Shown: one piece after another, positions 1-64,000 of the stretch
Layout: each line of letters begins with the position of its first letter
How positions within the stretch are numbered: position 1 is the first letter of the stretch
NCBI GenBank assembly: GCA_947494205.1
Contig: CANLUH010000001.1
Location: 372,001-436,000, forward strand
Length of the DNA stretch: 64,000 bases
Reading direction: 5' to 3'
From: an uncultured Flavobacteriaceae bacterium
GTDB taxonomy: Bacteria; Bacteroidota; Bacteroidia; Flavobacteriales; Flavobacteriaceae
Program-made: the position numbers and the translations under genes
The notes under the pieces: model-generated
Databases searched by the model: none
What the model saw: the letters and a program-made list of their open reading frames with translations, nothing else
Told to the model about the DNA's origin: nothing

Positions 1-1570
1 ACCATAAAGCACTTGTGTAACCCGATGCTGTTACCGAAAATTGTCCTGAGTCCCCTTCTGCAAGGGATAAATTGGCAGGTTGAGCGCTAATAGTAACGTC
101 CTCACAGCAAAGTGTCTTTGAGCTCATTGCTGTTATTCCACATCCAGGAGATTGTGCAAAAACACCCATAGTATAAACCGCAGCATCTTTATCATCTGTT
201 CCTAAACTATATTTATTCTCTCCCGCCCCCAAACTATAATGCATGATAAGGTCTGTATCTATCACATGTCCTAATTGGTGTGCATGTCCTAATTCGTGCA
301 GGGCTACTGTTTTAAAATCGTATTGAGAAGCTGATGCGTCTCCACTACCATAATACCAATTAGTACTATCATCCCAGGTAATATCTATTTCATTAGCTAT
401 AGCTCTACCTGTAGTACCGCAGGAACCTACATATCTAGTTGTTACTTGACCTAGTACCCCAGAAGCTAGTTCGCTTCCATTGTCGAAACGCACAATATTT
501 ATTCCGTCTTCTATAGATTCGTCGGTATTGGTGGTGCTACCAAAAATGAAGTTAATTCCAGACTCACAATTCCATAACTCGAAAGCATCTTCAAAATAGG
601 TTTTGGCAGAGCTGGTATCGAAATCGGTATGATAGTCAAAAGTAAAACCGCCACTACCATTGTCATCTTGTAGAGTTGAAGGATAATCCACTGTGCCAGA
701 TGTTCCGTTTAAATGGCTATAGCTAATTGTAAGAGGAACCGAAGTAGTTGTAGAACTGTTGTCTGTATTAGTTACTACAATACTTCCAGTACCAGCTAAA
801 TAAGGAATCTCTACCTGGATTTCTGTATTAGACCAGCTAAGAATTTGAGAATCTAGCGCCGTAGTAAAAGAAGCACCTCCATCATTAGCATTTGAAAAAC
901 CAACAGAACCCATACTTGCTCCAAAATTGTTACCAGTAATTGTTAATGTTGTTTGAGTACCTGCTGTTGCTGTTAATGGTGAAAAACTATAGACTATTGG
1001 GTTGGCAAGTATAGCAGCATTATTTTCATTATACAATGAGAATTCTTGAATAATTTGAGTATTATAGCCTGTGGTTTGTTGAATTTTGGAATACAATTCA
1101 TTCTCTATAGAAGTATATTTACTGAAAACATCTGATGCTTTTCCTGTAAACCTATTATACTTTACCACACCTTGAGCTGCTGCAACTAATTCGTGTAGTT
1201 TTCCTTTAATATTAATCTGCTTTCTAAACTCCTTAACAAAGAAAATTCCAGTTGTTCCTTTCGACAGATTTGGTGAACTGGATGTAATCTGTATTGTTCC
1301 ATCAACCTGCCCCCCTAAGGTCACTACCATAATAGTATTTTCCCTACTTCCTTTGAAACTTTTATAGGTTTTAATAGTATGTACAGTGTAAATGTTATGT
1401 CTATTTGTGTCCCAGTAACTTTCGCTTGAGACTACGGTACCTTCAATAATTTGTGAAGCTTCAATGACCCGTTGTTCCAGCGATATAGGTTGCATTAATG
1501 CACCACATTCTTGTGCAAAATTTAAGAGAGGTAAACAAAATAAAATAAGATTTAGGGCAATTTGCTTCAT
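1..1570 (-). CDS. Secreted metzincin-like metalloprotease with IPT/TIG domain (partial, C-terminus outside window)
   Basis: The reading frame runs without a stop from an ATG at 1570 to the window edge, so the C-terminus is missing. A signal peptide ending near FAQ (residues 1-20) points to export. Around residues 230-290 there is an IPT/TIG (immunoglobulin-like) stretch. Near residue 425 the motif HELGHAHQLGH (bases about 264-298) gives the three histidines and glutamate of a metzincin zinc site (HExxHxxxxxH), and a downstream LIMHY fits a Met-turn. The usual glycine of HExxHxxGxxH is glutamine here, which is a deviation. After the catalytic domain a second Ig-like stretch begins (AQPANLSLAEGDSG). 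Such proteins usually end in a type IX sorting domain, which would lie outside the window. The protease fold is confident; substrate and cleavage are unknown. Confidence 0.8.
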   Translation of the reverse strand, partial: MKQIALNLILFCLPLLNFAQECGALMQPISLEQRVIEASQIIEGTVVSSESYWDTNRHNIYTVHTIKTYKSFKGSRENTIMVVTLGGQVDGTIQITSSSPNLSKGTTGIFFVKEFRKQINIKGKLHELVAAAQGVVKYNRFTGKASDVFSKYTSIENELYSKIQQTTGYNTQIIQEFSLYNENNAAILANPIVYSFSPLTATAGTQTTLTITGNNFGASMGSVGFSNANDGGASFTTALDSQILSWSNTEIQVEIPYLAGTGSIVVTNTDNSSTTTSVPLTISYSHLNGTSGTVDYPSTLQDDNGSGGFTFDYHTDFDTSSAKTYFEDAFELWNCESGINFIFGSTTNTDESIEDGINIVRFDNGSELASGVLGQVTTRYVGSCGTTGRAIANEIDITWDDSTNWYYGSGDASASQYDFKTVALHELGHAHQLGHVIDTDLIMHYSLGAGENKYSLGTDDKDAAVYTMGVFAQSPGCGITAMSSKTLCCEDVTISAQPANLSLAEGDSGQFSVTASGYTSALW

Positions 1571-1907
1571 TTGGGATGTTTTAGATTTGTGTAAGTGTAT
1601 TATGTTCTTAGTGTAAAGCTTCTAAGCGATATAATTTGAACATGCTTTAAGACTTTAGTCTCGTTTTAAATTTGCAAGTTTACTACCTTAATTAGAGCAT
1701 TAAGAATTAGTAAAACTCACGTTGCGAAATAACAGAATCTGATTAAAATTTCGAAAAATAGACAGCGGACAAAGGGGCGGACAACCCTGTTACAATAGAG
1801 TTTTACACGAAAAAAAAAGCTTTAAATAATTTTGGCTATGTATTTTTCGGGGTCTGAGAAGCCTTTAAAAAAAACTCGAATGACTAGTCTTTTGTCTATT
1901 ACTAAAC
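1571..1907. other. Intergenic region with twin GCGGACA site
   Basis: This 337-base AT-rich gap separates the protease start from the end of the S74 protein gene, both on the minus strand. The only distinct signal is a GC-rich direct repeat at 1765-1783, listed separately. I see no open frame of note, no RNA gene and no strong terminator hairpin. Confidence 0.5.
1765..1783 (-). promoter_or_regulatory. Twin GCGGACA direct repeat (candidate operator, copy 1)
   Basis: Two GCGGACA heptamers (TGTCCGC in the sense of the gene) start 12 bases apart in an otherwise AT-rich gap, about 195 bases upstream of the protease start. The same arrangement recurs at 4922-4940 ahead of the next secreted-protein gene. 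Paired spacing near one helical turn suggests binding of a dimeric regulator; this is inference. Confidence 0.45.
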
Positions 1908-4697
1908 TTAATTTTTTAATTGTTCTAATTGATTTATACGTTTCAAAAGGTTTTGAAATTGAACCTTTTGTTTCGTTAACTCTTCATTTAATAACTCAAT
2001 AGATTTATTTTGAGTGTCTATAGTTTTCTGTTGCTTTTCAATAATGGCTTGTTGTTCTTGTACTGCTTTAGTTAATGGCACTACAAACTCTGCATAACGT
2101 AATCCATAGTGTGATTTTTCATTTTTGGGTACGTCAACTCCATGAAAATTAAAGTTAGTTTCTCTAGCTGCTTGTTCGACCTCTTGGGCAATAAATCCAG
2201 TTTGAATTTCAGTAGCTTTAAGTTGTTCTCCTTCAAAGTTTCTTTTTGACTTGTGTTTCCTTTGAAAATTTGCCAATGCATCCATATCTAGACGGTATGA
2301 AACAGGTCTGAGTTTTAAAATAAAATCCAATCCCTGTATATCTTCCTTAACATTGGTTTTAAACCTACCATCAGAGAGATTGGTCCAATTGGCATAGCCA
2401 CCAATTGAACTTATCGACGAATTACCTATTCTAGCTTGATTATTAGAGGTTGCTTCTGCATTATACCCAATTGCTATTGCATTGGTTATATCATCACAAG
2501 ATTCACAGGCTCTAGCGCCTATCATTACATTTTGAAGGTATAGCCCATTTAGTGATGTACTACCTCTTAGTGCATCTACACCAATAACTACGTTTTCATT
2601 ACTGGCATCTTTAGGATAGCGCATAGCACTTACCCCGATGACAACATTATCGTCAACAGCCTCTCCAGATGCAAGTGCCCATCCGCCGATTGATGTATTA
2701 GACCCTCCTGTTAAATCTTCGGAATTAGAATGTCCTATCGCCACATTTCTATCACTAGTAGCTCCAAAAGCCAGCGCCTCATAGCCAATAGCAGTATTAT
2801 AGAACCCTGTAGTGTTATCTCTTCCAGATCTATAACCTACAAAAACATTAGAATTGCTTAAATCATCATTAAGTCCTGCATCCTCACCAATAAATACCGA
2901 ATTACCAGTGTTTAATATTTCAAATCTTCCTAAATCCATTTTAAAGTATGCTTGGCCTCCCATGTCAAATCGAATAATATCTTCATCTGTACTCTCTTCA
3001 ACCTGCACTTTGGTATCATTATCTGCATCTACTAATTCACTTACAGACAAACTAGACCATGCCAATACTCCTGAACCATTTGTTTTTAATACTTCATCTG
3101 CAAGACCATCTGTTAAAGGTAATGTGTAATTACCTCCTATTTCAACCCCAGATGTATTTAAACGCATAATCTCTGGTAACCCAGATACTGCCACATTATT
3201 TGTCCCTCCTCTAAAAACAAGGTCATTTGTATTTTCTCGATGTATACCCCAGTGATAATGACCACCTGTATTTTGAAAAGCTATACCCGTATTGTCTGCA
3301 TTAGAGGCTTGACTCCTTATGGTAATAGCTGTTTCAATATTATCTCTAACAGTAAATTTTGATGTTGGAGACGTTCCAACACCAACATTACCATCTGTAT
3401 CCACAAAGACACCTTCACTACCTCCATCGTTACTAAGCCAATTACCTCCTAGTTGAATGTTTGTAGTCGCTGTATGATTTCCCAAATTATCGGCATCTAA
3501 GAAACCAGATAAGTCAACCGTCGTACCATCGTTTGTTAATGATAGAGTTGATCCTGAAAGTGTTAAATCTTGCGAATCCGTATTATCCATGAAACCAGAT
3601 AAATCAACGGTTTGAGTAGCAATACCATCTCCATCTAGCGACAACTGAAGATTATTTCCACTAAGCTGAAATACATCTGCAAATTGATTATCTGTATCTA
3701 GACCTGAAACAGTTAACCAAGATGTATTTCCTGCACCATCTGTAGTTAATACTTGCCCTGTAGTACCATCTGTGGTGGGAAAAATATAATTCCCCATGAC
3801 GCCTAATGTACCATTTACAACCAGATTATTTGTCGAAAAGTCTCCCCAAATTAAGGGGTTAGTTACGTTTTGATTGTCTATGTATAATTTATTACTTCCT
3901 GTTTCGTCACGCCCAGCGCCATTACCTATAAAAATATTACTAGAGCCTACGGCATTTTCACCAGCCACACGACCAATCATGATATTTCGCTCTCCTGTGG
4001 AAACAGACGCTCCTGCATAATATCCAACTAAAGTATTCTGTCTTCCAGTTGTTAAATTTCTTCCAGAGTAAGCACCGATAGTTGTATTACCTACTGCACT
4101 TGTTAAATATCTAGATGAATTATTTCCTATTGCTGTGGTGTTAGAGGCAGTAGTACTTATAAGACCTACACTTTTTCCAATAAAGACATTTTCGTTATTT
4201 GTTAAGTCATCGTTTGCCCCTGCTCCGTCTCCAATAAAGACACTATTTCCTGTATTTAGTATATTTAATCTACCTTGATTCATATTAAAATACTCATTAT
4301 CACGAATAGTAAAACGAATAATATCTTCATCGGTATTTTTTTCTAACTGAATTTTAGTATCACCATCATTATCAGAAAGTTCGTTTAAATTATTAGCTAA
4401 TAATTTAGACCAAGTATTGGATGTACTATCCCAATAATAAAAACCTATTTCATTTGTACCATCGGTAGTCGTTAAATACATCAACATACCATTTTGTTCA
4501 GTTGAGGGGTTTGTACTAGGAAATGCGTCTATTCTAGGAATTAGTAAACCATCATTTACATTAGGATTAGATGGATCTGATGCAGTAATGTCTAAAACAG
4601 CATTAGGGGATGTTGTATTAATACCAACTTGAGCTGTCAGTATTTGACCTAAGATTAGGAAAACTATACTGAAAATTGATTTTTTGAGGCTATTCAT
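1908..4697 (-). CDS. Secreted tail-fibre-like protein with C-terminal S74 intramolecular chaperone domain
   Basis: The 929-residue protein has a signal peptide (1-23, ending LTAQ), then the GINTTSPNAVLDI opening typical of Bacteroidota surface proteins. The body is built of degenerate head-type repeats of the form NVFIGxxAG, like YadA/Hep_Hag trimeric adhesin heads. Residues about 774-929 are a peptidase S74 chaperone: LSDGRFK carries the conserved Ser-Asp of the autocleavage site, followed by QTGFIAQEVE. A final coiled coil spans about residues 890-929. S74 domains assist trimerisation of fibres and are often cleaved off. Two blocks are internally duplicated: residues about 110-178 with 560-626, and 302-327 with 522-547. 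Probably a trimeric surface fibre; ligand unknown. Confidence 0.8.
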   Translation of the reverse strand: MNSLKKSIFSIVFLILGQILTAQVGINTTSPNAVLDITASDPSNPNVNDGLLIPRIDAFPSTNPSTEQNGMLMYLTTTDGTNEIGFYYWDSTSNTWSKLLANNLNELSDNDGDTKIQLEKNTDEDIIRFTIRDNEYFNMNQGRLNILNTGNSVFIGDGAGANDDLTNNENVFIGKSVGLISTTASNTTAIGNNSSRYLTSAVGNTTIGAYSGRNLTTGRQNTLVGYYAGASVSTGERNIMIGRVAGENAVGSSNIFIGNGAGRDETGSNKLYIDNQNVTNPLIWGDFSTNNLVVNGTLGVMGNYIFPTTDGTTGQVLTTDGAGNTSWLTVSGLDTDNQFADVFQLSGNNLQLSLDGDGIATQTVDLSGFMDNTDSQDLTLSGSTLSLTNDGTTVDLSGFLDADNLGNHTATTNIQLGGNWLSNDGGSEGVFVDTDGNVGVGTSPTSKFTVRDNIETAITIRSQASNADNTGIAFQNTGGHYHWGIHRENTNDLVFRGGTNNVAVSGLPEIMRLNTSGVEIGGNYTLPLTDGLADEVLKTNGSGVLAWSSLSVSELVDADNDTKVQVEESTDEDIIRFDMGGQAYFKMDLGRFEILNTGNSVFIGEDAGLNDDLSNSNVFVGYRSGRDNTTGFYNTAIGYEALAFGATSDRNVAIGHSNSEDLTGGSNTSIGGWALASGEAVDDNVVIGVSAMRYPKDASNENVVIGVDALRGSTSLNGLYLQNVMIGARACESCDDITNAIAIGYNAEATSNNQARIGNSSISSIGGYANWTNLSDGRFKTNVKEDIQGLDFILKLRPVSYRLDMDALANFQRKHKSKRNFEGEQLKATEIQTGFIAQEVEQAARETNFNFHGVDVPKNEKSHYGLRYAEFVVPLTKAVQEQQAIIEKQQKTIDTQNKSIELLNEELTKQKVQFQNLLKRINQLEQLKN

Positions 4698-5081
4698 AAG
4701 TTAATTTATTGTAGGATAAATAAATTTCTATAAGCTTTATTGTAGCAGAACGCTTAGATTAACACAGATGAAAGCATCTGTTTTAAAAAACATGGTAATA
4801 GTTTTAGAATTAAATATAATTCTACAGTTTAGAGTTAGGCTAAATATTTTAATATAGAAAAATACAGTTTGTTTTCTGGGCGAAAATAATAGTGTATGCT
4901 TTCATTTAGCAAATAAAAAGTGCGGACAAATAGGCGGACAGTATTACTAAGTCCTTCTTGCACTTAATATTCCGTCTTTAGTAGAGGTAAGTTATTAGCT
5001 ATTTTTTTGTTGAGACAAAAATGTATTGTAAAAATTCATTAGAGAAATAAACATTGTACCAAATTAAATAAAAGGTAAAGA
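4698..5081. other. Intergenic region with twin GCGGACA site and a small hairpin
   Basis: This 384-base gap lies between the S74 protein start and the end of the regulator gene, both on the minus strand. It holds the second twin GCGGACA site (4922-4940) and a perfect 7-bp hairpin with a 4-base loop at 4764-4781 (ACAGATG/CATCTGT). In the S74 gene's sense that hairpin would lie in the leader. I found no further gene. Confidence 0.45.
4922..4940 (-). promoter_or_regulatory. Twin GCGGACA direct repeat (candidate operator, copy 2)
   Basis: GCGGACA occurs twice with starts 12 bases apart, separated by AATAG, about 225 bases upstream of the S74 protein start. Copy 1 (1765-1783) has the same heptamers and spacing with AAGGG between them. 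The paired form was not seen elsewhere in the window; single TGTCCGC matches inside coding sequence are chance. The LuxR-type regulator encoded next door is an obvious but untested candidate binder. Confidence 0.45.
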
Positions 5082-6785
5082 CTATAGATTTTTTAAATAA
5101 TCTTCTAGGTTTTCATCTATATCCAATTCTAGTTTTTTTCTAATTCTATAACGAGACTTTCTAATGGCTTCTATTGTTGTACTTCGTAAACGAGCAATTT
5201 CATTTCTATTAAGGCCTATATAAATATATGAGCAAATCTCTAAATCGGTTTCAGTAAGGATTGGAGCTTTAGCTTTTAATTGTTGTAAATATTGATAATT
5301 TAGAATTTCAATATCACTTTTAATTGTGTTGAGCTGATTGTCCTCCACTAATTCAGAACTTAAACTTTTAAGAATATTATTAATAGACTCTGTGGTATCT
5401 TCTTGTTTTATTTTAGTTAAATTATTAACTAACTCTTTTTTGGACTTAAAATGATAATAGGATTCATGAAGAAGTTTAGAAATTCTAGTTTCATTATTTA
5501 GTATTTGTTCACTCATATTTTTTATTTCCAGAGTCATGTTTTGGAGTTCAAGTTCCTTTTCTTTTCTTATTCTTTGGTTTAGATAGGTCTGAAAAGCAAC
5601 ATAAGTCAACAATCCAATATTAACTAGAAATGTTGTTTGAATAACTAACATTCCATTGAGTATATCGTTAGTAAAGGTGATTGTAAGAAAAATTAAATTT
5701 AAAAGTATGAATTTTGCAAAAGGTCTCTTGTCTTTAAGCGCTTTAATAATGAGCCAAAACCCTATAAGGAGAAATAAAAAGCCAAAAAAATGAAATATGG
5801 GAGCACTATAAGTAGCGTAAAAAATAGAAGAGGTTATAACATAAATAACCCCCAAACATGGTACTAATGTTAGAAACAATACAACTTTCTTAGAGAAGTA
5901 ACCGTAAAAGAGATGATGGTGATACAGAAAAATTAGTGCAAGACCACCATAATAACAAACATACCTAAGTCTTTGACAAAGCTCAAAAGACATTTCTGGA
6001 AAAAGCTTAAGGATAAAAGTATCACCCACAAATAATTGCCTCGAGCCCCCTACTAAACAGAAAAGACCGAAGTATAAAAAATACTTTTCTTTTCGGAAAT
6101 TCGTGTAAGTTATAATTTGAAAAACGCCAAACATTAGTATTAAAAAAGTTACTAAAATTTCTAGTGCTGATCTTCTTTCTTTAGTTTTATAGAAACTTTC
6201 CTTTTCTGTAATTGTATTTTGAAGCGGAAACCCACCGCCATGACGACTGTTGAAGCTTGAAACCAATAGCATTATATCTAGAATGTCTTCTTTTGGCATC
6301 TCTACAGTTAAAGCAGGAATTGCATCTTGAGAGGTATTACTTTTTTTAGATAGCGTACCATGAGTCGCATATTTTTTACCATTTACCCATACCTCTGCTG
6401 CACCAAGTACTCTTGACAGATTAAATACAATTTGATTATCGGTATGTTCTTGCTTAATAAAAAATCGAAAGGTTCCAAAGCCTTTTGGAGGATAGTCTTT
6501 CTTTCCCCATACAGAAATTGGCCATTTTATGGTATCTGGATTGGTTAGTAATTCTTTTGTAAAAACACCTTGTTCATCTAACGGCCACTGCTTCCAATAA
6601 AACAATGAATTGCCTTTAATTACTAGCGACTTGTTTTTATGCAATTGGTTGGTTGTTATTTCCATTTGCCCCTCTTTTAAAATTGCAAAGTCTTGATTAC
6701 TAGACACGCAACCTAGCAGTAAAAAAAACACTAAACTTGATAACAATCTCTTAAAAAAGTAAAATCTCCACAAACCAAACTTCAT
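5082..6785 (-). CDS. 7TM-DISM-type membrane receptor with C-terminal LuxR-like HTH
   Basis: A one-protein transmembrane regulator. The N-terminus is lipoprotein-like (LLLGCVSS), followed by a periplasmic beta-rich domain (about residues 45-190) with the VWVNG segment typical of 7TMR-DISM extracellular domains. About seven membrane segments follow (roughly 205-400), then a coiled coil (400-450) and a C-terminal HTH (about 495-560) with TETDLEICSYI and a long recognition helix rich in Arg/Lys. I choose the ATG at 6785 (MKFGLW). An ATG 15 codons upstream overlaps a perfect TATATTTG box at 6828-6835, so it would precede the transcript start. It probably senses an external ligand and controls nearby secreted-protein genes; the target is inferred. 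Confidence 0.8.
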   Translation of the reverse strand: MKFGLWRFYFFKRLLSSLVFFLLLGCVSSNQDFAILKEGQMEITTNQLHKNKSLVIKGNSLFYWKQWPLDEQGVFTKELLTNPDTIKWPISVWGKKDYPPKGFGTFRFFIKQEHTDNQIVFNLSRVLGAAEVWVNGKKYATHGTLSKKSNTSQDAIPALTVEMPKEDILDIMLLVSSFNSRHGGGFPLQNTITEKESFYKTKERRSALEILVTFLILMFGVFQIITYTNFRKEKYFLYFGLFCLVGGSRQLFVGDTFILKLFPEMSFELCQRLRYVCYYGGLALIFLYHHHLFYGYFSKKVVLFLTLVPCLGVIYVITSSIFYATYSAPIFHFFGFLFLLIGFWLIIKALKDKRPFAKFILLNLIFLTITFTNDILNGMLVIQTTFLVNIGLLTYVAFQTYLNQRIRKEKELELQNMTLEIKNMSEQILNNETRISKLLHESYYHFKSKKELVNNLTKIKQEDTTESINNILKSLSSELVEDNQLNTIKSDIEILNYQYLQQLKAKAPILTETDLEICSYIYIGLNRNEIARLRSTTIEAIRKSRYRIRKKLELDIDENLEDYLKNL

Positions 6786-6827
6786 TATATAAAACTGATT
6801 TACTACAAAATAATTTAAAATTAGACA

Positions 6828-6835
6828 CAAATATA
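6828..6835 (-). promoter_or_regulatory. TATATTTG -7 box for the 7TM-DISM regulator
   Basis: This is a perfect match to the Bacteroidota TAnnTTTG -7 element on the minus strand, 42 bases upstream of the chosen start codon. No clear TTG -33 element is visible at the expected distance. Confidence 0.55.
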
Positions 6836-7074
6836 AACAAACTAAATACAGAAAAATTCAGAAATAAAAAGAGATAGAAAAAATAAAAATAGCGAATAGA
6901 TAACCTTTATCTTACTGTTTAAGCAGCTCAAAATCTTCAAGACTTATTAATTTCATTCTCATATATTCTCCTTTTAAGTTTATTCTGTATACAGAGCAAA
7001 TACACTTAAAACAACTCGCTTTTAATTATTTTTAAAATTATTTTATAATCTAATTACAAAATAACTTAAAAAAC

Positions 7075-7082
7075 TATATTCG
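7075..7082 (+). promoter_or_regulatory. TATATTCG -7 box, leaderless-type start
   Basis: TATATTCG is a one-base variant of TAnnTTTG and ends four bases before the ATG of the EamA gene. Transcription would therefore start at or very near the start codon, giving a leaderless or nearly leaderless message. Confidence 0.4.
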
Positions 7083-7086
7083 CGCC

Positions 7087-7986
7087 ATGTGGATGTATTT
7101 GGGCTTATTAGCCGCACTTTTTTTGGGTTTACATAATTTATGTAAAAAACATGCTGTACAAGGTAATGAAGTTTTCCCTGTACTTTTTGGCACTATTTCT
7201 TCGGGATTTTTATTACTGCTTCCTTTTTTTGTAAGTTCACTTTATTTTCCTGAGTATGCAAAAAAAGCAGGATTTTATATTACAAGAATTCCTTGGGAAA
7301 CACATGGGTTTATTTTTATAAAATCTATAATAATGACAACCTCATGGGTTTTGGCATATCAAGCTTTAAAACATTTACCCATAACTATTGTAACGCCTAT
7401 TCGTTCTGCCGGTCCGTTTTTTACTTTTATTGGCGCCATTTTAATTTATAAAGAGCAACCTAACATGTTGCAATGGATAGGTTTTTTCCTTATTATTTTT
7501 TCTGTAATAGGCTATTCTAAAATAGGCAAAAAGGAAGGTATTAATTTTAAAAGTAATAAATGGATATTTGCTATTATTGGAGCTACGTTTTTAGGTGCTT
7601 CTAGTGGTTTATATGACAAATTTTTAATACAGAACTTAGCACTAAACCCGCAAACATTACAGTTTTGGTTTTGTTGGCACACCATACTTATTTTATTTAT
7701 CATTCTATCTATAACATGGTTTCCTAATAAAGACAAGCGAAAAGCATTTAAATGGCGATGGACTATTATTGCTGTAGGGGTTTTATTAATAGCTGCCGAT
7801 TATTTCTACTTTAAAGCTTTACAAGACCCTGAAGCTCTAATTATGCTGCTATCTGCTATAAAAAGAAGTCAGTTAATAATTGCAGTAGTTATAGGAGGCA
7901 TTGTATTCAAAGAAAAAAATAAGCGTAAAAAACTACTTCCTTTAATGGGGATACTGATAGGTGTGTTTTTAATTTTGTACTCGTAA
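7087..7986 (+). CDS. EamA/DMT-family transporter
   Basis: The 299-residue protein is almost entirely hydrophobic, with about ten membrane segments in two repeated EamA halves (residues about 1-140 and 155-299). This is the usual size and build of drug/metabolite transporters. Each half ends in the family's GxxLIxxG/GILIGVFL-type helix. The substrate cannot be read from sequence; relatives export amino acids, nucleosides or drugs, or import metabolites. The gene stands alone on the plus strand between two minus-strand units. Confidence 0.85.
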   Translation: MWMYLGLLAALFLGLHNLCKKHAVQGNEVFPVLFGTISSGFLLLLPFFVSSLYFPEYAKKAGFYITRIPWETHGFIFIKSIIMTTSWVLAYQALKHLPITIVTPIRSAGPFFTFIGAILIYKEQPNMLQWIGFFLIIFSVIGYSKIGKKEGINFKSNKWIFAIIGATFLGASSGLYDKFLIQNLALNPQTLQFWFCWHTILILFIILSITWFPNKDKRKAFKWRWTIIAVGVLLIAADYFYFKALQDPEALIMLLSAIKRSQLIIAVVIGGIVFKEKNKRKKLLPLMGILIGVFLILYS

Positions 7987-8002
7987 GATGTTAAATCACT
8001 CC

Positions 8003-8062
8003 AATTTACACATAATCAAACTAATATTAAGAGATTCTTAGGTAATTGTTTATGTGTAAATT
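8003..8062. terminator. 13-bp inverted repeat between convergent genes
   Basis: AATTTACACATAA at 8003-8015 is matched perfectly in reverse complement at 8050-8062, with a 34-base spacer that itself contains a TAAGA/TCTTA mini-hairpin. It lies between the EamA gene and the convergent Nudix gene. A bidirectional terminator or a small palindromic element are both possible; there is no long T-run. Confidence 0.35.
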
Positions 8063-8144
8063 AAAGCTTTATATTAAACTAAGTTTACATAATTGAATAA
8101 GTTGGGTTATAATAGAAACTGCTGCTTTAATTTAACAATACATT

Positions 8145-8561
8145 TTAGTTAGCAATTCCTCTTTTTAAATAGAAAAAACGCTCTAAAGCATTCTTATCAG
8201 AAACTCCTAAATGCTGACATGCTTCTATCCAATTTACCCATTCTAAGGCATTAAATTTATGCGGTTCACGCAATAGGAACGTTTTTCGTATATCCTTTAA
8301 AAGAAAATAATGCCTAGTAAGTACAGGCTTCTTATTGTATACATTACAAAAGGTAGAAATGTATTCAAACTCATAATCATTTAAATGGACACCGACTTCT
8401 TCGAAGGTTTCACGTATTAAACACAGTTCTGGAGTCTCTCCTTTTTTTGAAAAACCTCCAATTAATCCATATTTCTTTTTAGGTGTATTTTTCCTTAATA
8501 CCAATACTTCAAAATCGCTTACTACAAGCAATCTTGATTTTTCTCTATGCTTTTTTTTCAT
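8145..8561 (-). CDS. Nudix hydrolase
   Basis: The 138-residue protein contains a complete Nudix box at residues 36-58 (G-x5-E-x7-RE-x-x-EE-x-G-V), including the metal-binding EE pair. Nudix enzymes hydrolyse nucleoside diphosphates linked to another group; which substrate is used here is not evident. Its ATG overlaps the stop of the preceding small gene by four bases (ATGA), so the two are translationally coupled. It is the last gene of the polyamine operon, so its substrate could relate to that pathway or to NAD metabolism; this is only contextual. Confidence 0.85.
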   Translation of the reverse strand: MKKKHREKSRLLVVSDFEVLVLRKNTPKKKYGLIGGFSKKGETPELCLIRETFEEVGVHLNDYEFEYISTFCNVYNKKPVLTRHYFLLKDIRKTFLLREPHKFNALEWVNWIEACQHLGVSDKNALERFFYLKRGIAN

Positions 8562-8821
8562 TCTGTAAAGTCATCTGTAAAATTACTTTCATCTACATTT
8601 ATATTCTCTTCGTAATTTTCTATAGAATCTGCCAATCGCTTGCTAACTTTTATCAAATAAATCGTGTCTTCTGTTCTAACTTCTACAGCTTCAATGATTT
8701 CATTTTTAGCATTTTTAAATTTAATAATATCCGAATCATCATAACCATCAGGGTATTTCTCTATTAAAAGTGCTAAAATATTTTGTGTTAGTTTTTGATA
8801 ATCAACAATTACTCTTTTCAT
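8558..8821 (-). CDS. Small acidic protein of unknown function
   Basis: I do not recognise this 87-residue protein. It is soluble, with no signal peptide or membrane segment. It begins with a helical, basic-hydrophobic segment (KRVIVDYQKLTQNILALL) and ends with a strongly acidic tail (ENINVDESNFTDDFTE). The centre is rich in alternating charged and hydrophobic residues, suggesting a small alpha/beta fold. It follows the deoxyhypusine-synthase-like gene by 13 bases and overlaps the Nudix gene by four, so it is clearly part of the operon. Reality as a gene is well supported by coupling on both sides. Confidence 0.7.
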   Translation of the reverse strand: MKRVIVDYQKLTQNILALLIEKYPDGYDDSDIIKFKNAKNEIIEAVEVRTEDTIYLIKVSKRLADSIENYEENINVDESNFTDDFTE

Positions 8822-8834
8822 AATCTGTTAGATT

Positions 8835-9812
8835 TTACATGTTTAACAAATAGGCAAAAATGAGTGGTGCTACAATGGTAGCATCACTTTCTATAATAAA
8901 TTTTGGGGTATCTATATCCAATTTACCCCATGTAATTTTTTCATTAGGTACTGCTCCAGAATACGACCCATAACTTGTGGTAGAATCGGATATTTGACAG
9001 AAGTAACTCCAAAATGGGGTGTCTTCTCTTTCTAAATCTTGATATAACATTGGTACTACACAAATAGGAAAGTCGCCCGCAATACCTCCTCCAATTTGGA
9101 AGAAACCAATTCCTTTTTCTGAATTATCGGTATACCAATCTGCTAAAAACGTCATATACTCAATTCCCGATTTCATTGTTGTAGCTTTTAACTCTCCTTT
9201 TATAACATAGGAAGCAAATATGTTTCCCATAGTACTGTCTTCCCACCCAGGAACAACCATAGGTAAGTTTTTTTCTGCCGCTGCATACATCCAAGAATCT
9301 TTTAAATCGATCTCATAATATTCTTCTAATACACCCGACAATAAGAGTTTGTACATGAACTCATGAGGAAAATAACGTTCATTATTTTCTTCTGCTTTTT
9401 TCCAAATTCTGTAAATGTGTTTTTGTAAACGACGAAATGCTTCTTCTTCAGGAATACAAGTATCTGTTACGCGATTAAGTCCTTTTTCTAATAAACTCCA
9501 TTCATCCTGCGGCGTTAAATCTCTGTAATTTGGCACTCTTTCATAATGTGAGTGCGCTACCAAATTCATAATATCTTCTTCCAGATTTGCACCTGTACAT
9601 GAGATAATATGCACTTTGTTTTGACGTATTATTTCAGCAAATATTTTTCCCAGTTCAGCAGTACTCATTGCGCCAGCTAAAGAAACTAGCATTTTTGATC
9701 CCTGCTGCAATTGTGCTTCATAACCTTTGGCTGCATCTACCAAAGCTGCGGCATTAAAATGAAGATAGTATTTTTCTATAAAATTTGATATAGTTCCCTT
9801 ATTAGTAGTCAT
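8835..9812 (-). CDS. Deoxyhypusine synthase-like protein (polyamine aminobutyl transfer)
   Basis: The 325-residue protein belongs to the deoxyhypusine synthase family. The active-site lysine context WGK is kept (Lys about 297, NEKITWGK), as are NAD-contacting segments (SCTGANLEED near residue 72, GGGIAGDFP near residue 243). Family enzymes use NAD to move an aminobutyl group from spermidine. Bacteria lack eIF5A, the classical protein acceptor, so a bacterial member is more likely to transfer to putrescine or another amine (homospermidine synthase-type activity); this is inference. The gene overlaps speB by 11 bases and lies in one unit with speA and speB, which supply agmatine and putrescine. 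That supports a polyamine role. Confidence 0.8.
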   Translation of the reverse strand: MTTNKGTISNFIEKYYLHFNAAALVDAAKGYEAQLQQGSKMLVSLAGAMSTAELGKIFAEIIRQNKVHIISCTGANLEEDIMNLVAHSHYERVPNYRDLTPQDEWSLLEKGLNRVTDTCIPEEEAFRRLQKHIYRIWKKAEENNERYFPHEFMYKLLLSGVLEEYYEIDLKDSWMYAAAEKNLPMVVPGWEDSTMGNIFASYVIKGELKATTMKSGIEYMTFLADWYTDNSEKGIGFFQIGGGIAGDFPICVVPMLYQDLEREDTPFWSYFCQISDSTTSYGSYSGAVPNEKITWGKLDIDTPKFIIESDATIVAPLIFAYLLNM

Positions 9813-10740
9813 CTGTGTCTTTAAATTTTGAAATTTTAGAAAATGGAGAGTTTTCGTTATAGTTATTTTCTGTTTCGTTGTCTTGTTTTTCTATAAACTT
9901 ATATGATAACATTTTGTAGTATAATTTTGCTGCTAAAAACTCTGACCGTTTGTTATTTTTATCAGGGCATAATTCAACAATATCAAAGCCTACTACATTT
10001 TTTTCTTCAAAAACAGTCTTTAAAAACTCTAACGTTTCGTACCATAGTAAACCTCCTGGTTCTGGAGTTCCTGTACCTGGCATAATAGAGGGATCTAAAG
10101 CATCTAAATCAAAAGTGATAAATACATTATTGGTAAGTAGATCTACAACATTATCCATCCAATACTCATTAGTTGCCATATCATGTGCAAAGAATATTTT
10201 TTCAGCATTCATTACTCGTGTTTCTGAAACATCCATACTTCTAATACCAACTTGTACTAAATTGGTTGTTTGACTTGCTTCATAAACTGCACAAGCGTGA
10301 TTACAAGTACTGCCTTCATATTCTTTACGTAAATCTGCATGTGCATCAATGTGTAAAACGGTAAGACTGTTAAAACACTCATTGAATGCTCTTATACTTC
10401 CAATTGAAATAGAATGCTCTCCTCCAAATAAAGTAACAAACTTATTCTTATTAATGTAATGTTTTACGGCTTGATGAACCGCTTCCACCATGGTTTCTGG
10501 TGAGTCATTCTCAGTAACTGCTTCGGCTAGATAAATACCTTCCTTATAAACTTCTGTATTAGTTTCTATATCATAGAGTTCCATATTTTCAGATGCTTCT
10601 AAAAAAGCATCTGGTCCTTTATCAGCTCCTTTTTGCCAAGTACTTGTACCATCGTAAGGAACTGGAATTAAAACAATTTTTGCAGTATCTAATTTTGCAT
10701 ACGCTTCAGGAATGCCCGCATAAGTTTTATTCGTTGTCAT
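9802..10740 (-). CDS. speB: Agmatinase / arginase-family ureohydrolase
   Basis: The 312-residue protein carries all manganese ligands of the ureohydrolase family: GGEHS (His109), DAHAD (Asp132, His134, Asp136) and DLDALDP (Asp211, Asp213). The family hydrolyses a guanidino group to urea. Agmatinase (agmatine to putrescine plus urea) is the preferred call because arginine decarboxylase is encoded directly upstream, with a 14-base overlap. The C-terminal 25 residues are a low-complexity Asn/Glu tail that is probably dispensable. Alternatives such as formimidoylglutamase or arginase are less likely in this context. Confidence 0.9.
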   Translation of the reverse strand: MTTNKTYAGIPEAYAKLDTAKIVLIPVPYDGTSTWQKGADKGPDAFLEASENMELYDIETNTEVYKEGIYLAEAVTENDSPETMVEAVHQAVKHYINKNKFVTLFGGEHSISIGSIRAFNECFNSLTVLHIDAHADLRKEYEGSTCNHACAVYEASQTTNLVQVGIRSMDVSETRVMNAEKIFFAHDMATNEYWMDNVVDLLTNNVFITFDLDALDPSIMPGTGTPEPGGLLWYETLEFLKTVFEEKNVVGFDIVELCPDKNNKRSEFLAAKLYYKMLSYKFIEKQDNETENNYNENSPFSKISKFKDTDDY

Positions 10741-12130
10741 TATATCCTAAAATTTTTAAAAATTCTTCTGCCTTTTGTTGCTCGGCAAAAAGTTGAGTTG
10801 TAATATTTCCTTCGTTGTCTTTTTGTATTAATATTCGCTTAGGTTGTGGTATTAAACAATGTTGTAAACCACCATAGCCTCCAATGGTTTCTTGATAGGC
10901 TCCTGTATTAAAAAAGCCTATATAAAGCGGTTTGTCTTTATCGTATTTTGGAAGGTAGATAGCATTTACATGTTGTTCGCTATTATAATAATCATCACTA
11001 TCACAAGTTAATCCTCCAAGAAGCACACGTTCATACTCTTCATTCCAACGATTTATTGGCAGCAGTATAAATCGTTTATTAATTGCCCAAGTATCTGGTA
11101 GTGTTGTAATGAACGATGAATTAATCATATTCCACTTCTCACGGTCATTTTGTTGTTTCTGATATAATACTTCATAAACAGCTCCACTACTTTCACCAAC
11201 TGTAAAACTTCCAAATTCGGTAAAAATATCTGGCACATCTACATTAGCTTCTTGACAAACAATATTTACTTGATTAATAATTTCATTAACCATATACTGA
11301 TAATCATAATTGAAAGCCAAAGAATTTTTTATTGGGAAACCACCTCCTATATTCAAAGCGTTAAGTGTAGGGCAAATCTTTTTAAGTTTTACATATACTT
11401 TTAAACATTTATGCAATTCGTTCCAGTAATAAGCAGTATCTCTAATACCTGTATTGATAAAAAAATGTAGCATTTTTAATGATACATTAGGCTTATCTAT
11501 TATTTGTTCTTTATAAAAATTGACAATGTTTTTATAACCTATTCCCAGCCTACTCGTGTAGAACTCAAACTTTGGTTCTTCTTCGGAAGCTATACGAATA
11601 CCAATATCGAATTTAGTATCAATTTGTTCATTTAATAGTTTTAACTCCTCATAATTATCCACTACAGGAATACAGTTATAATGCCCATTATTAATTAATG
11701 TCGCAATGTTATGAATGTATAAATCCCTTTTAAACCCGTTGCAAATAATATAGGTGTCATCTGTTATTTTCCCTTGTTCTTTAAAATGGTTAACAATATC
11801 TATATCAAAGGCAGATGATGTTTCTATATGTATATTATTTTTTAACGCCTCATCTATAACATAGTTAAAATGAGAACTTTTGGTACAGTAACAATAATGA
11901 TACTTTCCTTTATAATCATAGTTTTTTATTGCTTTTCTAAACCATTTTTTTGCGCGTTGAATGTTTTGAGAAATTTGTGGTAAGTATGTAAATTTTAATG
12001 GAGTTCCGTACGTTTTAATTAACTCCATCATATCTATATCATGAAAGTGTAAATTCCCTCCATGTAAAGCATATTCGTCTTGTGGAAAATAGTAGGTTTG
12101 ATCCACAAGATCAATATATTTTGTTTTCAT
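10727..12130 (-). CDS. speA: Arginine decarboxylase (PLP-dependent, alanine-racemase fold)
   Basis: The 467-residue protein is a fold-III PLP decarboxylase of the arginine/ornithine/diaminopimelate decarboxylase group. The PLP lysine sits in CYCTKSSH (about residue 83), the phosphate-binding glycine loop is GGGFP (about residue 261), and the C-terminal beta domain carries CDSDDYY and the GAYQ segment. It would make agmatine from arginine, the substrate of the next gene's product. At about 470 residues it is shorter than the roughly 630-residue E. coli SpeA, as is usual for the Bacteroidota form. It is first in a five-gene operon (speA, speB, the deoxyhypusine-synthase-like gene, the small protein, the Nudix gene). 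Confidence 0.88.
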   Translation of the reverse strand: MKTKYIDLVDQTYYFPQDEYALHGGNLHFHDIDMMELIKTYGTPLKFTYLPQISQNIQRAKKWFRKAIKNYDYKGKYHYCYCTKSSHFNYVIDEALKNNIHIETSSAFDIDIVNHFKEQGKITDDTYIICNGFKRDLYIHNIATLINNGHYNCIPVVDNYEELKLLNEQIDTKFDIGIRIASEEEPKFEFYTSRLGIGYKNIVNFYKEQIIDKPNVSLKMLHFFINTGIRDTAYYWNELHKCLKVYVKLKKICPTLNALNIGGGFPIKNSLAFNYDYQYMVNEIINQVNIVCQEANVDVPDIFTEFGSFTVGESSGAVYEVLYQKQQNDREKWNMINSSFITTLPDTWAINKRFILLPINRWNEEYERVLLGGLTCDSDDYYNSEQHVNAIYLPKYDKDKPLYIGFFNTGAYQETIGGYGGLQHCLIPQPKRILIQKDNEGNITTQLFAEQQKAEEFLKILGYNDNE

Positions 12131-12875
12131 ATATAATCTTAACAGTAGATTTAAAATAATTGTAAAAAGTATGGTCTTTAAAGTTGTTACTTTAAAGTTT
12201 CCAATCTATGTATAATGAATAATCAGACTCGTAATGGTCTTAATAGGAAGGTGACGACAAGAGTTGCGTCGATATATTTTAATACATTTTTTTTAACGGA
12301 AGTTAGCTCTACATTTCGGTTACTTATCCCATAAGCTGCTCTTGGATTTGACTCCCTCATTTCCAAAAGCCCGAAACTAAAAACACGTTTCATAATGCTT
12401 GGCCAATTACTAAAACCAAATTACAGAAAAAAACAATACATAAAACATGAAACTATATATTTTTAAAAAATAATTTTCTAACGTTTCAACTTTTCCATCC
12501 CACTTCTTCAGGCTTTGATATAAAGAATAAGTCTCATATAGTGTTTTCTATTATCTACGAAAATTAACAACTCTCTTGTAAATAAAATCCTTTTTCTAAT
12601 GTTTTATTTTTTGGGTAACAGATTCGGCCTTTTATAAACACTATTAAAAAGGCGGGATTAGAAAAGCCATTGTTTTAGTGTAAATGCATTATGAGAAAGC
12701 AATTTTAAGATATTAACTGCTAGCATTTTTCTCTCTTTAGTTTTAGAGTAAAAGAGGACAGTTTTTAGAATGTTAAAAATATAATTTCCCTTTAAGTCAA
12801 TTAAGAATATGGCAGCATTAAAAGGCAATAGTGTTGTTTTAAAACTTTGAATATTAATAACAAATACTAATTTAA
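12131..12875. other. Intergenic region between divergent units
   Basis: This 745-base gap is the longest in the window and separates the leftward polyamine operon from a rightward lipoprotein gene. It is AT-rich. A 56-codon minus-strand frame (12223-12393) is the only noticeable open frame and lacks support. Ahead of the lipoprotein gene, TTTG at 12846-12849 and TAATTTAA at 12868-12875 are a weak promoter candidate. I see no tRNA, repeat or strong hairpin. Confidence 0.4.
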
Positions 12876-13760
12876 ATGAAGAATCAAATTAAACTTTTAG
12901 CATTTTTAACACTTTTAGTAGTTACATTCGGTGCATGTGAAAAAGAAGACTCTAATAAACTAGAGCAAGGAAAATCTAATTCAATTCTATTATTAGAAGC
13001 AAAAGATTTAACTACAGAATACTATATAAATCAATCAGAAAATCAAGCTGCAAGAGGAGGAAAATGGTGGAGAATTATTAGAAATGATATGATTGGTGCC
13101 GCCGGAGGAGCAATGATTGGAGCTGGAGTAAGTGCCGGAAATCCTGTAGGTGCTTTAATTGGTGGTGTAATAGGTGGTGCTGGAGCTTCTATTGCAACTG
13201 CCGTAAATTTAAGCCCTCCTGGAAATCAATTTGGTAATTTAGAGCAAGCTCATGCAACTATTAATGTTAATAATGAGTACGACATTGTAGGTTCTATTCA
13301 TTATCAACTAGTGGATCATGTTATAAAAAATAAATCGGAATATTATACGTCTGCTATAGAAGGAGATAATTTAGGAGAGGCTGTCTTTAATTATAACAAG
13401 TATTACGAAAAAGCGAATGAATTAATTTCCCAGAATGGTATACATTTAGAAATGCCCAATATTTTAAATGAATCAGAAAATATGCATAATGAAGTTCTTG
13501 CTTATGAAGATACAATAGTGTCTTATGTTACTAATCAAAATAATTTAGAGGGATTAACAGATACTGAGAGAGAAATATTAAAGGTATATTATAGTGGCGT
13601 TATTAATTTTGGCCATACAGATACTTTTACTGAATATTCTACTAATTTTGAAAACTTAGTTTCAGAGAATGACGGTTTAAGCGAAAACTCTAAAGCTATA
13701 TTATTAGTAAACATGGCTACAGCAAGATATGGCATAGCTTATTGGAAAGATCTAATATAA
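12876..13760 (+). CDS. Lipoprotein with glycine-zipper segment, function unknown
   Basis: The 294-residue protein begins with a lipoprotein signal (LLVVTFGAC, Cys20), so it is probably anchored in a membrane facing the periplasm or surface. Residues about 72-110 form a Gly/Ala-rich hydrophobic stretch with repeated GxxxG spacing (GAAGGAMIGAG, GGVIGGAGAS), a glycine zipper able to insert in a membrane. The C-terminal 180 residues are polar, mostly helical, and similar to nothing I recognise. It stands alone and is followed by a strong terminator at 13888-13925. Glycine-zipper lipoproteins can be pore-like or anchoring; no specific role is claimed. Confidence 0.75.
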   Translation: MKNQIKLLAFLTLLVVTFGACEKEDSNKLEQGKSNSILLLEAKDLTTEYYINQSENQAARGGKWWRIIRNDMIGAAGGAMIGAGVSAGNPVGALIGGVIGGAGASIATAVNLSPPGNQFGNLEQAHATINVNNEYDIVGSIHYQLVDHVIKNKSEYYTSAIEGDNLGEAVFNYNKYYEKANELISQNGIHLEMPNILNESENMHNEVLAYEDTIVSYVTNQNNLEGLTDTEREILKVYYSGVINFGHTDTFTEYSTNFENLVSENDGLSENSKAILLVNMATARYGIAYWKDLI

Positions 13761-13887
13761 GATAGTATCTTAGAGAGAATTTACCCCACCGCTTATTAAA
13801 TTAATAATTGGGATATTTAGTTTCTCGTTATTCTATGGATTTATGATTTGTATGTTTTATGAAAAATATTCCAGTAGAGGTTAATAT

Positions 13888-13925
13888 AAAAAGCCTGTGA
13901 AATTAATATTTTACAGGCTTTTTTT
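13888..13925. terminator. Bidirectional intrinsic terminator
   Basis: AAAAAGCCTGT pairs with ACAGGCTTTTT across a short AT loop, with A-tract and T-tract on the two sides. It lies between the convergent lipoprotein and beta-barrel genes and can serve both. Confidence 0.85.
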
Positions 13926-13986
13926 GAATTTAATTGGAATGTTTTTTAAGAACCATTCTATATTAACTAATTGTATTTAATATTTT

Positions 13987-14628
13987 TTATAAATTATATT
14001 CAATTCCGAAATTGATAACAAAAGATTTAATGTTATCATTTCTTTTAACTAAACCAGAGAAAGTTCTTAAATTAACAGATAAGTCATCTGAGATATCATG
14101 TCCTACTCCTAGACTAACTCCGAAATCAAAATTATCCCCATCTTCTTTCACAAAACTATTATCATTACCGTCTAAAAGTACCTGAGAGGAAGTAATCTTC
14201 CTGTTTAAAACAAAACCAAATTGCGGACCACTCTCTAAATAAAATTCTTCGAAAACATATAATTTTAATAGTAAAGGAATTGAAATTGTTAATTCGTATA
14301 CATTATAATCAAAGTCGAAAGTAGCTGTGTTAGATATAGGAACTCCATTAAAACCAGTTAAAGGGTTATCTTTTGTACCTACTTTACTTCCTTGAAGCGC
14401 TAACAATAGTTCTGATTGAAACTGCCATTTCTCTTCTAACTGAACCTTGTAAAAGCCACCAACATAAAACCCTAATTGAAAATTATAATCCACTAAATCT
14501 TTATTCGGGGTATATTTCCCAAAATTAGCGCCTCCCTTAAATCCTATATTTGCACTTTTATCTTGCCCAAAAATAGTTGACGTTGTTAAAATTAAGATAA
14601 GAAATATTACTATTCTCGATGTTTTCAT
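13987..14628 (-). CDS. Outer-membrane beta-barrel (porin-like/PorT-type) protein
   Basis: The 213-residue protein has a signal peptide (1-21, TIFGQD) and then the pattern of an eight-stranded OmpA-like or PorT-like barrel. The opening strand is NIGFKGGANFG, alternating hydrophobic strands follow, and the last strand ends in FGIEYNL with an aromatic-rich terminus. Such small barrels are common orphan outer-membrane proteins in Flavobacteriia; the role is unknown. A perfect TATATTTG box at 14667-14674 lies 39 bases upstream of the start, so it is its own transcription unit. It ends at the shared bidirectional terminator. Confidence 0.85.
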   Translation of the reverse strand: MKTSRIVIFLILILTTSTIFGQDKSANIGFKGGANFGKYTPNKDLVDYNFQLGFYVGGFYKVQLEEKWQFQSELLLALQGSKVGTKDNPLTGFNGVPISNTATFDFDYNVYELTISIPLLLKLYVFEEFYLESGPQFGFVLNRKITSSQVLLDGNDNSFVKEDGDNFDFGVSLGVGHDISDDLSVNLRTFSGLVKRNDNIKSFVINFGIEYNL

Positions 14629-14666
14629 TTATTATTTGATTTTTTATTTATTCTAAATTATTGCCG

Positions 14667-14674
14667 CAAATATA
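14667..14674 (-). promoter_or_regulatory. TATATTTG -7 box of the beta-barrel gene
   Basis: Perfect TAnnTTTG match on the minus strand, 39 bases upstream of the ATG. It lies just downstream of the tRNA/yqeY terminator hairpin, so the beta-barrel gene starts a new unit. Confidence 0.55.
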
Positions 14675-14752
14675 GTTTACAAAATTCAGTTTATACTACA
14701 CATTCAGAGTTCCCAAGGGATTGCTACACCATCCCCAAAGCTCCGCTTTGAT

Positions 14753-14816
14753 AAAAGAAAATCAGCAGAAAAATAATTTCAAGTAAACTTGATTATTTAT
14801 CTGCTGATTTTCTTTT
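14753..14816 (-). terminator. Long terminator hairpin after tRNA-Arg
   Basis: A perfect 17-bp stem (AAAAGAAAATCAGCAGA with its complement at 14800-14816) closes a partly paired AT-rich loop and lies 7 bases past the tRNA 3' end. It probably ends the yqeY-tRNA transcript. Confidence 0.75.
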
Positions 14817-14822
14817 CATTCG

Positions 14823-14896
14823 TGACCGCGAAGGGATTCGAACCCCCAACCCTCAGAGCCGAAATCTGATATTCTATCCAGTTGAACTACGCAGCC
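14823..14896 (-). tRNA. tRNA-Arg (anticodon TCG)
   Basis: A 74-base cloverleaf reads on the minus strand. The acceptor stem GGCTGCG pairs with CGCGGTC (including G-T pairs), the discriminator is A, the T-loop is GGTTCGAATCC, and the anticodon stem TCAGA/TCTGA encloses loop TTTCGGC. Loop positions 34-36 are TCG, reading arginine CGA. CCA is not encoded and must be added. It follows yqeY by 55 bases and may be cut from the same transcript. Confidence 0.92.
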
Positions 14897-14898
14897 AA

Positions 14899-14916
14899 AA
14901 TTCCCGCGAAAGCGAG
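14899..14916. repeat. Short REP-like hairpin (TTCCYGC family)
   Basis: TTCCCGCGAAAGCGAGAA forms an imperfect hairpin between yqeY and tRNA-Arg. It resembles the elements at 40750-40770 and 43464-43481, which share the TTCC(C/T)GC...GC(G/A)GGAA plan. Confidence 0.45.
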
Positions 14917-14951
14917 AACCTCTCAATAAAGAGTTATATTACTTTTAGCTT

Positions 14952-15401
14952 TTAAGCTAATTTAGCTTTTACAATAGTTGAAATGGTTTTACCATCTGCT
15001 TTACCAGCAACCTGTCCGTTAACAATACCCATAACTTTCCCCATATCTTTCATCCCTTCTGCTCCTATTTTTGCAATCGCATCTTCCACTATTTTTGCAA
15101 TGTCTTCTTCGCTCATAGCTTCTGGTAAAAACTGAGCAATAACTTCTGCTTCTGCAAGTTCTGGTTTTGCTAAATCTTCACGTCCTTGCTCTAAAAATAT
15201 TGCAGCGCTATCCTTACGTTGCTTTACTTGTTTCTGAAGTATTTTCAGCTCTTGCGCTTCTGTTAATTCTTCTTCTGCACCACTTTCAGTCTTAGCTAAT
15301 AATATTCCCGATTTTACAGCTCTTAATGCTGTTAATGCTGTTTGATCTTTTGCTTTCATTGCAGCTTTTAAAGCTGTCATTAGATCTTGTTGTAAACCCA
15401 T
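14952..15401 (-). CDS. yqeY: GatB/YqeY domain protein
   Basis: The 149-residue protein covers the whole YqeY family length. It starts with a helical segment (LMTALKAAMKAKD), has the central QLKxRKDSAAIF-type helix and the conserved FLPEAMSEEDI turn, and ends with the GKVMG...VAGKADGKTIS motif. This domain resembles the tRNA-binding tail of GatB, but free-standing YqeY has no established reaction. A TATCTTCG promoter box lies at 15420-15427. In related genomes, as I recall, yqeY often directly follows ftsZ; here a ten-kilobase operon lies between them. Confidence 0.9.
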   Translation of the reverse strand: MGLQQDLMTALKAAMKAKDQTALTALRAVKSGILLAKTESGAEEELTEAQELKILQKQVKQRKDSAAIFLEQGREDLAKPELAEAEVIAQFLPEAMSEEDIAKIVEDAIAKIGAEGMKDMGKVMGIVNGQVAGKADGKTISTIVKAKLA

Positions 15402-15419
15402 TTTATTTTATTTAGGCTA

Positions 15420-15427
15420 CGAAGATA
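15420..15427 (-). promoter_or_regulatory. TATCTTCG -7 box of yqeY
   Basis: A TAnnTTCG variant of the Bacteroidota -7 element, 19 bases upstream of the yqeY ATG. It lies immediately next to the terminator of the ebo operon, so yqeY is transcribed separately. Confidence 0.45.
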
Positions 15428-15432
15428 AATAA

Positions 15433-15464
15433 AAACCCGAAAAGCTTGCAGGCTTTTCGGGTTT
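15433..15464 (-). terminator. Terminator of the ebo operon
   Basis: AAACCCGAAAAGC at 15433-15445 pairs perfectly with its complement at 15452-15464 around TTGCAG. It closes the eight-gene operon ending in eboF. The same arms occur in the ftsZ terminator at 25767-25802. Confidence 0.85.
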
Positions 15465-15526
15465 CTATTCTATTAAATACATCATATCTTACTTCAACAT
15501 ATAGATACATAAAAACACTTTAACAA

Positions 15527-17371
15527 TTAGCGCGCAACATTCTCTCTAAGTGCAAAAGCATTATTATCTATATCATTAAAAAAAGCAAATTTATCGGTAT
15601 AACCTTGATCTGATGTATTTGAAATAATTTCAGAACATTCTACATCGTGGTCTTTTAAAAACGTTATCATTTCTTCTATATTTTCAACCACGAGTGTTGG
15701 TATTGTCCCAACACCATTCGTATTCTCTTTAAAAGGTTCTTTTATATCATTATACAACCCAATTGCTGTAGTTACGCCCATGTTATTAAACAATAGCTGA
15801 ACGTATGGTACCGCTTTAGGTTGTTCTTTTTTTGTAATAGTATAACGTTCATCTATTTTTCCACCCAAGACATTACAATAGAAGTCGATAGATTTACGCA
15901 TATCGCTTACTGAAACTTTTACTACCATACCTTGATAATTGGTATTTACTCCTTCCATATTTTCATTATTTTTTTCGTTATTATTATTTTTCTTGTCATT
16001 TGGAATACTTCCAAAAATATTAGATAGAATCACATCCTTAACCTCAACTGCTTCTATATGCTTTTTGTCATTACCTGCGGCTACTATAATTGGTTTTTCA
16101 GAATCACTTACATTAGTTCTTCCATGGGATCCTTTAATTAATTCGGCTGTAAGAGGTATCACATCGAACAACACTCTAAATCCTATTTTTTTGAGTAAAA
16201 GCTTGGTTATTAACTTTAATTTCAACCCTCTTATTTTAGTGTTTAAGAACATTTCAACTGGATCGTAACCCGGCTTTTTGTGTATATCTACAGTACGTGC
16301 AAAATCTGGTGCTTTTTTATCGTCTAACCAATAGTAATAGGTAAACCATGCTTCTTCTTTTGCAACAACCATAAAATTGCCTGAGCGTTCGTGCCAAAGT
16401 CCTCTTTTTTGTTGTTCCTGCTTATCTAACACCTCATCTATATCTGTAATACTTTTTAATAAAGCCATGACTTTATCTTCAAGATGTGGTAAACAATATA
16501 TATGCGCTACTTGATGATCTGCTACAGCAAATGCTTTACTTGCTGCTGCGTCTAATAATTCTTTTCCATTTTCTACTCGAATATTTAGTAGCTCTTGTTT
16601 TCTGAATATACGATTAAGATGAATGGGTTTAGACACCGAAGAAATACCATATTCTGATAGTATTATAGGTGTTATATTTTTAGTCTCATAAAACGCAATC
16701 AAATCTTTTAAAAGACTATCTAAATCTTTGATATCTTTTTGAACTTCTTTTGAGTTGTAATCGTATTTCTGAAAACAATAATCTAAGTGTGGTAAATAGA
16801 TGAGTTGTAAGGTTGGGTTATATTTATCGTGTACGTATTTTGAAGCATCGGCAATCCATTGACTAGATTTTATTGTTGTTCTTGGTCCCCAAAAATCGAA
16901 TAAAGGGAAAATACCGAGTTCTTTCTGTAACTCATCTCTAAGTGTACTTGGAGAACTATAGCAGTCTGGTTTTTTTAATCCATTTGCCCAATATTGAGGT
17001 CTAGGCGTTACAGAATAATCTACGCTAGAATACATATTATACCACCAAAACATGTTGGCACAGGTAAAATTGGGATTTATACCACGAGCTTCATCCCAAA
17101 TATTTGGAGACTTTACTAGTTTGTTAGATTGTTTCCAGAATTGTACTTCCGATAATTCTTTATTGTACCATCCGTTACCAATTATTCCATGTTCGGCTGG
17201 TAGTTTCCCTGTAAGGTAGGTGGTTTGCATGCTACAGGTTACAGCTGGTAACACAGGTTTTATTATTGCTAATTGTTTGTCTTTAGAACTCCATTGGGAG
17301 ATAAACAATGTTTTATCTTCTAATATTTTTGCAGTAAGTCCTACTACATTAATGACAACGGTTTGTTTCAT
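15527..17371 (-). CDS. eboF: EboF-like alkaline phosphatase-superfamily protein fused to a VOC domain
   Basis: The N-terminal part (to about residue 440) is a type I phosphodiesterase/nucleotide pyrophosphatase-like domain: the nucleophile region PAVTCSMQTTYLTG, LPHLDYCF, an SEYGIS in place of the usual SDHG-type metal site, VADHQ, and GSHGRT near the domain end. After a low-complexity Lys/Asn linker (bases about 15959-16005) the last 143 residues are a VOC/glyoxalase-like domain (VSDMRKSIDFYCNVLG). Such a fusion is unusual. I choose the ATG at 17371, which overlaps the eboE stop as ATGA; a start ten codons upstream would extend into eboE. The VOC part begins at an internal Met (15958), so separate translation is conceivable. 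The phosphatase/traffic role comes from the ebo family only. Confidence 0.82.
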   Translation of the reverse strand: MKQTVVINVVGLTAKILEDKTLFISQWSSKDKQLAIIKPVLPAVTCSMQTTYLTGKLPAEHGIIGNGWYNKELSEVQFWKQSNKLVKSPNIWDEARGINPNFTCANMFWWYNMYSSVDYSVTPRPQYWANGLKKPDCYSSPSTLRDELQKELGIFPLFDFWGPRTTIKSSQWIADASKYVHDKYNPTLQLIYLPHLDYCFQKYDYNSKEVQKDIKDLDSLLKDLIAFYETKNITPIILSEYGISSVSKPIHLNRIFRKQELLNIRVENGKELLDAAASKAFAVADHQVAHIYCLPHLEDKVMALLKSITDIDEVLDKQEQQKRGLWHERSGNFMVVAKEEAWFTYYYWLDDKKAPDFARTVDIHKKPGYDPVEMFLNTKIRGLKLKLITKLLLKKIGFRVLFDVIPLTAELIKGSHGRTNVSDSEKPIIVAAGNDKKHIEAVEVKDVILSNIFGSIPNDKKNNNNEKNNENMEGVNTNYQGMVVKVSVSDMRKSIDFYCNVLGGKIDERYTITKKEQPKAVPYVQLLFNNMGVTTAIGLYNDIKEPFKENTNGVGTIPTLVVENIEEMITFLKDHDVECSEIISNTSDQGYTDKFAFFNDIDNNAFALRENVAR

Positions 17372-18585
17372 ATTGTTTCGCCTATACTGTTTCTTACCCA
17401 ATTAATTTCTCTAGTTACAGCGCCTATTATATCTGTTTGCATTTGATTTGGTAACACATCCCATGTGTAGGTTTCAATTTCTAAATGGTCTGTAAAATTA
17501 TTGGTTTTCCAAAGTTGTAATGTTTCAATTATATCGTCTTGCGTTGATTGTAAATCTTGATATTCTGCCAAAAACACAGGAACATGATAATGCGTTCTTA
17601 ACTCTTTAAAATTTGTTACAGTCATAGCTTCAATTGCTACATCCAAATCTCTAAATTTTAAATAGTTATTTTCATTCGTCTTAATAACCGCTTGATGCAA
17701 ATAATTAGGTTCGTGAAAAGGCCTTAAATAGCTTTGTAATTCTTCAATACTATTATTACTCTCTACGTTACATTTTAAAGCAGCACTTATCTGTACTTTG
17801 CCTATTTTAATAGCATTATCCTTCATTTTCTGGATAACCTCTACTGGCTTTTCGTATGCTATTGAGAAATGACAAACATCGAAACATAACTGAATATGTT
17901 CCCTTATAGCATTGTCCGCTTCATTTTCTGTACAGTTAGTGTTTTTCATTAATAACGGAACGCCTAATTTTAAAAGGTAATCGTTATAAAAATGTAAAAA
18001 CTCTTCCGAATTTTCAATAACCCCATCTGGTTCGGGTTCTATATCTAAATGCATACTTTTCCCTGTTCGGTTCTTTAAATCTATAAGGTGCTGCACAACA
18101 TCAATTAAAAAATCACAGGCTTTTATTTTAGCATCTTCCAACCTCTCTTCTGTTGCATACCAGTATTTATAAGATATTGGAGAGGTTGAAATCCCTCCTA
18201 ATATGTGTACAGGTACTAATGCTCCCAAAACATCAAATAATAGCATGGTGTATTCCTTTCGTAAGTCGGTAGTCCAATCTGGCGTATGTACCTGGTCTTT
18301 AATAGTCTCTCCATGAAAATTCCCATAAGGAAAACCATTTATGGTAAATACATAGACATTATTTAGTGTCATCCATTCTTTAAAGGCATGCAATTTTGAC
18401 TTATCACTTAATTCAATAGCTGCTTGATAGGACAATCTTAATCCAATGCCAAAAGGTTCTTTTTCTGAAACTCTTTGTTTAATATTAAGTAAATATACTT
18501 TTAGGTTTTCGAATATTTCAACCCACGATTCGCCTGCATGAATATTTGTGCAATAACTTAAATGCCCAGATTTACCTATTCTCAT
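17368..18585 (-). CDS. eboE: EboE-like metabolite traffic protein (xylose isomerase-like TIM barrel)
   Basis: The 405-residue protein is a sugar-phosphate isomerase/AP-endonuclease-like TIM barrel. It opens MRIGKSGHLSYCTNIHAGESW, which I associate with EboE. Acid and histidine residues that could bind a metal lie in LDIEPEPDG (about residue 175) and CFDVCHFS (about residue 231). The chemistry is unknown; the family is named for its place in the ebo cluster, linked in cyanobacteria to moving a scytonemin precursor to the periplasm. It overlaps eboD by four bases upstream and eboF by four downstream, showing tight coupling. Confidence 0.88.
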   Translation of the reverse strand: MRIGKSGHLSYCTNIHAGESWVEIFENLKVYLLNIKQRVSEKEPFGIGLRLSYQAAIELSDKSKLHAFKEWMTLNNVYVFTINGFPYGNFHGETIKDQVHTPDWTTDLRKEYTMLLFDVLGALVPVHILGGISTSPISYKYWYATEERLEDAKIKACDFLIDVVQHLIDLKNRTGKSMHLDIEPEPDGVIENSEEFLHFYNDYLLKLGVPLLMKNTNCTENEADNAIREHIQLCFDVCHFSIAYEKPVEVIQKMKDNAIKIGKVQISAALKCNVESNNSIEELQSYLRPFHEPNYLHQAVIKTNENNYLKFRDLDVAIEAMTVTNFKELRTHYHVPVFLAEYQDLQSTQDDIIETLQLWKTNNFTDHLEIETYTWDVLPNQMQTDIIGAVTREINWVRNSIGETI

Positions 18586-19769
18586 GCTTTTTGTTTTTCT
18601 ATGGTTTCAAATGTTTTAGCATAGTGTACAGCTTCATTTAATTTGGAGGTTTTCATGTCGTGAACTTCTTCTCCTTTACCTATTGCTTTTAATAGCATTA
18701 TTGTTAATATGCCTCCCAAATGTTCTCTAAATTCTTCCAAACCACTAATTAATTCTGAATTAATGGTATTGCCATTTTCAATATCAAATAATAATGGATG
18801 GGTTAAACTAAAGCCTAAGTTTTTAAAACTGTTTAAAATTCTTATCAAATCGTTTTCAGATAAATAACCTATTTTATGGGAATAGCAAGAATCTAAAACA
18901 ATACCTATAGCTACTGCTTCTCCATGTGTTAAAGTATAATCGGTAAGGTATTCTAACTTATGTGCTGCCCAATGCCCAAAATCTAAAGGTCTTGAGGATC
19001 CTTGCTCGAAGGGATCACCACTGGTTCCTATATGTTCTGTATGCAGTTCTGCACATCTAAAAACTAGGATTTCCATTGCTTTAAGGTCTCGATCATTCAA
19101 TAATTCGACGTTATCTTCTATCCAGTAAAAAAATGATGCATCTTTAATTAATGCTACTTTTATAGCTTCAGAAATTCCTGATCGCCAATCTCGGTCTGAT
19201 AGTGTTGTTAAAAATGTGCTGTCGTTTATAACGGCAAATGGTGGTTGAAATGTGCCAAGAAAGTTTTTCTTATTAAACAGATTAATGGAGTTTTTAACGC
19301 CTACTCCCGAATCGTTTTGAGATAATACAGTAGTAGGAATACGTATTAGTCTTACACCTCTATGCGCTATAGCGCTCGCAAAACCAACCATATCTATAAC
19401 AGCGCCTCCTCCAATAACTAAAACATAGGAATGTCTATCTATTTTTTCAGTGTTTAATAAATCGAGAACGTTTTCTACTGCTCCCCAATCATTCTTAATT
19501 TTTTCGCCACCTGCTACTAATAAAGGTTCTCCTTTTAATTCTACATTATGACAACATGTTTTAAAATAAGCTTGAATATCAATAATTAGATTTGGATGAT
19601 GCTGAAACATCCCTTCATCTAAAATAGCTACAGCCTTAGACATAGTATTACTATGTGTAGCCGTTAACACCTCTGCTAATAACGAGTTATTTTTATTAAA
19701 AATAGCTTCGGTAAATGAGATATTATAATTGAATTGAACTTGAAAATTTTGTTGTATAATTTTACTCAT
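18582..19769 (-). CDS. eboD: EboD-like sugar phosphate cyclase (3-dehydroquinate synthase family)
   Basis: The 395-residue protein has the dehydroquinate synthase fold: the NAD loop GGGAVIDMVGF (about residue 118), IPTTVLSQNDSGVG, KNFLGTFQPP, and zinc ligands in SEAIK (Glu), GHWAAH (His) and THGEAVAIG (His). The family includes DHQ synthase and the 2-epi-5-epi-valiolone-type cyclases, which cyclise sedoheptulose 7-phosphate. Genomic position in ebo argues for a secondary-metabolic cyclase rather than AroB. The exact product is not deducible. It overlaps eboE by four bases and follows eboC by 55. Confidence 0.88.
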   Translation of the reverse strand: MSKIIQQNFQVQFNYNISFTEAIFNKNNSLLAEVLTATHSNTMSKAVAILDEGMFQHHPNLIIDIQAYFKTCCHNVELKGEPLLVAGGEKIKNDWGAVENVLDLLNTEKIDRHSYVLVIGGGAVIDMVGFASAIAHRGVRLIRIPTTVLSQNDSGVGVKNSINLFNKKNFLGTFQPPFAVINDSTFLTTLSDRDWRSGISEAIKVALIKDASFFYWIEDNVELLNDRDLKAMEILVFRCAELHTEHIGTSGDPFEQGSSRPLDFGHWAAHKLEYLTDYTLTHGEAVAIGIVLDSCYSHKIGYLSENDLIRILNSFKNLGFSLTHPLLFDIENGNTINSELISGLEEFREHLGGILTIMLLKAIGKGEEVHDMKTSKLNEAVHYAKTFETIEKQKA

Positions 19770-19824
19770 AAATAATGTATCCTAGATTAATGCGTCCACC
19801 AATTAGTGTGTTCATTCTTTAAAA

Positions 19825-20712
19825 TTAAGTAACAGCATAGTGTTTTGCTATTATTATAGATATTGGAAGCAAACAAATAAGCAAAAGGGCATAATACCCA
19901 TTTGAAAAACCAGCGACATAAATGGCGTTTAGCGGAATTAGTGATAATACACCTATTTTAACTGCTTGTTGAATTTGTTTTGGATTATTCTGTTTTATAG
20001 CTCTTATTTTTGCAAATAAATTGATGCCAAACCAAAACAGTAAAAAAGGGATAGTGACCCATATATTCAAATAATCATTCAGCATTAAAATAACAAAAAA
20101 CAAGACTACTAGAGTATCTAATACAATGGCTTTAATAATTGAATTCTTATTATTACCATGTGCTTCTTTTTGTCCTACTAAAGTAATAGCGCCTACAAAT
20201 GCTAAAGGCACAAAACCAATAAACCATAATTCTTGAATAGTACTATTTAGTATACTCATACCCAATAATAAATTCACTGATCGACATAGCCCCATATTTA
20301 TTGGCCCTAAAACAGCATGGTGTTTTGCGAATTTATCGTAGCTTAATGCTAATACTGCAATTAAAAAGGCTAATAGCCCACTTAAAGTAGAGGCTAGAAA
20401 TGCAGCAATAATGCCCATAGAAAATAGAATTATTCCAAATAGAACAGCTTCATTCATTGAAATTTTACCGGTAGGCAAAACTCTCTCTGGTCTATTTAGT
20501 TTATCATCGTTATAATCGAAAACATCATTAAACACGATACCTCCTGCATATAAACCAATAGTAGCTACTATTAATAGAACCATAGCTTCTAATTTAATAG
20601 TTACTACTTCCTGAAAAAAAACACCAGCAATAGCAAATCCAGCAATAACATCTGAAATAGCTGTTAAAATATTAGCCGGCCTTGCCATTCTTAAAAAAGA
20701 ACCAAATCTCAT
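19825..20712 (-). CDS. eboC: EboC-like UbiA-family prenyltransferase
   Basis: The 295-residue protein has about eight to nine membrane segments and the UbiA aspartate signature NDVFDYNDDKLNRPER (residues about 61-76), matching NDxxDxxxD. A second polar motif, SYDKFAKHHAVLGP, lies near residue 125. UbiA enzymes attach prenyl chains to aromatic or cyclic acceptors at the membrane. EboC is an established subgroup of unknown acceptor; with the DHQS-like EboD upstream in metabolism, a cyclitol-type acceptor is an attractive guess. One base separates its start from the eboB stop. Confidence 0.88.
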   Translation of the reverse strand: MRFGSFLRMARPANILTAISDVIAGFAIAGVFFQEVVTIKLEAMVLLIVATIGLYAGGIVFNDVFDYNDDKLNRPERVLPTGKISMNEAVLFGIILFSMGIIAAFLASTLSGLLAFLIAVLALSYDKFAKHHAVLGPINMGLCRSVNLLLGMSILNSTIQELWFIGFVPLAFVGAITLVGQKEAHGNNKNSIIKAIVLDTLVVLFFVILMLNDYLNIWVTIPFLLFWFGINLFAKIRAIKQNNPKQIQQAVKIGVLSLIPLNAIYVAGFSNGYYALLLICLLPISIIIAKHYAVT

Positions 20713-20713
20713 T

Positions 20714-21619
20714 TTAGTTTTTAATTATATTGGAATACGTTTTTTTAACAAACTCCTGTCCTCTTAATACTGAATTACCGTTTAATAATTCTTTCTCTTC
20801 TATTGTAATCTCTTTTAGCCAATCTGCTTCATTAAATTGTCCGCTTTGTCCATAAACATCTAATGCATTTTTATAACAGGTTAGATGTATATCTTCTTTA
20901 GAAACGCCTCTTTCTTTCATAAGCGATGCTGTTTTTGGTACTGCTAAAGGATCACTCACGCCCCAATCTGCAGAACTATCTACAATAATTCTTTCAGAGC
21001 CATATTGCTTAACAATATCTACCATTCTTTCATTACCCATTTTAGTGTTCGGGTAAATAGTAAATGCTGCCCAATAACCACGGTCTAAAACATCTTTTAC
21101 GGTTTCTTCATTGTTATGATCTATAACCACCATAGATGGAGACACGCCATGTTCCTCTAAAACGTCCATACTTTTTATTGTTCCATTTTTTTTATCACGG
21201 TGTGGTGTGTGTACCATTATAGGTAGCTTCAACTCTTTAGCTAATTCTATTTGTTGTCTAAAGTATTTATCTTCTGCTTTGGTTTGATCATCGTAACCAA
21301 TTTCTCCAATAGCAACTACGCCTTCTTTAGAAGCGTATAACGGTAATAAGTCCATGACTTGCTCTGCTAAAGCTTCGTTATTCGCTTCTTTAGAGTTTAA
21401 ACCAATAGTACAGTAGTGTTTAATTCCAAACTGGGAAGCACGAAACCGTTCCCAATTGACTAGACTATTAAAATAGTCTTGAAAAGAACCGACTGAGGTT
21501 CTTGGTTGCCCCATCCAAAATGCGGGTTCTATAACGGCAACTATTCCTGCTGCTCTCATGGCTTCATAATCGTCTGTTGTTCGGGAAACCATGTGAATAT
21601 GTGGATCTATATATTGCAT
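20714..21619 (-). CDS. eboB: EboB-like TatD-family metal-dependent hydrolase
   Basis: The 301-residue protein starts MQYIDPHIHM, giving the DxHxH metal motif of the amidohydrolase/TatD superfamily. Further ligands appear as AIGEIGYD (Glu, about residue 102), MVHTPHRDKK (His, about 136), VIDHNNEE (His, about 168) and VDSSADWG (Asp, about 219). The EboB subgroup has no known substrate. It follows eboA by 14 bases and precedes eboC by one base, as expected for the ebo order A-B-C-D-E-F, which is fully preserved here. Confidence 0.87.
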   Translation of the reverse strand: MQYIDPHIHMVSRTTDDYEAMRAAGIVAVIEPAFWMGQPRTSVGSFQDYFNSLVNWERFRASQFGIKHYCTIGLNSKEANNEALAEQVMDLLPLYASKEGVVAIGEIGYDDQTKAEDKYFRQQIELAKELKLPIMVHTPHRDKKNGTIKSMDVLEEHGVSPSMVVIDHNNEETVKDVLDRGYWAAFTIYPNTKMGNERMVDIVKQYGSERIIVDSSADWGVSDPLAVPKTASLMKERGVSKEDIHLTCYKNALDVYGQSGQFNEADWLKEITIEEKELLNGNSVLRGQEFVKKTYSNIIKN

Positions 21620-21633
21620 ATATTTAGTCTTTA

Positions 21634-22434
21634 TTAATTATTGTATTGTTTTCCTATCTCAACCCAAATGGTTTTGTATTCTTGTGCATTTGGGTTTACA
21701 CCTTCTAAAACTGTTTCTGCTGCTTTACGTTCTAAGTCATTGGTAGAAGCTACAGCTTTTTTTAATGTTTCTTGCAGTTCAGGGTTATTATATCCAGACA
21801 TTAATTGCCATACTTCTGGAGACACTGTTCGCCCAGCAGACCATCTCTCATGTATATAATCGTTGAGCACTAGTGCTAATTTTTGATTATTCCGTTCTAG
21901 AAGGTTATATATTTTATATAATGGGCGCCCCATAAAAATAGCTTTTAATACTAATTGATTCCAAGCCTCTTCCGATAAAAAATAAGCTGCATAAGGATTA
22001 TTTAGTGCAATAGCATCAAAAACATCTGTAACATTGGTTCGTACTCCTTCTTCTGCAAGGGAACTAAAATTTTCCGCATTTTCTAAAAAGAAAAGATTCT
22101 TATAAAAATCTACTTGTTCTTTAATACTACAGGTTTCAAAAAGTCTTTTTAATATTGCTTTACTATTTTCCTTAGGTAAATTAACCATAAGTAACGCTCT
22201 ACAAAGGGACTGTTTATTCCATTTGCTTTCAGAAAAAGAGGGGTATTGTTTTTCTAAATACAATAGTTCTTCAGCATCCCAAACTGTTAAATCGTTCGAT
22301 ATAAAACGAAAAACCAAACTGTAAATGAGGATGAATTGGTTTCCCAACTCATCCGTTTCTATAAGTTGTCTCTTATTAGTAAACCAGTTTACTTCTTCTA
22401 CTGTTAATTTTTTTAAAACCAGTTCTTGTAACAT
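21634..22434 (-). CDS. eboA: EboA-domain protein
   Basis: The 266-residue protein is soluble and mainly helical, with repeated charged amphipathic helices and no catalytic motif visible. It was recognised chiefly from its place at the head of eboB-F and from the WFTNKR.../DLERKAAETVLEG segments resembling EboA proteins. No biochemical role is established for the family; a scaffold or binding role is possible. It begins 34 bases after the ferritin-like gene ends, so the whole set from 25457 downward reads as one operon. Confidence 0.8.
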   Translation of the reverse strand: MLQELVLKKLTVEEVNWFTNKRQLIETDELGNQFILIYSLVFRFISNDLTVWDAEELLYLEKQYPSFSESKWNKQSLCRALLMVNLPKENSKAILKRLFETCSIKEQVDFYKNLFFLENAENFSSLAEEGVRTNVTDVFDAIALNNPYAAYFLSEEAWNQLVLKAIFMGRPLYKIYNLLERNNQKLALVLNDYIHERWSAGRTVSPEVWQLMSGYNNPELQETLKKAVASTNDLERKAAETVLEGVNPNAQEYKTIWVEIGKQYNN

Positions 22435-22468
22435 TCTAATATAATCTTGAGGTTTTATAAACAGGTTT

Positions 22469-23647
22469 TTACGAATTAAGCGTTGTTAGCTCTTCTACTG
22501 TCAAGTCTTCTTTAGCGACATATTCATAGCTTGGTCCTGCAACATATCCTGGGTTATTAGGATCTGGAAGTGCCATTAATTTTAATGCGTACAAACGTAA
22601 TGCGTACATAGATCCCATAGCGTTATTTAATTTATCTGGTTCTCCATTAAATGTCTCGTGAAGACTGTTTAAAAGATTAGTATAATTATAGTTGAATAAA
22701 TTACTGCTTAAAAACGCTAAAGAACTAGGTGGATAATTACTTGTTTTAGGGTTTTCTTTCATATTAGGAACTTGACTTGGAAAGAACGGAATCTCTGCTC
22801 CTGAGTATGAATAACCTACTTCTGCGCTAGAATCTTCCTCTAACTCTTTACCCATATAGATTTCTTCAAATCTGTAGTAATGTGCTGGCTCATGTTCTCC
22901 TGCTGCTTCATCACCATCTTTAATAAAAGGATCTGTTGAAGAGCCTTCTCCTTGATCTACAATTAAATCTATCGCTTTTTTTGCCGAATCTAAATCGGTT
23001 ACTGGAAACAATTCGTTACTTGGAAACCATTTTGTATTGACTACTTGTCGTTCTGGATCTCCCGTAAAAATAGTGGTACACTCTAATTGTGCTGTAATTT
23101 CAAGAACTTCTAATAGAATCTTAATGTATCCATAGTACTCGCCAATAGTTAAATTTTCTTTGTTTTCTAAAGCTTTTGCTTTTTCTTGTAGTTCTGCTTT
23201 TAGTGCTTCTAAATTTCCAGAATCCGCTATTTTGACTCTATCCATTAAATGTAATCCTAATTTTATATCTATAGGATCTTCTGGCTCTTCAATAACCATA
23301 AACACATTTTTCACTAAGTTTTTAGAGAATTTGGCAATTGGAACTGTCAAACTTCCTTCTACTCCACCAGGAAGAGGCCCAGGGTAATTAGGAACAAAAC
23401 TTGGTTTATTTAATACAGGTGAACCTCCTATAGCATTTAGTATATTACAGGCAATTGTTAAGTGTAACATCTCTTCTATAACTACAGACTTTATGAGTCC
23501 TGCAATTTTTGTGTTTTCGGTATTTGCTAAAGAAAACATTGCTGTTAAATATGGAGGAATTGTAGCATGTTCGAGTTCTACTGCTGTTTGTACAGCGTTT
23601 CGTAATGCGTCTATAGAATCTATTTTTATATTTTTAAGTAAAATCAT
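22469..23647 (-). CDS. Ferritin-like protein resembling the C-terminal half of VioB (imine dimer synthase)
   Basis: The 392-residue protein is of the ferritin-like type found in VioB/StaD/RebD enzymes, which couple amino-acid-derived imines into dimers. Residues 11-30 (SIDALRNAVQ...ELEHATI) correspond to the first metal helix (Glu26, His27). VVIEEMLH (Glu58, Glu59, His62) is the second, with the N..L.A.GG..P segment after it. EHEPAHYYRF (about residue 248) is a further family signature with possible ligands. The matching N-terminal half of VioB is encoded just upstream as a separate gene, 28 bases away. No tryptophan oxidase (VioA-like) gene lies in the window, so the imine donor is unknown. 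Confidence 0.78.
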   Translation of the reverse strand: MILLKNIKIDSIDALRNAVQTAVELEHATIPPYLTAMFSLANTENTKIAGLIKSVVIEEMLHLTIACNILNAIGGSPVLNKPSFVPNYPGPLPGGVEGSLTVPIAKFSKNLVKNVFMVIEEPEDPIDIKLGLHLMDRVKIADSGNLEALKAELQEKAKALENKENLTIGEYYGYIKILLEVLEITAQLECTTIFTGDPERQVVNTKWFPSNELFPVTDLDSAKKAIDLIVDQGEGSSTDPFIKDGDEAAGEHEPAHYYRFEEIYMGKELEEDSSAEVGYSYSGAEIPFFPSQVPNMKENPKTSNYPPSSLAFLSSNLFNYNYTNLLNSLHETFNGEPDKLNNAMGSMYALRLYALKLMALPDPNNPGYVAGPSYEYVAKEDLTVEELTTLNS

Positions 23648-23675
23648 GATGTTAAATTTTGAATTAGTGGTTTGC

Positions 23676-25457
23676 TTAGGCGTTTACTTCATTTTGTTCT
23701 TTCTCTTCTAAAACCTTAGTCAAATAGGTCAAAATCATTTGCTGTTTGTCTTTAGACAAGTCTCTAGTAACAGGCATATAATTAGGATCAGAAACGTCCT
23801 TCCCAAAAACAAACTTCAATATTTTTGCATGTTCTTCTACTACTTCTCGTTGGGCTAATTTGAATATTCCTTTAGACATAATAGGATATAAATTAGAAAA
23901 CAACTGCATCACGGGTTGTAAATCTGCCCATGTTGGGTTTGCTATTATTTTAGGATCTACACTATCGAAAACTAAAACACTTATAAAATTAGATTGGTTA
24001 CAATTTGCAAAAAAATCACCCTCTAAATTATAGGTAATAGCGTATACTTGACCATCTATGAAATCTCTAGGATTTCCAGGGTCTCCAGCTTCTAATGCCA
24101 TAGTTGCTATTCCTTTTTCGTTAGTTGTTATAGCTGCGCTAAATTTTAAAGCACTTGTTGGCACTCCTAATGGCGGATTATCTGGTGCTTGTAATAAGGT
24201 AACGGTATCAAATCGTGTAGTGACCGATACATTTGCTAGGGGTTTCCCAAATTGAGTAGCGTAAAATTTAACTTCTGCTTTATCTGAAGGATTCATACGA
24301 TACACATATGTATCTGCAACTACATAATTAGGTTGTTCTTGGAATATTACTGTTGTACTCTCATTTAACCCAAAAACATTAGTTTGAGAAGCAGAGTAAT
24401 CTAGAATAACTAAGGGATTAGATTGTACCTGTTCGTATTGTTCATCGGTTAAATCGAACGAGCAAATTCCGGATTCTAGTTCATACCATCCTGGAGTATT
24501 ATAATTTACTTTACCAATGTAGTTATAATCTGGATTACTTGGTGTCCCTGTATTTATAGCCAATACTAAGTTGGCTGTTTCAACAATACCAACACCAGCT
24601 TTTGCTATTTTTTCGGCTTTTCCTTCTGCATCAATAATGTCTAAAGGTTTTTCAGGGGCAATTCCGAATTGTAATGAGTTAGAAAAATTCATGACCACTT
24701 TTTTAAGTGTATCATCAACAATGGCCATTGCATAGTTTACGGTTGAAACTTGTGGAAATAACTGTCTTCCATTTATATGATGAATAGGCTCCTCTTTAAA
24801 TGCAGGTCCAATTGTGCCTACCATCCTTCCAATTGTAAATTCTGGAGACATACGATCACTATTATAGCGATCTACTGTAAATTGAATGGATAGCGCATCT
24901 TGACTCGTATTTTTTAATTCTTTAAGATATCTTGAATTTGATTTCTCGATATTCCATTCTAAATTCTTTATTATAGATTGATAACTTGCTGTTGCTCCTG
25001 CAGACCCCTTTTTATCTGTAGATCTACTAAACCAAAGATTTGTGAATGCCGCAACTTCGTAATCTCCTTTAACATAAGTAGTTTCTCCTTGACCAATACG
25101 AACAATTAATCCCCAAATTTCCGAAACTCCTTGTTGCTGCGAATCTAGATCTACCATTTTTCCAGCTACACGACTTTCGGTATCCATGACGCTCATTCCT
25201 ATAATTGGATCTTCTTTAGGGTCTTTAGTAGTTGTACCATCTAAATAGGTAACACTGTGTATTGTTAAATCTATTAACCTAAAGTTTCCTGTACCATCAG
25301 GATTCCACCAGCCATTTGCATTTTTTTCATCTCGGTAGTCTTGATAACTAGGTTGAAAGGTAGCGTTATTAAAGTGGTTTGGATCATTGTTTACGGTTGA
25401 AACATCCGACTGAAATTTACCAGAAAACGTCAGTCTTGGTGAGTTTAAATAAGACAT
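23676..25457 (-). CDS. Protein resembling the N-terminal half of VioB
   Basis: The 593-residue soluble protein aligns, from memory of Chromobacterium VioB, at both ends of that enzyme's first half. The start MSYLNSPRLTFSGKF corresponds to MSILDFPRIHFRGW, YPIMSKGIFKLAQR (near residue 525) to YPFMSDKVFSLADR, and YMPVTRDLS to YMPSTRELS just before the ferritin-like half. Between them lies a long beta-rich region. VioB is one chain of about 1000 residues; here its halves are two adjacent genes. This is the first gene of the operon, with a near-perfect palindrome 32 bases upstream of its start. The function as part of a dimer-forming enzyme is inferred. Confidence 0.75.
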   Translation of the reverse strand: MSYLNSPRLTFSGKFQSDVSTVNNDPNHFNNATFQPSYQDYRDEKNANGWWNPDGTGNFRLIDLTIHSVTYLDGTTTKDPKEDPIIGMSVMDTESRVAGKMVDLDSQQQGVSEIWGLIVRIGQGETTYVKGDYEVAAFTNLWFSRSTDKKGSAGATASYQSIIKNLEWNIEKSNSRYLKELKNTSQDALSIQFTVDRYNSDRMSPEFTIGRMVGTIGPAFKEEPIHHINGRQLFPQVSTVNYAMAIVDDTLKKVVMNFSNSLQFGIAPEKPLDIIDAEGKAEKIAKAGVGIVETANLVLAINTGTPSNPDYNYIGKVNYNTPGWYELESGICSFDLTDEQYEQVQSNPLVILDYSASQTNVFGLNESTTVIFQEQPNYVVADTYVYRMNPSDKAEVKFYATQFGKPLANVSVTTRFDTVTLLQAPDNPPLGVPTSALKFSAAITTNEKGIATMALEAGDPGNPRDFIDGQVYAITYNLEGDFFANCNQSNFISVLVFDSVDPKIIANPTWADLQPVMQLFSNLYPIMSKGIFKLAQREVVEEHAKILKFVFGKDVSDPNYMPVTRDLSKDKQQMILTYLTKVLEEKEQNEVNA

Positions 25458-25488
25458 ATTAAAATTATTGGTTAATTAATAGTTTTAG

Positions 25489-25506
25489 ACAATAGATGTC
25501 TATTGT
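25489..25506. promoter_or_regulatory. Palindromic candidate operator of the ebo/VioB-like operon
   Basis: ACAATAGA and TCTATTGT face each other across TG, 32-49 bases upstream of the first start codon. The symmetry and position fit a dimeric repressor or activator site for the whole eight-gene operon. No cognate regulator is encoded in the operon. Confidence 0.45.
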
Positions 25507-25766
25507 TATTCGATTTTTCTTTAAAATTACTAGGTTACATAATCTAATTCAAGCTTAATTTACATCATATTTTTCACTTAAATCTAATTTTGCAATCTGT
25601 TTTATTTTTAATTTAATTTATAAAGATCTTATTCTGTTATAAATTATCCTAGGGTATAAATACCTGTTTTTATTAAGATAGTGCATTCTATTTATACTTG
25701 TAGCAATATGAATGATTAGAAATTGAAGACTTCTTTTATCAAATCATATAATTTTGAAGACAAAGA

Positions 25767-25802
25767 AAAACCCGAAAAACTTATGTAAGCTTTTCGGGTT
25801 TT
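25767..25802 (-). terminator. ftsZ terminator
   Basis: AAACCCGAAAA and TTTTCGGGTTT pair around CTTATGTAAG, followed by T/A-rich sequence in both directions. It ends the dcw transcript about 80 bases after ftsZ. Its arms match the ebo operon terminator at 15433-15464. Confidence 0.85.
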
Positions 25803-25826
25803 ATTTAATATACTTTTTGTGAATCT

Positions 25827-25872
25827 GTTCTCGATACGATTTCTCATGTCTTCAAAATCACTCGAACTGACG
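25827..25872. repeat. REP-like intergenic element R1, copy 1 (TTCTCGATAC...TGACG)
   Basis: GTTCTCGATACGATTT leads into a short loop and then AAAATCACTCGAACTGACG, giving an imperfect hairpin. A second member with the same ends lies at 40804-40850. It lies just downstream of ftsZ. Confidence 0.55.
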
Positions 25873-25884
25873 TCTCTTCAATTC

Positions 25885-27897
25885 TTAATCTACATTGTCA
25901 TGTAAAAACGAGTTATTGTTACGTAATTGTATTTCGTCGTTATCATCGACTCCCAAACTTGTTCTAGAGGCATTAATTTCTGAAGAGTGTTGTGCTTCTT
26001 CTAAATTTAAACCTTGTCTCTTGTACGCAGGAATCTTTTCAATATCATCAATTTTAGAGTTATTGAATTTATGATTAAACGTTTTCATTTTTTGTCTACG
26101 TGTATCTGCTCTTTCTTTTAAGATATCAGATATAGAGCTATTCATTGGATCTAAATCACCACCTGCAGTTGGTTTTTCTTCAACTTCTGCCGTTTCTTCT
26201 TCAACCACTTTTTTCTCAAAAACAACATCTATTTCTTCTACTGCTTTAGGCTCTTCTACAATAGCTTCTTTTTTAGGATTCATTGCTGAATCTACCTCTA
26301 TATAATCGTCTAATTCTAATGTATGACGTATTTCTCCTGTTTCAGAAACTGTTGCTGCTGGTTTTACTTCTTCAGCATCTGTAACTTCTATGTTTTTAAT
26401 TTCACTTGTTAAATCGTGAACAATTGTTTCTTCTTGCTCTACTACTACTTCAATAGAAGGTTCGCTTAAAGGCATATCGAAGGTTAACGTAATTTGCTGC
26501 TCATTTTCGTCTTCAATCTCTTCTGTAGGTGTTACAGCTTCAACTGCTGGCTCAGTAGATGTGATTATAAAATCGTCTTCGTCTGTAAAATCAGCTAATA
26601 CTTCATCGTAAACAACATCGATATTTTTAATAACTTCAGATGTTGGTATTAATCCTAACTCTTCAAAAGTAACAGGTTTTTGCTTGTTAATTTGATCCAT
26701 TTCAAATTTACTAAGCGCATCTTCTGGTGGTGCTTCTACATCTAAAGTATGCTTTACTATTGGTGGCGCTACTTTTTTAGGTTGCTCTTCTACTTTAGGT
26801 TCTGGTGGTGTTACTACAGCATCCTTAGTTGTACTTAAGTTTTGCGCTATAGTTTGTTCGTCTTCTAATGCATGAATTACTTTTTTAGTTTCTGTATTAG
26901 AGATTTCATCTTGCTGCTCTATATTAAAACCTGTTGCGATAATGGTTACAGCAATAGATTCTTCTAACGATTCATCTTCACCAACCCCCATAATAATATT
27001 TGCACCATGTCCTGCTTCGTTTTGTATATGATCATTGATTTCTCCTATCTCATCAATAGTGATTTCTTGTGATCCAGAAACGATAAGTAATAATACATTT
27101 TTAGCTCCTGTAATTTTATTATCGTTTAATAACGGAGAGTCTAATGCTTTTGTAATAGCTTCGTGTGCTCTATTTTGTCCTGATGCTGTAGACGATCCCA
27201 TAATAGCTGTTCCACTATTACTTAATACCGTTTTAGCATCACGTAAATCAATGTTTTGTGTGTAATGGTGTGTTATTACTTCTGCAATACCTCTAGAGGC
27301 TGTAGATAGAACTTCGTCTGCCTTAGAGAATCCAGCTTTAAAGCCAAGATTACCATAAACTTCACGTAATTTATTGTTATTTATTACTATTAAAGAGTCT
27401 ACTTCTGCTCTTAATTTTTCAATTCCTTTTTGGGCTTGCTCGTTACGCATTTTTCCTTCAAACTGAAACGGCATCGTTACAATACCTACAGTAAGAATTT
27501 CCATTTCTCTTGCCATTTTAGCAATAATAGGTGCTGCTCCTGTACCAGTTCCACCTCCCATTCCTGCTGTAATAAATACCATTTTGGTATTAGAACCTAG
27601 CATGTTTCTTATCTCTTCGTAACTTTCTACTGCCGATTGCTCTCCTACATCTGGATTTGCTCCTGCTCCTAATCCTTCGGTTAAGTTAACGCCTAACTGT
27701 ATTTTATTAGGCACGCCACTATTTTGTAGCGCTTGCGCATCTGTATTACAGATTACAAAATCTACTCCCTTTATCCCTTGTTGAAACATGTGGTTAATAG
27801 CGTTACTACCACCGCCTCCAACACCAATAACTTTAATGACATTTGACTGGTTCTTTGGTAAATCAAATGAAATGCTTTCGAATTCCTTGTTGCTCAT
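25885..27897 (-). CDS. ftsZ: Cell division protein FtsZ with long C-terminal extension
   Basis: FtsZ is the tubulin-like GTPase that forms the division ring. The core (about residues 15-325) shows GVGGGGSNAINHM, the tubulin signature GGGTGTGAAP (about residue 113) and the NxDxxD-like T7 region QNIDLRDAK. Beyond it lies a tail of some 340 residues, strongly acidic and rich in Val/Glu/Pro-Thr, ending with IPAYKRQGLNL and a polar end. The total of 670 residues is far longer than the 380 of E. coli but usual for Flavobacteriia. It is the last dcw gene, 47 bases after ftsA, with its own terminator. Confidence 0.97.
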   Translation of the reverse strand: MSNKEFESISFDLPKNQSNVIKVIGVGGGGSNAINHMFQQGIKGVDFVICNTDAQALQNSGVPNKIQLGVNLTEGLGAGANPDVGEQSAVESYEEIRNMLGSNTKMVFITAGMGGGTGTGAAPIIAKMAREMEILTVGIVTMPFQFEGKMRNEQAQKGIEKLRAEVDSLIVINNNKLREVYGNLGFKAGFSKADEVLSTASRGIAEVITHHYTQNIDLRDAKTVLSNSGTAIMGSSTASGQNRAHEAITKALDSPLLNDNKITGAKNVLLLIVSGSQEITIDEIGEINDHIQNEAGHGANIIMGVGEDESLEESIAVTIIATGFNIEQQDEISNTETKKVIHALEDEQTIAQNLSTTKDAVVTPPEPKVEEQPKKVAPPIVKHTLDVEAPPEDALSKFEMDQINKQKPVTFEELGLIPTSEVIKNIDVVYDEVLADFTDEDDFIITSTEPAVEAVTPTEEIEDENEQQITLTFDMPLSEPSIEVVVEQEETIVHDLTSEIKNIEVTDAEEVKPAATVSETGEIRHTLELDDYIEVDSAMNPKKEAIVEEPKAVEEIDVVFEKKVVEEETAEVEEKPTAGGDLDPMNSSISDILKERADTRRQKMKTFNHKFNNSKIDDIEKIPAYKRQGLNLEEAQHSSEINASRTSLGVDDNDEIQLRNNNSFLHDNVD

Positions 27898-27944
27898 AAA
27901 TTCTTCTTTACTGGATCTATTCTTTTTATTCTTTATTATAATTT

Positions 27945-29276
27945 CTATTCCGCGTTATCTAAAAAATCTTTAACGCGTTCTGTTAAGGCATCTAAAAATG
28001 ATCGTTTCTGTTTTTTAGGTGCTTCAACTACTGGTTCGTCTTCTACATGGTCTTCTACTACTTCTGGTTCGTTTTCAATTGGCGCTTCTTCTACAATTGT
28101 TTCTGCTTTTTGGCGCTCTTGTCTTTTTAAACCATCCATAACTAAACCTACTGCTGTTGCAAATAACGGACTTGTTATTGTGTCGTCGCTATTGCCTGCT
28201 AAATGCTCGTTTGGATACCCAATACGTGTATCCATTCCTGTTATGTATTCTACTAATTGCTTTAAATGTTTTAACTGGCTTCCTCCTCCTGTTAATACAA
28301 TTCCGGCTATTAGTTTCTTTTTTTGTTCTTCGTGCCCGTAGTTTTTAATTTCTACATACACTTGCTCTATAATTTCCACAACTCTTGCGTGGATAATTTT
28401 AGATAGATTTTTAAGCGTTATTTCTTTAGGATCCCTACCTCTTAATCCTGGTATAGATACTATTTCGTTGTCTTTATTTTCTCCTGGCCATGCAGAACCA
28501 AACTTAATTTTTAGTAGTTCGGCTTGCTTTTCTATAATAGAACAGCCTTCTTTTATGTCTTCTGTAATTACATTTCCTCCAAAAGGAATCACTGCTGTAT
28601 GGCGGATAATCCCATCTCTAAAAATGGCTAAATCTGTTGTACCTCCTCCTATATCTATTAAAGCAACTCCGGCTTCTTTTTCTTCTTGGCTTAATACTGC
28701 ATTTGCAGAAGCTAAAGGTTCTAAGGTGATGCCTTCTAAATCTAATCCAGCACTTTTTACACAACGCCCAATATTTCTAATAGACGATACTTGCCCAACA
28801 ACAACATGAAAGTTTGCTTCTAAACGGCCACCATACATTCCTATTGGTTCTTTAATCTCTCCTTGCCCGTCGATTTTATATTCTTGTGGTAATACGTGAA
28901 TAATCTCTTCTCCCGGTAACATTACCAATTTATGCACTTGATTAATTAAGCGCTCTATATCGTCATCGTCTATAACCGTTTCTGAATTTGGTCTTGTTAT
29001 GTAATCGCTATGTTGTAAACTGCGAATGTGTTGCCCTGCAATACCAACAGTTACAGCTTCAATTTTTGCAGCTGCTGCAGCTTCTGCTTCTTGTATGGCT
29101 AATTGTATAGATTGTATAGTTTGCGTAATATTATTTACAACACCACGGTGCACACCTAAGCTTTTAGATTTACCAATACCTAAAATCTCGACTTTATTAT
29201 ACTCATTTTTACGACCAATCATAGCCACAATTTTTGTGGTTCCTATGTCTAATCCAACTGCTATATTATGCTCCAT
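27945..29276 (-). CDS. ftsA: Cell division protein FtsA
   Basis: The 443-residue protein is an actin-like ATPase that tethers FtsZ to the membrane. Visible are the phosphate-1 loop VGLDIGTTKI (residue 7 on), the SHS2-insert region, the phosphate-2 motif VALIDIGGGTTDL (about residue 203) and the adenosine motif VLTGGGSQL (about residue 325). The C-terminal amphipathic helix that binds membrane is RSFLDALTERVKDFLDN. An acidic linker (Glu/Val-rich, about 385-420) precedes it. The gene lies 3 bases after ftsQ and 47 before ftsZ, the classic order. Confidence 0.97.
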   Translation of the reverse strand: MEHNIAVGLDIGTTKIVAMIGRKNEYNKVEILGIGKSKSLGVHRGVVNNITQTIQSIQLAIQEAEAAAAAKIEAVTVGIAGQHIRSLQHSDYITRPNSETVIDDDDIERLINQVHKLVMLPGEEIIHVLPQEYKIDGQGEIKEPIGMYGGRLEANFHVVVGQVSSIRNIGRCVKSAGLDLEGITLEPLASANAVLSQEEKEAGVALIDIGGGTTDLAIFRDGIIRHTAVIPFGGNVITEDIKEGCSIIEKQAELLKIKFGSAWPGENKDNEIVSIPGLRGRDPKEITLKNLSKIIHARVVEIIEQVYVEIKNYGHEEQKKKLIAGIVLTGGGSQLKHLKQLVEYITGMDTRIGYPNEHLAGNSDDTITSPLFATAVGLVMDGLKRQERQKAETIVEEAPIENEPEVVEDHVEDEPVVEAPKKQKRSFLDALTERVKDFLDNAE

Positions 29277-29279
29277 AAC

Positions 29280-29999
29280 TTATACTTTGGTACATACAAC
29301 TTGGTTTTCAAATTGCAAATTCACTTTGCTATACTTGTTTAGCGTTTTATCTTTTATTGCTTTTTGATAAAACGCTTTTAGGTTATTAATTTTTTTGTCT
29401 AAATGTTTAAGTTGCCCCAATTGTACTTTGAATTGACATTGACGCAATTTTAAATAAATAGAATTATCTGCATTCTGATGAATCTCAACAACGTTAGTTT
29501 TTAAGAATTCATCATTATATATTTTGTTAGCAATTGTAAAAACATTTGCTAACTTTTTTTTATTTATTTCACCAGTAACTAATGGTACGCGTTCTGTATA
29601 GTTTTTAGACAACGGCATAAAACCACCTTGACTGTCAACATAATACGCACGAGCATTACTTACTCTTGCTATAGGTTTTTTTTGTTTAATCCGTGCTGAA
29701 AATGCTCCATTTACACCTACAAAAACTTCAGCGGATTCTATCATTGGGTTAGCGTTTAGGGACGCCTCTAGATTATTCAAATCTAAAGTTTCTTTGCGCA
29801 CACTCGTAGCTCCTTGTTGATTTTGTATTAACAATTTACTAACAGCCTCGTGCGTTATAAAAAGATTCTGTTCTCCTAAAAACTCAATTGTAGGCGTATC
29901 TACTTTTCTATCGTTATTTCTAACTGTTGCAAATGCGTATAGAAACACTGTTACAGCACATAACCCAATCATTTTTATGTAGTTCCAGTTAATCTTCAT
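29280..29999 (-). CDS. ftsQ: Cell division protein FtsQ
   Basis: The 239-residue protein has a short cytoplasmic start, one membrane segment (about 9-27) and a periplasmic part with a POTRA-like segment (IEFLGEQNLFITHEAVSKLL) followed by the FtsQ domain (YYVDSQGGFMPLS, VPLVTGE). FtsQ links early and late division proteins, including FtsB/FtsL, in the inner membrane. It overlaps murC by 11 bases and precedes ftsA by 3, the conserved dcw position. Sequence identity in this family is low, so the call leans on domain pattern and order. Confidence 0.93.
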   Translation of the reverse strand: MKINWNYIKMIGLCAVTVFLYAFATVRNNDRKVDTPTIEFLGEQNLFITHEAVSKLLIQNQQGATSVRKETLDLNNLEASLNANPMIESAEVFVGVNGAFSARIKQKKPIARVSNARAYYVDSQGGFMPLSKNYTERVPLVTGEINKKKLANVFTIANKIYNDEFLKTNVVEIHQNADNSIYLKLRQCQFKVQLGQLKHLDKKINNLKAFYQKAIKDKTLNKYSKVNLQFENQVVCTKV

Positions 30000-31341
30000 T
30001 TAACAACAATTGTTTAATCTGTTTTACCTCTACACCAATATCTCCTGCTCCAATAGTAAGGATAATTCTTGCATTGCTTTCTTTTATTTTAGAGGCTATT
30101 TCTCTCTTTTCTATTAGTGCTTTTTTAGGGTTACTTATTTGTTGTAACAACCCCTTAGATGTTACACCTTCTATTGGTAATTCTCTTGCTGGATAGATAT
30201 CTAATAAGAGAATTTCATCGAATTGCGATAAGCTTTTTGCAAATCCATCTGCAAAATCTCTTGTTCTTGAAAATAAATGCGGTTGAAATATAGCTAACAC
30301 TTTATCTTCTGGATACATTTCTCTAACCGCTTGATGTACTGCATTAATTTCTTCTGGATGATGCGCATAATCGTCTATATACACTAAAGCATCGCTTTTA
30401 ATTTGATAAGTAAATCTACGCTTAACACCTTTGTAAGTTGCTAAAGCCTTAACGAGCTGTTGGTGGGGCGCACCGTATTCTACAGCCATCGCCAAGGCTA
30501 TTAATGCATTCGACAAATTGTGTCTACCAGGTAGGTTAAATTGAACTTGTTTTAGTACCGTTTTTGGTGTTTTTACATCAAAAATATAAGTACCGTTTTG
30601 TATTGTTATATTCTGAACCGTATAATCTGAATCGTCTTCTATACCATAAGTAATACCTTCTAGCGGTAATCCGTTTTTAATAAACAATTTCCCGTTTGGT
30701 TTAAGTTTTTTTGAAAAGTCTTTGAATGTTTTCGTTAACTCTGAAGCATCTCCATAAATATCTAAATGATCTGCATCCATTGAAGTAATGCAAGCTAAAT
30801 CTGGAGATAATGTTAAAAATGAACGATCAAATTCATCAGCTTCTACCACACTAACTTCTGTTCCGTTTTGTATAAGGTTAGAGTTATAGTTTTCACTTAT
30901 CCCTCCTAAAAAGGCTGTTAATGGCACATTACATTCGTGTAATAAATGCCCTAAAATACTTGTTGTCGTTGTTTTACCATGCGTTCCAGCTACTGCCAAA
31001 CAAAATGTATTTTTAGTAATTGCTCCTAAAATTTCAGAACGTTTTAAAACCTCGTATCTATTATTTCTAAAATAAGCTAACTCTTTATGGTCTTTCGGAA
31101 TTGCTGGCGTGTATACTACTAACGTTGTTTCAGGATTTAAAAAACGCATACCTACATTCGCCACAGAATCTTCAAAATGAACTGCAATACCTAAATCTAC
31201 CAACGCATCTGTTATCTCCGTTTGCGTTTTATCGTAACCAGCTACATTTTTACCATTAGCTTTAAAGTAGCGTGCTATAGCACTCATACCTATACCGCCA
31301 ATGCCTACAAAATAGATGTTATGTATATTATTTAAGTTCAT
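29989..31341 (-). CDS. murC: UDP-N-acetylmuramate--L-alanine ligase
   Basis: The 450-residue Mur ligase adds L-alanine to UDP-MurNAc, using ATP. The N-terminal UDP-binding Rossmann part starts YFVGIGGIGMSAIARY, the P-loop is AVAGTHGKTTTTS (about residue 115), and DADHLDIYG and YIDDYAHHPEE are family motifs for metal/ATP and substrate. The YAHHP motif distinguishes MurC from MurD/E/F. It lies between murG (19 bases) and ftsQ (11-base overlap). Confidence 0.97.
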   Translation of the reverse strand: MNLNNIHNIYFVGIGGIGMSAIARYFKANGKNVAGYDKTQTEITDALVDLGIAVHFEDSVANVGMRFLNPETTLVVYTPAIPKDHKELAYFRNNRYEVLKRSEILGAITKNTFCLAVAGTHGKTTTTSILGHLLHECNVPLTAFLGGISENYNSNLIQNGTEVSVVEADEFDRSFLTLSPDLACITSMDADHLDIYGDASELTKTFKDFSKKLKPNGKLFIKNGLPLEGITYGIEDDSDYTVQNITIQNGTYIFDVKTPKTVLKQVQFNLPGRHNLSNALIALAMAVEYGAPHQQLVKALATYKGVKRRFTYQIKSDALVYIDDYAHHPEEINAVHQAVREMYPEDKVLAIFQPHLFSRTRDFADGFAKSLSQFDEILLLDIYPARELPIEGVTSKGLLQQISNPKKALIEKREIASKIKESNARIILTIGAGDIGVEVKQIKQLLLNED

Positions 31342-31360
31342 ATTACAGCTTGGCTGTTGT

Positions 31361-32470
31361 TTATTTTTTATTTAGAAGTTTCTCAACTTCGTCTGCTATT
31401 TCTTTTGTTGCATTCACTAATGCTAATTCTTTTATATTTCTACTCAATTGTTCTTGTCTTTCCGTAGAAGCTATGAGTTGCGAAAATTTGTTTTTAAAGT
31501 CTACTTCCAAATCTTCTTGCGCTATTAACAATGCCGCATCTTTCTCTACAACTGCTTTTGCATTTTTGGTTTGGTGATCTTCTGCTACATACGGTGAAGG
31601 CACAAAAACAACTGGTTTTCCTACAATACATAATTCTGAAACAGATCCTGCCCCTGCTCTCGATATAATAAAATCGGCAGCAGCATAAGCGCAATTCATT
31701 TTATTTATAAACGCGTGTACCTGTACATGTTTAGTATTACTATAAATTTTATATTGATCGTAATACAACTTACCACATTGCCAGATAATTTGAAGGTTCT
31801 GCATCTGCAGAAAGTCTAACTCTCGTTCTAATAATTCATTAATCGCTTTAGCTCCTAAACTCCCTCCTAACACCAAAAGTGTTTGCTTACCTTCCACAAG
31901 ACCAAACTCTTTAACTGCTTCTGTTTTAGAGTTATTAATTTGTAGCAAATCTTGACGTACAGGGTTTCCTGTTTTTATAATTTTATCTTTTGGAAAAAAA
32001 CGTTCTAACCCATCATAAGCCACACAAATTTTCTTTGCTTTTTTAGCTAATAATTTATTCGTTATTCCCGGGTACGAGTTTTGCTCCTGTATTAGTGTTG
32101 GTATTCCTTTTGATGCTGCCACCTGTAATAATGGTCCACTTGCAAATCCTCCAGTTCCGATTACTATATCTGGCTTAAATTGATTGACAATTTTTCTTGC
32201 ATTCCATAAGCTATTTATAAGCTTAAATGGAAACATTAAATTAGCAAATGTTAACTTTCGTTGTATCCCTGTAATCCACAAGCCTTTTATATTATAACCT
32301 GCTTGTGGCACTTTCTCCATCTCCATTCTATCTTTTGCTCCTACAAATAGAAATGTGGCTTCTGGGAAACGTGATTTTAATTCGTTAGCAATTGCTATAG
32401 CTGGATAGATGTGTCCACCAGTTCCTCCACCGGATAATATAATTTTATATGTTTTGTCTTTACTACTCAC
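31361..32470 (-). CDS. murG: UDP-GlcNAc:undecaprenyl-pyrophosphoryl-MurNAc-pentapeptide transferase
   Basis: The 369-residue GT-B glycosyltransferase converts lipid I to lipid II on the cytoplasmic face. The N-terminal glycine loop [18 protein letters not shown] binds the lipid substrate, and [23 protein letters not shown] and [11 protein letters not shown] (UDP-binding) are all present. The start codon is GTG at 32470. A 227-base gap with two short repeats separates it from ftsW upstream, unusual within this otherwise tight cluster. Confidence 0.96.
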
Positions 32471-32536
32471 TTTTATTTGTTTCTAGGCTATTCTTGCTTA
32501 GTGAATCATTTTCTTTTTTAAATTTCTCTTTATAAA

Positions 32537-32560
32537 CACTTCGACAAGCTTAGTGCGACA
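32537..32560. repeat. Short repeat R2, variant copy
   Basis: CACTTCGACAAGCTTAGTGCGACA is a variant of the TTCGACTGCGCTCAG...TGACA element that appears 63 bases further on and again at 35681. It lies in the murG-ftsW gap. Confidence 0.45.
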
Positions 32561-32622
32561 TATTCATTTAACTTTAAATACTTATAACTTCAATATTATA
32601 ATTCTTAACCTTTTATTCTAAT

Positions 32623-32647
32623 CACTTCGACTGCGCTCAGTATGACA
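32623..32647. repeat. Short repeat R2, copy in murG-ftsW gap
   Basis: The core TTCGACTGCGCTCAG followed by TATGACA matches the element at 35681-35703 (TTCGACTGCGCTCAG then ACTGACA). Its GC-rich core stands out from AT-rich surroundings. Confidence 0.55.
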
Positions 32648-32697
32648 TCGTACTCTAACTTTTAACTTTAATACTTACAACTCCATGTACTTTTCAC

Positions 32698-33900
32698 TTA
32701 TATCGTTTCCGATAGAATTTCTAACGGGTTTACTTCTTCCTCTTTATGCTCTTCTTCTTTTTTTATTTCTTCTCGTTTAGAACTTACACTTAGTATTATC
32801 CCTATAGCTAAACAGGTCATCCAAATAGAAGTTCCTCCACTACTTATTAATGGTAATGTTTGCCCAGTAACAGGGAACAACTCTACTGCAACAGCCATAT
32901 TAATCATGGCCTGAAACACAATAGGCAAACCAACACCTAATGCTAAGAGTTTTCCAAACATCGTGTCTGACTTCTGCGAGACAATAACAATCCGAAACAA
33001 TAGCCACATATATAATACCATTAAAAACAAGCCTCCTATTAGCCCATATTCTTCTATAATTATGGCGAATATAAAATCGGAAGACGATTGTGGTAAAAAG
33101 TTTTTCTGTGTACTTTTCCCTGGCCCAACTCCTGTTAATTCTCCTGATGCTATCGCTATTTTAGCTTTTTCTATCTGATAATCTGCCTCTGTATCTTCTC
33201 CATTAGCATAATTTATAATCCTATTCTCCCAAGTTGTTACTTTTACATGCAAGGCTCCTGTTGATAGTTTTGCAATCATTACAAAAAACACCAATCCAAC
33301 TAATCCTGCAGCAAATATCATCCCTAAATACCGTACTGGATACCCTCCTAAAAACATAAGCACTACTACCATTAAAAATATAATTGCGGTAGTTGAAAAA
33401 TTAGAGGGTAATATTAGTGCTAGTATAGCAAATACAGGAACCCAAAGCGGCAAAATAGACTCTTTAAATGTGATTTTTTTATCTTTTATTTTTGAAAGAT
33501 ACCTTGCTACGTATACCATTAACACTACTGAAGCTAATGTTGATGTTTGAAACGACATCCCCACTATTGGAATTCTAATCCAACGACTTGCACTTGCACC
33601 ACCAATAGTTGTTCCTTGCATTATTGTTAGTACCAAAAGCACAAAAACTATAGGTATCATTATCATAGACAAACCTCTAAAATAGCGATAGGGCACTTTA
33701 TGCACACCGTACATTATAGTAAACCCTAAAAACAAATGCATAAAATGTTTTACAAAAAATGAAAAGGTATTTGTGCTTTCTCCTACATACGCTAAATTAC
33801 TTGCAGCACTATATACTGGTAAAAATGAGAATATTGCAAGCAGTGCCGCAATAGCCCATATTAACCGATCTCCTTTTATGTTTTTAAATACTTGTTGCAT
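32698..33900 (-). CDS. ftsW: SEDS peptidoglycan glycosyltransferase FtsW
   Basis: The 400-residue membrane protein has about ten membrane segments. It carries SEDS-family features: PYRYFRGLS, the GVGPGKSTQK loop after a large periplasmic segment, the EEYGLIGGL helix, and ISSGGTSIW near the end. FtsW polymerises lipid II at the septum with its partner transpeptidase FtsI, encoded upstream in the same cluster. The tail after residue 375 is a charged Glu/Lys stretch. It sits between murD and murG, separated from both by repeat-bearing gaps of 295 and 227 bases. Confidence 0.95.
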   Translation of the reverse strand: MQQVFKNIKGDRLIWAIAALLAIFSFLPVYSAASNLAYVGESTNTFSFFVKHFMHLFLGFTIMYGVHKVPYRYFRGLSMIMIPIVFVLLVLTIMQGTTIGGASASRWIRIPIVGMSFQTSTLASVVLMVYVARYLSKIKDKKITFKESILPLWVPVFAILALILPSNFSTTAIIFLMVVVLMFLGGYPVRYLGMIFAAGLVGLVFFVMIAKLSTGALHVKVTTWENRIINYANGEDTEADYQIEKAKIAIASGELTGVGPGKSTQKNFLPQSSSDFIFAIIIEEYGLIGGLFLMVLYMWLLFRIVIVSQKSDTMFGKLLALGVGLPIVFQAMINMAVAVELFPVTGQTLPLISSGGTSIWMTCLAIGIILSVSSKREEIKKEEEHKEEEVNPLEILSETI

Positions 33901-33969
33901 TCTATTTGTCCTTTTTTTGGACTGTACTCTTTTTATATTTTACCTAAACTCATTTGTATGTTAAAAATG

Positions 33970-34046
33970 AGCTTCGCTATTTTTTGTAAAACCATCCGAG
34001 TTTTTCATTTTGAAAAACACACCTTCCTTTTTTAAAGGAAGGAACT
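33970..34046. repeat. 77-base intergenic repeat R3, copy 1
   Basis: The element runs from AGCTTCGCTATT through CCATCCGAG to AAGGAAGGAACT, and contains two hairpins (GTTTTTC/GAAAAAC and CCTTCCTTT/AAAGGAAGG). Copy 2 at 35560-35636 differs at only a few positions. It lies in the 295-base ftsW-murD gap. Confidence 0.8.
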
Positions 34047-34195
34047 GGCTCCTATTTTACTACTTACAATCAAAGTCTATTTTAATACTCTAATCTCAAT
34101 TTTATGTTTGTTTTTGACTCCTTCTTTTGCAGGAATAACTAACGTTTTCTTTTAACATCATCAATCGTTAATCGAAAATCTACAATCAAAAATCT

Positions 34196-35533
34196 TTACA
34201 GATTTCTCACTGCGTCTTTAAATTGACGCCCTCTATCTTCGTAATTTTCGAATAAATCGAAACTTGCACATGCTGGCGACAACAACACATTGTCTCCCGC
34301 TTCTGCTATTTTGTAAGCAATTTTCACTGCCTCTTTCATAAACTGTGTTTCAACAATAACATCAACCATACTCCCAAAGTTTTCCATAAGCTTTTCATTG
34401 TCTATGCCCAAACAAATGATTGCTTTTACTTTTTCGTTTACAAAAGAGAATAACTCTGTGTAATCGTTTCCTTTATCTGTTCCTCCAACTATCCATACCG
34501 TTGGTGCTTCCATACTTTCTAATGCGTAGTATGTTGCATTAACGTTGGTTGCTTTAGAATCGTTTATATACTGTACTTTATTTATTTTAAGCACTTGTTC
34601 TAAACGGTGTTCTACGCCATGAAAATTTTCTAAACTCTCACGTATAGTTTGCTTTCTTATTTTCAATAAATGCGACACTGTTGATGCAGCCATAGCATTT
34701 TTAATATTGTGCTTCCCTTCTAAAGCTAGGTTTTTTGTTGGCATAATTATATTGTTATTATCTATTGTTGTTATTATATTTTCATCTTTTAAATACGCTC
34801 CGTTTTCTATTGTCTTTGTTAATGAAAAAGGTAATAGCGTAGCTTCTATTGTATTGTTTTTTAACCAATCGATTATAACTTCGTCGTCTGCATCGTATAT
34901 TAAATAATCTTCTTTTGTTTGATTTAATGCAATTCTAAATTTAGAATTGATGTAATTTTCAAACTTATAATCGTAGCGATCTAAATGATCGGGCGTTATA
35001 TTGGTTAATACTGCGATATTTGGCTTAAAATCTACTATTCCATCTAATTGAAAACTACTAATTTCTAATACATAGTTTTCAAAATCTTCTTCTAAAACTT
35101 GCTTAGCAAAACTATCACCTATGTTGCCAGCTAACCCCACGTTTAATTCTTGTTTTAAAACATGATGTGTTAACGATGCAGTTGTTGTTTTACCATTACT
35201 CCCTGTTATTCCAACTATGGTTGCATTGGTATATTTTGAAGCAAACTCTATTTCAGAGATTACTGGAATCCCTTTTTCTACTAACTTTTTTACTAAAGCA
35301 ACTTTATCAGGTATTCCAGGGCTTTTCATTACAACATTTGCATTTAGAATTTTAGTTTCTGTATGCTGTTGCTCCTCCCACTGAATAGCGTTATTTATAA
35401 GAACGTTTTTATACTTTTCTTTTATTTTTCCTTTATCTGAAACAAACACATCATAGCCTTTAGCCAGACCTAAAAGCGCCGTACCTACACCGCTTTCTCC
35501 GCTACCCAGTATTACTAATCTTTGTTTCTTCAA
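34196..35533 (-). CDS. murD: UDP-N-acetylmuramoylalanine--D-glutamate ligase
   Basis: The 445-residue Mur ligase adds D-glutamate to UDP-MurNAc-L-Ala. It has an N-terminal Rossmann-like start (LVILGSGESGVGTALLG), the P-loop VGITGSNGKTTTAS (about residue 108), NITPDHLDRY, YINDSKATN (typical of MurD) and a C-terminal LLSPACASFDLF motif that is diagnostic for the enzyme. It lies between mraY and ftsW, with intergenic repeats on both sides. Confidence 0.97.
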   Translation of the reverse strand: MKKQRLVILGSGESGVGTALLGLAKGYDVFVSDKGKIKEKYKNVLINNAIQWEEQQHTETKILNANVVMKSPGIPDKVALVKKLVEKGIPVISEIEFASKYTNATIVGITGSNGKTTTASLTHHVLKQELNVGLAGNIGDSFAKQVLEEDFENYVLEISSFQLDGIVDFKPNIAVLTNITPDHLDRYDYKFENYINSKFRIALNQTKEDYLIYDADDEVIIDWLKNNTIEATLLPFSLTKTIENGAYLKDENIITTIDNNNIIMPTKNLALEGKHNIKNAMAASTVSHLLKIRKQTIRESLENFHGVEHRLEQVLKINKVQYINDSKATNVNATYYALESMEAPTVWIVGGTDKGNDYTELFSFVNEKVKAIICLGIDNEKLMENFGSMVDVIVETQFMKEAVKIAYKIAEAGDNVLLSPACASFDLFENYEDRGRQFKDAVRNL

Positions 35534-35559
35534 TTTTCTTTTACTTTTCTTTTTGAATA

Positions 35560-35636
35560 AGCTTCGCTATTCTTTGTAAACCATCCGAGTTTTTCTTTCT
35601 GAAAAACTCACCTTCCTTTTTTTAAAGGAAGGAACT
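35560..35636. repeat. 77-base intergenic repeat R3, copy 2
   Basis: Same orientation and ends as copy 1 at 33970-34046. By eye there are about five substitutions plus one-base indels in an A-run and a T-run. It lies in the murD-mraY gap and is followed 45 bases later by an R2 element. Confidence 0.8.
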
Positions 35637-35680
35637 AATACTCTTTTAAATTTTTACTTCAATTTTTATATTCAAATAGT

Positions 35681-35703
35681 CTTCGACTGCGCTCAGACTG
35701 ACA
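35681..35703. repeat. Short repeat R2, copy in murD-mraY gap
   Basis: CTTCGACTGCGCTCAGACTGACA shares its 16-base core with 32623-32647. It ends six bases before the mraY stop codon. Confidence 0.55.
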
Positions 35704-35708
35704 TTTTT

Positions 35709-36947
35709 TTATCTAAGTTTCAAGGTTACTATTGACAGTATCGCTAGAAAAATACCGACAATCCAAAATCGTGTTACTATTTTACTTTCGTGATATCCTG
35801 ATTTTTGATAATGGTGATGTAATGGCGACATTTTGAAAATACGTCGTCCTTCTCCATATTTTTTTCGGGTATATTTAAACCAACTTACTTGCATGATTAC
35901 AGATAGTGACTCGGCAAAGAAAATTCCACACAGTACTGGAATTAATAATTCCTTTCTAACAGCTATAGCTATTACTGCTATAATTCCTCCTATAGTTAAG
36001 CTACCTGTATCTCCCATAAATACTTGCGCTGGGTAAGTATTATACCAAAGAAAGCCAATAAGCGCTCCCGCAAATGCAGCAATAAACACAACTAATTCTC
36101 CAAGCCGGGGTATAAACATGACATTGAGATAATCTGAAAAATTGATATTTCCAGCAACAAAGGCAAAAATAGCTAACGCAAAAACTATTATTGCAGAACT
36201 TCCTGCTGCCAAACCATCGATTCCATCTGTTAAATTTGCTCCATTAGACACTGCTGTTACTATAAAAATAACCACTGGTATAAAAATTAACCAAGCATAC
36301 TTAGCGTAATCATCCCCTAACCATGTTATTAAATCTGCATAATCGAATTCGTTATTTTTAACAAATGGTATCGTTGTTTTTGTTGATTTTTCTTCTGGTC
36401 TAATTTGTTTTTCAGCATCTCCATTACTTACAGTCTGCACTATAGCAGTTTCAGATTGCACAACATCTTGTTTTATCGTTACATCTGGATGGAAATACAT
36501 AATTGCTCCTACAAAAATCCCAAGCCCAACTTGACCTAGCACTTTAAACTTACCACTTAAACCTCCTTTATCTTTTTTAAATACTTTTATGTAATCGTCT
36601 GTAAACCCCACTAAGCCCATCCAAAGCGTTGTTACTATTAACATAATAACATAGATATTGTCTAGTTTAGCAACTAACAATACAGGAACGAGGGTTGCTA
36701 GAATAATAATAATCCCACCCATTGTTGGTGTTCCGGCTTTCTCCATTTGCCCGTCTAGCCCTAAGTCTCTAACAGATTCCCCTACTTGTTTCTTTTGTAA
36801 ATATGTAATGATTTTTTTACCAAATATGGTAGAAAACAATAGTGACAGAATGATAGCCAATGCAGCTCTAAATGTGATAAATTGAAACACACTTGCTCCT
36901 GTTAACTGGTATTGTTTTTCTAAATATTCGAATAAGTAGTATAACAT
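35709..36947 (-). CDS. mraY: Phospho-N-acetylmuramoyl-pentapeptide transferase
   Basis: The 412-residue, about ten-helix membrane enzyme makes lipid I from UDP-MurNAc-pentapeptide and undecaprenyl phosphate. Motifs are GTPTMGGI (about residue 73), the metal-site loop [35 protein letters not shown] and the C-terminal [11 protein letters not shown]. It is longer than the 360 residues usual in proteobacteria because of an insert at about residues 150-205 (QDVVQSE...EEKSTK), as in other Bacteroidota. It starts 4 bases after murE ends. Confidence 0.97.
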
Positions 36948-36951
36948 ATTA

Positions 36952-38415
36952 TTATTTTTCTAGTTGGTTTAAAAGTGTTTCTACTGTTTTATAATCATCA
37001 AAATCGAAACGCTCTCCTTTTATTTCTTGATAGGTTTCATGTCCTTTTCCTGCTATTAAAATGATATCTCCTGGCTGCGCCATTTGACACGCTGTTTTAA
37101 TAGCTTGTTTTCTATCGGTTATAGACAATACTTTTTTAAAGTGTTGTGGCTCTACTCCTTTTTCTATAGCTTCTATTATTGTCTCTGGCGGTTCACTTCT
37201 TGGGTTATCACTTGTAAAAACAACCTTAGTACTTAAGGCAGATGCAATATGCCCCATTTTAGGCCGCTTTGTTGTATCCCTATCACCTCCACAACCTACA
37301 ACTGTTATTAATTCTTCGTTTTTAGTACGAATACTATTTATTGTCTCTAATACATTTTTAAGCGCATCTGGTGTGTGTGCATAATCTACTATTGCTGTGA
37401 TTTTTTGTTTAGAGATTAAGTATTGAAAACGTCCGCTTACGCTTTCTAGTTCACTTATTAATCTTAAAATCTCTTGTTTTTCTAAGCCTAACAATTCTGC
37501 TGTTGCAAAAATGGCTAGCACATTATAGGCGTTAAAATTACCTATCAATCTTGTCCAAACTTCACTATCATTAAGTTTTAATAACAGACCTCCAAATTGA
37601 TTTTCTAAAATTTGTGCTTTATAATCAGCATAGCTTTTAAGGGCATACTTGTACTGCTTTGCTTTTGTATTTTGAAGCATGATACTTCCATTTTTATCAT
37701 CTCCATTTGTTAATGCAAAAGCGTTTTTACTTAAGCTGTCGAAAAACGATTTTTTAACGTCTCTATATTCTGCAAATGTATCGTGATAGTCTAAATGATC
37801 ATGCGTTAGGTTTGTAAAAATCCCACCTTCAAAATGCAAGCCTTCTGTTCTTTTTTGATGAATACCATGCGAGCTCACTTCCATAAAACAAAACTCTACA
37901 CCTTCGCTATTCATTTCTTTTAAATAACGATTTATGGTTAACGAATCTGGTGTTGTATGTGTAGCTTTATAATCTTTATCATCTACTTTTATAACTACTG
38001 TAGATAATAACCCAACTTTATAACCTGCATTTTTAAATAGCTGATATAACAGTGTTGCTATCGTTGTTTTCCCATTGGTTCCTGTAACACCTACTAATTT
38101 TAAGTTTTCTGAAGGGTTTCCGTAATAGTTAGCTGCCATTATTGCTAATGCTACACTAGAATTAGTTACTTCTAAATAAGTCACCCCTTCTATTGTAATT
38201 TCTGGCAAGGTTTCACATACAATTGCAACTGCTCCTTGTTCTATAGCCCCTTCAATGTAACGATGTCCATCTGTAGCACTTCCTTTTATAGCAACAAACA
38301 CATCGTTCTCTTTAACTTCTCTAGAGTTAAATTGAATAGTATTTACTTGCACATCTGTGCTACCAATTACAATATTGATACTTACTTTATATAATATGTC
38401 TTTTAAAGAATTCAC
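36952..38415 (-). CDS. murE: UDP-MurNAc-L-Ala-D-Glu:meso-diaminopimelate ligase
   Basis: The 487-residue Mur ligase adds the third stem residue. The P-loop is [14 protein letters not shown] (about residue 108), followed by [10 protein letters not shown]. Specificity is shown by [10 protein letters not shown] (about residue 403): DNPR marks meso-diaminopimelate ligases rather than the lysine type, so the wall is DAP-type. The start is GTG at 38415, overlapping the ftsI stop by four bases (GTGA), which indicates translational coupling. Confidence 0.96.
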
Positions 38416-40415
38416 GATACTTCTAAAACAATGGTTTGATTTTTCTTTACTTTTTGTCCTTTAGGAATAGATTGCGATTTCACCGTTCCTGTTCCTTTTA
38501 ATGTCACTTTTAACCCCATATTTTCACATAATGCAACTGCATCCATAACTGGCAACCCTGTTATGTTTGGCATAATGGTTAAATAGGTATTGGATACATC
38601 GTAATAGTTTTGATACTCTTTTTCTACTGAAGCGTTTTGCACTTCTAAAGATTCTATTTCATCTATTATTGGTGTATCTGTAAATATTTTTTGTGCTATT
38701 TTTTTGAATACTGGCCCAGAAACGTCTGCTCCATATATTCCTTTTTTAGCACTTGGCTTATGAATAACTACAATACAGGAATACTTAGGATTTTCTACCG
38801 GAAAGTAGCCTGCAAAAGAAGAAATGTATTTTTTATTTTTCTTCCATTCTTCAAAATTGCTATAATCTGTTCTAGCGGTTCCTGTTTTTCCAGCCATGGA
38901 GAAGTATTTAGAATACAACTTTCTCCCTGTTCCTTTTATCACGACGTTTTCAAGCATTTTCTGCGCAGCTTTAATCGTTTCTTTAGAACAGATTTGACGA
39001 TTAATCACTTCCTTTTTAAAGGTTTCAATTTCCTTATCTAAATCTTTTACTTCTCTTATAAAATGCGGTTTTACCATTTCACCATCGTTTGCTACTGCAT
39101 TATAAAACGTTAAGGTTTGTAATGGTGTCATTTTTAAATTATACCCATAAGCCATAGATGGCAGTGCATTACGACTCCAGTTATCGTCTCCAGGTCTTGG
39201 TATATTTGGTTTTCCTTCTCCTACTATAGGCAAATCTAGTACCTCATTAAGCCCCCAAGAGTCTAACCTTTTAATAAACTTCATTGGTTTCTTAGAATAA
39301 TGCTCGTCTACTATAGTTGCTAAACCGATATTTGAAGACAACTCGAATGTTCTTGCCGCAGAAACCTTTCCATGCCCTCTCGTATCTGTTATTGTTCTTC
39401 CATAAAATCGTTTAGACCCGTTTCCTGTATTTATTACTGTCGCTGTGTCTATAACTTTATCTTCTAACGCAGCCATAATAGCCATAAGTTTAAAGGTTGA
39501 TCCTGGCTCATGCGATTCTCCTACGGCGTAGTTTAATTTTTCGTAATAGTTTCCTTTAGAGGTTCTTCCTAAATTAGATATTGCTCTTATTTCTCCTGTT
39601 TTTACTTCCATTACTATAACCGAACCGTGCTCGGCTTCATAAATTTCCAGTTGCTCTAATAAAGCATGGTGCGCTATATCTTGTATATTAACATCGATAG
39701 TAGTATACACATCGTAGCCATCTTGCGGTTCTACTTCATTTGCATCTCTAATTGGTTTCCACTGGCCTTTTCCAATTTTTTGTTTTAAGCGGTGTCCATT
39801 TTTACCTCTTAAATACTTTACTCCAAAGGCCCCATCTATTCCTGGTCGTGTTACATTACCTTTATCGTCTATTCGCTCGTAACCTATAGTTCGCTGTGCG
39901 ATACCTCCCATTGGGTGTTCTCGTTTTGTATTTTGTTCTACGATTAACCCACCTTTGTAAGCGCCAAGATTTAACATTGGAAAATTACGCAGACGTATAT
40001 AATCTGAATACCCAATATCTCTAGCCAATAAATAGTACCTGTTTTTATTAGCTCTTGCTTTTCGTAATGCTTGTTGATAATAGCTTGAACTTTTACCTTT
40101 ATATTTTGCTAAAGAATCACTTAAGGGTTTTATATATTTTTCGAATGTTTTTTGGGTTGGTGTTAGCGCATCTATTCGTACATCATACTTTGGTATAGAG
40201 GTTGCCAATAGGTTTCCATTTACGGAATACACGTTACCTCTGTTTGCAGGTATTGGTATACGGTCTACTGTTCTTTTCTCCGCTAAATCCCTGTATTTAT
40301 CTCCATTTATATACTGAATACTTAGGAGTTTAAAAACCACAGCTAGCCCGAAGATGAACATACATCCTGCTACAAAATACAATCGGTTTAATATGTTCGT
40401 TTCGTTTGTTGCCAC
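38412..40415 (-). CDS. ftsI: Division-specific transpeptidase FtsI/PBP2-type with C-terminal PASTA domain
   Basis: The 667-residue class B penicillin-binding protein has one N-terminal membrane segment (about 12-30), a pedestal domain with HPMGGIAQRTIGY, and the transpeptidase motifs EPGSTFKL (SxxK), LSSNIGL (SxN) and AGKTGTA (KTG). Residues about 610-667 form a PASTA domain (PNITGLPVMDAV...IVLEVS), which E. coli FtsI lacks and SpoVD-like proteins have. It crosslinks septal peptidoglycan with FtsW. The start is GTG at 40415, 8 bases after ftsL, and it overlaps murE by four bases. Confidence 0.95.
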   Translation of the reverse strand: MATNETNILNRLYFVAGCMFIFGLAVVFKLLSIQYINGDKYRDLAEKRTVDRIPIPANRGNVYSVNGNLLATSIPKYDVRIDALTPTQKTFEKYIKPLSDSLAKYKGKSSSYYQQALRKARANKNRYYLLARDIGYSDYIRLRNFPMLNLGAYKGGLIVEQNTKREHPMGGIAQRTIGYERIDDKGNVTRPGIDGAFGVKYLRGKNGHRLKQKIGKGQWKPIRDANEVEPQDGYDVYTTIDVNIQDIAHHALLEQLEIYEAEHGSVIVMEVKTGEIRAISNLGRTSKGNYYEKLNYAVGESHEPGSTFKLMAIMAALEDKVIDTATVINTGNGSKRFYGRTITDTRGHGKVSAARTFELSSNIGLATIVDEHYSKKPMKFIKRLDSWGLNEVLDLPIVGEGKPNIPRPGDDNWSRNALPSMAYGYNLKMTPLQTLTFYNAVANDGEMVKPHFIREVKDLDKEIETFKKEVINRQICSKETIKAAQKMLENVVIKGTGRKLYSKYFSMAGKTGTARTDYSNFEEWKKNKKYISSFAGYFPVENPKYSCIVVIHKPSAKKGIYGADVSGPVFKKIAQKIFTDTPIIDEIESLEVQNASVEKEYQNYYDVSNTYLTIMPNITGLPVMDAVALCENMGLKVTLKGTGTVKSQSIPKGQKVKKNQTIVLEVS

Positions 40416-40423
40416 GATAGAAC

Positions 40424-40744
40424 TTAATTTTGTTGTGGTTTAACTTTTATTTTTTGAGGTGGCACCTCTGAGGTTTTCAAACCTTTTTCTTTCATTTTTT
40501 TTGTGACTACGGATTGCTTTTTCATTTCCATCAACTTCCCTCGTCCATCTATAAATGCAGACCGCAGCTCTTTAGCCTGATTACTTAGCCTTGCTATTTC
40601 GTGCACTTTTTTGTCTGCACTATGCGAACTAGCAATCATTACTATAGCTAATACAGAAATAAAGAGTATCATTCTCCAATTCTTAAAAGAGTCGTCGCTT
40701 ACTAAAAACGTTCCTCGTAATATGCTATATATATTCTTTTTCAT
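40424..40744 (-). CDS. ftsL: FtsL-like division protein
   Basis: A small bitopic protein with a cytoplasmic start, one membrane segment (about residues 24-42, MILFISVLAIVMIASS), a coiled-coil stretch (KKVHEIARLSNQAKELRSAFID) and a basic tail. This pattern and its position between rsmH and ftsI identify it as FtsL-like, although sequence identity in the family is weak. I choose the ATG at 40744 (MKKNIYSIL); the ATG five codons earlier lies in the REP-like hairpin at 40750-40770. It would act in the FtsQ-FtsL-FtsB complex. Confidence 0.85.
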   Translation of the reverse strand: MKKNIYSILRGTFLVSDDSFKNWRMILFISVLAIVMIASSHSADKKVHEIARLSNQAKELRSAFIDGRGKLMEMKKQSVVTKKMKEKGLKTSEVPPQKIKVKPQQN

Positions 40745-40749
40745 CTCAT

Positions 40750-40770
40750 ATTCCTGCAAAGACAGGAATC
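40750..40770. repeat. Short REP-like hairpin (TTCCYGC family)
   Basis: ATTCCTGCAAAGACAGGAATC is a hairpin 6 bases upstream of the ftsL start and would sit in its ribosome-binding region. Related hairpins lie at 14899-14916 and 43464-43481. Confidence 0.5.
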
Positions 40771-40803
40771 TCTTTTTTTAAACTACTTTAACACTTTCAA
40801 CAA

Positions 40804-40850
40804 CTTCTCGATACAATTTGCTAGTTTCTCACAAATTACTAGAAGTGACG
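40804..40850. repeat. REP-like intergenic element R1, copy 2
   Basis: CTTCTCGATACAATTTG leads into a short loop and then CAAATTACTAGAAGTGACG, a palindromic element with the same ends as 25827-25872. It lies in the 150-base rsmH-ftsL gap. Confidence 0.55.
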
Positions 40851-40894
40851 TTTTCTTTATTTTAATGTGCCTTTTAAGAAGTGTAAAATATATT

Positions 40895-41791
40895 CTATGC
40901 TTTTTCGGCAATACGTAATTTTGCGCTTCTTGCTCTATTATTTTCTTTTATCTCTTCTTTACTTGGAATAATTAATTTCCCCACTTTTTTAAGTGGCACT
41001 TCATAATTCCCAAACACATCTCTTTCCGGCTCCCCTTCAAACAATCCATTTCTTATAAATCGCTTTACCAACCTATCTTCTAACGAATGATAGCTTATAA
41101 AACTTAATCGCCCTCCTTCATTTAAAAGTTCTGGCGTTTGTTGTAAAAATTCTTTTAACACTTCTATTTCTTGATTCACTTCTATTCGAATAGCTTGATA
41201 GATTTGTGCTAGTATTTTATTTTCATGCTTTGGCGACAAAAACTTTTTTAATGTTGTTTTTAATTGTTCGCTTGTTATTATTTGCGCTTCTTTTCTTGCT
41301 TCTACTATTAAACGCGCCATTGCTGGCGCCGCTCTTAGCTCTCCGTATTGCAACAGCACTTGTTTTATTTGCGCTTCTTCATATTCATTTATAACATGGT
41401 ATGCAGACAATTCATTGTTTTGATTCATTCGCATATCTAAATCGGCTTCAAATCGCGTAGAGAATCCACGTTCTGCTACATCGAATTGATGTGAAGACAC
41501 TCCAAAATCCGCCAATACTCCATCTACTTTTTTTGCGCCATGAAATCTTAAAAACCGCTTGATGTATCTAAAATTTTCATGTATTAATGTAAAACGCTCA
41601 TCATCGATTGTATTTTCTAACGCATCTGCATCTTGATCGAATGCGAACAGTTTTCCATTTGGACCGAGACGTTTTAATATTTCTCGACTATGTCCGCCGC
41701 CACCAAAAGTAACATCAACGTACACGCCGTCTTCTTTTATATTTAAACCATCTACGGTTTCTTTTAATAATACTGGATTATGATATTCCAT
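40895..41791 (-). CDS. rsmH: 16S rRNA (cytosine1402-N4)-methyltransferase
   Basis: The 298-residue SAM-dependent methyltransferase (MraW) modifies C1402 of 16S rRNA. It has the start EYHNPVLLKE, the SAM motif DVTFGGGGHS (about residue 27), ADFGVSSHQFD, RGFSTRFEADLDMRMNQ, and SYHSLEDRLVKRF near the C-terminus, all diagnostic. Its start overlaps the mraZ stop by 14 bases. It is the second gene of the dcw cluster, as usual. Confidence 0.97.
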   Translation of the reverse strand: MEYHNPVLLKETVDGLNIKEDGVYVDVTFGGGGHSREILKRLGPNGKLFAFDQDADALENTIDDERFTLIHENFRYIKRFLRFHGAKKVDGVLADFGVSSHQFDVAERGFSTRFEADLDMRMNQNNELSAYHVINEYEEAQIKQVLLQYGELRAAPAMARLIVEARKEAQIITSEQLKTTLKKFLSPKHENKILAQIYQAIRIEVNQEIEVLKEFLQQTPELLNEGGRLSFISYHSLEDRLVKRFIRNGLFEGEPERDVFGNYEVPLKKVGKLIIPSKEEIKENNRARSAKLRIAEKA

Positions 41792-42248
41792 CTACTTCAT
41801 CGTCTTGACCCATAACTTCTTCTGCTAAATCTGCAAAATCTACAGTTGCATCGTCTATGGCTTGTTCATACTTATCTTTATCCCATATTTCAACAATATT
41901 AATTGCCGAAGAGACTACAATATTTTTCGAAATGTCTGCAAACACTACTAAATCTTTTGGCACTAACAATCTTCCATTACTATCTACTTCAACCATTTTT
42001 ACTCCTGCAGTAAAACGACGAATAAAATCGTTGTTCTTTTTCTTAAAACGATTTAGTTTATTCATCTTCTGCATTAATTGCTCCCACTCTTGCATAGGAT
42101 ACAATTCTAAACATTGCTGAAAAACTGCTCTTTTCAAAACAAAACCATTTTGCAACACAGGAGCCAGCTGTTTTTTAAGCGCAGCAGGTAGCATTAGCCG
42201 TCCTTTGGCATCTGCTTTACATTCGTATGTTCCTATTAATGAGTTCAA
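41778..42248 (-). CDS. mraZ: Transcriptional regulator MraZ
   Basis: The 156-residue protein has the two SpoVT/AbrB-like halves of MraZ: GTYECKADAKGRLMLPAALK (residues 6-25) and VEVDSNGRLLVPKDL (about 85-100). MraZ represses the dcw operon by binding GTGG direct repeats upstream of its own gene; those repeats are present at 42301-42328. The start codon is TTG at 42248 (reads NSLIGTYE after the initiator). No in-frame ATG gives the family N-terminus. Confidence 0.96.
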   Translation of the reverse strand: MNSLIGTYECKADAKGRLMLPAALKKQLAPVLQNGFVLKRAVFQQCLELYPMQEWEQLMQKMNKLNRFKKKNNDFIRRFTAGVKMVEVDSNGRLLVPKDLVVFADISKNIVVSSAINIVEIWDKDKYEQAIDDATVDFADLAEEVMGQDDEVDGIS

Positions 42249-42281
42249 AACGATTTAACTTGGAGTCAGTCTTTTAAGATT

Positions 42282-42289
42282 CAAATATA
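42282..42289 (-). promoter_or_regulatory. TATATTTG -7 box of the dcw operon
   Basis: Perfect TAnnTTTG on the minus strand, 34 bases upstream of the mraZ start codon, with the three GTGG repeats just upstream of it over the -33 region. Binding of MraZ there would block the promoter. Confidence 0.6.
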
Positions 42290-42300
42290 TTGAAAAAATT

Positions 42301-42328
42301 ACCACATTTTACCACATTTTACCACTTT
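42301..42328 (-). promoter_or_regulatory. MraZ box: three GTGG direct repeats
   Basis: ACCACATTTT occurs twice followed by ACCACTTTG; on the gene's strand this is GTGG three times at exact 10-base spacing. That is the arrangement known for MraZ operators. It lies directly upstream of the dcw -7 box, fitting autorepression. Confidence 0.75.
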
Positions 42329-42513
42329 GTTAATAACTATTACTTAAATCGCTTTTATTATAGAGATATACAACTGCCCTAAACCCCTTTAAACACTATA
42401 TATCAGACTTTTAATACGAGGAAAACCTGACACATCTTTTAATTTTGTCTTTCGTTTTTTGTTTTACTCAATTAACTCTATAGAGATTATGTTATTTTTT
42501 TGATTGAATTACC

Positions 42514-42521
42514 TATATTTG
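42514..42521 (+). promoter_or_regulatory. TATATTTG -7 box of the alpha/beta hydrolase gene
   Basis: Perfect TAnnTTTG on the plus strand, 25 bases before the ATG at 42547. A TTG at 42500-42502 is too close to act as the -33 element. Confidence 0.55.
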
Positions 42522-42546
42522 CTTTTAACGAATCGACTAACGTTTA

Positions 42547-43311
42547 ATGACGCATACTTTAAAAAAAGAAGGAAAATTTAACTATATAGAAGTTGGAGAA
42601 GGCACACCTATTATTGTGCTTCACGGACTTATGGGAGGGTTAAGTAATTTTGATAGTGTTACTTCACATTTTAGTGAAAACGGATATAAAGTTATCATCC
42701 CTGAACTTCCTGTTTACACGATGTCTTTAATTAAGACTAATGTAAAAGCGTTTGCAAAATACCTTAATGAATTTATTGAATTTAAGGGTTTAAAAGATGT
42801 CGTTTTACTTGGTAATTCTCTTGGTGGACACATTGGTTTATACCATACAAAATCTCACCCCGAAACTGTAAAAGCTTTAGTTATTACTGGAAGTTCTGGT
42901 TTATACGAAAGTGCAATGGGTGGTGGTTACACTAAAAGAAGAGATTACGAGGTTATTAAAAAGAAAGCACAAGAGGTTTTTTATGACCCTGCTGTTGCTA
43001 CAAAAGCCGTCGTTGATGAAGTTTACGAAACTGTTAACGACAGAAACAAGCTTATAAAAACATTAGCTATTGCCAAAAGTGCTATTAGACACAATATGGC
43101 CGGAGATTTACCAAACATGACTACTCCCGTATGTATTATTTGGGGTAAAAATGATATTGTTACACCTCCTGATGTTGCAAATGAGTTTAACGCTTTACTT
43201 CCTGATTCTGATTTGTTTTGGATTGATAAATGTGGACATGCTGCTATGATGGAGCATCCTGATACTTTTAATCAAATTTTATTTGATTGGTTACAGAAGC
43301 GAGGCTTTTAA
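42547..43311 (+). CDS. Alpha/beta-fold hydrolase
   Basis: The 254-residue protein has a full alpha/beta hydrolase layout: the oxyanion segment HGLMGG (about residue 25), the nucleophile elbow GNSLGG (Ser about 94), the acid in WGKNDIVTPP and the histidine in KCGHAAMMEHP near residue 232. No signal peptide is present, so it is cytoplasmic. The substrate is not indicated; the family includes esterases, C-C bond hydrolases and haloperoxidase-like enzymes. It stands between the dcw promoter and engB, on the opposite strand to dcw. Confidence 0.88.
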   Translation: MTHTLKKEGKFNYIEVGEGTPIIVLHGLMGGLSNFDSVTSHFSENGYKVIIPELPVYTMSLIKTNVKAFAKYLNEFIEFKGLKDVVLLGNSLGGHIGLYHTKSHPETVKALVITGSSGLYESAMGGGYTKRRDYEVIKKKAQEVFYDPAVATKAVVDEVYETVNDRNKLIKTLAIAKSAIRHNMAGDLPNMTTPVCIIWGKNDIVTPPDVANEFNALLPDSDLFWIDKCGHAAMMEHPDTFNQILFDWLQKRGF

Positions 43312-43401
43312 TAGAACTTAATTAACTCTTATAAAACTTAACACCTATACTTTTACTAAAAAGGGATTCTACTACATTCTAACTTACATAGATAATTTTA
43401 T

Positions 43402-43409
43402 TACTTTTG
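43402..43409 (+). promoter_or_regulatory. TACTTTTG -7 box of engB
   Basis: Matches TAnnTTTG and lies 81 bases before the engB ATG, leaving a leader of about 75 bases that contains the hairpin at 43464-43481. Confidence 0.45.
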
Positions 43410-43463
43410 CGCTATTAAAGTGATATTAACAAAATCCTCGACTTGTCGGGAACAAAATAAAGA

Positions 43464-43481
43464 TTTCCGCCTTCGCGGAAA
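43464..43481 (+). repeat. REP-like hairpin in the engB leader
   Basis: TTTCCGC and GCGGAAA form a perfect 7-bp stem around CTTC, ending 9 bases before the engB start codon. It belongs to the TTCCYGC hairpin family and covers the expected ribosome-binding region. Confidence 0.55.
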
Positions 43482-43490
43482 CGCTACGCG

Positions 43491-44096
43491 ATGAAAATTA
43501 AATCTGCTGAATTTGTATTGAGTAATTCCGATGTGGCAAAGTGCCCAAAAGGGATGATTCCTGAATATGCTTTTATAGGACGAAGTAATGTAGGAAAGTC
43601 TTCGCTTATAAATATGTTAACGAGCAGAAAAAGTTTAGCAAAAACGTCTGGTCGCCCAGGAAAAACGCAGCTTATTAACCACTTTATTATTAATAAAGAA
43701 TGGTTTTTAGTGGATTTACCGGGATATGGTTATGCACGTGTATCTAAAACGACTAAAAAGGTCTTTCAAAAGTTTATTACACAATATTTTGAACAACGAC
43801 AGCAATTAGTTTCTGCTTTTGTTTTGGTAGATATTCGTCACAAACCACAGCCTATAGATTTAGAATTCATGCAGTATTTAGGCGAAGGAGGCATTCCGTT
43901 TTCTATTATTTTCACTAAAGCTGATAAACTAAAACCTAAAGCGATAGATAATCATGTAGATGCTTACAAAGCTATTCTTTTAGAGACTTGGGAAGCAATG
44001 CCTAAATACTTTGTTACCTCTAGTTCCAAAAGTATTGGCAAAGATGACGTATTGAAGTATATTGATGATTTGAATGCGAATATGGAGACTACTTAA
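43491..44096 (+). CDS. engB: Ribosome biogenesis GTPase EngB (YsxC/YihA)
   Basis: The 201-residue GTPase has G1 GRSNVGKSSLIN (about residue 28), G3 DLPGYGYARV, G4 TKADKL and G5 TSS, in the spacing of the EngB family. The RPGKTQLIN switch segment is diagnostic. EngB is needed for large ribosomal subunit assembly. The length is normal for the family. The message has a long leader with a GC-rich hairpin just before the start codon, unusual for this otherwise simple gene. Confidence 0.96.
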   Translation: MKIKSAEFVLSNSDVAKCPKGMIPEYAFIGRSNVGKSSLINMLTSRKSLAKTSGRPGKTQLINHFIINKEWFLVDLPGYGYARVSKTTKKVFQKFITQYFEQRQQLVSAFVLVDIRHKPQPIDLEFMQYLGEGGIPFSIIFTKADKLKPKAIDNHVDAYKAILLETWEAMPKYFVTSSSKSIGKDDVLKYIDDLNANMETT

Positions 44097-44129
44097 TTAT
44101 TTATCCATCTTTATATCCCTCATAATAAT

Positions 44130-44693
44130 ATGAAAAAAATATTAACTTTCTGTTTTCTCTTTTCATTACTAAGTGGATTTTCTCAAACTTTAAGTCAAAA
44201 AGAGTTTAATCTAATTTTAGAGGAAGTAAAAAATATTACACGCAATATAAAAAAGCCTCAAGATTTCAATGTATTTGCAGAACAATTAAACTTAAACAAA
44301 GAACAACTAAAAAAAATCATACAATCGTTTAAAGGTTTAGACTTAGATTTTAACAATCAAAATTCCAAGGACCATATTCTACCATTTTTCACTAAGTCGC
44401 AAAATGATAAATTTTTATTTCTCAATTTAGCCACCCTAACATCACACCCAACTAAAAGTAAAAAGGAGTTTCCACGTGGTACTTATTATTTCACATTTTA
44501 TTGTTATGTGGGAGTTGTAAATAATAAAGTTATTTTTAAAGGCGCTAAAGTTTTAAGCGAAGAAGACATTATCCATAAATGGTTTTTATCTATTTACCCC
44601 GTTTATTTAAAAGAAACAAAAATCATTCATAACAAATATAATTTTGTACCTCCCCCTCCATTTCCAGCCCCAATAAGCCTGAAACGAAATTAA
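44130..44693 (+). CDS. Small secreted protein of unknown function
   Basis: I do not recognise this 187-residue protein. It has a signal peptide (1-19, ending GFSQT), a helical segment up to about residue 75, then a beta-rich part with aromatic runs (YYFTFYCYVG) and a proline-rich end (PPPPFPAPI). No catalytic motif is evident. It begins 33 bases after engB on the same strand and could share its transcript. It is the last intact gene before the decayed permease fragment that marks the left edge of the accessory island. Confidence 0.65.
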   Translation: MKKILTFCFLFSLLSGFSQTLSQKEFNLILEEVKNITRNIKKPQDFNVFAEQLNLNKEQLKKIIQSFKGLDLDFNNQNSKDHILPFFTKSQNDKFLFLNLATLTSHPTKSKKEFPRGTYYFTFYCYVGVVNNKVIFKGAKVLSEEDIIHKWFLSIYPVYLKETKIIHNKYNFVPPPPFPAPISLKRN

Positions 44694-44695
44694 AT

Positions 44696-44805
44696 TTATC
44701 CTTTTACATCCAACGCATCCCGAAGCGCATTACCTATTAGCATAAATGCCATAATACAAAGACCCAGTATTATTGCTAGATAGGCCTTCTAATTATAGTT
44801 TTCCA
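44696..44805 (-). pseudogene. Decayed 3' fragment of the ABC transporter permease gene
   Basis: This stretch repeats the end of the intact permease gene at 58548-59636, on the same strand. Over about 90 bases by eye there are six substitutions and one 12-base deletion (bounded by CATAA), which keeps the frame. It reads ...GNALRDALDVKG-stop, against ...GNALRDALDVKS-stop in the intact gene. Beyond the TATCTAGCAATAATA segment the likeness fades into short indels and an in-frame stop. There is no start codon and no upstream part, so it is a remnant, not a gene. Confidence 0.85.
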
Positions 44806-44828
44806 GACAATTTTTAGCCTAAAAAACA

Positions 44829-46166
44829 TTATTTTTTATAATACTCTAAAATCTTTATTTTAAAGATATAATCATATTTAGCTCTTATTAAATCGGATTC
44901 TTTTACAATATATTTCGCTTTACTTTCTAAAAACTCGTAAGATGTAACTAAGGCTTCTTGGTATTTATTTTTAACAATATTAAATGCCTCTTCTTGCGAT
45001 TCCATAGCTACCTTTGAAGCTTCTAAAGCTACTTTAGCGGTAATAACATCGTTGTATGCTATCTCTATTTTATTTTCTAATTCTTTTTTTTGATTTTCCA
45101 ATTCCACTTTAGCTATCTCTAATTGAACTTTGGATTTATCTATATTAGATTTTGTTTGAAACCTATTAAATATAGGTACACTTAAAGAGAACCCTAAGAA
45201 ATGGGTTCTGTTATTATCCAACTGCACAAGGAATCCATTGTCTTCAAATCGATTTGTTTCTGAATTAAAGACAACATCTTCTCTACCTTGTAAGTGGTAA
45301 TAACTACTACTGTAACTATAATTAAAGTTTATAGAAGGATACAAATCTGCTTTAGCGATTTTAACGCCTTTTTCATTAACATCTACAGCATACTCTGTAG
45401 ATTTTATTAATGGATTAAACCCTAATGCTTCTTCATATATTTTTTTAGAGTCTAATAGTGTTTCATTGTATTCAAAATCTTTAACATCTATTTCATAAAC
45501 ATCAAAATCTTTTATTGTTTTTACATCTAACAATGCCTGCAATTCTAATAAACTATTCTTTAGATTATTTTCCGCCACTAACACTTCTTTATTATCTGTA
45601 ACATATTCCGATTTTATTTCCAGGAATTCACTTTTAGAATTTAAGGCAGACTTAAATAATTGTTCTAGTCTATTTGCTTCTTTCTCACTAATTGTTTTTT
45701 GCTTTTTAGCTAATTCCAAGATCTCTTTATTATAAAGCACTTGTAAATATTGATTTGCAATAGTAAGCGAGACATCTAACTTCAGCTTCTCTAAATCTAC
45801 ATTACCCTTTTCTGAATTTAATCGCGCCTGTTGCAGCTTATACTTATTACTAAACCCATTAAATACATTTAGAGATGACGACAGACTAAAACTATTAAAT
45901 CTACTTTCTAGCTGCCCAACACCTGTAGACACATTAAAAGAATTACCTAAACTATAACCTTGTGTCCCCGAAAAACTTGCATTAGGATAGTAATTCCCCT
46001 TTGCTATAACGATATCTTCATTTATAGTTTTATTTTGAAACTTTTGTTTTACTATTTCGACACTATGCTCTTTTGCATGATTAGTACAATCTTCTAAAGA
46101 CCACTTATTTTGTGCTTTCACAGATACCGTAATCAAAATTAATAGAATGGAAAAGATAGATTTCAT
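44829..46166 (-). CDS. TolC-family outer-membrane efflux channel
   Basis: The 445-residue protein has a signal peptide (1-18, SVKAQ) and the two long helical-barrel repeats of TolC-family proteins, each with heptad-like hydrophobic spacing (about residues 110-215 and 330-440), plus beta-strand segments with alternating aromatics. It would form the outer-membrane duct of a tripartite pump. Its ATG overlaps the stop of the RND permease gene (TAATG), so the two are translated together. It is the only TolC gene in the window and presumably serves one or both RND pumps. Confidence 0.9.
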   Translation of the reverse strand: MKSIFSILLILITVSVKAQNKWSLEDCTNHAKEHSVEIVKQKFQNKTINEDIVIAKGNYYPNASFSGTQGYSLGNSFNVSTGVGQLESRFNSFSLSSSLNVFNGFSNKYKLQQARLNSEKGNVDLEKLKLDVSLTIANQYLQVLYNKEILELAKKQKTISEKEANRLEQLFKSALNSKSEFLEIKSEYVTDNKEVLVAENNLKNSLLELQALLDVKTIKDFDVYEIDVKDFEYNETLLDSKKIYEEALGFNPLIKSTEYAVDVNEKGVKIAKADLYPSINFNYSYSSSYYHLQGREDVVFNSETNRFEDNGFLVQLDNNRTHFLGFSLSVPIFNRFQTKSNIDKSKVQLEIAKVELENQKKELENKIEIAYNDVITAKVALEASKVAMESQEEAFNIVKNKYQEALVTSYEFLESKAKYIVKESDLIRAKYDYIFKIKILEYYKK

Positions 46167-49100
46167 TACTTCGTTTTTTTACTAAAAGTGTAATACATTA
46201 AAGGTATAAAATAAAGACTTATAAAGGTCCCTATTAACATACCCCCTATTACTGTTAATGCTAATGGTTTTTGTAATTCTGCTCCTAGGCCATTTATAAA
46301 CAAGAATGGCAGTAATGCTAATATAGTAGTTAACGATGTCATTAAAATAGGCTTTAACCTTAACTTACCGGCTTCCTTAATCGCTTTTTTAACATCCATA
46401 CCTTGTTTTTTCAACAAATTGATTGTGTGGATTTTTAAAATACTGTCATTAATTATAACACCACTCATTACAACTATTCCTATTGCTGCCATAACATTAA
46501 TAGTCCCTCCAAATAACCATAATAAAAATAGCGCGCCGCCAATATCTATAGGAATTTCCATTAGTATTATTAACGGTTGCCATAAAGATTCGAATTGAGC
46601 AGCCATTATAAAGTAAAGTAATAGTAAAGCGACTATAATAACCATTAACAGTTGATTACTAAGTGCATTTAATTCTAACCAGCTTCCTCCAAAACGAACA
46701 TTAAAATCTTCATTGTCTTTAAATGTATTTTGTATAGTACTTATGCTATTTTCAACAGTTTCTTTTTCATTAATATTAAAATTTAAATACTCACCGTTTC
46801 TATTTGCGACTATGGTTTTATATTGCTGAATATTACTAATCTTAATTAATTTTTTAACAGGAATGTATGCTTCATTTTTATTCCTTACAAACAATCCATC
46901 TATAGCGTCTTGCATGTCTTCCACATTATAGTTTAATTTAATAGGAATAAACTGTTGTGCTGTTTTTAAATTATCTATAAAGTTTTGATTAAACGTCGTT
47001 TTTAACTCTTCTACCAAAACATCATACTCAACATTATACAACAATACATTTTCTTGAATTATTTGAATAGATGCCGTCTGTTTAAGAGGTATTTTTGTTT
47101 CTGTCTCTTGAGACAAAAGAGACGTGATATCTACTAAATTATCTTCGGCTGGCACTTCTAAAGATGTTTTAGAACTTACTTGAGCTACAAGCTTACTTTT
47201 ATTAGTACCAAATAGGTATTGAAAAATGGTTTTAGGCGCATTAAAACCAATTTTACTGTTAGGGTATACTATTTTACTTTGTTTTAAAATAGCTTCTTTA
47301 ATAGCTTTTAATTCTGAAACTGTTGTTGACTTAATATATACTGCTGCTTCCGAAAAACCTTTAGCATTATCCCTTTGCAATAAAAACTGTTGTTCTCCTA
47401 TTTGAGAAAATTGAGTCTCTATATTTGAAATCGTTTTAGTAATCTCATTAATTCGTTTTTGATTTTCGGCTACTGTTATGTTTTCATTCCAATCTATAGT
47501 GACAATGGTTTCATTCTGTTTTATTAATGGCAATTGCGAATAGGGCATTGTTTTAAATAAAAAAACGGCAACGCCTATACTTATTATGGATATTGAATAT
47601 ACTATCCATTTTTTTTCAAAAAAGTAATAATAGCCTTTTTCGTACCAATGCTCTATATTTTGGGTTCTTAAGTTAAATTGAAGCTTCTTTTCGAATTTAA
47701 ATTTTCTGTTTTTTAATTGTTTATAGATTACCGGTATTAAAATAATAGAAACAATTAAAGACGATATTAAACCAATAGATACTGCTACTGCTTGATCATA
47801 AAACAAAGCGCCAGTTATACCACTTAAAAATAATAATGGTAAGAACACAGAACATGTTGTTAAAACAGAACTTATAAGTGGTGTAATAATTTCGTTTGTT
47901 CCTTCTACACAGGATTGAAAAAGGCTTAAACCAGATTCTAGTTTTTGTGTTATATTGTCTACAACAATAATAGCATTATCTATCATCATACCTACTCCTA
48001 AAATTAAACCAGAAAGCGAAATGATATTTATAGATAAGTTAAAGCTATACATTAATAATATACTTACTATTAGAGATACTGGTATGCTTATACCTATAAT
48101 TAAAGGCAGTCTTACATCTTTAAGAAAAAAGAACATAATAAATATAGCCAATAGACTCCCTATCCATAAACTAGATTTTAAGTTATCTATAGATAATTTT
48201 AATAATTGTGTTTGATCTTGATTGGTTGAAAACTCTAAGTTAGGGTAATCTTCTTTAAGACTATCTGTTAGTATTTTTAAAGCTTCTTTTAATTCGTAAA
48301 CTCTAGCGTCTGCTTGCTTAATAATTGCTAGTACAATAGCTCTTTTACCATTATTATAAACTAGACCTCTATCTAATTGAGGCTTTAACTCTACTTTTGC
48401 TAAGTCTTTTAATTGAAATAGTTTATCGTGAAGATTTATATATATATCACTAATATCCTTTTTAGTTCGAAGTGGGTTAGAGAACTTAAAATTATATTGA
48501 TAGATTCCATTTTGAACAATTAAATTACCTAACTCGAAATTATTTTGCTTTATAGCATTAATAAGTTCGTTATTATCTATACCTAAACTTTGTATTTTAT
48601 TTTTATATGGCGTTACTATTATTTCTGCTTTGGTTTGACCATTCATATCTGCCATAGCGATGTCCGGCAGTTGCTCTATACGTTTTTTTAATATGGTTTC
48701 TGTAAACTCACTTAACTCTAAAAAACGTTCATCGCTATATTGCTCCTTTAAAGATACTGTTAGATTTAAAATAGGAATATCTGTAGCAGATGCTTTTATT
48801 ACTTTAGGCCTATCTAAATCTCGTGGTAAATAGTTAAGCGAACCATCTACTTTTTCATTGGTTTCTATAAAGGCGTAATCTGTATTAGTACCATACTCGA
48901 ATATCAATTTTAAGGTTGCAAAACCATCTCTAGTTTCTGTTTCTATATCTTTTAAATTTGCAACTTGTAATAACTGATTGCGTAATGGCCTTACTACATT
49001 AGTTTCTAGCTCTCTTGCTGTGTTATTAGGGTAAACAAGCTGTACTGTTATTTCTGGTATAGCAATGTCTGGCATTAATGCCGTAGGTATTTGCAAAGAC

Positions 49101-49177
49101 GCTACAATACCTAGTAATAAGAACGCAAAGGTTGCCATAAATACAGCAACCGGTCTGTTAATGAGGAACTTTACCAA
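46166..49177 (-). CDS. RND-family efflux permease
   Basis: The 1003-residue protein is an AcrB/HAE-type inner-membrane proton antiporter: first membrane segment at the N-terminus, large periplasmic loop, a helix block with GVGMMIDNAIIVVDN (about residue 396; the family's proton-relay Asp followed by Asn), a second loop, and a second helix block. It is a little shorter than AcrB. The start is TTG at 49177 (then VKFLINRPVAVFM, the typical RND start); upstream the frame is closed by a stop at 49187-49189. The substrate is unknown; the peptide and lipoproteins upstream suggest a dedicated export role. Confidence 0.92.
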   Translation of the reverse strand: MVKFLINRPVAVFMATFAFLLLGIVASLQIPTALMPDIAIPEITVQLVYPNNTARELETNVVRPLRNQLLQVANLKDIETETRDGFATLKLIFEYGTNTDYAFIETNEKVDGSLNYLPRDLDRPKVIKASATDIPILNLTVSLKEQYSDERFLELSEFTETILKKRIEQLPDIAMADMNGQTKAEIIVTPYKNKIQSLGIDNNELINAIKQNNFELGNLIVQNGIYQYNFKFSNPLRTKKDISDIYINLHDKLFQLKDLAKVELKPQLDRGLVYNNGKRAIVLAIIKQADARVYELKEALKILTDSLKEDYPNLEFSTNQDQTQLLKLSIDNLKSSLWIGSLLAIFIMFFFLKDVRLPLIIGISIPVSLIVSILLMYSFNLSINIISLSGLILGVGMMIDNAIIVVDNITQKLESGLSLFQSCVEGTNEIITPLISSVLTTCSVFLPLLFLSGITGALFYDQAVAVSIGLISSLIVSIILIPVIYKQLKNRKFKFEKKLQFNLRTQNIEHWYEKGYYYFFEKKWIVYSISIISIGVAVFLFKTMPYSQLPLIKQNETIVTIDWNENITVAENQKRINEITKTISNIETQFSQIGEQQFLLQRDNAKGFSEAAVYIKSTTVSELKAIKEAILKQSKIVYPNSKIGFNAPKTIFQYLFGTNKSKLVAQVSSKTSLEVPAEDNLVDITSLLSQETETKIPLKQTASIQIIQENVLLYNVEYDVLVEELKTTFNQNFIDNLKTAQQFIPIKLNYNVEDMQDAIDGLFVRNKNEAYIPVKKLIKISNIQQYKTIVANRNGEYLNFNINEKETVENSISTIQNTFKDNEDFNVRFGGSWLELNALSNQLLMVIIVALLLLYFIMAAQFESLWQPLIILMEIPIDIGGALFLLWLFGGTINVMAAIGIVVMSGVIINDSILKIHTINLLKKQGMDVKKAIKEAGKLRLKPILMTSLTTILALLPFLFINGLGAELQKPLALTVIGGMLIGTFISLYFIPLMYYTFSKKTK

Positions 49178-49254
49178 ATGTATTAATTATTCAACTAGTT
49201 ATAAAGCATGAAAATAGTAATAACCCCGCAGCCTACCAAAATTTAAACTAGACT

Positions 49255-49677
49255 TTATTCTGTTATATTTTTAACAACAGTCCCTGTTACAAAAAGTTGT
49301 TTTGGCCCTTTTTGACTATTATAGTATACTAATACTTCTTTAGAAAAATAACCTAGTCCTTTGGCATCATAATATACTGCTAAACTATCTGTATTATTTT
49401 CTTCCAACCTCTCTTTATCCCAATTTGCTACTGTACAGCCACATCTAGATTGAACATCCTCTAGAACAAGCGGAGCATTTCCTATATTAGTATACTTAAA
49501 AAAGGTTTTAACTTCTTTTCCTTGAGGAATTGTACCAAAATCGTATATGTTTTGTTTCACTCCCATTATCGTTAAATGTCTGTTTTTGAAAAAGTCGGAT
49601 TTCCCAAATTGCAAGCCTCCAACAATCGCTAAAGCCAAACAAGCTATATAGAATAATCTTTTGTATGTTTGTTTCAT
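49255..49677 (-). CDS. DUF1573 domain protein
   Basis: The 140-residue protein has one N-terminal membrane anchor or signal (about 8-22) and an immunoglobulin-like DUF1573 domain: YDFGTIPQGKEVKTFFKYTN, the SRCGCTV cysteine pair (about residue 88), and a beta-strand tail. DUF1573 proteins are exported and common in Bacteroidota; none has a settled function. It starts one base after the propeller lipoprotein gene stops and lies 77 bases before the RND gene, firmly inside the island operon. Confidence 0.85.
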   Translation of the reverse strand: MKQTYKRLFYIACLALAIVGGLQFGKSDFFKNRHLTIMGVKQNIYDFGTIPQGKEVKTFFKYTNIGNAPLVLEDVQSRCGCTVANWDKERLEENNTDSLAVYYDAKGLGYFSKEVLVYYNSQKGPKQLFVTGTVVKNITE

Positions 49678-49678
49678 A

Positions 49679-50737
49679 CTAATTTAAATCTACTTTATAA
49701 CGATATAACGCTTCATTATAAGCATCTACTCCATAAATCCAATTATTCTTTTCATCTACTGAAATACTTATTAAATCATTAGGCATTTTCAATAAATATT
49801 TTGGATTCCCATCCCAATCAAAGACTCTAACATCTACATTTATATCCTTTTTTCCATTATCCGATACAGGTTGCCCCTTTCTATACAAAGCATACACATA
49901 TTTATTTGTAGGGTAAAGTGAATAGTAAAAGTTACGCATATTTATTAATTGATTACCATCTTTATGTAAAATATTTTTTACGTCTTTAACTTCGTTCCCT
50001 TCTGTTTCAATTATAGCATTCAAATGATTTAAATTTAAATCGTAGAAATCTATTCGATTAAAACTAGACATAGCTGACACTAATTTTGTTTTGTCTGGTT
50101 TTATTGCTAAATAGTCAAAATATAAAGCATACATATTACTTCTATTTATTAAATCTGTATTTTCCAAAACAGGTAACAAATTCGCTTTTACTTCAACATC
50201 ACTCCCTATGTTATATTTTGAAACTCTAGATCGGCCTATTTGATCTGGTCCATGATTGCCATAAAAAAGGGTGTCATTATAATGTATTAAATCGTGTGTA
50301 AAATCGTATTTGGGGTTTAACTTAAATTCTTTTTCAGCTATTGTCTTTCCACTATCAAGACTTTTATTGATATTTACGAGAGACAATTTATATTTCCATA
50401 AATCATTCATCCAAATCTTTATGCCATCTTTGTCAACCACGAATTGCTTACTTGTATAAGGATATGAAAAATCATTAGGTCCATCTCCCTTTATACCAAA
50501 AGCACCTAAAAAATTTAAGTTTTTGCTACCAAAAACCTTAAATAAGGAATCCTTATTTTTTGTTTGCAGTATTAATAAAGTATCTGTTAAAACTATATTT
50601 CTTGACGAATATTCGTCCTTAAAAATAAGTTCACCTTTATCTAAACTAATAGTCTTTTCAAAACTTATATTATTAATTTCACTATTACAGCTATAAAACA
50701 ACAAGCCAAAAAAAATATATTTTATATATTTCCTCAT
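49679..50737 (-). CDS. Six-bladed beta-propeller lipoprotein (TolB-like)
   Basis: The 352-residue protein has a lipoprotein signal (LLFYSCNSE, Cys16) and a repeated beta pattern typical of the Bacteroidota six-bladed propeller family, with blade segments such as GAFGIKGDGPNDFSYPY, FDWDGNPKYLLKMP and IYGVDAYNEALYRYKV. Such lipoproteins are often encoded beside small NVEALA-type peptides, as here, where the peptide gene lies 70 bases upstream. A binding or chaperoning role for the peptide is inferred from this context. A terminator-like hairpin (50759-50786) sits between the two genes. Confidence 0.82.
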   Translation of the reverse strand: MRKYIKYIFFGLLFYSCNSEINNISFEKTISLDKGELIFKDEYSSRNIVLTDTLLILQTKNKDSLFKVFGSKNLNFLGAFGIKGDGPNDFSYPYTSKQFVVDKDGIKIWMNDLWKYKLSLVNINKSLDSGKTIAEKEFKLNPKYDFTHDLIHYNDTLFYGNHGPDQIGRSRVSKYNIGSDVEVKANLLPVLENTDLINRSNMYALYFDYLAIKPDKTKLVSAMSSFNRIDFYDLNLNHLNAIIETEGNEVKDVKNILHKDGNQLINMRNFYYSLYPTNKYVYALYRKGQPVSDNGKKDINVDVRVFDWDGNPKYLLKMPNDLISISVDEKNNWIYGVDAYNEALYRYKVDLN

Positions 50738-50758
50738 AACATTATATTAGTCATTAAA

Positions 50759-50786
50759 ATATAGCACCAATTAGATGGTGCTATAT
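50759..50786 (-). terminator. Terminator/attenuator hairpin between peptide and propeller genes
   Basis: ATATAGCACCA pairs perfectly with its complement around ATTAGA, followed on the coding strand by a short T-run (TTTT). It lies 22 bases after the peptide stop and 21 before the propeller start. Partial termination here would give more peptide transcript than partner transcript. Confidence 0.7.
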
Positions 50787-50807
50787 GAAATATTTTTTAT
50801 CAAATCT

Positions 50808-51044
50808 TTATTTCCCACAAACACCAGAAGGTCCACTATGTATTCCGTCTACCTTTGGACATATGTTTTGTACCCTCTTACAATCACGAAACCAAGCCCC
50901 TTCGTTAAGACCTGAACTAGCAGAATAACAAGTTATAGTTTCTACATCTCCAATTTTCTTAGCCTCAGCATTATTAACAGAAAATAACGAAGCTACTGCA
51001 AAACAACCTACCATAGCAATTGCAAATACACTTTTTTTAATCAT
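50808..51044 (-). CDS. Small secreted cysteine-containing peptide, NVEALA-like
   Basis: I choose the ATG at 51044, giving 78 residues: a signal sequence (MIKKSVFAIAMVGCFAVASL) ending SVNNAEAKK, then a mature part of about 45 residues with four cysteines (ITCYS, FRDC, NIC, GVCGK) and many glycines. The VNNAEA segment resembles the VNVEALA signature of small Bacteroidota exported peptides. An ATG 14 codons earlier lies inside a leader hairpin. The island's pumps, propeller lipoprotein and signal peptidase make this the probable cargo or signal. Family assignment is from pattern only. Confidence 0.72.
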   Translation of the reverse strand: MIKKSVFAIAMVGCFAVASLFSVNNAEAKKIGDVETITCYSASSGLNEGAWFRDCKRVQNICPKVDGIHSGPSGVCGK

Positions 51045-51069
51045 AATATTTATATTTTTAAAGTTAAAA

Positions 51070-51090
51070 GCAAATGGGATTTCCATTTGC
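51070..51090 (-). promoter_or_regulatory. Leader hairpin of the peptide gene
   Basis: GCAAATGG and CCATTTGC form a perfect 8-bp stem around GATTT, 26 bases upstream of the chosen peptide start. Being near the 5' end of a short transcript, it may stabilise the message or control translation. Confidence 0.5.
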
Positions 51091-51102
51091 TGAATTGAAT
51101 TG

Positions 51103-51110
51103 TAAATATA
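51103..51110 (-). promoter_or_regulatory. TATATTTA -7 box of the peptide gene
   Basis: Differs from TAnnTTTG at the last base only. It lies 59 bases upstream of the peptide start and would place the hairpin at the 5' end of the transcript. Confidence 0.45.
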
Positions 51111-51406
51111 ACTTTTTTACTCTCTTTTTATTGTCGGAAAATATACTTTTAAGAATAAATTATATAAAAGTACATGTTAACGATTTAATATGAAGAAGAT
51201 TGAACGTTATTAAATAATCTTCTTAAAAAATAATAGATTCTGATTGTCCGTTTTGTATCATAATGCTACTCATAACACTATACTAAACTTGTTTCAGCAT
51301 CACATAACACCTAAAAAAACATGGAGGCTTCATGGTGAGAACCAGAAACAGGTTCAGGTCAACAATATACTTTATGATTTATTACGGATATTCAAAATAG
51401 ATTAAA

Positions 51407-52468
51407 TTAATTCTCCTTTACCTTCACTTTGGCATCATGCGATAAATTCATATTGTTAGATACAATAACAACGTTTCCTTTTTTAAGCCCCTTTTTAATA
51501 GCATAACTACTACTATTTTCATCTAAAAGCTCAACGTAGTTCCATTTTGCTAAACCATCTTCTACTGTAAAAACAACTTCTTTATTAGAGCGCAATACTA
51601 AGGCTTGCTTAGGCACCACTATACAGTTCTCTATAGGTTTATTAATAATAGTTTTTACATGCATTCCATCAAACAACATACTTTTTGAAGTTTCTAGCCT
51701 TGCTTTAATAGCAATTAATCCATTTTCATCTACTATAGGGTTAACTTCCGTAATACGTCCTTTAATAACAGTATTATTATTAGCAAATGGAATTACTGTT
51801 ACCGCTTGACCTTTATTAACAAAAGGCAACTCGTTTTCTAAAATTGAGAATTTAGCTTCTAATTGCTGCTGCCCTACAATAGAACAAAAGACATCGGCAG
51901 ATGTTATATAATTTCCTTGCTTAACCTCTATATTCGCCACAACTCCATTAAAAGGTGCTACAACTATAGTTTGATTATATAATAACTGTGCTTTTTCTAA
52001 TGCATTTTGCGCCTCGTAATACCCACTTTTAATTTTTAAGTTTTTTAAAACTTTTGCTTCTATTTTTTCCTCTTCTAAACTACCTACACCATAGTTTATT
52101 TTTTCTTCTTGTAATTTACTTTTTGCTTTATCTAAATCTAATGTTGCTCTATTTAAATCATTTAATAAAATAGCATTATCTAAAACAGCTAATGTTTGTC
52201 CTTTTTTTACTTTATCACCATTTTTAACTTTTAAACTTGCTATACGCTCGCTAGTTTTAAAACGCAGTTCCGTTTTTTTTAGCGCTTCTATTGTTCCATT
52301 AGCTATAATTTGTTTTTGAAACACCTGTTCTTCAACAACTACCGTACTAACAGATACGCCTTCGTTTTCAGTTATTTTAATTTCCTTTTCTTGTTCTTGG
52401 GATACATTAGTTTCTTTAGTATTACAACTGCATAAAACCAAGATTAACAGGAATAGTATATTGCGCAT
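51407..52468 (-). CDS. RND periplasmic adaptor (membrane fusion) lipoprotein
   Basis: The 353-residue protein has a lipoprotein signal (LVLCSCNTK, Cys15) and the layout of HlyD/AcrA adaptors: beta-barrel and lipoyl segments with VKNGDKVKKGQTLAVLDN (about residue 80), a short helical hairpin (about 100-150), the second lipoyl half VVAPFNGVVANIEVKQGNYI (about 170), and a membrane-proximal domain. It would link an RND permease to TolC. It is the only adaptor in the island, which has two RND permeases, so it may serve both or only one. Confidence 0.92.
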   Translation of the reverse strand: MRNILFLLILVLCSCNTKETNVSQEQEKEIKITENEGVSVSTVVVEEQVFQKQIIANGTIEALKKTELRFKTSERIASLKVKNGDKVKKGQTLAVLDNAILLNDLNRATLDLDKAKSKLQEEKINYGVGSLEEEKIEAKVLKNLKIKSGYYEAQNALEKAQLLYNQTIVVAPFNGVVANIEVKQGNYITSADVFCSIVGQQQLEAKFSILENELPFVNKGQAVTVIPFANNNTVIKGRITEVNPIVDENGLIAIKARLETSKSMLFDGMHVKTIINKPIENCIVVPKQALVLRSNKEVVFTVEDGLAKWNYVELLDENSSSYAIKKGLKKGNVVIVSNNMNLSHDAKVKVKEN

Positions 52469-52538
52469 AAATGTGGTTATTAAATAATAATACTAAAATA
52501 GATGTATTATTTTAAATATTAGAGAATATTGTATATTT

Positions 52539-52973
52539 CTAGTTAATGTTTAATAGTTCTTCTTTAAAAACAACAACATCTATAACTTCTCCTTCTTCTA
52601 CATAAATTATTTGAGGATATATTGAAGACATCTCCCCTTTAAACAACTCATTATTAGCATCTATAAAAACATCTGATCTATTTAAAAATGTATTATTTAC
52701 CTGTAGTTTAAATAATTTAAGATCTTTTATTCCTGTAAAAATAACGCAAGTTGAATTATTTAAAGCATCTATATGCTCTATCATATAGCGTGTTGCGTTA
52801 CTAATACAACCTCCGCAACCTTCATTTGGTATTACAACTACTGTTTTAGGTGAAGCTAAATTGATGCCAATAGTATTAAATGACTCTTGAAAAATTTTAT
52901 ACTTCGTATTGTTAACACAAGACATATATAACACCATAACGAAAAGTATCGTTAACACCTTTACAAGCTTCAT
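52539..52973 (-). CDS. Small lipoprotein with CGGC thioredoxin-like motif
   Basis: A 144-residue protein, taking the ATG at 52973 (a TTG one codon earlier is also open). The lipoprotein signal ends in VLYMSC. After residue 45 the segment VVVIPNEGCGGCISNA puts a CxxC pair after a beta strand, as in thioredoxin-fold proteins. Further strands (CVIFTGI, SDVFIDANNELFKG, QIIYVEEGEVIDVVVF) fit a minimal thioredoxin-like domain. It could act on the disulfides of the four-cysteine peptide; that is inference. It is 3 bases after the DUF4221 gene and 70 before the adaptor. Confidence 0.7.
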   Translation of the reverse strand: MKLVKVLTILFVMVLYMSCVNNTKYKIFQESFNTIGINLASPKTVVVIPNEGCGGCISNATRYMIEHIDALNNSTCVIFTGIKDLKLFKLQVNNTFLNRSDVFIDANNELFKGEMSSIYPQIIYVEEGEVIDVVVFKEELLNIN

Positions 52974-52976
52974 CAA

Positions 52977-54167
52977 TTAGCTTTTTTTTATAGGATTAAA
53001 CACACTAAAAGTAATTTCATCCTCGTTAGTATTATACAAATCTTTTCTTGCTATTAAAAGCCCCTTATCTGTTACACCTACTGTATTATTATCATAAACA
53101 GAACTAGAGAATACTTGTTCTCCTAGTTTTTCAAAGTTTTTATTTAAGATAATAATAGAAAAATCAGGAAAAACAACACCCCTCCTTTTTTCCTCAAGTG
53201 TGGGTCTAACAAGTGCAAATCGATAATAGTAATTGTTATACTCATCGTAAATTATCCTAAAATAATCTGAATTAGTCAAACTAAATTCATCTTCTTGCTT
53301 AAAGTTTCTATCTTGTTTAAAAGCATACTCTAAATCTAGTCTCATAGGTTCTACCGTTTTAAAATGTTTAGACCCTACATAAACACTATCTTTAGTTTTA
53401 TTTTTTAAATCTACCGAGTACACAAATGGAGACACAGGATAGGTCAATGTCATTTTTTCATTGTTTGTATCGAAATAAAAATATGTTAAATATCGAAATG
53501 AAGACCCCCAAAAATCTTTATTGTATAAATCTGGAAAAGGCACAATATAATCTGTCGTTTCTTTTTTTAAATCGTACTTAAGAATCATCCCATAATCTGA
53601 ATAATCATTCTGGGGTTGGCTTAAGCTACAACTAAAGTAAGCTACATTATTAAATACGACAAAAGGATTAATACCAGACGGCTCAGGTGAAGGAAAAGCC
53701 TTTCCTGTTTTATAATCTTTAATTTTATGTTTTGATTTAATATTACCTAAACTATCTAAATTAAATAGTGTTGCAGTATATTCATTGTAGTAGTAAAAAT
53801 CATTTTCATTTTTAAATAAATGTGCTGAAACTCCTGAAAGATTCCCAACACCATTTCTACCTTCTTCTTTTAAGACTATTTTTTTAATTTTTCTATTTTT
53901 TAAATTGTAATAGACTATAGATTTTTCATATTCATTTAAAAAAGAGTAATAATAATCTGAACTAGTGTTAGATTTATTAAAACCAAAAGAATAATGACGA
54001 AAAGCGGAATTTTTATCTAAAGGTAGTGTTATTTTTTCTACTTCTTCAAAGGCTACAACATCATTAAAAACAGCTCCATTATCTTCTTGATAAAAAGGAT
54101 CATAACTTGTTGTTTTTGCGCAACCAAGCATTATAAAGAAGAGGATATAATTGTAATAATTTTTCAT
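52977..54167 (-). CDS. DUF4221-type lipoprotein
   Basis: The 396-residue protein has a lipoprotein signal (LFFIMLGCAKT, Cys16) and a long beta-propeller-like body with repeated aromatic strands (SDYYYSFLNEYEKSIVYYN, DFYYYNEYTATLFNLDS). This fits the Bacteroidota DUF4221 family, which shares its character with the six-bladed propeller lipoproteins. No catalytic residues stand out. It is the first minus-strand gene of its group; a terminator-like hairpin (54189-54217) lies in its leader, and the second RND gene diverges from the same gap. Confidence 0.75.
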   Translation of the reverse strand: MKNYYNYILFFIMLGCAKTTSYDPFYQEDNGAVFNDVVAFEEVEKITLPLDKNSAFRHYSFGFNKSNTSSDYYYSFLNEYEKSIVYYNLKNRKIKKIVLKEEGRNGVGNLSGVSAHLFKNENDFYYYNEYTATLFNLDSLGNIKSKHKIKDYKTGKAFPSPEPSGINPFVVFNNVAYFSCSLSQPQNDYSDYGMILKYDLKKETTDYIVPFPDLYNKDFWGSSFRYLTYFYFDTNNEKMTLTYPVSPFVYSVDLKNKTKDSVYVGSKHFKTVEPMRLDLEYAFKQDRNFKQEDEFSLTNSDYFRIIYDEYNNYYYRFALVRPTLEEKRRGVVFPDFSIIILNKNFEKLGEQVFSSSVYDNNTVGVTDKGLLIARKDLYNTNEDEITFSVFNPIKKS

Positions 54168-54188
54168 ATATTATATTAAAAACTCAAA

Positions 54189-54217
54189 AAAATGGATAGT
54201 TTAAAACTATCCATTTT
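54189..54217 (-). promoter_or_regulatory. Hairpin with T-tract in the DUF4221 gene leader
   Basis: AAAATGGATAGTTT and its complement face each other across a single A, followed on the minus strand by a run of T. It lies 21 bases before the DUF4221 start and looks like a terminator or attenuator between divergent promoters. Confidence 0.6.
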
Positions 54218-54350
54218 AATTTAAACCTCTAAGATATAGGCTATTTTTTAATTTAAAATACTTTTCTATTTAAATAACAAATCTTTCTTAACCATAAAAA
54301 ACAATACAGTAACCATAATTTTTTAATAAGTTTACATTAAATTAAAATTA

Positions 54351-57300
54351 TTGAGACTCTCTCCTTTTAAAATATTTACAATAAGCATTATATTAACAAT
54401 ACTAGGTTTTTTCATTTTACCTAAATTATCTGTTAAATTAAACCCTAGTGCATCTTTACCTTCTATTACTGTTAATTATAGTTGGAATGATGCCTCACCA
54501 TACACTTTAGAACGGGATGTAACCTCTAAACTAGAAGCTGGCTTTGCAACTTTAAAAGGCTTAGAAAAGTTAGATTCTAAAAGTTCTAAGGGTTCTGGCT
54601 ACATTACACTATCTTTTAATAAAAATATAAATTTAGACATTGTTCGCTTCGAAACTGCAACAATTATTAGACAGTTATACAAACAATTACCAGAACAGGC
54701 TAGTTACCCAACTTTAAGTGTTAATAGGCCAGATGCAGATGAATCCTCTGCTATTTTATCTTATAGTATTAAAGCGCCTAAAAGCACTTACGAAATACAA
54801 AAAACGGTTACATCTAAAATACAGCCTATTATTAATGCTATACAACATGTAGATAAAACAGAAGTTTATGGTGCTAACCCACAAGAATATCTTATTCTTT
54901 TTGATCATTTTAAATTAAATACTTTAAAATTGACCAAGCAGGATTTGGTTACGGCATTACAGCAGTCTGTTAAAAGAGAAAATTTAGGTAGTGTTAATTA
55001 TAACAACAACCACATAACGCTTTCTTTGCAACCATTAAACAAAACCACAAATTGGCATATACCTGTAAAAAAAATAAACAATAGAATTATCTATCTCGAT
55101 GAAATAACCACTATTAAAAAACAAGAAGAAGAGGCTAAAACACATTATAGAATTAATGGTGAAAATGCCATTACTATAAATATTTACGCCACTAAGCAGG
55201 CTAACACAATAGCACTAGCAAAAACAGTAGATGATAATATTTTTAGCATACAGAAAAACATCCCTGAAGTCTATAACATAGTTAAAACCTACGACAGCAC
55301 TTCTTTTTTAAAAGCGGAACTCAATAAAATATACGAGCGTTCTGCATATACCATACTTATTCTATTACTTTTTATTTTATTAGTAAGTAAAAGTGTTAAG
55401 TATTTACTTATTACACTATTAACACTTATAACCAATATAAGTATTGCATTTCTTTTATACTATGCCTTTAATGTAGAACTTCAATTATACTCTTTAGCTG
55501 GTATAACCATATCCTTAGGTTTAATTATAGATAACAGTATTGTTATGATAGACCACATAAGGCATTTAAACAATAAAAAAGTATTTGTTCCTATTTTAGC
55601 TTCTACATTAACAACTGCGGGAGCTTTAAGTGTTATTTACTTTTTAGACGATAAATACAAAGTAAATCTTATCGATTTTGCAATAGTTATCATTATTAAT
55701 CTTTCTGTTTCTCTTGCTACTGCTTTATTTTTAATCCCTGCTTTAATACAAAAAATTAAACTATCTAATAAGCAAGAAAAAAAATGGAGTTTAAAAGTAA
55801 AACAGCATTTCTATAACATTTACAATAACATTATTACTACTCTATTAAGGTACAAAAAAACGGTTATTATTATTATAGTTCTTGTTTTTGGTATTCCTTT
55901 TTTTATGCTCCCAGAAAAACTAGAGAGTAACACTGCATGGTACGAAAAAACATACAACAATACTATTGGTAGCGAATGGTATAAAGAAACCCTAAGGCCT
56001 TATGTTGATATTTACTTAGGTGGCTCGTTTAGACTTTTCAATTTTTATGTATTTGATAATGCATCCTATGCAAAAAATGAAGAAACTAAATTGTATGTTT
56101 CTGCCTCTATGGAAAAAGGCGCTACTGTAGAGCAAATGAATACCGTATTTTTAGAAGTAGAAAACTATATAAAGCAATTTAATGAAATTAAGTTATTTAC
56201 TACCAATATATATAGTGGCGAATACGCAAGATTAGAGATTAGCTTTAAACCAGAGTTTTCTAACTCCTCCGTGCCTTTTATATTAAAATCGCGCTTAATT
56301 AGAAAAGCTCTAGATTTTGGCGGTATGGATTGGAATATTTACGGTGTTGGTAAAGGATTTAATAATGGAAGTAGTAATGGAGAACCCACTAATTTTTCTG
56401 TTAAAGCAAAAGGCTATAACTACGACCAATTAAATGTCTGGGCAGATAGTTTAAAAATAACTTTAGAAAAACATCCTAGAATACAAAAAGTGCTGATACG
56501 CGAAAATAGCTTTTGGGCAGAAGAACCTTCTTTTGAATATCGTTTTAAAGTAGACAAGCAAAAACTAGCCTTAGCAAACGTATCTCCTTCAAAAATAATA
56601 GATGAATTAAAACAATTATCACTTTCTAAACAACAAGACTTAGCTTTAAATATTGATGGTAAATATAGCCCTATTCGTTTTGAGTCTATGGCTTCTAAAG
56701 CATTCGATATTTGGCATATTAAAAATACACCTTTAGACAGTTTAAACAAACCTATTACACTAAATGGTATTGCAAAAATAACTAAAGAGCGGGCAGACGA
56801 GAATATTTATAAAGAAAACCAAGAATATATTAGACTAGTACAGTTTCAATACACTGGTTCTGCTAAGTTTGGATCTAAATTTTTAAACGAACAATTAAAA
56901 TTACTAGAGACAAAATTGCCATTAGGTTATACTTTTGAACGCGCCAACAGACAATGGTTTTTAAATCAAGACAAAAATAACAACTATGCTTTTTTATTGG
57001 TTTTAGTATTAGGTATTATTTATTTAATATGCGCCATTTTATTTGAAAGTTTTAAACAACCTTTTATTATACTTAGTGTTATTCCTATTTCTTTTATAGG
57101 CGTATTCTTAACCTTCTATTGGTTTGATTTTAATTTCGACCAAGGTGGCTTAGCTAGTTTTGTATTATTAAGTGGTATTACTGTTAATGCTTCTATTTTT
57201 ATTATTAATGGATTTAATAAATTAAAAAAAGAACAGCCAGACAAAGACATGATACTACTTTATCTAGAAGCTTTTAAACAAAAAATATTTCCGATAATGC

Positions 57301-57464
57301 TAACCATAGTATCTACTATTTTAGGTTTTATACCTTTTGTAAAAGATGGACAAAACGAGGTTTTCTGGTTTGCCCTAGGCGTAGGAACTATTGGTGGTTT
57401 GATATTTTCTTTAATTGGTATTTTATTTTACTTACCTATTTTTACTCTAAAAAAAACTAATTAA
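54351..57464 (+). CDS. Second RND-family permease
   Basis: The 1037-residue protein is a full-length RND transporter, opening LSPFKIFTISIILTILGF, with two periplasmic loops and two helix blocks; SLGLIIDNSIVMIDH (about residue 387) is the central proton-relay helix. It is clearly different from the pump at 46166-49177, so this is not a recent duplication. The start is TTG at 54351; a stop at 54327-54329 closes the frame and no ATG lies between. It diverges from the lipoprotein genes and converges with the signal peptidase gene, overlapping its end by 8 bases. No own adaptor or TolC gene is near. Confidence 0.92.
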   Translation: MRLSPFKIFTISIILTILGFFILPKLSVKLNPSASLPSITVNYSWNDASPYTLERDVTSKLEAGFATLKGLEKLDSKSSKGSGYITLSFNKNINLDIVRFETATIIRQLYKQLPEQASYPTLSVNRPDADESSAILSYSIKAPKSTYEIQKTVTSKIQPIINAIQHVDKTEVYGANPQEYLILFDHFKLNTLKLTKQDLVTALQQSVKRENLGSVNYNNNHITLSLQPLNKTTNWHIPVKKINNRIIYLDEITTIKKQEEEAKTHYRINGENAITINIYATKQANTIALAKTVDDNIFSIQKNIPEVYNIVKTYDSTSFLKAELNKIYERSAYTILILLLFILLVSKSVKYLLITLLTLITNISIAFLLYYAFNVELQLYSLAGITISLGLIIDNSIVMIDHIRHLNNKKVFVPILASTLTTAGALSVIYFLDDKYKVNLIDFAIVIIINLSVSLATALFLIPALIQKIKLSNKQEKKWSLKVKQHFYNIYNNIITTLLRYKKTVIIIIVLVFGIPFFMLPEKLESNTAWYEKTYNNTIGSEWYKETLRPYVDIYLGGSFRLFNFYVFDNASYAKNEETKLYVSASMEKGATVEQMNTVFLEVENYIKQFNEIKLFTTNIYSGEYARLEISFKPEFSNSSVPFILKSRLIRKALDFGGMDWNIYGVGKGFNNGSSNGEPTNFSVKAKGYNYDQLNVWADSLKITLEKHPRIQKVLIRENSFWAEEPSFEYRFKVDKQKLALANVSPSKIIDELKQLSLSKQQDLALNIDGKYSPIRFESMASKAFDIWHIKNTPLDSLNKPITLNGIAKITKERADENIYKENQEYIRLVQFQYTGSAKFGSKFLNEQLKLLETKLPLGYTFERANRQWFLNQDKNNNYAFLLVLVLGIIYLICAILFESFKQPFIILSVIPISFIGVFLTFYWFDFNFDQGGLASFVLLSGITVNASIFIINGFNKLKKEQPDKDMILLYLEAFKQKIFPIMLTIVSTILGFIPFVKDGQNEVFWFALGVGTIGGLIFSLIGILFYLPIFTLKKTN

Positions 57465-58518
57465 AAAGTCGTTCTCTAGAAAAAGGCACTATCATTTTAC
57501 CTTGTATATAACTTTCTGGAATAAAACCAAAACTTCTTGAATCTAAGGAACTATGTCTATTATCTCCCATCATAAAATAATAGTTATTTAAAAAGGTATA
57601 CTCTAATTCCTCACCCTGCTCTAAGTTTAATTCTTTATTTTCAAAATTATATATAAGTGTCCTATATAAATCAAAATTATCTCCATTTAAAATTATCGTC
57701 ATTCCTTTTTTAGGAATAACGATTTCCCCATAATTATCTCTAGTCCATCTTTTTTTACTCGCTAAAGGATAAGGAAACAAGTTATTTCTTCTCTTTTTAG
57801 ATGGGTTAATTTTCACCTTCTTTTTGTAACTATTTCTTTCTTTACTATTCAATTCGTTAAACTCTTTATTAGAGAATGTTTTTACAACTCCTTTTTTAGT
57901 ACTATCCACATAACTGTAACAATATGTTCCTTTTTCTTTTAACTTCTTTTGATTTATAAACACCTTAGCATTCTCTATTTTAAGAGTATCTCCTGGCATT
58001 CCTATAATACGTTTTATTAAAAACATATCATTTTCTTCTATAGATTTAAAAACAACTATATCTCCCTGATTATATGCCTTAAATGGCTTCAAGGACTTAT
58101 ACAAATCAAATTCAAACAAGCTTCCATTCTTTTTAAAAAACACACCTATAACTGGTATATCTTGAATTCTTTTAGGGACTTTTGTCCCATAAGTTATTTT
58201 ATTAATCAGAACATAATCATTAGGAAACAACGTACGCTCCATAGAACTAGATGGCACAAAATAAACATCGAAGAAAAAAGTCCTAACAAATATTGCGACT
58301 AGTATAGGAGCGACTAAATAAAAACTATATTTTAAAAATTTACACAACGTATTAGGTAGTTTCTTTTTCAAGAACGTTGTAGTAAATTTAATTGTTACTA
58401 CTTCTGCCAAGACAATAATTATTAGCGAAACTAAAATTAAACCAGACCACAAAAAGAACAGACCTATTATAAATAATAATAAAATGAAAAGAATACGTTT
58501 ACGATACTTTACCTGCAT
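57457..58518 (-). CDS. lepB: Signal peptidase I
   Basis: The 353-residue inner-membrane protease has two or three N-terminal membrane segments, then VPSSSMERTLFPNDYVLINK (catalytic Ser about residue 94), DMFLIKRIIGMPGD (catalytic Lys about residue 170) and the C-terminal MMGDNRHSSLDSRSFG box. Between them lies a long basic insert (about residues 210-265) seen in Bacteroidota LepB. It removes signal peptides on the outer face of the membrane. Its place at the edge of the peptide/RND island suggests it may process the peptide, but it may equally be a general LepB. It converges with the second RND gene. Confidence 0.9.
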   Translation of the reverse strand: MQVKYRKRILFILLLFIIGLFFLWSGLILVSLIIIVLAEVVTIKFTTTFLKKKLPNTLCKFLKYSFYLVAPILVAIFVRTFFFDVYFVPSSSMERTLFPNDYVLINKITYGTKVPKRIQDIPVIGVFFKKNGSLFEFDLYKSLKPFKAYNQGDIVVFKSIEENDMFLIKRIIGMPGDTLKIENAKVFINQKKLKEKGTYCYSYVDSTKKGVVKTFSNKEFNELNSKERNSYKKKVKINPSKKRRNNLFPYPLASKKRWTRDNYGEIVIPKKGMTIILNGDNFDLYRTLIYNFENKELNLEQGEELEYTFLNNYYFMMGDNRHSSLDSRSFGFIPESYIQGKMIVPFSRERLFN

Positions 58519-58547
58519 TGATTTTGCTTTAGTTTTTGAATTAAATT

Positions 58548-59636
58548 TTATGATTTAACATCCAACGCATCCCGAAGCGCATTGCCAATTAACATAAACG
58601 CCATAACCAAAGTCATAATACAAAGACCTGGTATTATTGCTAGATAGGGTTTTCCTAATATAATATAGTTGTAGTGGTCTTTTATCATAGCACCCCAACT
58701 TGCCATTGGTGGTTGTGAGCCTATACCCAAAAAGCTTAATCCGCTTTCTATTAAAATAGCAGCTGCAAAATTTGCCGCGCATATTACTATTACCGGCGCC
58801 ATAATGTTTGGCAGAATATGTTTTGTTATTATTCTAAAATGTCCAAATCCTAAAGCTTTTGCTGCTGTAACATACTGCAACTCTTTTGCTCCTATAATTT
58901 GCCCCCTAACCACACGTGCTACTTCTACCCACATGGTTAATCCTACTGCTATAAATACTTGCCAAAAGCCTTTTCCCAGCACTAAAGTAATTGCGATAAC
59001 TAATAGGAGTGTAGGTATGGACCAAGTTACGTTAATAACCCACATAATAACCGAATCTACAACGCCTCCAAAATAGCCTGCTAGACTCCCCATGAACAAA
59101 CCAATGACTAAGGAAATAAACACAGCTACAAAACCAATAAAAAACGATATACGTGCTCCAACTAGGACCCTGCTTAACAAATCTCTACCGTACTTATCGG
59201 TTCCTAAATAGAATGTTTTTTCACTTACTAAGGTTTGCGGTAGAATATTAGCATTAATACTTATCGTTTTTTTTAATCCTTCTAATCCATCGGAAGCATA
59301 TTCTGTATAATGTATTGTTTGTTTATCTATAGTGTATTCTGTGATAGGAATTTCGGTTTTAGTTGCTATTTCTCCGAAGAATAACTTATCTAAAACTCCT
59401 TGTTCATTTTCTATTTCAGAAGGCAATGTTAGTAGACTTGTTTTAAATCCTGGCTTTTTAGAGTGAATTGACAAATGCATTTGGTTTGCATTTTGCGAAT
59501 TATCTGGTGCAAATACATATGCAAAAACAGATACTACACCTATAATAACGACAAAATAGAAACTGAAAACGCCCCAAAAGTTCTTTTTAAACTTTTGGAG
59601 CGCTAATTTACTTAATGAGTTTGTTGTATTACTCAT
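58548..59636 (-). CDS. Dipeptide/oligopeptide-type ABC transporter permease
   Basis: The 362-residue protein is of the DppC/OppC family. It has one N-terminal membrane segment (about 20-42), a periplasmic domain of about 100 residues larger than in typical DppC, the YLGTDKYGRDLLSR motif (about residue 143), and five further segments with the ATPase-coupling loop AAKALGFGHFRIITKHILPN. It works with a partner permease, ATPases and a binding protein, none encoded here. A decayed copy of its last 35 or so codons lies 13.8 kb away at 44696-44805. It starts 8 bases after prc. Confidence 0.9.
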   Translation of the reverse strand: MSNTTNSLSKLALQKFKKNFWGVFSFYFVVIIGVVSVFAYVFAPDNSQNANQMHLSIHSKKPGFKTSLLTLPSEIENEQGVLDKLFFGEIATKTEIPITEYTIDKQTIHYTEYASDGLEGLKKTISINANILPQTLVSEKTFYLGTDKYGRDLLSRVLVGARISFFIGFVAVFISLVIGLFMGSLAGYFGGVVDSVIMWVINVTWSIPTLLLVIAITLVLGKGFWQVFIAVGLTMWVEVARVVRGQIIGAKELQYVTAAKALGFGHFRIITKHILPNIMAPVIVICAANFAAAILIESGLSFLGIGSQPPMASWGAMIKDHYNYIILGKPYLAIIPGLCIMTLVMAFMLIGNALRDALDVKS

Positions 59637-59644
59637 TTATTGTT

Positions 59645-61825
59645 TTAGTCTTTTACTGTAGCTACTTTCTTTATTTCGTAGGTCATCTTTAAATCTTGAA
59701 GTACATTCAAAGCTTCCTCCATATATACATCTTGACTTAAACTTTCGTGCCAACGGTCACGCTTTTCTTTAAGTATTGTATCTTTAACAAATAATGCTTT
59801 TTCATATGGTAACGATGAAAATGTTAAATCTGTTTTATAATCTGAAATCGCATCAAATTGCTTAGCTACTTCTTCATTTTCACTTAATTCTATTTTATAT
59901 TTTTCGTAATTTAAAGAGAAGGTATTATCGTCCATTTGCTCTTTAATCCATTTTGCATTTTTCTCTATAAGAGCTAATTGCGCATTATTCTTCATACGAT
60001 TTTTACTATTTTCTATTGTAGCATCATAGTCGTAATAATTACCCCAAAATTCGTAATCTACAGCGTCTATTTTATCCCATGCTAACGGGTTATCTTGATC
60101 GCGTTCTCCTATATCTACAAAACTATATCTGTCTGGAACTACCACATCACTCTTTACACCTTCTAATTGTGTAGACCCACCATTAATTCTATAAAATTTT
60201 TGTCTTGTAATTTTTATAGCTCCTAAATCTCCATGAGAATTATTTCTAACCATTCTGTTTAACGGTAATATATTCTGTACTGTTCCTTTTCCGAAGGTTT
60301 GCTCACTTCCTATTATAATAGCTCTTTTATAATCTTGCATTGCTGCAGCTAATATTTCTGAAGCCGAAGCAGATAATTCATTTACCATGATTACTAATGG
60401 CCCATCCCAAATTATAGATTTGTCATTATCTTTTAAAACTTCCTTTGGCTCTCCTGTAGAACGCACTTGTACTACTGGCCCTTCTTTTATAAACAACCCA
60501 GCTATATCTACTACCGTTTTTAAAGAACCACCACCATTATTGCGAAGATCTAAAACAAGACCTTCCATACCTTCTTTTTTAAGTCTTTCTATTTCTTTTT
60601 TAATGTCTGAAGCTGCGTTTCTATTATCGTAATCTTTAAAGTCTATATAGAATTTAGGCAGATTAATAACGCCGTATGTTTTATCATTTTTCTTAACTGT
60701 TGACGATTTTGCGTATGTTTCTTCTAATTCAACAATATCTCTTGTTATAGAAATTTCTTCTATTGTACCATCTACTTTTTTTAACGTTAAGAATACTTCT
60801 GTTCCTTTAGGCCCTTTTATCAACTTAATTGCATCCTCTATCCTCATTCCAACAATACTTACTGGCTCGTCTTCATCTTCTTGACGAACTTTTAAGATAG
60901 TATCTCCCACTTCTAACTCTTTTCCTCTCCAAGCTGGCCCTCCAGAAACAAGCGATGTTATTTTAGTGTAATCCATGCGCTTTTGAAGTCTCGCACCTAT
61001 ACCTTCTAATTGCCCAGACATTTGCTGGTCAAAACGTTCTTTATCGTTTGGCGCCATATATGATGTATGTGGATCAAATTCTTCTACTATAGAATTTATA
61101 TAAATCGCAAACCAATCTTTACGTTCCATATCGTCTATAAAATCTGTAAAGTATGTATCTAAACTTTTAGTCGTTTCTGCTCTAGCTTCTGCTTCTAATT
61201 CTTCTAAAGATTTATTTAGTGCAATCTTTTTATCATTATTTTTTGCTTCAACCTCTATTTTCTCTAATGTTTTAGCATCCATTTTAACCTGCTCTTCTTT
61301 ATCAGAAATTAAAGCATCGTAACTTGCAATTGTTCTAAACTTAAGTTGCTGTCTCCAACGTTCTTTAAGTTTCTTTTTATTTTTCACATAATCATGTTTT
61401 GCATAATCTGTATCTATAGTTTCATCTATAGTATAATCGAAAGGTTTCTCTAGAATCTCTTTATAAATAGCTTTAGTTTCATTCATACGCTTAACTAAAC
61501 GCTCATTTGTTAAGTTAAAAAATGAAATATCGTAATTCATTAACTGATTGTCTATTTCAGTTTTATACTTAGCAAATTCTTCAATATCCGATTTAAGGAA
61601 ATAACGTTTTAATGGATCTATCCTTTCTAAATAAGTATCGTAGACGTCTTTGGAAAAATCATCGTTAAAGTCTTTAGGCTGAAAGTGTAATTGCTCTAAA
61701 GCCAACGTAATAATTTGAATTAGTAATTTATCTTTATCTGGATCGTCTTCTACTTTTGCTGTAAAGCTACATGAGCCAAATGCTAATAATAGCACCAACA
61801 TTAACACATTATACTTCTTTTTCAT
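59645..61825 (-). CDS. prc: Carboxy-terminal processing (tail-specific) protease
   Basis: The 726-residue protein has a lipoprotein signal (LLLAFGSC), a long helical N-terminal part, a PDZ domain (about residues 250-345, GIGARLQKRMDYTKI...IVGMRIEDAIKLIKGPKGT), the S41 protease core with NELSASASEIL (catalytic Ser about 487) and GSEQTFGKGTVQ (catalytic Lys about 512), and the C-terminal domain of the Prc/Tsp family. It degrades or trims periplasmic proteins from the C-terminus. Size and order of domains are as in E. coli Prc. It is followed by the ABC permease gene. Confidence 0.95.
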   Translation of the reverse strand: MKKKYNVLMLVLLLAFGSCSFTAKVEDDPDKDKLLIQIITLALEQLHFQPKDFNDDFSKDVYDTYLERIDPLKRYFLKSDIEEFAKYKTEIDNQLMNYDISFFNLTNERLVKRMNETKAIYKEILEKPFDYTIDETIDTDYAKHDYVKNKKKLKERWRQQLKFRTIASYDALISDKEEQVKMDAKTLEKIEVEAKNNDKKIALNKSLEELEAEARAETTKSLDTYFTDFIDDMERKDWFAIYINSIVEEFDPHTSYMAPNDKERFDQQMSGQLEGIGARLQKRMDYTKITSLVSGGPAWRGKELEVGDTILKVRQEDEDEPVSIVGMRIEDAIKLIKGPKGTEVFLTLKKVDGTIEEISITRDIVELEETYAKSSTVKKNDKTYGVINLPKFYIDFKDYDNRNAASDIKKEIERLKKEGMEGLVLDLRNNGGGSLKTVVDIAGLFIKEGPVVQVRSTGEPKEVLKDNDKSIIWDGPLVIMVNELSASASEILAAAMQDYKRAIIIGSEQTFGKGTVQNILPLNRMVRNNSHGDLGAIKITRQKFYRINGGSTQLEGVKSDVVVPDRYSFVDIGERDQDNPLAWDKIDAVDYEFWGNYYDYDATIENSKNRMKNNAQLALIEKNAKWIKEQMDDNTFSLNYEKYKIELSENEEVAKQFDAISDYKTDLTFSSLPYEKALFVKDTILKEKRDRWHESLSQDVYMEEALNVLQDLKMTYEIKKVATVKD

Positions 61826-62030
61826 TTATTCTATTTTTAGTATTCTAATTCTATTTTTCGCAGTTTTATAACATCTCTTAGTTTTCTGAAAAATAAAATT
61901 TATAATATTCTACTAAAATAAAGAAAAAACCGTGCCAATAAATGCAATTGAAGCTAATTTTTTGTTAAACGGATTAAAAAGTTAAAATGCATAAGATTTT
62001 ATGTATTTTAGCGAGTAAATTCGAGGGATA

Positions 62031-62807
62031 ATGACAAAAAAACCACTTATTTTAGTAACTAATGACGATGGTATAACCGCGCCCGGCATACGTGCTTTAA
62101 TTGCCGTTATGAAAACCATTGGAGATGTTGTAGTTGTGGCACCAGACAGTCCGCAAAGTGGTATGGGTCATGCTATAACCATTAATTCTACTTTACATCT
62201 TCAAAAAATTAATATAGACGATGCTATTGAAAAAGAATACAGCTGCTCTGGTACTCCTGCAGATTGTGTAAAAATAGCTGTAAATGAAATTTTAAACAGA
62301 AAACCAGATCTTTGTGTTTCTGGTATAAATCATGGTACAAATTCGTCTATAAATGTTATCTATTCTGGTACAATGAGTGCTGCAATAGAAGCTGGCATAG
62401 AAGGCATACCATCTATTGGGTTCTCGCATTTAAACCATAGTTGGGACACTAATTTCGAAGCTTCAAAAAAATATATAAAGATTATTGCTAAAAATGTTTT
62501 GGATCATGGTTTAAAAAACGGTGTTGTTTTAAATGTAAATATTCCCGATTTAAACGAAGACCAAATTAAAGGTGTAAAGATTTGCAGACAGGCCAAAGCA
62601 AATTGGAAAGAGGCTTTTGATAAACGACAAACACCACAAGGGAAAGATTATTATTGGCTTTCTGGTGTGTTTGAAAATTATGATGATGGTGAAGACACCG
62701 ATGAATGGGCTTTAGAACATGGTTACATTTCTGTTGTCCCAGTTCAGTTTGATTTAACAGCTCATCAATGTATTGAAGAATTAAATACTTGGAGTTTTTA
62801 TGAATAA
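62031..62807 (+). CDS. surE: 5'/3'-nucleotidase SurE
   Basis: The 258-residue enzyme removes phosphate from nucleoside monophosphates. It begins with the SurE hallmark LVTNDDGITAPGIRAL (Asp12, Asp13 as metal ligands), then APDSPQSGMGHAIT, YSCSGTPADCVK and VSGINHGTNSS (Asn about 103), all diagnostic. The length is normal. It starts the rightward unit surE-small membrane protein-lpxB, divergent from prc. Confidence 0.96.
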   Translation: MTKKPLILVTNDDGITAPGIRALIAVMKTIGDVVVVAPDSPQSGMGHAITINSTLHLQKINIDDAIEKEYSCSGTPADCVKIAVNEILNRKPDLCVSGINHGTNSSINVIYSGTMSAAIEAGIEGIPSIGFSHLNHSWDTNFEASKKYIKIIAKNVLDHGLKNGVVLNVNIPDLNEDQIKGVKICRQAKANWKEAFDKRQTPQGKDYYWLSGVFENYDDGEDTDEWALEHGYISVVPVQFDLTAHQCIEELNTWSFYE

Positions 62808-63087
62808 AAAGGCTATTATTATTGGTTTTGCAACTGGATTAGCTGTTACTTTTATTGGCATTACTATTTACATGTTGTATTTAAACGCTAGTCTAGGTTT
62901 AGAATCTGAAGAGTTGTTTCAGAAAATAATATCTTTTTCTACTATTAAAAATTATGCTGGTATTGGGATTTTGTTAAACCTACCTGTTTTTTATTATTTT
63001 TTAAGTAGAAAAAAAGAAGATTATGCAAAAGGATTAATTTTTGCTATCATGATAGTTGCTATCATTTTTTTAGCGAATAAGTTTTAG
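62800..63087 (+). CDS. Small three-helix membrane protein
   Basis: The 95-residue protein has three hydrophobic segments (about residues 6-26, 50-68, 76-92) and a basic loop SRKKEDYAKG. I do not recognise a family, although a small membrane protein between surE and lpxB is a pattern I have seen in Flavobacteriia. It overlaps surE by 8 bases, so translation is coupled, and lpxB follows 38 bases later. Confidence 0.75.
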   Translation: MNKKAIIIGFATGLAVTFIGITIYMLYLNASLGLESEELFQKIISFSTIKNYAGIGILLNLPVFYYFLSRKKEDYAKGLIFAIMIVAIIFLANKF

Positions 63088-63125
63088 ATAAATACATAAC
63101 ATGGCAAACCATATATTATAAATAG

Positions 63126-64000
63126 ATGAAATATTATATTATTTCCGGGGAGGCTTCTGGTGATTTACATGGATCTAATCTTATGAAATCTCTATTACTT
63201 CATGATGTTAACGCAGAGTTTAGATTCTGGGGAGGAGACCTTATGCAAACTATTGGTGGCACGCTTGTAAAACATTACAAAGAGCTAGCGTTTATGGGGT
63301 TTTTAGAAGTTGTTATGAATTTAAGAACCATAACTAAAAACTTAGCGTTTTGTAAAACAGACATAGACAACTATAATCCAGACGTTATTATATTTATAGA
63401 TTATCCTGGTTTTAATTTACGTATTGCTAAGTGGGCTAAACAAAAACAATATAAAACACATTATTATATTTCACCACAGATATGGGCTTGGAAAGAAAAT
63501 AGAATTAAAGCAATTAAAAACGATATTGATGAAATGTACGTTATTTTGCCTTTTGAGAAGTCCTTTTACGAAGATAAACATAAGTTCCCTGTACATTTTG
63601 TAGGTCATCCTTTAATTGATGCCATAGCTGGAAGGGTTCAAGTTGATGAGTTTGAATTTAGAACTCAAAACGGATTAAGCAACAAACCTATTATAGCTTT
63701 ACTGCCTGGCAGCAGAAAACAAGAGATTACTAAAATACTTTCTATAATGCTAAGTGTTGTAGATAGCTATAAAAACTATCAATTTGTTATTGCTGGAGCT
63801 CCTGGACAGGATTATAATTTCTATAAACAATTTATAAAGAAAGCTAATGTTCATTTTATTTCTAATAGAACATACGATTTATTAAGCGTATCTACTGCAG
63901 CCCTTGTAACTTCTGGAACAGCAACTTTAGAGACTGGCCTTTTTAAAGTTCCACAAGTAGTTTGTTATAAAGGTGGATGGTTATCTTATCAAATAGGAAA
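63126..64000 (+). CDS. lpxB: Lipid-A-disaccharide synthase (partial, C-terminus outside window)
   Basis: The frame is open from the ATG at 63126 to the window end. It reads MKYYIISGEASGDLHGSNLM, the LpxB start, followed by FWGGDLMQTIGG, the FMGFLEVV segment, IDYPGFNLRIA, YYISPQIWAWKENR (about residue 120) and LLPGSRKQEI, all hallmarks of GT19 LpxB. The enzyme joins UDP-2,3-diacylglucosamine and lipid X at the inner membrane to build the lipid A disaccharide. About 292 of an expected 370 residues are visible. Confidence 0.96.
   Translation, partial: MKYYIISGEASGDLHGSNLMKSLLLHDVNAEFRFWGGDLMQTIGGTLVKHYKELAFMGFLEVVMNLRTITKNLAFCKTDIDNYNPDVIIFIDYPGFNLRIAKWAKQKQYKTHYYISPQIWAWKENRIKAIKNDIDEMYVILPFEKSFYEDKHKFPVHFVGHPLIDAIAGRVQVDEFEFRTQNGLSNKPIIALLPGSRKQEITKILSIMLSVVDSYKNYQFVIAGAPGQDYNFYKQFIKKANVHFISNRTYDLLSVSTAALVTSGTATLETGLFKVPQVVCYKGGWLSYQIG

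Follow-up and report, generated by a model that had tools for sequence, protein, structure and literature searches.

What would place a small exported peptide with four cysteines beside two unlike RND permeases and a second signal peptidase, within one short segment of a flavobacterial genome? The window that we analysed is a stretch of 64,000 nucleotides from an uncultured Flavobacteriaceae bacterium (contig CANLUH010000001.1, positions 372,001 to 436,000), and it carries at 44829-58518 a 13.7-kb accessory island between the core genes engB and dppC. We think it probable that this island encodes a system dedicated to maturing and secreting a disulfide-bonded peptide, in which a propeller protein has an immunity-like role.

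Gene content and site of the island

An earlier note, made from the sequence letters, had described a ten-gene accessory island here. Each of these genes is intact and lies at the stated coordinates; Pfam and NCBIfam profiles name eight of the ten, and neither the CGGC lipoprotein nor the 78-aa peptide matches a family in these two collections. The order on the minus strand starts with a six-bladed propeller lipoprotein of the DUF4221 family (52977..54167; PF13970, 1.6e-25), which has no peptide gene of its own here, followed by the CGGC thioredoxin-like lipoprotein with its invariant CxxC (52539..52976) and the RND periplasmic adaptor (MFP), also a lipoprotein (51407..52468; RND_mfp, TIGR01730, 1.5e-51). 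After a gap come the gene for the 78-aa precursor peptide (50808..51044), recognised from its sequence, and directly downstream of it a TolB-like six-bladed propeller lipoprotein (49679..50737; PF15869, 3e-11), a DUF1573 Ig-like protein with a CGC motif (49255..49677; PF07610, 1e-27), RND permease 2 (RND2; 46166..49177; ACR_tran, 3.7e-170) and, overlapping the latter by 1 base, a TolC-type outer-membrane channel (44829..46166; Pfam OEP, 1.4e-51). RND permease 1 (RND1; 54351..57464; ACR_tran, 5.7e-108), which serves as the marker gene of the system, lies divergently on the plus strand, and the accessory signal peptidase I, LepB (57457..58518, minus strand; TIGR02227, 4e-39), is convergent with it and represents a second copy in the genome.

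Between the peptide and the TolB-like propeller we found a perfect hairpin of 11 bp with T-rich sequence behind it (50759..50786, minus strand), which looks attenuator-like, and a 9-bp inverted repeat lies in the untranslated leader, shortly before the peptide start (51069..51091, minus strand). A perfect 14-bp hairpin with a T run (54189..54217, minus strand) directly precedes the DUF4221 gene and may be a relic of the attenuator of a lost peptide gene.

Two congeneric genomes retain both flanks of the site, ctpA-dppC and engB, at 80-92% identity, but carry other genes between them. Since the content of the engB-dppC gap differs in these congeners, the island, LepB included, is an accessory insertion relative to both. 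At the same site the congeners carry two paralogous secreted proteins of ~805 aa (L084 4140-9044; L085 4229-9161), and the engB edge of the island encodes a secreted 187-aa protein without a family (44130-44693) that is likewise missing from both. The space between engB and dppC seems to be a variable site.

The gene set recurs around one clade of RND permeases

A direct search with the 78-aa window peptide returned the peptide itself as the sole match. Because the core is too variable for a peptide search, we used the pump as bait: a profile of the RND1 clade found members in 13 of 392 Bacteroidota genomes, in 15 of 350 genomes of the window's family and in 28 of 151 genomes of a family that is Bacteroidales-type by its NVEALA content (f25). 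In a FastTree tree of 74 permeases, which has long branches, RND1 forms one clade against the controls with support 100, and the RND2 partners form one clade, again with support 100, against 20 other RNDs. The two clades are separate, but their members are usually adjacent and share one adaptor.

MdtB is the nearest solved relative of RND1. The proton relay of AcrB consists of an Asp-Asp pair and a Lys. Among the permeases listed for comparison, RND1 and RND2 tend to have Asp-Asn and Asn at the corresponding positions of TM4 and TM10, and by motif reading the equivalent of K940 is Asn, unlike in most of the control RNDs listed; we do not base any conclusion on this pattern. To our knowledge, no RND pump has been established for ribosomal peptides of 30-60 aa.

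We then compared ~20 kb around members of the RND1 clade (56 loci) with 20 other RND permease loci of the same genomes, using mechanically called ORFs. At least one peptide gene followed by a propeller gene was present at 20 of the 56 RND1 loci and at none of the 20 controls (p=0.0009), counts that come from related genomes and so are not fully independent. Propellers were found near RND1 at 32 of 56 loci (1/20 in the controls), LepB at 23 (0/20; p=0.0004), a CxxC thioredoxin-like lipoprotein at 18 (0/20) and DUF1573 at 9 (0/20; p=0.1), and a TolC homologue was present at 35 of the 56. The earlier note had made its reading depend on the gene set co-occurring elsewhere, and it does co-occur: RND genes are significantly associated with the genes for peptide, propeller, CxxC lipoprotein and LepB.

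This linkage extends over at least five families, and the gene set is found in Flavobacteriaceae, Arcicella, Pseudarcicella and further families. Arcicella and Pseudarcicella, whose RND1 relatives show 39-42% identity, have the order peptide, DUF4221, CxxC lipoprotein, adaptor and RND2 with a divergent RND1, with one extra gene between the CxxC gene and the adaptor in Arcicella. A Flavobacteriaceae MAG has the same arrangement on a contig that stops before adaptor and RND2. LepB and the CGGC protein are frequent at RND1 loci, not universal, and many Bacteroidales-type RND1 operons lack a peptide gene within 8 kb.

Peptide cores are variable and match their propellers

The window peptide has a leader of ~28 aa that ends in N-A-E-A, followed by a core of 50 aa; four cysteines lie in the core, beyond the signal peptide, and one inside it. 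We could not reproduce the mature length of 45 residues proposed before, as a cut at A-E-A after residue 28 leaves 50. Related loci have similarly built peptides ahead of their propellers, and the leaders of these peptides, with signal peptides called by a crude ad hoc rule, finish at A-x-A-like sites. This site lies ~15-25 residues beyond the hydrophobic stretch in NVEALA peptides and ~11 residues beyond it in the window peptide. Within one array the leaders are alike (mean similarity 0.38-0.90) but the cores are not (0.11), and among 83 paired peptides the number of core cysteines was even in 71 and odd in 12, even counts being what disulfides would predict.

We collected 80 peptide-propeller pairs for similarity tests. 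Across genomes, core similarity predicted propeller similarity (r=0.51, against 0.13 +/- 0.08 in within-genome shuffles; p=0.0005), and the link held after removal of near-identical cores (0.25 against 0.07 +/- 0.03; p=0.0005). Among the 20 most similar of the core pairs left after this removal, 75% had propellers of the same class, compared with a background of 24%; comparisons of f25 with all the other genomes gave a weak signal (p=0.03). These data suggest co-evolution of the mature peptide with the propeller, which is probably the cognate partner of that core, a role that the earlier note had not proposed. Leader similarity, on the other hand, had no predictive value for propeller similarity (p=0.76), which disfavours the propeller as a maturation factor that recognises the leader.

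Known surface-export motifs provide a basis for placing the propellers on one side of the outer membrane. Two or more acidic residues follow the lipobox in 9 of 69 propellers and are missing from most, so that these lipoproteins probably face the periplasm and not the outside. A peptide gene is not directly upstream in 58 of 132 propellers, and sampled loci of a single genome hold up to 8 different pairs with almost unrelated cores.

The DUF4221 protein scores 90.8 bits against its family (PF13970, cut-off 23.4), its profile matches the solved structure 3s9j (1.6e-63), and the structural model (pLDDT 88) superimposes on 3s9j with TM 0.76-0.82; by model as well as by profile, the protein is a predicted propeller. 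Ten of the 12 DUF4221-positive genomes are RND1-positive. Some DUF4221 genes are solitary and far from any RND gene, and one family of the same class has DUF4221 propellers, single or in tandem, outside RND loci and without peptides (L087-L092). Because of such tandem peptide-less genes in some genomes, DUF4221 alone is no marker of the system.

Candidate maturation enzymes

The accessory LepB has the features of a signal peptidase I, with a Ser/Lys dyad and PSxSM and KR boxes, and scores 134 bits against TIGR02227 (cut-off 47); Ser92 and Lys169 are invariant in the 15 accessory LepBs compared. The genome's other LepB is a protein of 584 aa encoded on contig C16. Within the window's family, 12 of 15 RND1-positive and 2 of 15 RND1-negative genomes have an accessory LepB, and one of these two exceptions (G020) has the order peptide, DUF4221, CHGC protein and LepB. 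Cassettes of this kind are seen at locus L050 (peptide-DUF4221-CHGC-LepB) and at L265 (peptide-propeller-thioredoxin-LepB), and in genome G708 units of peptide, propeller, thioredoxin and LepB are repeated. We rejected the idea that LepB is a chance neighbour, as it lies inside the insertion, is a second genomic copy and recurs at RND1 loci. Long-spacer leaders are typical of NVEALA peptides and of the 'ANAE' leaders of Flavobacteriaceae; a need for LepB just for such leaders is a loose link, since the window and G087 have LepB together with short leaders.

In the CGGC lipoprotein both CxxC cysteines are invariant across 17 relatives. Its AlphaFold2 model (pLDDT 89) finds its best matches among thioredoxin/ResA structures (TM about 0.48), so that the predicted fold is thioredoxin-like, of the ResA/DsbE kind. 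The earlier proposal that LepB cleaves the signal and that the CGGC protein makes the disulfides agrees with the LepB dyad read from the sequence, the modelled fold and the mostly even cysteine counts.

Relation to NVEALA peptides

In the 151 genomes of f25, NVEALA peptides (PF14055) are present in 16 of 28 RND1-positive and 7 of 123 RND1-negative genomes (p=3e-9), and counted by genus in 9/10 against 1/20. Of the seven genomes that seem to break this pattern, two (G476 and G551) have a weaker RND1 beside their peptides. NVEALA peptide and propeller arrays often adjoin an operon with the order LepB, Wzy_C protein, adaptor, RND2, TolC and RND1. The window peptide itself gave no match to PF14055 at E 0.1 (cut-off 27 bits), and PF14055 was not detected in the whole source genome; peptides at related RND1 loci do reach the cut-off. 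The label 'NVEALA-type' used in the earlier note is therefore apt for anatomy and neighbourhood, but not as membership of the Pfam family. Like NVEALA peptides, the window peptide combines a leader of the conserved type, ending in an A-x-A site, with a variable cysteine core and a downstream propeller gene, and NVEALA arrays lie beside the same RND1/RND2 operon; it differs in its shorter leader, which lacks the spacer before the A-x-A site.

Transmembrane proteins with a C-terminal OmpR-type winged helix are encoded in or beside NVEALA arrays of eight genomes (L217-L224, L270) and at no control locus; the window yielded none. Other clusters repeatedly contain small HTH genes.

A proposed pathway and alternative explanations

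In the pathway that we propose, Sec would export the precursor and the accessory LepB would cut the leader at the A-x-A site. The CGGC thioredoxin-like lipoprotein, perhaps with help from the DUF1573 protein, would assist in pairing the core cysteines, and the two unlike RND permeases with one adaptor and TolC would take the mature peptide from the periplasm to the outside. The downstream propeller lipoprotein would bind its particular mature core in the periplasm, most likely for immunity or neutralisation, and the peptide would then act on competitors. We prefer competition because of the hypervariable cores, the many pairs that share one pump, the many propellers with no peptide directly upstream and the patchy distribution.

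Peptide signalling is the main rival on account of the membrane-bound winged-helix regulators in the f25 arrays. With the same maturation and export, the core would be a pheromone, the propeller its specific receptor or carrier, and the membrane-bound proteins the regulators; the small HTH genes would also fit, and core-propeller matching suits a receptor no less than an immunity protein. However, we detected no such regulator in the window, the rarity of the acidic motif points to propellers that face the periplasm, and as many as eight pairs with nearly unrelated cores in one genome are more than expected of a pheromone, which makes signalling somewhat unlikely in our view. The propeller might instead act as an escort for its own peptide, loading it into the pump or the disulfide enzyme, and be neither an immunity protein nor a receptor; such a role would account for its core specificity and its periplasm-facing position by motif, and different escorts would let one pump serve many cores, but the frequent propellers without a directly upstream peptide fit spare immunity genes better, and we judge this function unlikely.

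Very unlikely, finally, is an ordinary drug or metabolite exporter that shares an island with a peptide, a propeller and LepB as unrelated cargo. Both permeases are recognisable AcrB-type RNDs, islands do gather unrelated genes, and some RND1 operons have no peptides near them; yet the associations are significant against control RND loci from the same genomes and repeat in several families, NVEALA and RND1 co-occur genome-wide, and random cargo cannot yield matching between cores and propellers. Peptide secretion with a cognate immunity-like propeller is the reading that we carry forward. It can tentatively be widened, further than we would yet commit ourselves, to an undescribed phylum-wide system in which paired proton-driven RND permeases, together with a private LepB and disulfide enzyme, export libraries of folded mini-proteins, NVEALA peptides included, each with its own propeller: a polymorphic peptide/partner system with a logic like that of toxin-immunity arrays.

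Comparison with known systems

The E. coli peptide STII, which passes through Sec and DsbA and is secreted by MacAB-TolC, offers a mechanistic precedent (PMC5985334). STII is a short cysteine-rich peptide with a Sec signal that is cleaved, given its disulfides in the periplasm and ejected by a tripartite TolC pump, and a similar course would follow from the genes of the island, which by sequence anatomy and gene content include a Sec signal, a cysteine core and a tripartite TolC pump. A MacB-type ABC energiser is not among them, and two RND permeases stand in place of this engine; conversely, neither a dedicated signal peptidase nor a cognate propeller is described for STII in that paper.

Bacteroidetocins are likewise small four-cysteine peptides of Bacteroidota, and their clusters need a thiol oxidoreductase of their own; Bacteroides, as the authors note, are without the general disulfide machinery (PMC6671954). 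The CGGC lipoprotein, by its modelled thioredoxin-like fold, would be the counterpart of this dedicated enzyme. In bacteroidetocins, however, a double-glycine leader is cut and the peptide exported by a peptidase-containing ABC transporter, and no immunity protein was found (PMC6671954), whereas the island combines a Sec leader ending in N-A-E-A with LepB, RND permeases and a cognate propeller and contains no ABC exporter.

In its pump genes the island resembles MdtABC-TolC with its heteromeric MdtBC, as both have one adaptor, two unlike RND permeases and TolC; a pump of this kind would hold RND1 and RND2 in one mixed trimer. The known substrates of MdtABC-TolC are small molecules. Unlike the island, that system has no peptide, peptidase or propeller genes.

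Our search of the open-access literature, preprints excluded, found no paper describing the system, which is not proof of novelty, and in the same literature we found no relevant paper on NVEALA peptides or on DUF4221, TolB-like or DUF5128 propellers. The gene system is conserved and apparently undescribed, and by analogy may work like the Sec/Dsb/TolC route of the E. coli peptide with a different engine; a partner protein beside each peptide suggests a bacterial weapon or signal, of which such partners are typical. NVEALA peptides and DUF4221, TolB-like and DUF5128 propellers are widespread Bacteroidota families, and their proposed link to one dedicated exporter, one peptidase and one thiol enzyme turns several families into one testable pathway. 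If the proposal is true, RND-TolC pumps would be peptide secretion machines, and a large number of peptides from gut and marine bacteria would come with probable cognate partners.

Further genes at the clusters

At 15 loci the RND operon has next to it a gene for a TPR-containing Wzy_C (O-antigen ligase) protein (for instance L163 1025-2731 and L159 18858-19901), which perhaps glycosylates the peptide or the propeller. Another recurrent gene, at 9 loci, encodes a ~650-aa lipoprotein with a weak match to the F5/8 C-type domain (L185 587-2572; L219 10757-12703). Directly downstream of a small HTH-free stretch beside an array peptide, locus L222 encodes a radical-SAM-like protein (7661-8674; CxxxCxxC, recognised by eye), and peptides in arrays such as this one may be further modified. 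Near the RND1 cluster of G087, a different small peptide has a GG-type leader (L037 16444-16665).
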